In this document: positions 1-26,247 of the stretch, piece after piece
Layout of the letters: each line of letters opens with the position of its first letter
Position numbering within the stretch: position 1 is the stretch's first letter
From: a virus
Strand: one strand, 5' to 3'
Virus record (IMG/VR): IMGVR_UViG_3300015360_000172
Coordinates: 1 to 26,247 of that record
DNA: 26,247 nucleotides
The notes under the pieces: model-generated
Told to the model about the DNA's origin: nothing
Database searches by the model: none
The model's input: the letters and a program-made list of their open reading frames with translations, nothing else
Translations under genes and position numbers: made by a program

Positions 1-231
1 AGATTTTTTGACGTCAGTTACACGCGCCCTATTATCGTAGGTTTTCACGTTATAGGTGACACTAGTTGCCCCACGGTAGGGTTCTACGTTGTAGGGGATG
101 CGATCACACCCGCTGTTGGTTTTTGCGTTATCGGCGAAGCACTAACCCCCACGGTAGGGTTTTGCGTTATCGGCGAGGCGCTAACCCCTGCGGTTGGTTT
201 TTACGTTATCAATGTACCGGAGGGTTATTAA
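1..231 (+). CDS. Partial repeat protein, C-terminal end (13-residue VGFxVIGEALTP repeats)
   Basis: Open from the window edge in the frame of base 1 to the TAA at 229-231, so the N-terminus is missing. The visible 76 residues are almost entirely a tandem repeat of about 13 residues (39 bp) of the form TPxVGFxVIGEAL, with roughly five copies, the first and last diverged. The chain ends in VPEGY. Alternating small and hydrophobic residues suggest short beta strands stacked as a solenoid or fibre, which is an inference. Its stop overlaps the next start as TAATG, with an SD (GGAGG, 219-223) inside its last codons, so translation is probably coupled. The upstream gene may be a virion or fibre component. 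No family is recognised. Confidence 0.7.
   Translation, partial: RFFDVSYTRPIIVGFHVIGDTSCPTVGFYVVGDAITPAVGFCVIGEALTPTVGFCVIGEALTPAVGFYVINVPEGY
74..209 (+). repeat. Tandem 39-bp coding repeats
   Basis: Units containing gttggtttttgcgttatcgg or close variants recur every 39 bp across about 74-209, and the same sequence returns at about 304-330 in the next mini-gene. The period is a multiple of three, so copy number can change without breaking the frame. A second, longer direct repeat pairs 193-233 with 306-346 (start gttgg, then acgttatcaatgtaccgg, ending gagggttattaatg) and carries the SD and start codon of the following gene both times. Confidence 0.8.
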
Positions 232-344
232 TGATTATAGTAGGATGGGGGCCGTATTCTGCGACGGTTGGTTTTTATATCGTAAACCCTATCCTAACCC
301 CTGCTGTTGGGTTCTACGTTATCAATGTACCGGAGGGTTATTAA
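231..344 (+). CDS. 37-residue mini-gene, hybrid of its neighbours
   Basis: ATG at 231 with SD GGAGG seven bases upstream; it ends at a TAA overlapping the next ATG (TAATG at 342-346). The product is 37 residues. The N-terminus MIIVGWGPYSAT resembles that of the next gene (MNILRWAPYPGAT), while the C-terminal half is two copies of the VGFYVI repeat ending in VPEGY, as in the previous gene. It looks like a collapsed or recombined cassette between two related genes. Expression is likely given the SD and the coupling on both sides. Function is unknown; it may be only a remnant that keeps translation flowing. Confidence 0.55.
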   Translation: MIIVGWGPYSATVGFYIVNPILTPAVGFYVINVPEGY

Positions 345-1189
345 TGAATATACTAAGGTGGGCCCCATACCCTGGTGCTACTATTTCAAATTATAACGTG
401 TACCGAAGCATTATAGGCTTCCGCACGTTGTTGCCATCTTCTTTGTCTTTGGTTTCTGGAAAAACGCTGCAATTAAAAATGAACGACCTTGCTACACAGA
501 CCATTACTTTCAACGGGGTTACCCCGGTGATAGATAAGATCAACGCCACCTTACTAGGGGGCAGGGCGTACACTTCTGTGGTAGACCCTCTTTATTTTCT
601 AGTCAGATCAGACATCCGAGAAGGGGCTGGGGTCGTCCAGATAGTTGGCGGGACCGCGCTTGGGCCACTAGGGCTAACTGCCAGGACGATCTCAGAGAAA
701 AGTGAAAGCTACGTGATTGCCACTGTGGCCGCGCTAATTGACCCGCTGTTATCACTGGAGTTCCAAGACCTAGACGGGGTACTTCAAGATTGGTATGCCA
801 TAAGCACGCTTGACAGCTTTGATAATGAGAGCATCAAAACCGCGTTCCGACAGCCGCTGTCTACTGCTGGTCAGATATGCGTCCTTGAGGGTGTCGTCGT
901 AGACGTCCAAGGTGTTAGGATCCCCGATTCAGAAGTAACTGCTAGGCTTGTAGCCTACCCGCAGCTAGCTAGCACCTGCGCAACCGGAGTAACGATTGCC
1001 CCGGTTAGCACTCTGTCAGGCCCTGACGGACGCTTTAGCCTCCCCTTGCTGCAAGGGGCATTGGTCATTTTAGAGATCCCGGCCATGAACTTCTCAAAAA
1101 ATATTACAGTTCCGGCTAAAAGCTTTGAATTTATTACAGACCTTGGGGTTGATTTAGATTATCGTTACCCCCTAGGAACTGAGGTGTAA
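344..1189 (+). CDS. Probable virion protein with a carboxypeptidase-regulatory-like beta domain
   Basis: A start at ATG 344 (281 residues) is chosen over longer options because an SD (GGAGG, 332-336) lies seven bases upstream and the start overlaps the previous stop. The central region around residues 40-130 (containing TQTITFNGVTP, then KINATLLGG and VQIVGGTALGPLGL) resembles beta-sandwich modules repeated in many phage tail and head proteins, where a strand pair is followed by an 'INA' helix and a 'lG' end. Residues about 190-265 (LEGVVVDVQG, then GPDGRFSLPLLQG) fit a transthyretin-like CarboxypepD_reg fold. It lies directly before the portal gene (the ATG follows its TAA with no gap), so it is probably structural, perhaps a head decoration or neck protein. 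The exact role is not established. Confidence 0.65.
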   Translation: MNILRWAPYPGATISNYNVYRSIIGFRTLLPSSLSLVSGKTLQLKMNDLATQTITFNGVTPVIDKINATLLGGRAYTSVVDPLYFLVRSDIREGAGVVQIVGGTALGPLGLTARTISEKSESYVIATVAALIDPLLSLEFQDLDGVLQDWYAISTLDSFDNESIKTAFRQPLSTAGQICVLEGVVVDVQGVRIPDSEVTARLVAYPQLASTCATGVTIAPVSTLSGPDGRFSLPLLQGALVILEIPAMNFSKNITVPAKSFEFITDLGVDLDYRYPLGTEV

Positions 1190-3217
1190 ATGTCAGGTTT
1201 AGATTCATCTTCAGACGGCAGTATGAACCCGAACCTCTCGCTTGGAAGCATGCGTGGGAATCGGTACCCAAATCAATTCTTTGACCTGTCGCAGCAGTAC
1301 ATGCCGCCGACGATCAAAGAGCTGTTTCGTTGGTGCACGTTTTACTTTTACAACTCCCCGATCATTGGGGCATCAATAAAAAAGATCAGCCGCTACCCTA
1401 TCACCGATCTCATCTTTGATGACGAGCACGAGTCAGTAAGAGATATCTGGAAAAAGGTACTGGTGGACTCTTTAAAAATTAAAGACCGCCTTATGGAGAT
1501 CAACCTTGACTACCATGTATATGGTAACGCCTTTGTTTCTCTGCACTTACCGTATACTCGGTTCCTGATTTGTGGCTCTTGCAAAGCACGCCAACCAATC
1601 CGTCAGTGGGAGTGGTCCTTTCGCATGGCGACGTTTCAGTTCCAGGGGCAATGCAACAAATGTGGTGTTAGTGGGCCAGTAGAAGTAAAAGACGTGCCCT
1701 ACAAGGATTACAAGGCCGTTAAGCTGATTCGCTGGAACCCCGAGAACATGCAGATCAAGTTCAACGAGTACACTGGCCGGTACGTCTACATGTACACCGT
1801 GCCTGCAAAACTAAAGAACGCGGTCAACCGCGGTGACAAAGACATCCTTGAAGACATCCCTTTGATTGTACTTGAAGCAATCCGCAAGCGGCGCATGATC
1901 CGCTTCAGCGAAGACAACCTCAGGCACCTTAAAGCCACCACCCTAGCTGAGCAAGATCAGGGTTGGGGAAAGCCCGCGATCATTCATGTTCTAAAAGACA
2001 TGTTCTACTTTTACACTCTACGGCGCGCACAAGAGGCGATCGCGTTAGAACACATCGTTCCTTTTGATGTGATCTACCCTCTGCCCAACGCACAGCAAGA
2101 TCCGTATATCCATACTGACCTCGCAAGCTGGCGTCAGCAGATTGAGCATGTAATCCGAAAGCACCGTGCTGACCCTAACTTCAAAGCTGTTATCCCTATC
2201 CCTGTTGGCTTCGGTCGTCTGGGCGGAGATGGCAAGGCACTGCTTCTTTCTCCAGAACTGAACTACCTGACCCAGACAATCGTCGGCGGGATGGGTATGC
2301 AGTCAGACATGATTTTGGGCGGGATGAATTGGACTGGGTCATCTATCACACTCCGCATGCTGGAAAACGACTTCATACAGAACAGGTCACAGCTACTAGA
2401 CCTCACATGCTGGATCAAAGACAAACTCAGGATTTGGCTAGGCCTGCCTGATTGCGACAGTGTGCGTTTCTCGGACTTCCGAATGGCGGATGATGTTCAA
2501 AAGAACCAACAGCTTATTGGTTTAAACGCTCAGGGCAAAGTCTCTGATCAGACCCTTCTTATTGAACTTGGTTACGATTATGATCAAGAGATCAAGAAGA
2601 GAATTGAAGAGATCTATGTCTCTAACTACCTCATGGATCTGCAGTCTAAGGGTGGCGCGAAAAGTCAGGGCGAGGCCCAGCTTATCCAGTTCAACTACCA
2701 GCAAAAAGTTCAAGAGCTCGCGGAGAAGGCACAGCAAGATGCACAGGCCCGAGTTGCAGCCATGAGTAAAAACCCAGACGCCCTTTCCAAAGGCTACGGA
2801 GAAATGGCCCAACCAGGCCAACTAGAAGATCAATCCCAGATGGGTGCTCTAGGTCAAGGACCACAAGCGGGGCAACAGCAGCAGGCACAGGGCCAACTAG
2901 CTGAGCCGCAACCAAGCGGCGGAAGCAGCCAGGTATCTGAGTTTGCTCAAAAAGGACCGCAAGACCAGATCCAGGCCAAGGTCTCTTCCTGGGCTAACCA
3001 GCTTACAAAAGTAGATCCAAACCAGGCGAAGATGACGATCGCTGAGATCAAGGCCAAGATGCCGGACATCGGCAAAGCCCTAGAAGACCAGTATAACCAG
3101 CTGATGTCTGCTCCGGCGATGTCTGGGGGGTCCGGTGGAAATAACGCGGCAGGTGTAGCGCCCAACATGGCCCCTCTGCCCGAACAGGGTGCTCCTCGTA
3201 GATCTGGTGTAGTATAA
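1190..3217 (+). CDS. Portal-like protein with an inserted zinc ribbon
   Basis: 675 residues, with an ATG abutting the previous stop. The size, position upstream of other head genes, and features such as SPIIGASIKKISRYP near the N-terminus, the DYHVYGNAFVSL segment (residues 107-118), and GWGKPAIIHVLKD followed by a helical GGMNWTGSS region fit a dodecameric portal protein, the ring at the capsid vertex through which DNA passes. An unusual insert at residues 128-158 carries two CxxC pairs (C128, C131, C155, C158), a probable zinc ribbon. Residues from about 560 are rich in Gln, Gly and Ala, with a low-complexity QQQQ run near 595, and are likely disordered. The TAA overlaps the next ATG (TAATG). 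The portal assignment rests on pattern and context, not on an alignment. Confidence 0.7.
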   Translation: MSGLDSSSDGSMNPNLSLGSMRGNRYPNQFFDLSQQYMPPTIKELFRWCTFYFYNSPIIGASIKKISRYPITDLIFDDEHESVRDIWKKVLVDSLKIKDRLMEINLDYHVYGNAFVSLHLPYTRFLICGSCKARQPIRQWEWSFRMATFQFQGQCNKCGVSGPVEVKDVPYKDYKAVKLIRWNPENMQIKFNEYTGRYVYMYTVPAKLKNAVNRGDKDILEDIPLIVLEAIRKRRMIRFSEDNLRHLKATTLAEQDQGWGKPAIIHVLKDMFYFYTLRRAQEAIALEHIVPFDVIYPLPNAQQDPYIHTDLASWRQQIEHVIRKHRADPNFKAVIPIPVGFGRLGGDGKALLLSPELNYLTQTIVGGMGMQSDMILGGMNWTGSSITLRMLENDFIQNRSQLLDLTCWIKDKLRIWLGLPDCDSVRFSDFRMADDVQKNQQLIGLNAQGKVSDQTLLIELGYDYDQEIKKRIEEIYVSNYLMDLQSKGGAKSQGEAQLIQFNYQQKVQELAEKAQQDAQARVAAMSKNPDALSKGYGEMAQPGQLEDQSQMGALGQGPQAGQQQQAQGQLAEPQPSGGSSQVSEFAQKGPQDQIQAKVSSWANQLTKVDPNQAKMTIAEIKAKMPDIGKALEDQYNQLMSAPAMSGGSGGNNAAGVAPNMAPLPEQGAPRRSGVV

Positions 3218-3426
3218 TGTACAAGACGATCAGGCGAACGAACGCATTTAACTTAAACCTCGCAGGAGATCGTGCTGCTTACGACGAAATTCATAACAAC
3301 CCTCTTTGCACCATCCTTGAAAAAATTAAGGAGAAACTAAGACAAGAGCAGCACGAGGGTGAGACTAAAACAGTGACGGAGCAACTTGTTCTTATAGTAA
3401 CGTGGCAAGAGAAACAACTTTGTTAA
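3217..3426 (+). CDS. Small hypothetical protein
   Basis: 69 residues, starting at an ATG that overlaps the portal stop (TAATG), so it is probably translated by coupling. It has a charged helical middle (ILEKIKEKLRQEQ) and a C-terminal stretch TVTEQLVLIVTWQEKQLC that is amphipathic rather than a clear membrane span. There are two cysteines and no recognised domain. Placement directly after the portal suggests a head-assembly accessory role, but that is inference only. Confidence 0.6.
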   Translation: MYKTIRRTNAFNLNLAGDRAAYDEIHNNPLCTILEKIKEKLRQEQHEGETKTVTEQLVLIVTWQEKQLC

Positions 3427-3439
3427 GGGGGGTATTGAG

Positions 3440-3652
3440 ATGAGAAGTTTTAAATCATTTTTCAAAACAACTATTGGGATGAAGGGTCAAGACGAGTCTG
3501 TCTCAGCCAAAACAGCATCTGCAGTAACAACCGAGGCAGCTCCTCCAGCAGAAGTTGGTGGGGAAGTCAAAAAACCTTCCGATGTCTCTATGGGCACGCA
3601 AGACGTTGGCACTAGCGCCAGCTCACATAGCGTCCAATCTTCAAGCATCTAA
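3440..3652 (+). CDS. Small Ser/Ala/Val-rich hypothetical protein
   Basis: 70 residues, with ATG 3440 preceded by a purine-rich SD (AGGGGGG at about 3425-3431). A short basic, aromatic N-terminus (MRSFKSFFKTTIG) is followed by a low-complexity, probably disordered tail rich in Ser, Ala, Thr and Val. There is no signal peptide cleavage pattern, membrane segment or known domain. It is the last rightward gene of this unit and is followed immediately by a strong hairpin terminator. Function unknown. Confidence 0.55.
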   Translation: MRSFKSFFKTTIGMKGQDESVSAKTASAVTTEAAPPAEVGGEVKKPSDVSMGTQDVGTSASSHSVQSSSI

Positions 3653-3662
3653 TACGTAAAAA

Positions 3663-3700
3663 AAAGAACGAAGTGGTTTAGACTTCGTTCTTTATTTTTG
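3663..3700. terminator. Bidirectional intrinsic terminator
   Basis: Perfect 12-bp inverted repeat AAAGAACGAAGT (3663-3674) and ACTTCGTTCTTT (3682-3693) with a 7-base loop. It is followed by TTTATTTTT on the plus strand and flanked by an A-run (T-run on the minus strand). It separates the convergent genes ending at 3652 and 3692 and can stop transcription from both sides. The right arm overlaps the stop codon of the leftward gene. Confidence 0.92.
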
Positions 3701-4048
3701 CTTACGTTTAAGAACCTTATGCGTGCGTCTAAGGTGGATGTGTAGTCCACGGCTAGACTTGCCAACAAAGGAGCATAGGTGACAGGCCAGCTCAGAATCA
3801 GGGACTCCTTTTCCAGAATGCTTGGCCTGAAGACCGCCAAAAAGGGTGGACTGTATGAAGTCCCCCTCTTTTGGCTTTGCGTACTGCTTCTCTACAATCT
3901 CTTGATAATCCGGATGTGCGTCTGTGTAAGCCTCAAGGCTTTTACACTTTCTACGGCAGGCTTTGTACCTGTCGTAGTGAATGCAAGCTGGGGCAGGGCG
4001 CTTGCCACCAAACTTAGGGCACTCAATAAAGTGTTCCAACATATTCAT
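3692..4048 (-). CDS. Cysteine-rich protein with a C-terminal C2H2 zinc finger
   Basis: 118 residues, leftward. The C-terminus holds a textbook C2H2 finger: C-x2-C-x12-H-x4-H, reading CHLCSF, then LHIHLRRTH, followed by a basic tail (KVLKRKQK). The N-terminal half has four more cysteines (C10, C22, C31, C35, with KFGGKRP and KACRRKCK between) that could form a second metal site. Such proteins usually bind nucleic acid; a regulatory role or host-takeover factor is possible but unproven. It follows the 4052-4417 gene by three bases, so the two form one transcript. Phage C2H2 fingers of this eukaryote-like spacing are not common. Confidence 0.7.
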   Translation of the reverse strand: MNMLEHFIECPKFGGKRPAPACIHYDRYKACRRKCKSLEAYTDAHPDYQEIVEKQYAKPKEGDFIQSTLFGGLQAKHSGKGVPDSELACHLCSFVGKSSRGLHIHLRRTHKVLKRKQK

Positions 4049-4051
4049 AAG

Positions 4052-4417
4052 TTATCTCGCTCCAAACCCAGGCCACACGCCTTCTTGGCTTATTGGGGCC
4101 GGTGGGTTGTTAAGAGAGCCGTAACCTTGGCTTGGCGGGGGCGAGTATCCTCTACTGAACGCCTGCGTAGCCGGGGAGGGCTGTTGTGGTCTGATGTCGT
4201 AAATGTCTGGTGTCTCCGCACCACCACGGCGTTTACCGTACTTGATCAAGGCATCTCCTACTGCGATAAAGAACGCTGTCACCGATGCCTTAACAATGCC
4301 TTCCAGCAGCTCAATCCAAAACTCCCTTTTGGTGAAATGGCCGAAAATCTGGGCAGACGCACTAATTTTGCGCGTTGCTGGCTTAACCTCTTGCTTTTCC
4401 GTGAAATTATTTTCCAT
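4052..4417 (-). CDS. Small membrane-associated hypothetical protein
   Basis: 121 residues, leftward, with SD GGGAGG nine bases before the ATG. The N-terminal 30 residues are charged. Residues about 39-62 (GIVKASVTAFFIAVGDALIKYG) form one probable membrane-spanning or amphipathic helix followed by the basic KRRGG, which suggests a single-pass protein with a cytoplasmic C-terminus. The tail is rich in Pro, Gln, Gly and Ser and is probably disordered. It is the first gene of the leftward pair; a GGTATAAG box lies about 110 bases upstream. A holin-like or membrane-anchor role is conceivable, but nothing proves it. Confidence 0.6.
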   Translation of the reverse strand: MENNFTEKQEVKPATRKISASAQIFGHFTKREFWIELLEGIVKASVTAFFIAVGDALIKYGKRRGGAETPDIYDIRPQQPSPATQAFSRGYSPPPSQGYGSLNNPPAPISQEGVWPGFGAR

Positions 4418-4525
4418 CTTCTTGACCTCCCTGTGATAAAATCCATACTAATAACTCTTGAAACGCGTTCATCAACTCATGCAATGTGCCACCTCCAGCT
4501 CAGAAATAAGATTCAACTCAAAAGG

Positions 4526-4533
4526 CTTATACC
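4526..4533 (-). promoter_or_regulatory. GGTATAAG box, candidate extended -10 promoter (copy 1)
   Basis: On the minus strand this reads TTGGTATAAG, matching an extended -10 element (TGnTATAAT-like). It lies 109 bases upstream of the leftward ATG at 4417 and overlaps the region just before the RNA polymerase start. No convincing -35 hexamer is visible. The same box precedes two other leftward units. Confidence 0.45.
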
Positions 4534-4542
4534 AAGAATATT

Positions 4543-7500
4543 ATGAGTAATTTTGATTTACAAAAGCAGTTTGATGCGATTAAGAAATCAGCCGTAGACG
4601 CTGTAAAAGAGATCTTTCCTGTTGAGGGGAAGATCCGGTCGATCAAACTTAATCGGGTTTGGGTTGAAGATAGCCTCAGCAGCACCGACTACACTTCCCA
4701 GTCAGCAGCCAAGAACAAAGAGACCACCTGGGGGGCTCCTGTTTACGCATCCTTGTCTTTAATTGAGAAGGGGTCTGGAAAAGAGATCGATAAGCTTGAA
4801 AAGGTAAAGCTTTTTACCTTGCCAAAACTAACTGAACGCTACAGCTACATTGTAAGCGGCAACGAGTACCAGGTTCACAGCCAACTTCGACTAAAGCCTG
4901 GCGTATACACGGTCCGTAAACAAAATGGTGAGCTTAAGACTCAAATAAATCTATCCAAAGGTAAGAACTTCGACCTGTCGTTTAACGAACGAACAGGCGT
5001 GTTCTACATTCAAAAAGTCGGCGGCGGGCAAGCAAACATACCCCTGTACCCGGTGCTAGCCCACCTAGGGGTTTCACCTGTGATGGTCACAGACAGGTGG
5101 GGAGGGAAGCTAGAGTCTGCAAACCGTGTCACTGACCCTAAAGCTGTTGCTAAGGCAGCGGCAGCTTTTGGTGCAAAGGACGGAGACCTTAAGGGGTATT
5201 TCAGCAACACCGAGATAAGCCCTGAAACAACCAAGGCAGTCCTAGGACAAAGCTTTGACCGTGTTGATGGCCCTATGCTTCTTGAATGCTCTAAGAGCCT
5301 CCTTGACGTGCACTTAGGTAAAAAAGAACCAACTGACAGGGACTCACTTGCCTTTAAAGAGCTGCACTCCGTAGAAGACTACATCCATGAACGGATCCAA
5401 AAGAATAAACAAAGCCTTGGGTTTAAACTCAAGCGCAACATTGATAACGTACGCCGTGTGAAATTAAGCCAACTGGTTAACCCAGGGTCGTTCAACTCTG
5501 TGGTAGAGACGTTCTTTACCCAAGACGACAAGTCATCTACCCCCGAGCAAACAAACCCCCTTGAGATGCTTACTGGCCAGTACAAAGTTACGATCATGGG
5601 ATCCGGCGGTATTAAGAGCGAGCACGCAGTTACCCCTGAGATGAGGGAGATTCACCCCTCTCACTACGGGTTCATTGACCCAATCCACACCCCTGAGTCA
5701 AGTAAAATTGGGGCTAACCTCCACTTACCGCTTGGTGCTGTTAAAGATGGAAAAAGCTTGAAAGCAGTCTTGCTTGATAAAAACAATAAGCCCGTAACAC
5801 TGGACTCCACTGCAGTCTTTGACAAGTACGTTGCCTTCCCTAACCAAAAAGGCGACATGGTTAAAGCTATTTACCGCGGCAAGGTAGAAGAGGTTGCCAG
5901 AAGCAAAATCGACTACACCACTCCAACCCCGCAGGCACTGTTGTCCTGGAGCACAAACCTTATCCCGTACCTACCCTCTAACCAGGGTAATCGTGCGATG
6001 ATGGCGTCTAAGATGCTTGAACAGGCAATCTCTCTTAAACACAGGGAAGCACCGCTTGTTCAAGTAGGCTTCGGAGCCACTACTAGCGAAAAACGTATTG
6101 GTGAGGGGCTTGTGGTCTCTGCTCCGGTCGACGGCGTCGTTAAGAAGGTGACCAAAGACTTCATCCTGATTAAGGGCAACGACGGCAAAGAGGTAAAGCT
6201 GGACCTCTATAATAATTTTACTCTCAACCGCAAGTCGTTCCTAAACCACGAGTCTAAAGTCAAAGAAGGCGACACAGTCAAAAAAGGTCAACTCCTTGCT
6301 GACAATAACTTCACCAAAGACGGCACCCTAGCACTTGGCACCAACATGCGCGTTGCCTATCTGCCGTACAAAGGGCTGAACTTCGAGGACGGAGTCGTCA
6401 TTACAAGCTCTGCAGCTAACAAGCTGACGAGCGAGCACATCCATAAAAAAGCTATTGAGGTCAGTGACACGCTGATCCTCAACCTCCCCGCGTTCACGAG
6501 CTTCTACCCGAACGCCCTAACTGGCGATAACATTAGAAAGCTCGACAAAGACGGGGTTATCAAAAAAGGTGCTCGCATTAAGCACGGAGAGGCATTAGCC
6601 ACCGTACTGCAAAAAAGAGTGGCATCCGCCATGGTAGCTAGCTTCAGCCGAGTGCTGTCTGACCGCCCTAAAGACGTGAGCATATACTGGACGCTTGAAG
6701 ACGAAGGCGAAGTTATAGACGTTCAAAGAAGCGGCAACCGAGTCACAATCCTAGTGAAGACCGAGGAAGCCGCGAAGATCGGAGACAAACTCTCTGGACG
6801 TATGGGCAACAAAGGCATCATCACTAAGATCATCCCAGACGCAGAAGCTCCTCACGACAAGAGTGGAAGGCCTGTGGACATCCTGTTGAACCCGCACGGA
6901 GTCATCAGCCGAATAAACATAGGACAAATCTATGAATCAGCCGCAGGTAAAGTTGCACAAAAAACAGGGAAACCAGTCCGCGTCGACAACTTCTCCGGTG
7001 AGAATTATCTCCAATCTACGAGAGATCTTCTCAAGAAAAACGGCATTGACGATAAAGAAGAGCTATTCGACCCCACTACAAAAAAATCTCTTGGCAAAGT
7101 ACACGTTGGCTCCCCATACGTTCTCAAGCTCTTCAAGCAGGGGACCGCGAACTTTTCGGTGCGTCAAGGGGGACCTGGCCAGCCTTACGACGCAAACCAG
7201 CAGCCCCTTAAAGCTGGTGGAGCCGAAGCGGCCAAATCGATGGATCTACTCACCGTCTACTCCATGCTCTCCCACGGTGCACGCGCTAACTTAAGGGAAA
7301 TGTCTTCGGTCAAGAGCAACCAAAATGATGAGTTCTGGAAAGCACTAAAAAGTGGGCAGCCGCTACCACAGCCGAATGCACCGTTCGTTTACGAAAAGTT
7401 CCTGCACTACCTTAAAGGTGCTGGCATCAACCCTATCAAAGAAGGTAGTAAGGTCATTCTTGCACCGCTCACTGACGCTGACGTTCGCGAGCAGTCTAAC

Positions 7501-10500
7501 GGCGAGATCAAGAAAAACTTCTTCTACCGCGGTAAAGATATGGAGCCAGTCAAAGGTGGCTTCTTTGATAAGAACTTAACTGGTGGCTACAAGGGCGTTC
7601 GCTGGAATCACATTGAGCTAAAAGAACCTGTCATCAACCCTGTGTTTGAGAACGCCGTAAGAAAACTTACAGGTCTAGGCAAAAAACTAGACGAGGTTAT
7701 CGCAGGAAAAATGCACGTTGACAAAGACGGCAACCTCAACACAGACGGGAAGGGTGTAACCGGAGGCCACGCTGTCAATAAGCTACTTAAAGCAATTGAC
7801 GTGGACGCAGAACTAGCCTCCCTTCAAAAGAAAATAACTAAAGCATCTGGTGCGGTACTTGATGACATCAACAAGCGTATGCGGTACCTGAAGGCTCTCA
7901 AAGACAACAAAATGAAACCTGAAGACGCATACATGCGCAAGGTACTTCCTGTCTTACCTCCTGTTTACCGCCCAGTGTACCCTTTGCCAGACGGGAGCAT
8001 GACCACCTCCGACATCAACATCTTGTATCAAAGCGCAGGCGTCGTAAACGAGATGATGCACCTTCCTGTTATGGACCTCTTAAAAGAAGAAGAAAAAGCA
8101 GACATCAGAAAAGACCTGTACGAGCACGTAAAGGGCGTATCCGGCTTAACGGACATGAATATCAAAGGACGAGACCGTAACGGCTTCATCTCTGAGATCA
8201 AAGGCGGTACTGGTGGTCAGCCGAAAGAGGGCTTCTTCATATCTAAGATGCTTTCTAAAAAGCAGGACTTTGTAGGACGAGGTACCATCATCCCAGAGCC
8301 AGAGCTAGGCATAGACCAAGTTGCGTTGCCAGAGGAAATGGCTTGGAAACTGTTTGAGCCTTTTGTCGTAAAGGAGCTTAGATCCCACGGCAAGATGCCA
8401 CTTCAAGCAGCAGACGAAATCAAGCAGAAAACACCTCTTGCAAAGCGTGCCCTTGAGATCGTTATGAAAGAAAGACACGTGCTGCTTAATAGAGCTCCGT
8501 CTCTTCACAAGTTTTCTATCATGGCGTTCAAGCCTACCATTACAACAGGGCGGGCTCTTAAAATCCCACCGTTAATCGTTAAGGGATTTAATGCTGATTT
8601 CAATGGAGACTCAATAGAAATCAGTGGGTTATGCCATACGAGGCTGTTGTCCCCTGATGGGGCCTGGACGTATTTAAGCCTATGCGCTGGAGAGCTGTTC
8701 CCCTTCCTTACAGGTAAAAGCGTAGAGGAGATGGTAGTGGATGCTAAAGGCTACACGGCTATTTATGAGTTGGCCCCTGGTAGACTACAGACCATCTCAC
8801 TAGTCAACAACCTCCCTACTTGGGCTGATGTAAAAAACCTAACCGTTCACACATCCCATGGCCCTTGTTTTCAAATAGATACGCACACTGGCACACGCAT
8901 AATCACTACTGAGCATCACAACTTTAGCTACATAGATGAGGAGTTAAATCTTCAATGCGTAAAAACCGAGGTGATGCCAACTAACGTATTGGTACCAAAA
9001 GCAAAGCCACACCTGAATGGCGGGTTACAGTCAATAGAGATTCCTGGAAGAGGTAAAATAGTCGTAGACGAGCGTATGGCGTGGATGCTTGGGCATTACG
9101 CTGGAGACGGGTGCAGTACGGACAATACAGTATCTGTCTGCGATACGGAAAAAGAGTTGCTAGACAAAGTCTGCTCAGTAATAAAAGAAAAATTTGGCTA
9201 TGAGTCTAAAAAGCAAGGAACCAAAAAGCACGCTGAGTGTATTACACGGATCTACGACAAGGAGGTTTCGGAGTGGTTTGCTAAAGAGTGTGGTGCGCGT
9301 TGTACAGACAAACGCATCCCTTCATGCGTTATGTCTAGCCCCAATGACGTGCGCCTTGCTTATATACAGGGCCTATTTCAAGCTGAGGGCAATATAAGTA
9401 AAGACTCTAACGGAAACTGGATTGCTAGGGTGGAAATGAAAAACCGACCCTTTCTCGAATCGTTACGTTTTATTATGGCAAGTGTAGGTATCGGATCCTA
9501 TATCCGTGATAGTAGCCATAACGGTATAAGCGACTACACAATCGTACGTATTGTTAAAGACGACATGCACAAGCTTCAGCTGCTAGAGGGAAAAAAGGCA
9601 GAACTTCTAAAGACGGCGTGTGATGTAAAAGACGGCAGACTTCGTAAAAACTCCTATGACATTGTTCCATTTTGCGAAAGCCTTTTGCTTGAAATAAGAA
9701 AGATCGGGGAAAGGCTACGTAAGCCGGATCAAGAACTTCGTACAAAAACCTCTTTGTGGAGAGAGGCAATCCCTGGAAGGCAGATCTGTATCAATGACCA
9801 CTTTAAAACAAAAACGCACTCCGTCTCCAGGCACATAGCAAAAGATATACTCCACACCTATGGCATGCTTGCTACCGGCCTATTTGAAAAGTGGGCTCAA
9901 ATAGTGATGAACGAAGACCTTCTCTGGGAGGAAATCACATCCGTTACAGAGGTCCCAAGACATGAGGTGATGTTTGATTTTACCGTACCGGAAGGGCAGA
10001 TATTTTGTATTCAAAACGGTTTGCTAACTCATAATACCATGACCGTCCATGTGCCAATCACAGAAGAGGCAAATGAGGAAGCAAAAAAGATGCTCCCGTC
10101 GAGAAACCTCTTCCAGCCAGGCACCGATAAGCTCATGATCGCTCCGTCTCAGGAGGCACAGGTAGGTATCTTTTACCTATCTCAGACTCCTGCCGGCAGA
10201 GCAACCCTCAACAAGATTCTTGGGCCAAAGTACGCGATAAGTGCCACACTTGATAAAAAGGGCACTGGTACGCTCCTGCACCGCATTGCAAAAGAGATGA
10301 AGGCACAAGACTACGGCCGCATCGTTGCCGAGCTGAAGAGTGCCGGCGAGGGCCATGCCTACGACCGAGGGTTTACATTAGGACTTAACGACCTTGCTAA
10401 TATTTCGAGTGCACGAGATAAAGTTGTTGCGCTTGCTACAAAGTTATCAAAGGGTGTTACAGATCCAAAGAGGCTTGCTGAAATCAATAAAAAGTCTACG

Positions 10501-11991
10501 GATCTTATTGATAAGGTTATAGAAAATAAACTCAAGGGTACTAATAACCCGCTCTACGACATGGTAGAATCAGGAGCAAGGGGAGAGAAGAGCCAGCTTC
10601 GTTCAATCGTAGCAACACCTCTTTTCGTAACCGACGCTCGTGGCAATACGATTGCCCGCCCTATCAAGAAGTCATACGCGGAAGGTCTCGATGTAAGTGA
10701 TTACTGGCTATCCATGTACGGCGCACGCCGAGGCGGCATGGACAGATCCATTCAGACTAGTCTTCCTGGGGCGTTCTCCAAGGACATCATGGCATCCACG
10801 GTTGATAACGTGGTAAGCGGGGTGGATTGTGGAACAACGGATGGCATCAAGCTCAAGGCCGATGATCGTGATGCACTTGACCGGTATCTGGCTGGCGCCC
10901 AATCGGTCCTCGCGCATAATACCCTTATCAACAATCAGGTACTTAACCAGCTTAAGAAAGCCGGGGCAAAAGAGATCAAAGTCCGCTCGCCTCTTACTTG
11001 CCATCAATCCCGAGGAGTCTGCGCAAAGTGCCATGGACTTGATGAACATGGTGAACTGCCCGGTATGGGAGAGAACGTTGGAGCTAAAGCAGGCCAAACT
11101 ATTTCTGAGCCGCTCATCCAGATTGTAATGAACACTCGCCACACTGGCGGTGTCGCAGGGACTGGGGCAAGCGCCGACGGCTACCAACGTATTAACCAGC
11201 TGCTTCAGCTCCCAAAGATCGTCCAGGGGGCAGCATCCCTGGCACCGCACGACGGCTACGTCACCAAGATCGAAAAAGGACTCGCTGGCGGTTTTAACGT
11301 CTATGTCGGAAAAGAGAGCGTGTACGTATCGCAAGGCCTTCCTCTTAAGGTCAAGGTTGGGTCCAAAGTCGTGGCTGGGGATCCTCTTTCTGAAGGCGTG
11401 ATCAAACCTCAGGACTTGGTGAAATATAAAGGCATGCAGCCTGCGCAAGAGTACATCGTTAATTCTCTACAAAATGCATACAAGGACCAAGGCGTCGGCA
11501 TTCAAAAGAGGATCTTTGAGACCATCATCCGAAGCCTTGGTAACACAACACGTGTCACCAACAACTCAAAAAATAATGATTACATCCCAGGGGACGTCAT
11601 CCCCTACACAGTGGCGAGAGCGTATAATCGAAATCTCATTTCGGCCGTACCTACAGAAGAAGCTACTGGATACAAATTGGCAGAGGAGGGGACTGGTCTG
11701 AAAGCTGGAAAAATCCTAGCCAAAGATGATATCCTTCTATTAAAGTCTAAGGGTTACAAAGAAATAAAGGTGGAGAAGGAGGCTATTCAGCACACACCAT
11801 TCCTTAAAGGGATGAGTGCTCTACCTCTTCTTAAAAAAGACTGGATGGGTGCTTTAGGGTACCGCTATCTTGCTAAGTCTCTCACCGAGGGCGCAAGCCA
11901 GCGTTGGGAAACAGACCTAAGTGGGCATCATCCAATACCTGCACTCGCTCATGGCTCAACATTTGGACAAGGGAAAGAAGGGAAGTACTGA
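4543..11991 (+). CDS. Fused beta-beta' multisubunit-type RNA polymerase, intein-containing
   Basis: DNA-directed RNA polymerase with both large-subunit cores in one chain: 2482 residues as read, 2007 after removal of the intein at residues 1357-1831. Beta part: REIHPSHYGFIDPIHTPES (about 367-385), LPYKGLNFEDG with the Glu-Asp pair (about 607), GDKLSGRMGNKG with two catalytic lysines (about 747), and a beta C-terminus near SHGARANLREM (about 910). Beta' part: GGFFDK to WNHIEL (the usual zinc ribbon between them is absent), VLPVLPPVYRPV (about 1135), LLNRAPSLHKFS (about 1313), NADFNGD (1350-1356), bridge helix near SMYGARRGGMDR (about 2055), a four-Cys zinc site (DCGT plus CxxxxxxCxxC, about 2095-2160) and trigger loop IVMNTRHTGG (about 2194). 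The middle catalytic Asp of DFDGD reads Asn (1354). The ATG at 4543 has no clear SD. The stop overlaps the next ATG. No alpha, omega or sigma gene is visible nearby. Confidence 0.93.
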   Translation: MSNFDLQKQFDAIKKSAVDAVKEIFPVEGKIRSIKLNRVWVEDSLSSTDYTSQSAAKNKETTWGAPVYASLSLIEKGSGKEIDKLEKVKLFTLPKLTERYSYIVSGNEYQVHSQLRLKPGVYTVRKQNGELKTQINLSKGKNFDLSFNERTGVFYIQKVGGGQANIPLYPVLAHLGVSPVMVTDRWGGKLESANRVTDPKAVAKAAAAFGAKDGDLKGYFSNTEISPETTKAVLGQSFDRVDGPMLLECSKSLLDVHLGKKEPTDRDSLAFKELHSVEDYIHERIQKNKQSLGFKLKRNIDNVRRVKLSQLVNPGSFNSVVETFFTQDDKSSTPEQTNPLEMLTGQYKVTIMGSGGIKSEHAVTPEMREIHPSHYGFIDPIHTPESSKIGANLHLPLGAVKDGKSLKAVLLDKNNKPVTLDSTAVFDKYVAFPNQKGDMVKAIYRGKVEEVARSKIDYTTPTPQALLSWSTNLIPYLPSNQGNRAMMASKMLEQAISLKHREAPLVQVGFGATTSEKRIGEGLVVSAPVDGVVKKVTKDFILIKGNDGKEVKLDLYNNFTLNRKSFLNHESKVKEGDTVKKGQLLADNNFTKDGTLALGTNMRVAYLPYKGLNFEDGVVITSSAANKLTSEHIHKKAIEVSDTLILNLPAFTSFYPNALTGDNIRKLDKDGVIKKGARIKHGEALATVLQKRVASAMVASFSRVLSDRPKDVSIYWTLEDEGEVIDVQRSGNRVTILVKTEEAAKIGDKLSGRMGNKGIITKIIPDAEAPHDKSGRPVDILLNPHGVISRINIGQIYESAAGKVAQKTGKPVRVDNFSGENYLQSTRDLLKKNGIDDKEELFDPTTKKSLGKVHVGSPYVLKLFKQGTANFSVRQGGPGQPYDANQQPLKAGGAEAAKSMDLLTVYSMLSHGARANLREMSSVKSNQNDEFWKALKSGQPLPQPNAPFVYEKFLHYLKGAGINPIKEGSKVILAPLTDADVREQSNGEIKKNFFYRGKDMEPVKGGFFDKNLTGGYKGVRWNHIELKEPVINPVFENAVRKLTGLGKKLDEVIAGKMHVDKDGNLNTDGKGVTGGHAVNKLLKAIDVDAELASLQKKITKASGAVLDDINKRMRYLKALKDNKMKPEDAYMRKVLPVLPPVYRPVYPLPDGSMTTSDINILYQSAGVVNEMMHLPVMDLLKEEEKADIRKDLYEHVKGVSGLTDMNIKGRDRNGFISEIKGGTGGQPKEGFFISKMLSKKQDFVGRGTIIPEPELGIDQVALPEEMAWKLFEPFVVKELRSHGKMPLQAADEIKQKTPLAKRALEIVMKERHVLLNRAPSLHKFSIMAFKPTITTGRALKIPPLIVKGFNADFNGDSIEISGLCHTRLLSPDGAWTYLSLCAGELFPFLTGKSVEEMVVDAKGYTAIYELAPGRLQTISLVNNLPTWADVKNLTVHTSHGPCFQIDTHTGTRIITTEHHNFSYIDEELNLQCVKTEVMPTNVLVPKAKPHLNGGLQSIEIPGRGKIVVDERMAWMLGHYAGDGCSTDNTVSVCDTEKELLDKVCSVIKEKFGYESKKQGTKKHAECITRIYDKEVSEWFAKECGARCTDKRIPSCVMSSPNDVRLAYIQGLFQAEGNISKDSNGNWIARVEMKNRPFLESLRFIMASVGIGSYIRDSSHNGISDYTIVRIVKDDMHKLQLLEGKKAELLKTACDVKDGRLRKNSYDIVPFCESLLLEIRKIGERLRKPDQELRTKTSLWREAIPGRQICINDHFKTKTHSVSRHIAKDILHTYGMLATGLFEKWAQIVMNEDLLWEEITSVTEVPRHEVMFDFTVPEGQIFCIQNGLLTHNTMTVHVPITEEANEEAKKMLPSRNLFQPGTDKLMIAPSQEAQVGIFYLSQTPAGRATLNKILGPKYAISATLDKKGTGTLLHRIAKEMKAQDYGRIVAELKSAGEGHAYDRGFTLGLNDLANISSARDKVVALATKLSKGVTDPKRLAEINKKSTDLIDKVIENKLKGTNNPLYDMVESGARGEKSQLRSIVATPLFVTDARGNTIARPIKKSYAEGLDVSDYWLSMYGARRGGMDRSIQTSLPGAFSKDIMASTVDNVVSGVDCGTTDGIKLKADDRDALDRYLAGAQSVLAHNTLINNQVLNQLKKAGAKEIKVRSPLTCHQSRGVCAKCHGLDEHGELPGMGENVGAKAGQTISEPLIQIVMNTRHTGGVAGTGASADGYQRINQLLQLPKIVQGAASLAPHDGYVTKIEKGLAGGFNVYVGKESVYVSQGLPLKVKVGSKVVAGDPLSEGVIKPQDLVKYKGMQPAQEYIVNSLQNAYKDQGVGIQKRIFETIIRSLGNTTRVTNNSKNNDYIPGDVIPYTVARAYNRNLISAVPTEEATGYKLAEEGTGLKAGKILAKDDILLLKSKGYKEIKVEKEAIQHTPFLKGMSALPLLKKDWMGALGYRYLAKSLTEGASQRWETDLSGHHPIPALAHGSTFGQGKEGKY
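8611..10035 (+). mobile_element. Intein with LAGLIDADG homing endonuclease, inside the RNA polymerase
   Basis: 475 residues inserted directly after NADFNGD. It begins at Ser (a less likely alternative is the Ser four residues later, SGLCHTRLL) and ends with GLLTHN, with Thr as the +1 extein residue. Block B is TRIITTEHHNF, and the C-terminal blocks are FDFTVPEGQIFCIQNG and LLTHN with the penultimate His and terminal Asn. Two LAGLIDADG helices are visible: MLGHYAGDG and IQGLFQAEG, both with acidic residues in the catalytic position, so the endonuclease looks intact. Excision restores NADFNGD-TMTVHVP, which aligns without gaps to the bacterial motif followed by QMAVHVP. The exact N-terminal junction is inferred from that alignment. 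Confidence 0.92.
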
Positions 11992-13010
11992 TGGGACTAT
12001 CTTCAAATGAGCTAGCCGCTCGCATCGCTTTACTAAAAAAGGACCGTGCTATGTCTACCGAAATGATGGAGGAGAAGTGTGCATCGTCTATGTCTACGGA
12101 GAAGGCTCTAACTTTATTTAAGAGTCTTGGTAAAGTCTCCCCTTCTGTAAAGGCAGCACCTGCTGCAAAAGAGAAGGCTCTAAATTTATTTAAGCGTCTT
12201 GGTAAGAATAAAGAGTTCGTTATTGTTGGCAAACCTGGTGCAGACGTATATGACACTAACAAGCATATATGGAGAGCTGCAAGGCAGCAGCGCCCTATTC
12301 AAGCTATAAGAGGCACGGTTCGCAAACTGAGTAGCAAGGAAGGGCTACAGTCGTTTGATGAGGGCATGAGAGGCATGGCCGACGCACAAGTCCTCGGGGG
12401 GACTATCGCACCTGGTCGCAAAGGAACGAAATCCTATATAGCCAGGGGGATGGCTTCTGGTGATCGTTCCGGCAGGCCTGGCCTACGTGAGGTTCTTCAC
12501 CATGAGGGGTTTCACGCGAAGGTCCCAATTTTAGGCAGTTCAGAGATCTTAGCACACGCCTACGGAGGACTAAAAAGCAAGAAAGGGCGGCTTGACCCTG
12601 CGCAGAGTGTTAACGCTTTAAAGCACCTTTGGGCGACTAGACCAGGACGAGCTACTTTCGAGGCCGGAGTTGGGGCCGGAGTTGTTGGTGGTGGTGCAGC
12701 ATTAGCTAGTCACGTAAAAAAGAGGACGGATAAAAAAGAAGTGGACTCTGCGAAGACCGCAGGCCTCAATATTGGTGTGATGCACAACATCGACCCACAC
12801 CTAGCGGACAAGCTAAAATTCGGCATCGACCCAAAGATCGTTGACGGTATCAAGAAGACTATGACTTCTCCACGCACTGCGATAAAAGCCCTGCTGGGCA
12901 TCGGTGCGGTTACTGGCGCAGCGTCTCTTGGGTCATCTCTTGGTAAGGGAGTGGGGGATCGTCTGACTAAAAAAGCGTTCTGGGAAGGGTTTGCTAATCG
13001 CTCCATCTAA
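11991..13010 (+). CDS. HExxH-containing protein coupled to the RNA polymerase gene
   Basis: 339 residues. The ATG at 11991 overlaps the polymerase stop (TGATG) and is preceded by a purine-rich SD stretch (GGGAAAGAAGGGAAG), so it is preferred to longer options. Residues 37-48 and 61-72 are a repeat (EKALxLFKxLGK), duplicated at DNA level. Residues 165-193 contain LREVLHHEGFHA then SSEILAHAYGG: an HExxH zinc-metalloprotease-type motif (H171, E172, H175) with a possible third ligand E185. Two Gly/Ala-rich segments near 226-240 and 298-318 could be weakly membrane-active. It may be a virion-associated peptidase or a polymerase-associated protein packaged with it; both are inference. No close family is recognised. 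Confidence 0.6.
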   Translation: MGLSSNELAARIALLKKDRAMSTEMMEEKCASSMSTEKALTLFKSLGKVSPSVKAAPAAKEKALNLFKRLGKNKEFVIVGKPGADVYDTNKHIWRAARQQRPIQAIRGTVRKLSSKEGLQSFDEGMRGMADAQVLGGTIAPGRKGTKSYIARGMASGDRSGRPGLREVLHHEGFHAKVPILGSSEILAHAYGGLKSKKGRLDPAQSVNALKHLWATRPGRATFEAGVGAGVVGGGAALASHVKKRTDKKEVDSAKTAGLNIGVMHNIDPHLADKLKFGIDPKIVDGIKKTMTSPRTAIKALLGIGAVTGAASLGSSLGKGVGDRLTKKAFWEGFANRSI

Positions 13011-13036
13011 GAAATGGGCGCTAATAGCTAAAAAAA

Positions 13037-13073
13037 CGGCGTACTTGGTTTTTACCATGCGCCGCTTTTCTTT
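13037..13073. terminator. Bidirectional terminator between convergent genes
   Basis: CGGCG (13037-13041) pairs with CGCCG (13060-13064), with an inner GGT/ACC pairing. An A-run (13030-13036) lies on the left and CTTTTCTTT on the right, giving U-tracts in both directions. It lies between the rightward gene ending at 13010 and the leftward gene ending at 13072. Confidence 0.8.
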
Positions 13074-13434
13074 ACGCTTTTACCCAGTAAAACGCTATTG
13101 CAAAAGACCTATTAGTCATGTCAGTCTTCGCACACCACCACTCTCGTGGGTGTGAGATGAGTACGTGCTGAACTATCCTTCCTAGTAAAAGTGCAGCGTC
13201 TCTTTCATTTTCCCCTGTAGCCTCGTAGACTGAGATCAGCGGAGCATCCCATATCTTAGGGACTATCATCCCAACAAAGAACTTATCTTTGTCTTCTACT
13301 GCACCCTCTATCCAAGTTTTAACATTCTCATAATTTTCTTTGCCAAGCTTTCTAACCCACATGTTGTAGTTAGTCTGGTTCGGTACCTGCTTTACCTCGT
13401 AGCGAGACCCGTCTTCCCCTATCTTTGTCAGCAT
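13072..13434 (-). CDS. Hypothetical protein, last gene of a leftward block
   Basis: 120 residues; the ATG at 13434 is preceded by a strong SD (AGGAGG, five bases away). The protein is soluble in character, rich in charged and aromatic residues (NMWVRKLGKENYENVKTWI, then a hydrophobic VGMIVPKIW, PLISVYEATG and a helix AALLLGRIVQHVLI). No metal motif, signal peptide or membrane segment is convincing, and no family is recognised. It has its own 320-bp upstream region with structured leader sequence and a GGTATAAG box, so it is probably transcribed separately from the HU/SSB genes. Confidence 0.65.
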   Translation of the reverse strand: MLTKIGEDGSRYEVKQVPNQTNYNMWVRKLGKENYENVKTWIEGAVEDKDKFFVGMIVPKIWDAPLISVYEATGENERDAALLLGRIVQHVLISHPREWWCAKTDMTNRSFAIAFYWVKA

Positions 13435-13701
13435 CTTTCCCTCCTAAGAAAATATAAGTTTAAAATTATATGACTCAACATTTGAGCCTATGCCCCTTGC
13501 GGGGTAGCAACACATGTACTAGCGGTGGCATTTGTTTTTTCATTTCCGTTTGATAATTAAGAATCAACAGCCACAACTAACACGCTCCGTGTAACCTCCT
13601 AGACTACGCAGCAAAACCTTTGCTACATTGTCACCGCTATATATCTTATACCAAAAATAAAGCTTAAATATTAAGCTGGTGGCGGGTTTGACGTAATACA
13701 T
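13435..13701 (-). promoter_or_regulatory. Long structured leader upstream of the 13434 gene
   Basis: No gene longer than about 22 codons is supported here. On the minus strand, after the GGTATAAG box (13645-13652), a transcript would carry an orphan SD (AGGAGG, 13595-13600) and a small hairpin ACACGgagCGTGT. Just before the real SD come two adjacent hairpins: CCCC/GGGG around 13493-13504 and CTCAA/TTGAG around 13474-13489. An eight-codon GTG reading frame (13557-13583) lies 11 bases after the orphan SD. This could be leader-peptide or structure-based control, or simply degenerated coding DNA. Confidence 0.35.
13645..13652 (-). promoter_or_regulatory. GGTATAAG box, candidate extended -10 promoter (copy 2)
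   Basis: The minus strand reads TTTTTGGTATAAGATATATAG, with the TG of an extended -10 one base before TATAAG, 211 bases upstream of the ATG at 13434. The upstream flank is AT-rich, but no TTGACA-like -35 is seen. Confidence 0.45.
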
Positions 13702-13728
13702 AAAAAAACGCCACACATGTGTGAGGCG
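13702..13728 (-). terminator. Intrinsic terminator of the HU/SSB leftward unit
   Basis: On the minus strand, CGCCTCACACATGTGTGGCG (13728 to 13709) forms a hairpin with one T-T mismatch and is followed at once by seven T. It lies 28 bases downstream of the HU stop. Confidence 0.88.
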
Positions 13729-13755
13729 CTTAGCGTGGATTAAAACTACTGGGTA

Positions 13756-14244
13756 CTAGCGTGTCTTTGCGATCTTCTTGCCAGGGGTCTGTTTGTTAGC
13801 AGCTGAGAATGCTTTAACTGCTTTCTTAACAGCTGAGAATGCTTTAACTGCTTTCTTAACAACAGGAGTTTTGATCACTTTCTTCTTAGGTACGGCCCGT
13901 ACCGCAGCTTTTTTAACAGGGGCTGCTTTGCGCGCAACTGCTTTGATTGATGTGCTAGAAGCGTGTGTTCCACTTTGGATAAGTGCCTTAAACTCTTTTC
14001 CAGGAACAAACTTAGGGACGATCCTAGCTGGGATTGTGATCGCCTTTTTAGTTTGTGGGTTAAATCCTGTGCGAGCCGATCTGGACATCTTCTTAAATGT
14101 TCCAAACCCAACTAGTTTTACGGTTTCGCCTTTCTCCACTTCAGACGAAATCACCTTGAGTGTGGCCTTTAAAGCACATTCTGCCTTCGCTTTACTTAGC
14201 CCCGTATTACGGGCAATTTGAGATGCCAATTCTGCCTGGTTCAT
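13756..14244 (-). CDS. HU/IHF-family DNA-binding protein with a lysine/alanine-rich tail
   Basis: 162 residues, against about 90 for ordinary HU. Residues 1-90 are a full HU fold: an N-terminal helix pair (NQAELASQIARNTGLSK), VGFGTF (45-50), the DNA-clasping arm with R-S-ARTGFNPQTKKAITIPA (56-73) and FVPGKEFK (79-86). Residues 91-162 are a basic Lys/Ala/Pro/Val tail resembling histone H1 or bacterial Hc1/HupB-type tails, with VKKAVKAFSA repeated exactly. The role is DNA compaction and bending, perhaps in genome organisation or packaging. SD GAGGAG lies six bases before the ATG but inside a strong predicted hairpin. It follows ssb in the same direction and ends before a terminator. Confidence 0.93.
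   Translation of the reverse strand: MNQAELASQIARNTGLSKAKAECALKATLKVISSEVEKGETVKLVGFGTFKKMSRSARTGFNPQTKKAITIPARIVPKFVPGKEFKALIQSGTHASSTSIKAVARKAAPVKKAAVRAVPKKKVIKTPVVKKAVKAFSAVKKAVKAFSAANKQTPGKKIAKTR
13801..13860 (-). repeat. Perfect 30-bp tandem duplication in the HU tail
   Basis: Bases 13801-13830 and 13831-13860 are identical. Each encodes one ten-residue unit (VKKAVKAFSA) of the basic tail. The perfect identity indicates a recent, in-frame duplication and probable length variation of the tail between relatives. Confidence 0.95.
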
Positions 14245-14326
14245 AACTTCTCCTCACATCAGTTGTACTTAGGGTTCAGGCGTAATGCCTATGCCTACAG
14301 CAGTTCACACTATGTGAGAAGAAGTT
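14245..14326 (-). promoter_or_regulatory. SD-sequestering stem in the HU leader
   Basis: On the minus-strand transcript, the arm at 14326-14312 (AACTTCTTCTCACAT) can pair with the arm at 14259-14245 (ATGTGAGGAGAAGTT) over 15 consecutive positions, one of them G-U. The second arm contains the HU SD and ends immediately before the ATG. The loop of about 52 bases holds a smaller AGGC/GCCT hairpin. The structure would hide the ribosome site. No U-run follows it, so it is not a terminator. Confidence 0.65.
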
Positions 14327-14352
14327 AGTTGGCAAGATTAAAACTTAGCCGC

Positions 14353-14796
14353 TCAAAACGGGATGTCGTCGAGACCAGCATCGCTAAATGATGCCGGCGG
14401 TGTGTACCCGGATGGACCTGCGTTAGCGTTATCAGCTGGGCGAGGCGACGTGCCTTGGCCGTCGTCCTTACTACCTAAGAACTGCACGTTTTGCACAATA
14501 ACTTCTGTCGTATACTTTTTAACGCCGTCTTTGTCGTCCCACGAGCGTGTTTGAAGCTTACCCGTAAACCCCGCGAGGCTGCCCTTCTTAAGATATTTGC
14601 CGCAAAGCTCCGCGGTCTTCCCCCAGGCTACGCACCGGTGCCACTCTGTTTTCTCTTGGGTCTTGCCCTCTTTGTCTGTCCACTTTTCGCTAGTGGCTAC
14701 GCTAAGAGTAGCCACTGCTTGTTGGTTAGCGGTTTGACGAACTTCTGGATCTTGGCCTAGACGTCCTACAATGGTAACTTGATTTATTCCTGACAT
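14353..14796 (-). CDS. ssb: Single-stranded DNA-binding protein (SSB)
   Basis: 147 residues. An N-terminal OB fold begins MSGINQVTIVGRLGQDPEVR and contains LSVATSEKWTDKEG, TEWHRCVAWGKTAELC and YLKKGSLAGFTGKLQTRSW, all typical of bacterial SSB. Residues about 108-140 form a flexible Gly/Pro/Asn linker, and the chain ends in the acidic tip DDIPF that recruits partner replication and repair proteins. It coats single-stranded DNA during phage replication or recombination, and probably acts as a tetramer. It lies between the 98-residue gene and HU in a leftward unit. Its SD is weak (GGAG about ten bases upstream). The call is secure; only its host- or phage-partner specificity is unknown. Confidence 0.97.
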   Translation of the reverse strand: MSGINQVTIVGRLGQDPEVRQTANQQAVATLSVATSEKWTDKEGKTQEKTEWHRCVAWGKTAELCGKYLKKGSLAGFTGKLQTRSWDDKDGVKKYTTEVIVQNVQFLGSKDDGQGTSPRPADNANAGPSGYTPPASFSDAGLDDIPF

Positions 14797-14851
14797 AGCT
14801 TCTGGTCTCCGTGGTTATATTTTTGTTTTTACAGATAGTAAACACACTCTT

Positions 14852-15148
14852 TTAGCCCACCTCCTGTATTAGTTGAACCTGGTACTCATGCGGCCAGTAG
14901 AGACTTTGACGCTCATTGGTTTCATCGTGAACAGCTATAACGAAACTCCTAGCACACCTCAGTCCTGACGACTGTGTAAGCTGTCTTTTCAGCCTAGTCG
15001 TCTGGTATTTTTTAGAGGCATCTATGAAATCTCTGTTAGTCACTCTTTTCAAAGCAGGGATCACCATGACCACCTCCCCTTCACGTACTCTCACGACACC
15101 TCCGGACTTGCTAGTCCAGCCCACGCGGTCTCCTATGCTAATTTCCAT
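14852..15148 (-). CDS. Hypothetical protein, first gene of the ssb leftward unit
   Basis: 98 residues, with SD AGAGGGG about eight bases before ATG 15148. The N-terminus (ISIGDRVGWTSKSGGVVRVREGEVVMVIP) looks like a small SH3/KOW-type beta barrel. The centre is basic (LKRVTNRDFIDASKKYQTTRLKRQL), followed by FVIAVHDETNERQSLYWP. The basic character and position next to ssb suggest nucleic-acid contact, which is an inference. A GGTATAAG box lies about 47 bases upstream. No family is recognised. Confidence 0.65.
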   Translation of the reverse strand: MEISIGDRVGWTSKSGGVVRVREGEVVMVIPALKRVTNRDFIDASKKYQTTRLKRQLTQSSGLRCARSFVIAVHDETNERQSLYWPHEYQVQLIQEVG

Positions 15149-15194
15149 GTTTTTTTACCCCTCTTAAGGTAGATATTAAAACTGCTTCATTGAG

Positions 15195-15202
15195 CTTATA
15201 CC
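15195..15202 (-). promoter_or_regulatory. GGTATAAG box, candidate -10 promoter (copy 3)
   Basis: The minus strand reads GCGCGGTATAAGCTC, 47 bases upstream of the ATG at 15148. It lacks the TG of the other two copies (CGG instead) but keeps the eight-base core. It lies in the divergent gap before the rightward spike gene. Confidence 0.45.
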
Positions 15203-15243
15203 GCGCTTTTGGTAACCTTTGGAATTGCACGAGGGAGGCTGTT

Positions 15244-16503
15244 TTGGAAAAAAGTATCTATGAAAGCGGGAGTCGGTCCAGAAGAGATCAAGCAAACGGT
15301 ATCTGTTTGGGCCGCATTACCGATGTTGATATCGACACTAGGCTTTGCAGGGTTAAAACCTTTTTTGGCCCACAGCCTTTTTTAGACCTTGACCTTAAAA
15401 ACGTCCAGTGGGTAAACGTCGACGGGAACTCAGACGGCGATGAGTCAGGAAGTATACCGCGCGAGGGTGCCGTGGGGCTGGTCTTCTTCATTGAAGGTGA
15501 GCCGTACATTTTTGGGTTTATTAAACCTTTAAACGGAACCAAAGGTGCGGTTACTGGCAAAGAGGCTGTAAGCAGACTTGTTCGCGGGGACAAGCTTATA
15601 AGTACCAAGTCTGGAAATTTCATAACAATAAGATCAAACGGGTCTATAGAGCTCCAGTCCAGGGAAACGCTTAAAACCATTTACATCCCTACCGACAGCC
15701 GCATCATTGAAATATACCGTAACTTCAACTTCAAAACAGACGGCGGCTATATTAACTGGGAGGCAAAGGGGCCTGTCCTTCTTGGGCAGCAGCTCTACAC
15801 CCAGGAATTTAGAAAAGACCTGGCTAGAAGCTTTGTTGTGGTTGAGGAGCGCGGTGCAGTAAGTTCGTCCACCATTTACCGCACATCAATTGGTCCTGGG
15901 ATACCAGGCGTACCTGGAGTACCGGCTGCCGTTTACAAGTTTGAGGTAGATGTCACAGGAAGGACTCTACTAGAGATAGGTGTGGGCATACCGGTCTTCA
16001 GCGCGGAGATTGGTATTGATGGTTCTGCTACAATTAAGTCAATCTCTGACATCAGTATTTCAACGACTCTAGGGAACGTGGACGTAAGTCTAGACGTTGG
16101 ATCTCTGGCTGCTTACGCAAAACTCGGGGATATATCAGTCAAGTCTGACGCAGGTAACATCTCTGGAAAAACTACGGCAGGGAACATATCTTTTGAAACT
16201 ACGGCAGGGAACGTCTCTGGAAAAACTACGGCAGGGGATCTCACCCTAGAGGGTTCTCTGGGGAAACTTAAGCTTGGTAAAGGCAAGGTCGGGCTTGGTG
16301 GACCTGCGGCTGAGATTGTAGACTCTGTTATCCAGCTCATGACCCAGCTTGATGCTCTCCTTACTGGGCTACAAGCCGAGACCCATATTGGAAATTTAGG
16401 TTACCCCTCTAGCCCACCACTTAACGTGGCCGCGTACATCGGCGTACAGGTGCAGATCAACGTCCTCAAGTCTTTGCTAACTACAATCAAAGGCGGGGTT
16501 TAA
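15244..16503 (+). CDS. Baseplate spike / gp5-VgrG-like puncturing protein
   Basis: 419 residues from TTG 15244, chosen because the SD GAGGGAGG lies just upstream (15231-15238); a TTG at 15190 has none. Residues about 15-110 look like an OB-type domain (ANGICLGRITDVDIDTRLC, then REGAVGLVFFIEGEPYIFGF), as in gp5/VgrG/gpV spikes. Residues about 205-215 hold a short collagen-like GPGIPGVPGVPA. From about 265 the chain becomes a beta-helical stalk with nine-residue repeats (TTAGNISFE, TTAGNVSGK, TTAGDLTLE) and ends in a helical segment with VIQLMTQLDALLTGL. This is the expected plan of a trimeric tail spike that pierces the cell envelope. It begins the tail-associated rightward unit. Contractile-tail membership is inferred. 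Confidence 0.75.
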   Translation: MEKSIYESGSRSRRDQANGICLGRITDVDIDTRLCRVKTFFGPQPFLDLDLKNVQWVNVDGNSDGDESGSIPREGAVGLVFFIEGEPYIFGFIKPLNGTKGAVTGKEAVSRLVRGDKLISTKSGNFITIRSNGSIELQSRETLKTIYIPTDSRIIEIYRNFNFKTDGGYINWEAKGPVLLGQQLYTQEFRKDLARSFVVVEERGAVSSSTIYRTSIGPGIPGVPGVPAAVYKFEVDVTGRTLLEIGVGIPVFSAEIGIDGSATIKSISDISISTTLGNVDVSLDVGSLAAYAKLGDISVKSDAGNISGKTTAGNISFETTAGNVSGKTTAGDLTLEGSLGKLKLGKGKVGLGGPAAEIVDSVIQLMTQLDALLTGLQAETHIGNLGYPSSPPLNVAAYIGVQVQINVLKSLLTTIKGGV

Positions 16504-16509
16504 CCTCTT

Positions 16510-17148
16510 ATGGCGATGGATATAGATAAGCTTGCGAAGGCTTTGCATGAGTCTCAGGGGCTCCCTGGGGACCCCTCTAAAGAAATGAAGGGTATGGCCG
16601 ATGCGATCATCTCTGAGATGAAGACCATGGGTATTGTGAGTATGCTGCCAGGCACGGTTATGGGTACGGCAACTCCGGAGGGCGGGGCTTTAAAAAATGG
16701 GTCCGCAGGGCCAGGTCTAATACTAGGGCCATCCGGCCCAACCCTTGCGGCACAAATGGTGTCTAAGATGGGGAAGGGTGGCTCTACCCCACAAATGATC
16801 GGATACGCCGCTGGGATCACTACACATGTGCTCACCGGAAAAGTTATGTTTGCTGGGGGCAAGATCACTGGGGTCTGCGGGAACTCCCCAGCCTCTCCTG
16901 GTCCTGTTTCCGGATCGGGATCAAAAGGAAAGATTGTTGGCCTCTCTGCCGGCGGGATGGCGCAGCTGGTTGTGCTTGGCATTGGGCAAACACAGGTCAC
17001 TGACACAGTTAAAAAAATGTGCGAAGCTATCGTTAACCACTTGCAAGACGATGCAGAAGTGTCTTTCATGATGGGTGGGATATTAGGGACTGCCCCCTCG
17101 GGTGGCGGGCCTATCGCAGGCAGCGGCGCTGGCGGAAAGATCTCCTAG
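16510..17148 (+). CDS. Glycine-rich probable tail/baseplate protein
   Basis: 212 residues starting six bases after the spike gene, so co-transcribed and probably co-translated. The sequence has a helical N-terminus (DIDKLAKALHESQG) and then three Gly/Pro/Ser-rich segments of related form: GTATPEGGALKNGSAGPG near 53-70, GNSPASPGPVSGSGSKGKI near 125-143 and GTAPSGGGPIAGSGAGGKI at the C-terminus. They are separated by helices such as ISEMKTMGIV and VKKMCEAIVNHLQ. The repeated loop-helix plan suggests a structural component partnering the spike. An SD-like GGCGGGG lies upstream of the ATG. No family is recognised with certainty. Confidence 0.6.
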   Translation: MAMDIDKLAKALHESQGLPGDPSKEMKGMADAIISEMKTMGIVSMLPGTVMGTATPEGGALKNGSAGPGLILGPSGPTLAAQMVSKMGKGGSTPQMIGYAAGITTHVLTGKVMFAGGKITGVCGNSPASPGPVSGSGSKGKIVGLSAGGMAQLVVLGIGQTQVTDTVKKMCEAIVNHLQDDAEVSFMMGGILGTAPSGGGPIAGSGAGGKIS

Positions 17149-17192
17149 CTATGACACATCTCATAGGGCTAGTATTTAAGGGATCTAAATTA

Positions 17193-17233
17193 TATAATGA
17201 TGTTAGCTGTTTGCCAAAACAACGCAGGCAAAC
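17193..17233 (+). promoter_or_regulatory. Candidate promoter (-10 TATAAT) and 5' leader hairpin
   Basis: TATAAT at 17193-17198 is a perfect -10 hexamer, with no good -35 at 17 bases. Downstream, GTTTGCC (17209-17215) and GGCAAAC (17227-17233) form a 7-bp stem with an 11-base loop, just before the SD GAGGGG (17241-17246). An imperfect hairpin (about 17145-17173) marks the end of the previous gene. Confidence 0.4.
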
Positions 17234-17256
17234 CTTAATAGAGGGGATTGTTTACT

Positions 17257-19251
17257 ATGAGTTTACCAGCAAATCTGTTCATTGACACCCCAGAAATGGA
17301 AGATAACTCCCTTCAGCAGCTGAGCAATGATGCTGACACCTGGGCTGAGGACATCATCCAAAAAGTGAAAGAAAGAGTCCCTTCTTGCAAAAACTTGAAC
17401 ATGATGGTCAAGTTTCAAAAGAAGGATGTTGAAAACGGCACTGCTACTGGTTCCGTGGCTATTCACTCGGCTGACAAAGCTGTCGTCATCCCTGTCATTA
17501 TTAAAGACTTTATGATGAGCCCTTTAGACATCATGATCGCAAATGGCAAACTTGTCCCCTTAACCCCTGATTACTTTATGTCTGTATTTTCAGACAACAA
17601 ACTATTCGATAAACTCGAAGAGTTCCCTACATTCGGAGGCCTTGGTCGCTTTGAAGACGCTAGCCTTTGGAACGCTATTTACCCTCCGTCCCTTGGTCGG
17701 TACGCGTACGCTTCTGCCGGCTACCCAATCTTGAATGATATTAGTAGCAGCATTGACGGCAGCACACTAAAAGAGTTCCTAAACAACCCCAAAAATGAAA
17801 AGACTGCAGCTCGCCTGCTTACCGGCCCACACGCAGAGGTCGTTCAAAAAGTGGCACATTTGCAGCCAGTAAACATGAATGAGTTCCGCCAAGGTGTTGA
17901 AAACCTCATCCCTAGATCTCTTGTCATGCTGAAGTATGACGGCCCTAACAAGTACACTCTTCTTGCCAATGCAGATCACGTCTACCACCCGTCTATTACT
18001 TCTAGCCTGACTAGGGCGCAAGTCACCTCCATGATGAGCACGCTGAGTGACCGCGTTGAGGATGACATTAACGACGTGGACCAAAACGGTGAAAAAATGC
18101 TCTCCCTTCCAGAAGGGCATGACGCTGTAATTTTAGCCAAGTCTGACTCTGAGATCCCAGTCGATGCCAAAGAATACGGGCACTATTCGGTTAAGAATAA
18201 AAACGGCGTAAGCATTGAGGGCGTAGTGATCCCTAAGGTCATCGACTTTAATATGAAGCCTGTTGATATGAAGCTCTTCGTTGGGAAGACTGCGTCCAAT
18301 TATCAAGAGCGTGTCTGGGGGGTTCGTCTCCAAAACAGTAGGTTCAAGCCACCTGTCTCTGAGCCGCGCACTGGCCAGACTGGTTGTTTCATTTACCAAC
18401 CAGATCAAAAACATGCAATTGTCACAGTCCCAGTAACCATTGAGGGGCTGATCGAGGACTGCGGCCTTCTTATTAAAGCTGTCGATATGACTGGGGCACC
18501 ACTTCGTCTTAAGATGTTTGAGGCATCTGGTCCTGGACACGAGCTTCAACGTATTGCTCAGACTGGACCAAGACAGTACACTTTGCCTGCACGCATGAAG
18601 TGGTTGCCGCTTGATGTGTTTGATCAAATGACTGACTCTGCGGAAAGTTACGCGGTTAAGCAAGCAGCTGAAACCCTTACCGACAGACCAGTTCACTTAA
18701 TCCCTACTGGCTACGATATGTTCTCCATCCGAGGTGTTGGTAAGTATGCATCCGCGTGCGGTTGGGATCCGTCCTGCCTGCAGCGCTACCAAGCTACGTT
18801 CATTCTTTCTTCTTTGGGTTGCGGGCAAGAAAAACTTGCTCAAGCCTATAAGACGGCAAGTATGAAGGGGATGGCTGAGCTTCATAACCTAAACTTTAAA
18901 CCACTGTCTTCGGAAAAGGTCGCGACCGCCAGACCACTGGCTGAAGCCATGTACAAGGTTGCACTCAGCCTTAGATCTAATCTCATCAAAGAAGCCAGCT
19001 ACCTTGAAAACTCACAAACAGTTGACGCGCTCCTCGCACTCAACTTCATAACACCAACGAACATTGCCAAGTTCATCAGCAAGATCCCAGCACTGAAGTC
19101 TGCGATCTCGAACCTGGCTAGCTGCCTTATTGCAAGCAGACTTGGTGTAAGAGACATCCCAGAGCAATCCGCAAGTAACGCAATAATGAGGCTGGTTGAG
19201 GTTGTAACCGGCCTTGAGAAGCTAAAGGCCGCGCAGACAGTGGGTGTGTAA
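17257..19251 (+). CDS. Large hypothetical phage protein, 664 residues
   Basis: Start ATG 17257 with SD GAGGGG ten bases upstream; a TTG nine bases earlier is too close to the SD. The acidic, helical N-terminus (EMEDNSLQQLSNDADTWAEDIIQKVKERV) is followed by mixed alpha/beta sequence with beta-rich stretches (TGSVAIHSADKAVVIPVIIKD, RPVHLIPTGYDMFSIRGVGKYAS). A helical C-terminal third carries ARPLAEAMYKVALSLRSNLIKEASYLEN, and there are a few scattered cysteines. There is no signal peptide, clear membrane span or catalytic motif. It has its own promoter candidate and sits between the spike pair and the terminase genes, so a virion structural or assembly role is likely but unproven. Confidence 0.75.
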   Translation: MSLPANLFIDTPEMEDNSLQQLSNDADTWAEDIIQKVKERVPSCKNLNMMVKFQKKDVENGTATGSVAIHSADKAVVIPVIIKDFMMSPLDIMIANGKLVPLTPDYFMSVFSDNKLFDKLEEFPTFGGLGRFEDASLWNAIYPPSLGRYAYASAGYPILNDISSSIDGSTLKEFLNNPKNEKTAARLLTGPHAEVVQKVAHLQPVNMNEFRQGVENLIPRSLVMLKYDGPNKYTLLANADHVYHPSITSSLTRAQVTSMMSTLSDRVEDDINDVDQNGEKMLSLPEGHDAVILAKSDSEIPVDAKEYGHYSVKNKNGVSIEGVVIPKVIDFNMKPVDMKLFVGKTASNYQERVWGVRLQNSRFKPPVSEPRTGQTGCFIYQPDQKHAIVTVPVTIEGLIEDCGLLIKAVDMTGAPLRLKMFEASGPGHELQRIAQTGPRQYTLPARMKWLPLDVFDQMTDSAESYAVKQAAETLTDRPVHLIPTGYDMFSIRGVGKYASACGWDPSCLQRYQATFILSSLGCGQEKLAQAYKTASMKGMAELHNLNFKPLSSEKVATARPLAEAMYKVALSLRSNLIKEASYLENSQTVDALLALNFITPTNIAKFISKIPALKSAISNLASCLIASRLGVRDIPEQSASNAIMRLVEVVTGLEKLKAAQTVGV

Positions 19252-19262
19252 TTGGAGTTTAA

Positions 19263-19577
19263 ATGAAGCATTTCTGGCAGGGGTTTGCCGACAAGCAGGC
19301 GTCAAAGATCTCTTTTAAAAAGCATGTCATCATGCTTTTTTGGGAGCCTGATAAGCATTCCGGAGTTGTTAAGGAAATTAAGAAACTTTCTTTTAGATAC
19401 CCAACTGTTAGAGTGAAGATAATAAATGCTGTTAAAGACCCCACAAAGCCAACTAAACATCACGTCAGGGAGTTTCCGACTGTGCTACTTCTTAAAGATG
19501 GAAGAGAAGTTGACCGAGTTAGTAATAAAGCTAGTCCAATGTTACTTGAACAGCTTTTCAGAAAAGCCAACGTATGA
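19263..19577 (+). CDS. Thioredoxin-fold protein without the CxxC active site
   Basis: 104 residues, with SD GGAG five bases before the ATG. A beta-strand VIMLFWEPDKHSG sits where thioredoxins carry WCGPC, followed by helix VVKEIKKLSF, strand VRVKIINAVKD and the characteristic cis-proline segment REFPTVLLLKDGREVDR, then a C-terminal helix. The fold signature is good, but both redox cysteines are absent (WEPDKHSG), so it cannot act as a classical disulfide reductase. It is more likely a structural adaptor or a protein-binding module, as seen for other phage thioredoxin-like proteins. It lies between the 664-residue protein and the terminase-small candidate. Confidence 0.75.
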   Translation: MKHFWQGFADKQASKISFKKHVIMLFWEPDKHSGVVKEIKKLSFRYPTVRVKIINAVKDPTKPTKHHVREFPTVLLLKDGREVDRVSNKASPMLLEQLFRKANV

Positions 19578-19589
19578 AATGCTTAAAAT

Positions 19590-20501
19590 ATGTCTACCCC
19601 TTATGACCTATACATTAGATTTTTAATTACTACTGGTGTCAGTACTAGGGACGACATCGACTCAAAACTTAGAGAACTGAACCTTCCTGGTGGCGGCAAC
19701 TACCTCAATAAAGCGGTTGAAGCCCAAGAGGCAGTAGTCACTCAGACGTTACCAGCATCCATCTGGACTCAGATACAAACCAAAAGATTCTCTGGCGATT
19801 TCATGCAGTACATGAAGGTGCTGGAGGTTGATGACCTGTGGTATATGGAGAGGCCTTTTAGGGATAAAGAGCCAGCTCGTAGGTCAGCTGTAAAGCTCAC
19901 ATACGACATAAATCAAGACCCCCAGCTTCGTCTTTGCATGTCTGCCCTTCTTATGAAGGGGATGCCTCCGGCTGAGCTATCGCAGCTTCTTAGTGTGAGG
20001 TTTGCTTCTTTCCTTCGAGAGGTGCACGTCGCCCTTTACGAGAAGTACTTCTTTAACGTCCGCAGGATGACCAGGCGGGACTGGAAGTGCTTTATGGGGT
20101 ACTGTGACCCTGGCGAGAATAACATCTACTTCACCGCACTCTCAGAGCCGCTAGATGTACTTAAAACTGAGCTTGAGCTCCCCGCTAAGGTGTCGGCTAG
20201 CGAGACCCTGCAGTACCTACTAACCAAGTCCTACCAAAAGGCTAAAGAGTACCTAGCCCACAGCACCCCTGAGTCTAATAAAGAGGCACGTGAGTGGATA
20301 GCTTCAGTTGTGCAATTAGTAGACAAATATGAGAAGTACCGGTCAGGGGATGCCACAGATTTCAGCAGTGCCTTGCAGCTTGAGTTCAATTTTGTCGAGG
20401 GTGAGTTCGATACCCCCGATAAGGACGTGCTGGCTGAAATTTCAGCAAAGATTAAAAAAGATGCAGAGGAGGCAAAAGCTGCCATGGAGGACAGTGCCTA
20501 A
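19590..20501 (+). CDS. Candidate small terminase subunit / DNA-recognition protein
   Basis: 303 residues, with ATG 19590 twelve bases after the previous stop; no clear SD, so coupling is likely. The chain is helical and charged. Residues about 113-146 (RLCMSALLMKGMPPAELSQLLSVRFASFLREVHVALYEKY) could form a helix-turn-helix-like unit, and the C-terminus is an acidic coiled segment (LAEISAKIKKDAEEAKAAMED). It lies immediately upstream of the GGTGACA-box region and the large terminase gene, the usual place of the small subunit that recognises packaging sites. That role rests on position and helical content, not on a recognised family signature. Confidence 0.55.
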   Translation: MSTPYDLYIRFLITTGVSTRDDIDSKLRELNLPGGGNYLNKAVEAQEAVVTQTLPASIWTQIQTKRFSGDFMQYMKVLEVDDLWYMERPFRDKEPARRSAVKLTYDINQDPQLRLCMSALLMKGMPPAELSQLLSVRFASFLREVHVALYEKYFFNVRRMTRRDWKCFMGYCDPGENNIYFTALSEPLDVLKTELELPAKVSASETLQYLLTKSYQKAKEYLAHSTPESNKEAREWIASVVQLVDKYEKYRSGDATDFSSALQLEFNFVEGEFDTPDKDVLAEISAKIKKDAEEAKAAMEDSA

Positions 20502-20956
20502 AGAAGTGGCACCGCTCAGGCTGTCTGCTTAAAAAGTAGACTTGTCACCGAATGCGGTCCGCAAGCGGTGAAAACACTGGTGACAAGCATGATTCGTTAA
20601 CGGTATTAAAAGGTTAGGGCTTAAAAAGTGGGGAAAGTGAAAAATCAATCGGTGACAGGTAGTAGTAAGGTATATAGTAATATAATTATATACTTATACT
20701 TATACTATATCTATTGTCACCACTGTCACCGACTATTTCCTTATGTACTAGCTATGCAGTCTAACTCATTATTTATTTCCCCAACACAATTTACGTGTGT
20801 ATGTCCTTATATAACCGCTTACATAACCCCGAATCAGCGGTTCTTCGGTGACAAATGCCTTAAGCCTTTGAATATACAAGTAAATAGCTGTACCAGAGCA
20901 CCGGTGACAGACCCCCCCCAAAACACCCCAACCGGTGACAAATGGGAGGTGGCGGC
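20502..20956. other. Non-coding region with eight GGTGACA boxes (candidate pac/cos, operator or origin)
   Basis: No supported gene lies in these 455 bases. The word GGTGACA occurs on the plus strand at 20579, 20651, 20847, 20903 and 20934, and on the minus strand (TGTCACC) at 20543, 20715 and 20724. The consensus is about (C/T)GGTGACA(A/G). Two copies form a perfect 9-bp inverted pair (CTTGTCACC at 20541, GGTGACAAG at 20579) around the palindrome TGCGGTCCGCA. Two others enclose an AT-rich stretch (20668-20713) of alternating TATA/TACT. The last copy lies immediately before the terminase start region. The arrangement resembles a site for a sequence-specific DNA-binding protein such as a terminase small subunit, a repressor or an initiator. 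Confidence 0.7.
20944..20949 (+). promoter_or_regulatory. SD that decides the terminase start
   Basis: GGGAGG, seven bases before GTG 20957. An in-frame ATG at 20942 overlaps this SD and has none of its own, so GTG 20957 is taken as the start. Confidence 0.75.
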
Positions 20957-23900
20957 GTGAGTAGTGGCAAAGACTTAATGTTATCAGAAGGTTACGACGA
21001 AGACGAGCCAGACTCTAACGAAGAAATTGGAGAAACGACCAATCACTACCACGACAAAGTGGACCTGCCTAAAATTGATACAGTGGCTAGGGTCACTGAG
21101 GCATTCAATGCCGATGGGTCTGTCAAAAGATTCATCAAAGCGACCAAGTCTGACTTCGTCCACAACCTTGTCTTCCTGGATGGGGTTAAATTCGATTTTA
21201 CGGGCCGTGAGTACCTGCTACCCATCTACAACCGTAACGACCACGACATCCTACTCAAGACGGCTCGTCAGGTTGAAAAATGCTCGATAAAATCAACCAC
21301 TTATCTTAAACACGATGGTTCTGTTGTTACAGTTGAGGATTTACGACCGGGGGACAAGCTTGTTGCGTTTGACGAGAGGCACAGACCCGTCATAGCCCGT
21401 GTGAAGGCGGTAGCTCCCAACGGAGTCCAGCAGGTCGTCAAAATAACAACCAGGGAGAGGCGGAGCACCACCTGCACCCTCAACCACCCTTTCCGTACTC
21501 TCTTCGATTGGACACCAGCTAGAGACCTCCTGGTTGGAGATTTCATAGGCCTCCCCCATCGGGCGGGACGGTTCGGCCACAAGCACTGCCCTTTGGAGGC
21601 GGAGTTCGTAGGCCTTATGTTGGCGAAGGGCATACTCTACGAGAACTCTGCCGTCTTCACACAAAACTTTGGTCCAGCACTAGACCGGTTCTTAGAGGTT
21701 TGCTCTCTGCTCGACGTAAAGCTGGAGCAGAGAAGATTACCAAGCCGGCCAAGCATAGCTAGCGTAACAATACGGAGTGGAGCTTTTGAGCTCTTCGATC
21801 TGATCTCCCCTCACACGGATGAGAGAAGCTCAGGATCTATAGCGTTACCAGGTTGGGCTTTTGATCTTGACCATGCTAGCGCAGCGGCCTTATTACGAGG
21901 GTTGTGGGCCGGGGACGGGCACTGTAAAAACGTAAGAGATGGGAAAATAGATCTTTGCTACTCGACGACCTCAAAAGAGCTGGTTGGGGGGATTGAGCGG
22001 CTTCTTCTGAAGTTTGGGATCTTCAGTCAAACTCGCATTAATAAGCCTACGCTTTGTAAAAACACAGACAAGGTTGCTTACGTACTCAGTGTCATCGGTT
22101 CCAGATCAATACGGCGTTTTTTTCGTGAAATAGGACCTATACCTGGCAAATTATTTACACTTAAAAAAGAGTGCGTGGACAAAGATCAGTCGGACATTAT
22201 CCCAAAAGAGGTGGGTAGACTGATCAGAAAAATTGTAAAGGAGCGCGGGTCTAGAGTGCACAGTGAGACTCTATTTGCAGACGGCCTGCGGAGTACACCT
22301 GAATACAATCTCCAGAGAGACAAGTTTTTAAAATATTGTGAGTTTTTTGATGATGCGCGTCTGTGGGACATATACCACGGCGAAGTGTACTGGGACAAAA
22401 TTGAGTCTATAGAAGTCTCACAGCCGGAAGAGACTTTCGCTGTAGAGATGGAGGAGTATTATAATTTTGTGACTGATGGCATCATCACTCACAACACCAC
22501 CTTCCTCGCCAACAACCTCGTAGTCTCGTCGGTGGTCCAGCCATACAACAAAAGCCTGTACGTTTCCCCATCACATACCCAGACCCGTCAGTTCTCAAAC
22601 GAAAAACTCAGACCAGCGATCGAGAAGTCCCCTTTCATCAAGCGGTACTTTCAAGACCACTCGGTCTCAACCCAAGTTTTCGAGAAGGGCTTTACCAACG
22701 GAAGTTACGTCTTCCTCAGGTCAGCGTTTAGGTCAGCGGATAGGACGCGTGGAATTTCAGCACGTAACCTGGCGTTGGACGAAATACAGGACATGTTGGG
22801 ATCCGAGATCCCAGTTATCATGGAGTGTACCTCCCACTTTCCAGATGCTAACCGCCTTATGGCCGGTACACCGAAGTCTTTGAACAACCCTATCGAAGCC
22901 TACTGGCAGGAAACATCTCAAAACGAGTGGTTAGTCCCATGCTCTTGCGGCAAGTGGAACTTCCTAGATGAGACCAACATCGCGCCGACTGAGATGTACC
23001 TTAAAGATAAGTTACCACCTGGCCCTGTCTGCAAAAAGTGCATGAAGCCCCTTAACGTCAGGGCTGGCAGGTGGATGACCACTTGCTCGGGGAAGCTCAT
23101 TCAAGGGTACCGCATCCCGCAGCTCATGGTGCCATGGATCATTGGGCTAAAAGACCAATGGATGCGCATTCTTTGGAAGAGGGATAACTACCCACTGGGG
23201 CAGCTCTACAACGAGGTCTTGGGGCTGTCCTATGACTCAGCATCGAAGCCAATTACAAGAGATCAGCTTATCGATCTTTGTCAGCCATACGACCTATGGG
23301 ACCCAGAAAACCTGACCCCTGAGAATCTTCAAGAGTCACATGGGTTGCTGCTTACGGCCGGAGTTGACTGGGGCGAAGGTAACGACGGGACCGAGAAGTC
23401 ACCTACTGGCAAGATAAGAAACGCGTCATACACGGTTCTTACCATCGGCGCCTACATTAACCAGAAAACGTGGTCAGTCAAATTGGTAAAAAAATATGAG
23501 GGCAGGGAAGTAGACCCCGACCATGTCGTTAAAGACATAGCCAGGATCTGCAGAGTACTAAACGTTCAGCTGGTCGGCGTCGACTGGGGGCACGGGTGGG
23601 GGGTAAATAACCACCTGACTAGACTGATGTCTCCTCAAAACAACCCACGAATCGTAGATGCTTATGGAAAACATAAGGTCGTACAGTTCCAGTATCTGCC
23701 CAAATTAAAGCAGCGAATGAAGTGGGATCCTACTGGGTTTAGATATCATCTTCAAAGAAACTTTATGATGTCAGAACTTTTCTTTGATATGAAGCACGGG
23801 TTCATTCAGTTTCCGCGATGGGCCCAGATTGAGCGTTATGCCAAAGACGTTCTTGCGATATTTGCTGAGTACGTGGAGTACCGCCGTGAAATGAAGTATG

Positions 23901-24016
23901 ACCACAGGTCTACTGATCCTGACGACTGGTTTCACAGTCTTCACTACGCTAAGCTTGCTTCGGACATCCTATCAGGGAAAAGCCGAAGGTATACACTCGA
24001 CATCCCGCAGGAGTAA
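20957..24016 (+). CDS. terL: Large terminase subunit, intein-containing
   Basis: 1019 residues from GTG 20957; 614 after intein removal. This is the packaging motor ATPase and nuclease that cuts concatemers and pumps DNA through the portal. Walker A is split: ARQVEK before the intein and TTFLANN after it, giving ARQVEKTT (the T4 form is SRQLGKTT; here Glu replaces Gly). Walker B is LALDEIQD, followed by the coupling motif LMAGTPKS. A zinc-binding insert follows (PCSCGKW, then CKKCMKP and a later Cys). The C-terminal RNase-H-like nuclease shows AGVDWGEG, VGVDWGHG and DPDDWFHSLHYAK, supplying the acidic metal ligands. The motor and nuclease look complete. It follows the GGTGACA region. Confidence 0.95.
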   Translation: MSSGKDLMLSEGYDEDEPDSNEEIGETTNHYHDKVDLPKIDTVARVTEAFNADGSVKRFIKATKSDFVHNLVFLDGVKFDFTGREYLLPIYNRNDHDILLKTARQVEKCSIKSTTYLKHDGSVVTVEDLRPGDKLVAFDERHRPVIARVKAVAPNGVQQVVKITTRERRSTTCTLNHPFRTLFDWTPARDLLVGDFIGLPHRAGRFGHKHCPLEAEFVGLMLAKGILYENSAVFTQNFGPALDRFLEVCSLLDVKLEQRRLPSRPSIASVTIRSGAFELFDLISPHTDERSSGSIALPGWAFDLDHASAAALLRGLWAGDGHCKNVRDGKIDLCYSTTSKELVGGIERLLLKFGIFSQTRINKPTLCKNTDKVAYVLSVIGSRSIRRFFREIGPIPGKLFTLKKECVDKDQSDIIPKEVGRLIRKIVKERGSRVHSETLFADGLRSTPEYNLQRDKFLKYCEFFDDARLWDIYHGEVYWDKIESIEVSQPEETFAVEMEEYYNFVTDGIITHNTTFLANNLVVSSVVQPYNKSLYVSPSHTQTRQFSNEKLRPAIEKSPFIKRYFQDHSVSTQVFEKGFTNGSYVFLRSAFRSADRTRGISARNLALDEIQDMLGSEIPVIMECTSHFPDANRLMAGTPKSLNNPIEAYWQETSQNEWLVPCSCGKWNFLDETNIAPTEMYLKDKLPPGPVCKKCMKPLNVRAGRWMTTCSGKLIQGYRIPQLMVPWIIGLKDQWMRILWKRDNYPLGQLYNEVLGLSYDSASKPITRDQLIDLCQPYDLWDPENLTPENLQESHGLLLTAGVDWGEGNDGTEKSPTGKIRNASYTVLTIGAYINQKTWSVKLVKKYEGREVDPDHVVKDIARICRVLNVQLVGVDWGHGWGVNNHLTRLMSPQNNPRIVDAYGKHKVVQFQYLPKLKQRMKWDPTGFRYHLQRNFMMSELFFDMKHGFIQFPRWAQIERYAKDVLAIFAEYVEYRREMKYDHRSTDPDDWFHSLHYAKLASDILSGKSRRYTLDIPQE
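21281..22495 (+). mobile_element. Intein with LAGLIDADG domain, inside the terminase Walker A
   Basis: 405 residues, Cys1 (CSIKSTTYLKHDG) to THN, with Thr as the +1 residue. Block B is TTCTLNHPF, and the C-terminal blocks are TFAVEMEEYYNFV and DGIITHN. The endonuclease helices read FVGLMLAKG and LRGLWAGDG: the first has Lys where the catalytic Asp belongs, so cleavage activity is probably lost although splicing residues are intact. It is clearly different in sequence from the polymerase intein, so the two were acquired separately. Confidence 0.94.
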
Positions 24017-24201
24017 AAAGTCAAGGGCATTTAAACATACCCAGGTATGTACTGGATCTCGCCCACAAGTACGGCTAAGCTTATAAGTGGAAGAGGTGCG
24101 GCCTGCAAAACGACCCACGACGACACTCTTAGGCTTCGGTCCGGTGCGGTGCCCGCTTCAGCGTCCGCCATCTTCCTTAATTTAAATGTCCAGGGAGGAC
24201 T
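24017..24201. other. Intergenic region with a small hairpin
   Basis: ACATAC (24035-24040) and GTATGT (24045-24050) form a 6-bp hairpin with a CCAG loop, just after the terminase stop but without a T-run. The rest (about 24051-24185) is GC-rich with many CGG/CCG words. I tried it as a tRNA on both strands and could not fold one. Nothing else is supported. Confidence 0.4.
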
Positions 24202-24471
24202 ATGGGTACCCCAGCGTGTAAGGGTTGTGGGAAGTGCTGTGAGTTTGGCTGGAAGATAGACGTCCTAAAAGAAGAGGCAGCAAACATACCGCCGGGGCTG
24301 CTAAACTACAAGCCAGACACAGACACCTGGGAGATGAAACTCCTTGGCAGAGCGTGCATAGCCTTTGATAGAGCGTCCAGGACTTGTAGGATTTATGAAA
24401 GCAGGCCTAGAGTTTGTAGTGATTTTGTCCCAGGCGAGATAGACTGCTTGGAATCACTTGCTGCTAAATAA
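24202..24471 (+). CDS. YkgJ-type cysteine-cluster (Zn/Fe-chelating) protein
   Basis: 89 residues, with SD GGGAGG four bases before the ATG. The N-terminal motif CKGCGKCCEFGW and the C-terminal CRIYESRPRVCSDF, with one more cysteine between (GRACIAFDR), match the YkgJ/CxxCxxCC family of predicted zinc- or iron-binding proteins. The usual length is about 90-130, so this is compact but whole. The biochemical role of the family is poorly known; a metal-dependent modification or chelation function has been proposed. It is the last gene of the rightward terminase unit. Confidence 0.85.
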   Translation: MGTPACKGCGKCCEFGWKIDVLKEEAANIPPGLLNYKPDTDTWEMKLLGRACIAFDRASRTCRIYESRPRVCSDFVPGEIDCLESLAAK

Positions 24472-24490
24472 AAAAAAGGAGTACACGGGG

Positions 24491-24568
24491 ACCGCCCGGA
24501 TGGCGTCGAACCAACCTCTCAATCAAGGTGCGCACTTGAATGCGTTTTTCCTACTAAACTACGAGCGG
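24491..24568 (-). tRNA. tRNA-like element with elongated anticodon stem
   Basis: On the minus strand a cloverleaf can be drawn. The acceptor CCGCTCG/CGGGCGG is 7 bp with one G-U. TA follows at positions 8-9, then a D arm GTTT-AGTAGGAA-AAAC and a T arm GTTGG-TTCGACG-CCATC with one mismatch and a canonical TTCGA loop. The anticodon arm has TCAAG/CTTGA closing a 7-base loop TGCGCAC, and the stem can extend by two further pairs past a T-T mismatch, making it about three positions too long. The loop lacks U33. If read conventionally the anticodon would be CGC (Ala). CCA is not encoded; CCCCG follows. It could be a degenerate tRNA or a non-decoding tRNA mimic. Confidence 0.45.
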
Positions 24569-24575
24569 TACTTTT

Positions 24576-24604
24576 ACTTTACAAATATTTGCATAACTTT
24601 ACAA
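24576..24604 (-). promoter_or_regulatory. Candidate sigma70-type promoter for the tRNA-like element
   Basis: On the minus strand, TTGTAA (24604-24599), a 17-base spacer and TAAAGT (24581-24576) place a start site near 24569, exactly at the 5' end of the tRNA-like fold. It overlaps the region just before the divergent KH-domain gene. Confidence 0.4.
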
Positions 24605-24615
24605 AAGGTGCGCTG

Positions 24616-24873
24616 ATGATGGATAACGCTGTTGACAACTTTATTAGAATATTTACGCCACTATTGGAAGCAATGGTTGACAACCCAGAAAACTTTAAAA
24701 TGAAGGGAGAGGGTACGCCATCTGGTACCACACTTATACAACTCTTTTCTCACCCAGAAGACGTCGGAAAGCTTATAGGGAAGTCTGGAAGGAACGTTCT
24801 GGCTATTAGGCAGTTAATGTTTGCTGTAGGGGCACGCTACGGGTACAGGGTGATCTTAGAGGTAGTAGAGTAG
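24616..24873 (+). CDS. KH-domain RNA-binding protein (KhpA-like)
   Basis: 85 residues; the start is taken at ATG 24616, with an AAAGGTG SD-like run five bases upstream, although ATG 24619 is also possible. An N-terminal helix (DNAVDNFIRIFTPLLEAMVDNP) is followed by strand TTLIQLFSHP, DVGKLIGKSGRNVLAIRQLM with the GxxG loop (GKSG) of a type II KH domain, and strand YRVILEVVE. The size and layout match bacterial KhpA. It should bind single-stranded RNA. It is divergent from the tRNA-like element and converges on the leftward operon, overlapping the last leftward gene by 37 bases. Confidence 0.85.
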   Translation: MMDNAVDNFIRIFTPLLEAMVDNPENFKMKGEGTPSGTTLIQLFSHPEDVGKLIGKSGRNVLAIRQLMFAVGARYGYRVILEVVE

Positions 24874-25040
24874 ACGTCTTCGATCTCCTTTAAAACATTC
24901 TTCGCTTTCCTGCTAAACTGTGCGTAGACCTTTAAGCACTCAACAGCAATAGCTAGCTTCTCTTCGGTCGTCTTTTTAACTGCGACGGGTGGTACGTCAC
25001 AGCTAGCTTCCATCTGCGAGTCAATCTTCGTAGCACTCAT
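24837..25040 (-). CDS. Small helical hypothetical protein
   Basis: 67 residues, with SD GGAGAGGG upstream of ATG 25040. The sequence is mostly one or two charged helices (KTTEEKLAIAVECLKVYAQFSRKAKNVLKEIEDVY). This pattern (EEKLxxAxECLKxYAxxxxKAKNVLKEIE) is common in small phage proteins of unknown function. Its start overlaps the upstream gene's end by 20 bases, so it is the last gene of a leftward operon. Its 3' end overlaps the convergent KH gene. Confidence 0.65.
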   Translation of the reverse strand: MSATKIDSQMEASCDVPPVAVKKTTEEKLAIAVECLKVYAQFSRKAKNVLKEIEDVYSTTSKITLYP

Positions 25041-25314
25041 AGCACCCTCTCCTAAATGACCCGAGAAGGAATGCCTTTACGAGTCCCCATTTGCTACTTA
25101 TCTTGACCTCTTGGTACACCAACTCCCTGTGGATGATGTGCTTCCCCATAGAGGTAACCTTGCCGTTCACGATAATGTTCTTCAAGAAAATAACGTCCTT
25201 ATCGAAGTGAACGCTCGCGTTGAAGTAGATAGTGCCATCCTTAATCTGAATGAAGCCCTCTCTCACTAAGTCGTCTACGCTCACTCCGGCGATAACTTCG
25301 TCCATACTGGTCAT
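25021..25314 (-). CDS. Hypothetical protein with C-terminal cysteine pair
   Basis: 97 residues; a strong SD (AGGAGG) lies five bases before ATG 25314. The N-terminal part (MDEVIAGVSVDDLVREGFIQIKDGTIYFNASVHFDKDVIFLKNIIVNGKV) is beta-rich and hints at a small right-handed or barrel-like fold. The C-terminus ends CYECYED. No family is recognised. It overlaps the next gene by 20 bases, so translation is likely coupled. Confidence 0.65.
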   Translation of the reverse strand: MTSMDEVIAGVSVDDLVREGFIQIKDGTIYFNASVHFDKDVIFLKNIIVNGKVTSMGKHIIHRELVYQEVKISSKWGLVKAFLLGSFRRGCYECYED

Positions 25315-25335
25315 GTGGTCCTCCTATCATATTCT

Positions 25336-25803
25336 TCACACCTGTCTCTTAGAGCGGCGAGCACGTTTCTTGGCACTCACATTACCTCTCTCTTTCTCCT
25401 CTCGCGTATTCTTTGCCGCTAGAGTTGTGTAGGCAGCGATGATCTTGGGGCATTCCCAGGGCCCGCCGAATTCATCGTCACACATTTCATGAATAACGTA
25501 AGAGATAGCCTCACTCGCAGCACAAATCTCTTCTCTAGCTGCTCTTAGCTCTGCAACAAGGCTGTCAATGTTATTGCGCATAGCGGTGATTAATTTGGCG
25601 TCCTTCTCAGCGTCTAAGTCCCACCAGTACTCACCGTCGTCGTCATCCGTATCAGTATCTCTATCTTCATATTTGTCGCTGTCATGGAACGGACCGCAGG
25701 CATAGGCCCCCGTAGAGTCTTCATACGTTGCAGTTTCTTCTCTCCAAGGGGCTGGTGCCGCGTTTTTCGATAGCTTATCTAGTTCATCCAAATCAACTTT
25801 CAT
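25336..25803 (-). CDS. Duplicated small phage protein, paralog A (AAPAPW family-like)
   Basis: 155 residues from ATG 25803. This start is chosen because the adjacent paralog begins at the same MKVDLDELDKLSK and an SD (GGGAG) lies upstream. The N-terminus reads MKVDLDELDKLSKNAAPAPW; then comes an acidic insert (DRDTDTDDDDGEYWW) and the block AKLITAMRNNIDSLVAELRAAREE. This PxPW...LI..MRN.ID.L..EL plan recurs in many small phage proteins of unknown function. A longer C-terminus (to 155) ends in a basic tail (AKKRARRSKRQV). Its start overlaps the paralog's end by 11 bases. Confidence 0.7.
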   Translation of the reverse strand: MKVDLDELDKLSKNAAPAPWREETATYEDSTGAYACGPFHDSDKYEDRDTDTDDDDGEYWWDLDAEKDAKLITAMRNNIDSLVAELRAAREEICAASEAISYVIHEMCDDEFGGPWECPKIIAAYTTLAAKNTREEKERGNVSAKKRARRSKRQV

Positions 25804-26047
25804 GGCCGCTCCCATCGTCATTATGTTTCCTGCCATACAGAGCCGATTGCTCTGCATGAAATTCAGCCTCGCGGTACATTTTTAACTCTGAGATCATCGC
25901 GTCAATACTATTGCGCATAGCAGTGATTAGCTCAGTGTTCTCGTCCCACCACACCGTTTGATTTCCACCTGTCGGGTAACCTTCTCCCCAAGGAGTTGGC
26001 GTTGCGCCTTTCGATAGCTTATCTAGTTCATCCAAATCAACTTTCAT
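25766..26047 (-). repeat. 38-bp exact repeat at the start of two paralogous genes
   Basis: The same 38 bases (plus strand beginning ttcgatagcttatctagttc) occur at 25766-25803 and 26010-26047. They encode the first 13 codons of both paralogs. A weaker second block (attgcgcatagc) repeats around 25571 and 25910. This marks a recent local gene duplication. Confidence 0.9.
25793..26047 (-). CDS. Duplicated small phage protein, paralog B
   Basis: 84 residues from ATG 26047. It shares MKVDLDELDKLSK and TPxPW with paralog A, and also LITAMRNSIDAMISELKMYREAE, but lacks the acidic insert and the long basic C-terminus. The start overlaps the upstream stop as ATGA. The short form probably represents the core of the family, and paralog A an expanded copy, or B a deletion product. 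Function unknown. Confidence 0.7.
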   Translation of the reverse strand: MKVDLDELDKLSKGATPTPWGEGYPTGGNQTVWWDENTELITAMRNSIDAMISELKMYREAEFHAEQSALYGRKHNDDGSGHES

Positions 26048-26232
26048 TTCACAGCATCCTCTTCTTGTTTGTGACAAGCCGCTTCTTGCGCTCTCGCTTT
26101 TGCAACGCAGGGGAAAAACGGGTCACTCTTTTCAGCATCCAATTGCAGCCTAAATATGACGTGGATTGCAACCGGTATACTTAACGCCAATGTGATTAAA
26201 ATACCTAAAACAAGGATTGCCCCTTCTTTCAT
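26044..26232 (-). CDS. Small single-pass membrane protein
   Basis: 62 residues, with a GGGGCGG SD-like run about five bases before ATG 26232. Residues 4-28 (GAILVLGILITLALSIPVAIHVIFR) form one strong hydrophobic helix after the short MKE, as in a signal anchor, followed by a charged, soluble tail with two cysteines (PFFPCVAK, AACHKQ). It may be an inner-membrane or spanin-like small protein; the absence of a lipobox and of lysis neighbours leaves this open. It is the first visible gene of the leftward operon; the rest of its upstream region lies outside the window. Confidence 0.7.
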   Translation of the reverse strand: MKEGAILVLGILITLALSIPVAIHVIFRLQLDAEKSDPFFPCVAKARAQEAACHKQEEDAVK

Positions 26233-26247
26233 TTCACCGCCCCTTTC

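Follow-up and report, generated by a model that had tools for sequence, protein, structure and literature searches.

An asparagine in place of the middle catalytic aspartate of phage RNA polymerases appears as the inherited partner of one mobile intein family

Introduction

In multisubunit RNA polymerases, the middle aspartate of the catalytic NADFDGD loop is one of the three invariant residues of the Metal A site; exchanging residues of either Metal A or Metal B is reported to eliminate transcription in bacteria, in archaea and in eukaryotes (PMC2605557). An encoded asparagine at a position otherwise held by aspartate is known from ribosomal protein uS11, where the bacterial Asn-Gly is converted almost stoichiometrically to isoaspartate, and archaea and eukaryotes encode Asp directly (PMC7550191). 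Moreover, co-conversion of the sequences flanking a mobile element is an established feature of homing in phages (PMC2988022).

In this study, a viral DNA stretch of 26,247 nucleotides (the window; IMG/VR record IMGVR_UViG_3300015360_000172) was analyzed, in which an RNA polymerase gene encodes Asn instead of the middle catalytic Asp. As judged from comparative sequence analysis, this Asn is a real, inherited partner of one intein family in a few tailed phages. No report of such a variant was found in the literature searched, which is weak evidence of novelty.

Results and Discussion

The Fused RNA Polymerase Gene and Its Catalytic Loop

All features described for the window are located on the plus strand. 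The open reading frame at positions 4543..11991 encodes a fused beta-beta' RNA polymerase precursor of 2482 amino acids including an intein, as deduced from its Pfam domains (PF00562, PF00623, PF04998, PF04565 and PF05000, plus the intein domains PF14890 and LAGLIDADG_3), the beta and beta' domains being arranged in the expected order. The N-extein (4543..8610) comprises the beta part and the N-terminal beta' part, and the C-extein (10036..11991), delimited by codon comparison with sister sequences, starts with TMTVHVP and thus with Thr as residue +1. After removal of the intein, the extein is 80.6% identical to the intein-less relative L125.

Translation of the catalytic loop at 8590..8610 yields NADFNGD, the sequence elsewhere being NADFDGD. 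The codon AAT at 8602..8604 encodes Asn for the middle catalytic Asp, and alignment places this residue at splice-site position -3. As encoded, the window reads D-F-N-G-D at 8596-8610 and not the Metal A triad D-x-D-G-D. These readings agree with the initial annotation, which had also located the Asn two codons from the intein junction (the Ser1 codon starts at 8611) and had described all other motifs as intact. As far as conservation shows, the latter holds as well: the Metal B Glu-Asp of beta (NFEDG) is intact within the invariant GLNFEDGVVI, and the window protein has 0 changes at 121 columns that do not vary elsewhere in the polymerase family. The Asn column itself is missing from this set, because further Asn alleles were included in the comparison.

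A second, more weakly linked residue was observed 15 codons upstream of the Asn, in ALKIPP (window 8554-8571), where all Asn alleles have Leu; Ile is nearly universal among the Asp alleles, with L127 as the exception.

The Intein in the Catalytic Loop

Directly behind the loop, an intein of the LAGLIDADG type comprising 475 amino acids was identified at 8611..10035, running from Ser1 to a C-terminal His-Asn. Matches to PF14890 (E 8e-12) and PF14528 (E 7e-16) represent its splicing and endonuclease domains. The intein is absent from L125 at exactly this point, where NADFDGD is followed immediately by TMTVHVP. Block B (TTEHHNF, 8905..8925) has an invariant T-E-H-H-N-F core in the intein alignment, and the catalytic Asp of the first LAGLIDADG motif (GHYAGDG, 9091..9111) and the catalytic Glu of the second (GLFQAEG, 9370..9390) are conserved in all aligned inteins. 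The C-terminal blocks FDFTVPEGQIFCIQNGLLTHN (9973..10035) coincide with the end of the PF14890 match and contain the invariant residues D456, H474 and N475; the intein ends at 10035 as LLTHN, followed by TMTVHVP. Hence, the residues of a class 1 intein (Ser1, T-E-H-H, H474-N475 and Thr+1) are present and invariant in the alignments. A structure predicted for the intein and its flanks, built from five sequences, reached a mean pLDDT of 40 and was too poor for use.

In all five sequences with Asn (see below), the intein family starts with S-(I/C)-(E/D)-I directly after NGD. It is quite improbable that the intein begins four residues later, leaving a mature loop NADFNGDS-x-(E/D)-I-TMTVHVP in which a new acidic residue would take the place of the missing Asp. 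A TIGR01445 match of low significance (E 0.034) points in this direction, since it aligns position 6 of the profile with T30 of the L122 fragment and would make the fifth residue behind NGD the first of the intein; furthermore, an acid is conserved at this place (E, D and D). However, Ser1 is unchanged in the lineages carrying this intein although its codons belong to both serine classes (TCA, AGC and TCC), whereas the later residue varies (S, S, T). Moreover, the insertion point after DGD is exact against L125, and many other inteins at the same site begin with Ser or Cys right after DGD.

Distribution of Asn and Asp Alleles

A collection of 2.9 million viral contigs was searched at the DNA level for GFNADFNGD, because the broader pattern NADFNGD had mostly returned unrelated repeat proteins. 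Four contigs besides the window were found (L122, L123, L124 and L128), all encoding homologous polymerases in long uninterrupted frames, as does the window. The five sequences represent three lineages, namely the window, L122, and the group L123/L124/L128, whose members are mutually 98.6–99.9% identical; between lineages, exteins are 60–63% identical. Each of the five encodes Asn-Gly as AAT GGA or AAT GGG and carries the same intein family directly after the motif. Scans with the intein only and with extein plus intein did not find further members of this family.

About 40 intein-less relatives have Asp at the motif position, nearly all as NADFDGD, and no intein-less Asn allele was found among them. 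As a control, bacterial genomes were searched for NADF(D/N)GDQM; 228 of 284 matched, and Asp is present in all of the approximately 150 matches listed. Extein position 1365, the Asn itself, is the sole column where a residue common to the Asn alleles stands opposite one that is fixed in every other sequence. Aligning the motif with and without the intein, as had been suggested earlier, therefore places Asn exclusively beside one intein family. Since the same Asn recurs in four other contigs belonging to two further diverged lineages, neither chance nor error accounts for it; a sequencing or assembly error, one option of the initial annotation, or a recent single mutation has a negligible probability.

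In the intein-less relative L138, GLDFDGDTVVVHVP was observed in place of NADFDGDTMTVHVP, the Asn and Ala preceding the triad being replaced.

Movement of the Asn Codon with the Intein

In the extein tree, the combination of Asn and intein occurs on three separate branches, two of which adjoin intein-less Asp sisters, and this label changes three times, each change being forced by strongly supported branches. The sister of the window is L125 (80.6% identity) and those of L123 are L135 and L139 (73%), all lacking the intein and having Asp.

The codons around the junction show the footprint expected of co-conversion, indicating that intein and Asn codon move together. On the left side (8596..8610), the window reads GAT TTC AAT GGA GAC, compared with GAC TTT GAC GGA GAC in L125, and TTC AAT GG is common to all Asn alleles. 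On the right side, the Thr codon at +1 is ACC in all alleles with Asn and intein, compared with ACG in the sisters L125 and L135; past ACC, the flank resembles L125, with 97% identity over 10 codons.

Furthermore, the identities of inteins and exteins are out of step (71% vs. 60% between the window and L122; 50% vs. 63% between the window and L123), so the intein probably moved horizontally between lineages. Among the options raised initially, a link with the intein is thus strongly supported, since Asn was never seen apart from a single intein family and is carried along by it. The example then given, a site escaping homing, finds no support because the Asn alleles are the very carriers of the intein.

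The idea that inteins in general change the residues flanking them was also considered and is not supported. The large terminase gene of the window (20942..24016) has its own intein at 21281-22495 in the Walker-A region (ARQVEK, then C...HN, then TTF), and its flanks are unchanged relative to intein-less relatives. The odd Walker A motif (ARQVEKT, not GRQVGKS) is native in these relatives; the terminase intein therefore did not alter its flanks.

Additional insertions were noted in related polymerases. In L123 and L128, the beta part contains a second insert of approximately 350 amino acids after HTPE, reading CYDEETEVFTREGW...GN followed by SDKIG, which is absent from the near-identical L124 and is probably another intein that was recently gained or lost. 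In L137, an apparent intein is located near MNAFH/CNHSDSLV in the trigger-loop region; this fused polymerase shares 40% identity with L125, has Asp and lacks a loop intein.

Other Inserts at the Same Site

Searches for NADF(D/N)GD with Ser or Cys as the next residue also revealed many inserts at the same point, identifying the catalytic loop as an intein hot spot. Seven of them are Pfam-confirmed inteins of other families (L234, L236, L237, L238, L254, L256 and L259). RpoC resumes behind the intein within the scanned stretch in six of the seven, and in L256 the frame stops near the intein C-terminus. L126 contains a different intein family, as indicated by a Pfam match, and L127 a similar insert. 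Residue -3 is Asp in all seven confirmed inteins as well as in L126 and L127.

These comparisons also favor an intein that begins with Ser1 immediately behind the motif. A general need for Asn in Ser1 splicing at this site was considered and is ruled out: other Ser1 and Cys1 inteins keep Asp, and Asn is therefore required neither for insertion at this point nor for an intein starting with Ser1. A charge swap, with an acidic residue at intein position 3 whenever -3 is Asn, was likewise discarded; the idea is post hoc, and L255, a candidate intein whose insert runs off its contig, combines an acid at position 3 with Asp at -3.

Several further inserts deserve description in their own right. In L163/L263 (IMGVR_UViG_3300042923_000307; L191:1043-1144), an RpoC-like frame ends as NADFDGD followed by SVAGDTYVIVQDTDGTVRLVKIKDVE and a stop codon, which looks like the N-part (26 amino acids, starting with Ser1) of a split intein located in the catalytic loop; the ORFs in the 7.8 kb that follow yielded no candidate C-part. 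L230, L244, L258, L261 and L264 have Ser1 inserts of approximately 130–140 amino acids after NADFDGD that end at a stop codon and represent candidate N-parts of split inteins; Pfam and NCBIfam returned no match for the two inserts scanned (L230 and L264). In L126 (12048-) and L127 (13128-), the inserts start with neither Ser nor Cys (QQYDF.. and DQQNL..), and the recognizable intein hairpin begins about 30 residues into the insert. The lead of the L126 insert resembles a duplicate of the RpoC segment that follows the motif.

Age, Constraint and Likely Activity

Between lineages, synonymous sites of the intein are saturated (4-fold identity 40/142 at a dN of 0.22), and dN is in the range of 0.22–0.48. 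Saturation together with these dN values indicates that intein and Asn are old and that the intein is under purifying selection. Branch lengths of the polymerase are nearly equal for Asn alleles and their Asp sisters (0.121 and 0.129 in one pair, 0.186 and 0.182 in the other). Apart from the Asn, the polymerase appears as constrained as that of its Asp sisters and probably works; a substantial disadvantage of Asn beside this intein is unlikely. Three diverged lineages, inteins down to 50% identical, saturated synonymous sites and unrelaxed constraint speak against a recent inactivating mutation, which had been listed as an option. The accompanying statement that the substitution is not part of general decay is borne out by equal branch lengths and intact conserved columns.

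Inactivation is what a triad change would be expected to cause, and the polymerase may be dead or regulatory, the phage relying on the host enzyme or another polymerase. In line with this, contigs carry one RpoC-like gene each; they are fragments, and no second RpoC-like gene was found on those examined. Nevertheless, the Asn lineages evolve no faster, the 121 invariant columns are unchanged and the frames are long and uninterrupted in all five sequences. A search for T7-type polymerases, conducted without a positive control, found nothing. Among the readings considered, a dead polymerase thus appears least compatible with the constraint data, and it is regarded as unlikely.

Proposed Role of the Asn Residue

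With somewhat better than even confidence, we propose that the Asn is a resident part of the splice site of one mobile intein, spread by co-conversion, and that the polymerase is functional after splicing. A Ser1 LAGLIDADG intein resides between NADF(D/N)GD and TMTVHVP in fused beta-beta' polymerases of tailed phages and would home into intein-less alleles, repair copying the intein and a few flanking codons. In this process, the donor Asn codon, ending 6 bases from the junction, would replace the Asp codon of the recipient. Its persistence suggests that Asn is at least as fit as Asp next to this intein, and as residue -3 it may suit this particular N-terminal splice junction. The spliced enzyme would contain NADFNGD and, judging from its undiminished constraint, would work. 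Linkage, horizontal movement, the co-conversion footprint and undiminished constraint are supported by the sequence data. The splice-site role faces the objection that same-site Ser and Cys inteins keep Asp, so that a need for Asn would have to be specific to this intein family; in addition, with only three independent lineages, strict neutrality between Asn and Asp is statistically compatible with the data.

Two end states of the residue, which we hold to be about equally probable within the proposed explanation, would be Asn acting as a direct metal ligand and Asn converted to Asp by deamidation. Taken as accounts in their own right, both are tentative. Concerning the former, which corresponds to the tolerant natural variant listed initially as an option, the side-chain oxygen of Asn may bind the catalytic Mg2+, perhaps in a slower enzyme, and the link with the intein would be hitch-hiking after a single origin. 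Single origin and co-conversion would be enough for the observed distribution, and constraint is unchanged. This direct tolerance is opposed by the transcription-dead phenotypes reported for Metal A and Metal B mutations and by the presence of Asp in all intein-less relatives and listed bacterial matches. Moreover, one transition would restore Asp, yet no reversion was seen beside this intein family.

Regarding the latter end state, Asn-Gly is the classic deamidation sequence, and the substitution creates exactly this pair. The Asn may be silent beyond the gene level if Asn-Gly passes via a succinimide to Asp-Gly, either alone or aided by a conformation that the intein holds, a possibility that is no less doubtful than direct tolerance. 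It is consistent with a fully constrained polymerase and with an Asn never seen without the intein, and the conversion in uS11 provides a precedent. In peptides, however, the main product of deamidation is isoaspartate, which weighs against this route. An isoaspartyl methyltransferase (PIMT) encoded by the phage for repairing deamidation products was not found in the contigs searched, which are fragments, and this counts against both deamidation and the proposed explanation. A further objection is the half-life of spontaneous deamidation, which is on the scale of days (PMC7550191).

A more far-reaching version, in which the intein edits its host by holding Asn-Gly in the precursor for conversion to Asp during or after splicing, is considered very unlikely. 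If true, the polymerase would be active only if the intein had been present, making the intein indispensable, and precise intein loss leaving Asn would kill the enzyme. The lack of intein-less Asn alleles among the approximately 40 relatives is predicted by such editing and equally by hitch-hiking.

Conclusions

The Asp triad has been described as invariant in multisubunit polymerases, and a natural Asn version persists in several phage lineages. These polymerases offer a direct test of either the variability of the triad or the post-translational restoration of a catalytic residue. Furthermore, a mobile intein appears to bring a non-synonymous change, through co-conversion, into the catalytic center of a gene that is apparently important. 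This would represent a concrete way for selfish elements to reshape enzyme active sites.

Compared with the NADFDGD Metal A motif of RpoC, the window polymerase shares the fold families (PF00623 and PF04998), the loop and the conservation of its flanks, but it encodes Asn for the middle Asp, has an intein right after the motif and is a fusion of beta and beta'. The polymerases of Salmonella phage Arash, whose gene is located near the portal gene, and of Vibrio phage D69 likewise unite beta and N-terminal beta' in one chain and are approximately 32–33% identical to the window protein; this type has AADYDGD and no loop intein, and its first chain ends soon after the loop. The intein resembles class 1 LAGLIDADG inteins (PF14890, PF14528) in Ser1, block B, the C-terminal His-Asn followed by Thr and the two LAGLIDADG motifs, and differs from them in a fixed non-consensus extein residue at -3 within the active site of its host. 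Bacterial ribosomes, in Asn119-Gly of uS11, likewise encode Asn-Gly where other domains encode Asp (PMC7550191). There, the product is isoaspartate in a structural protein, whereas the conversion considered for the window polymerase is hypothetical and would concern a catalytic site.
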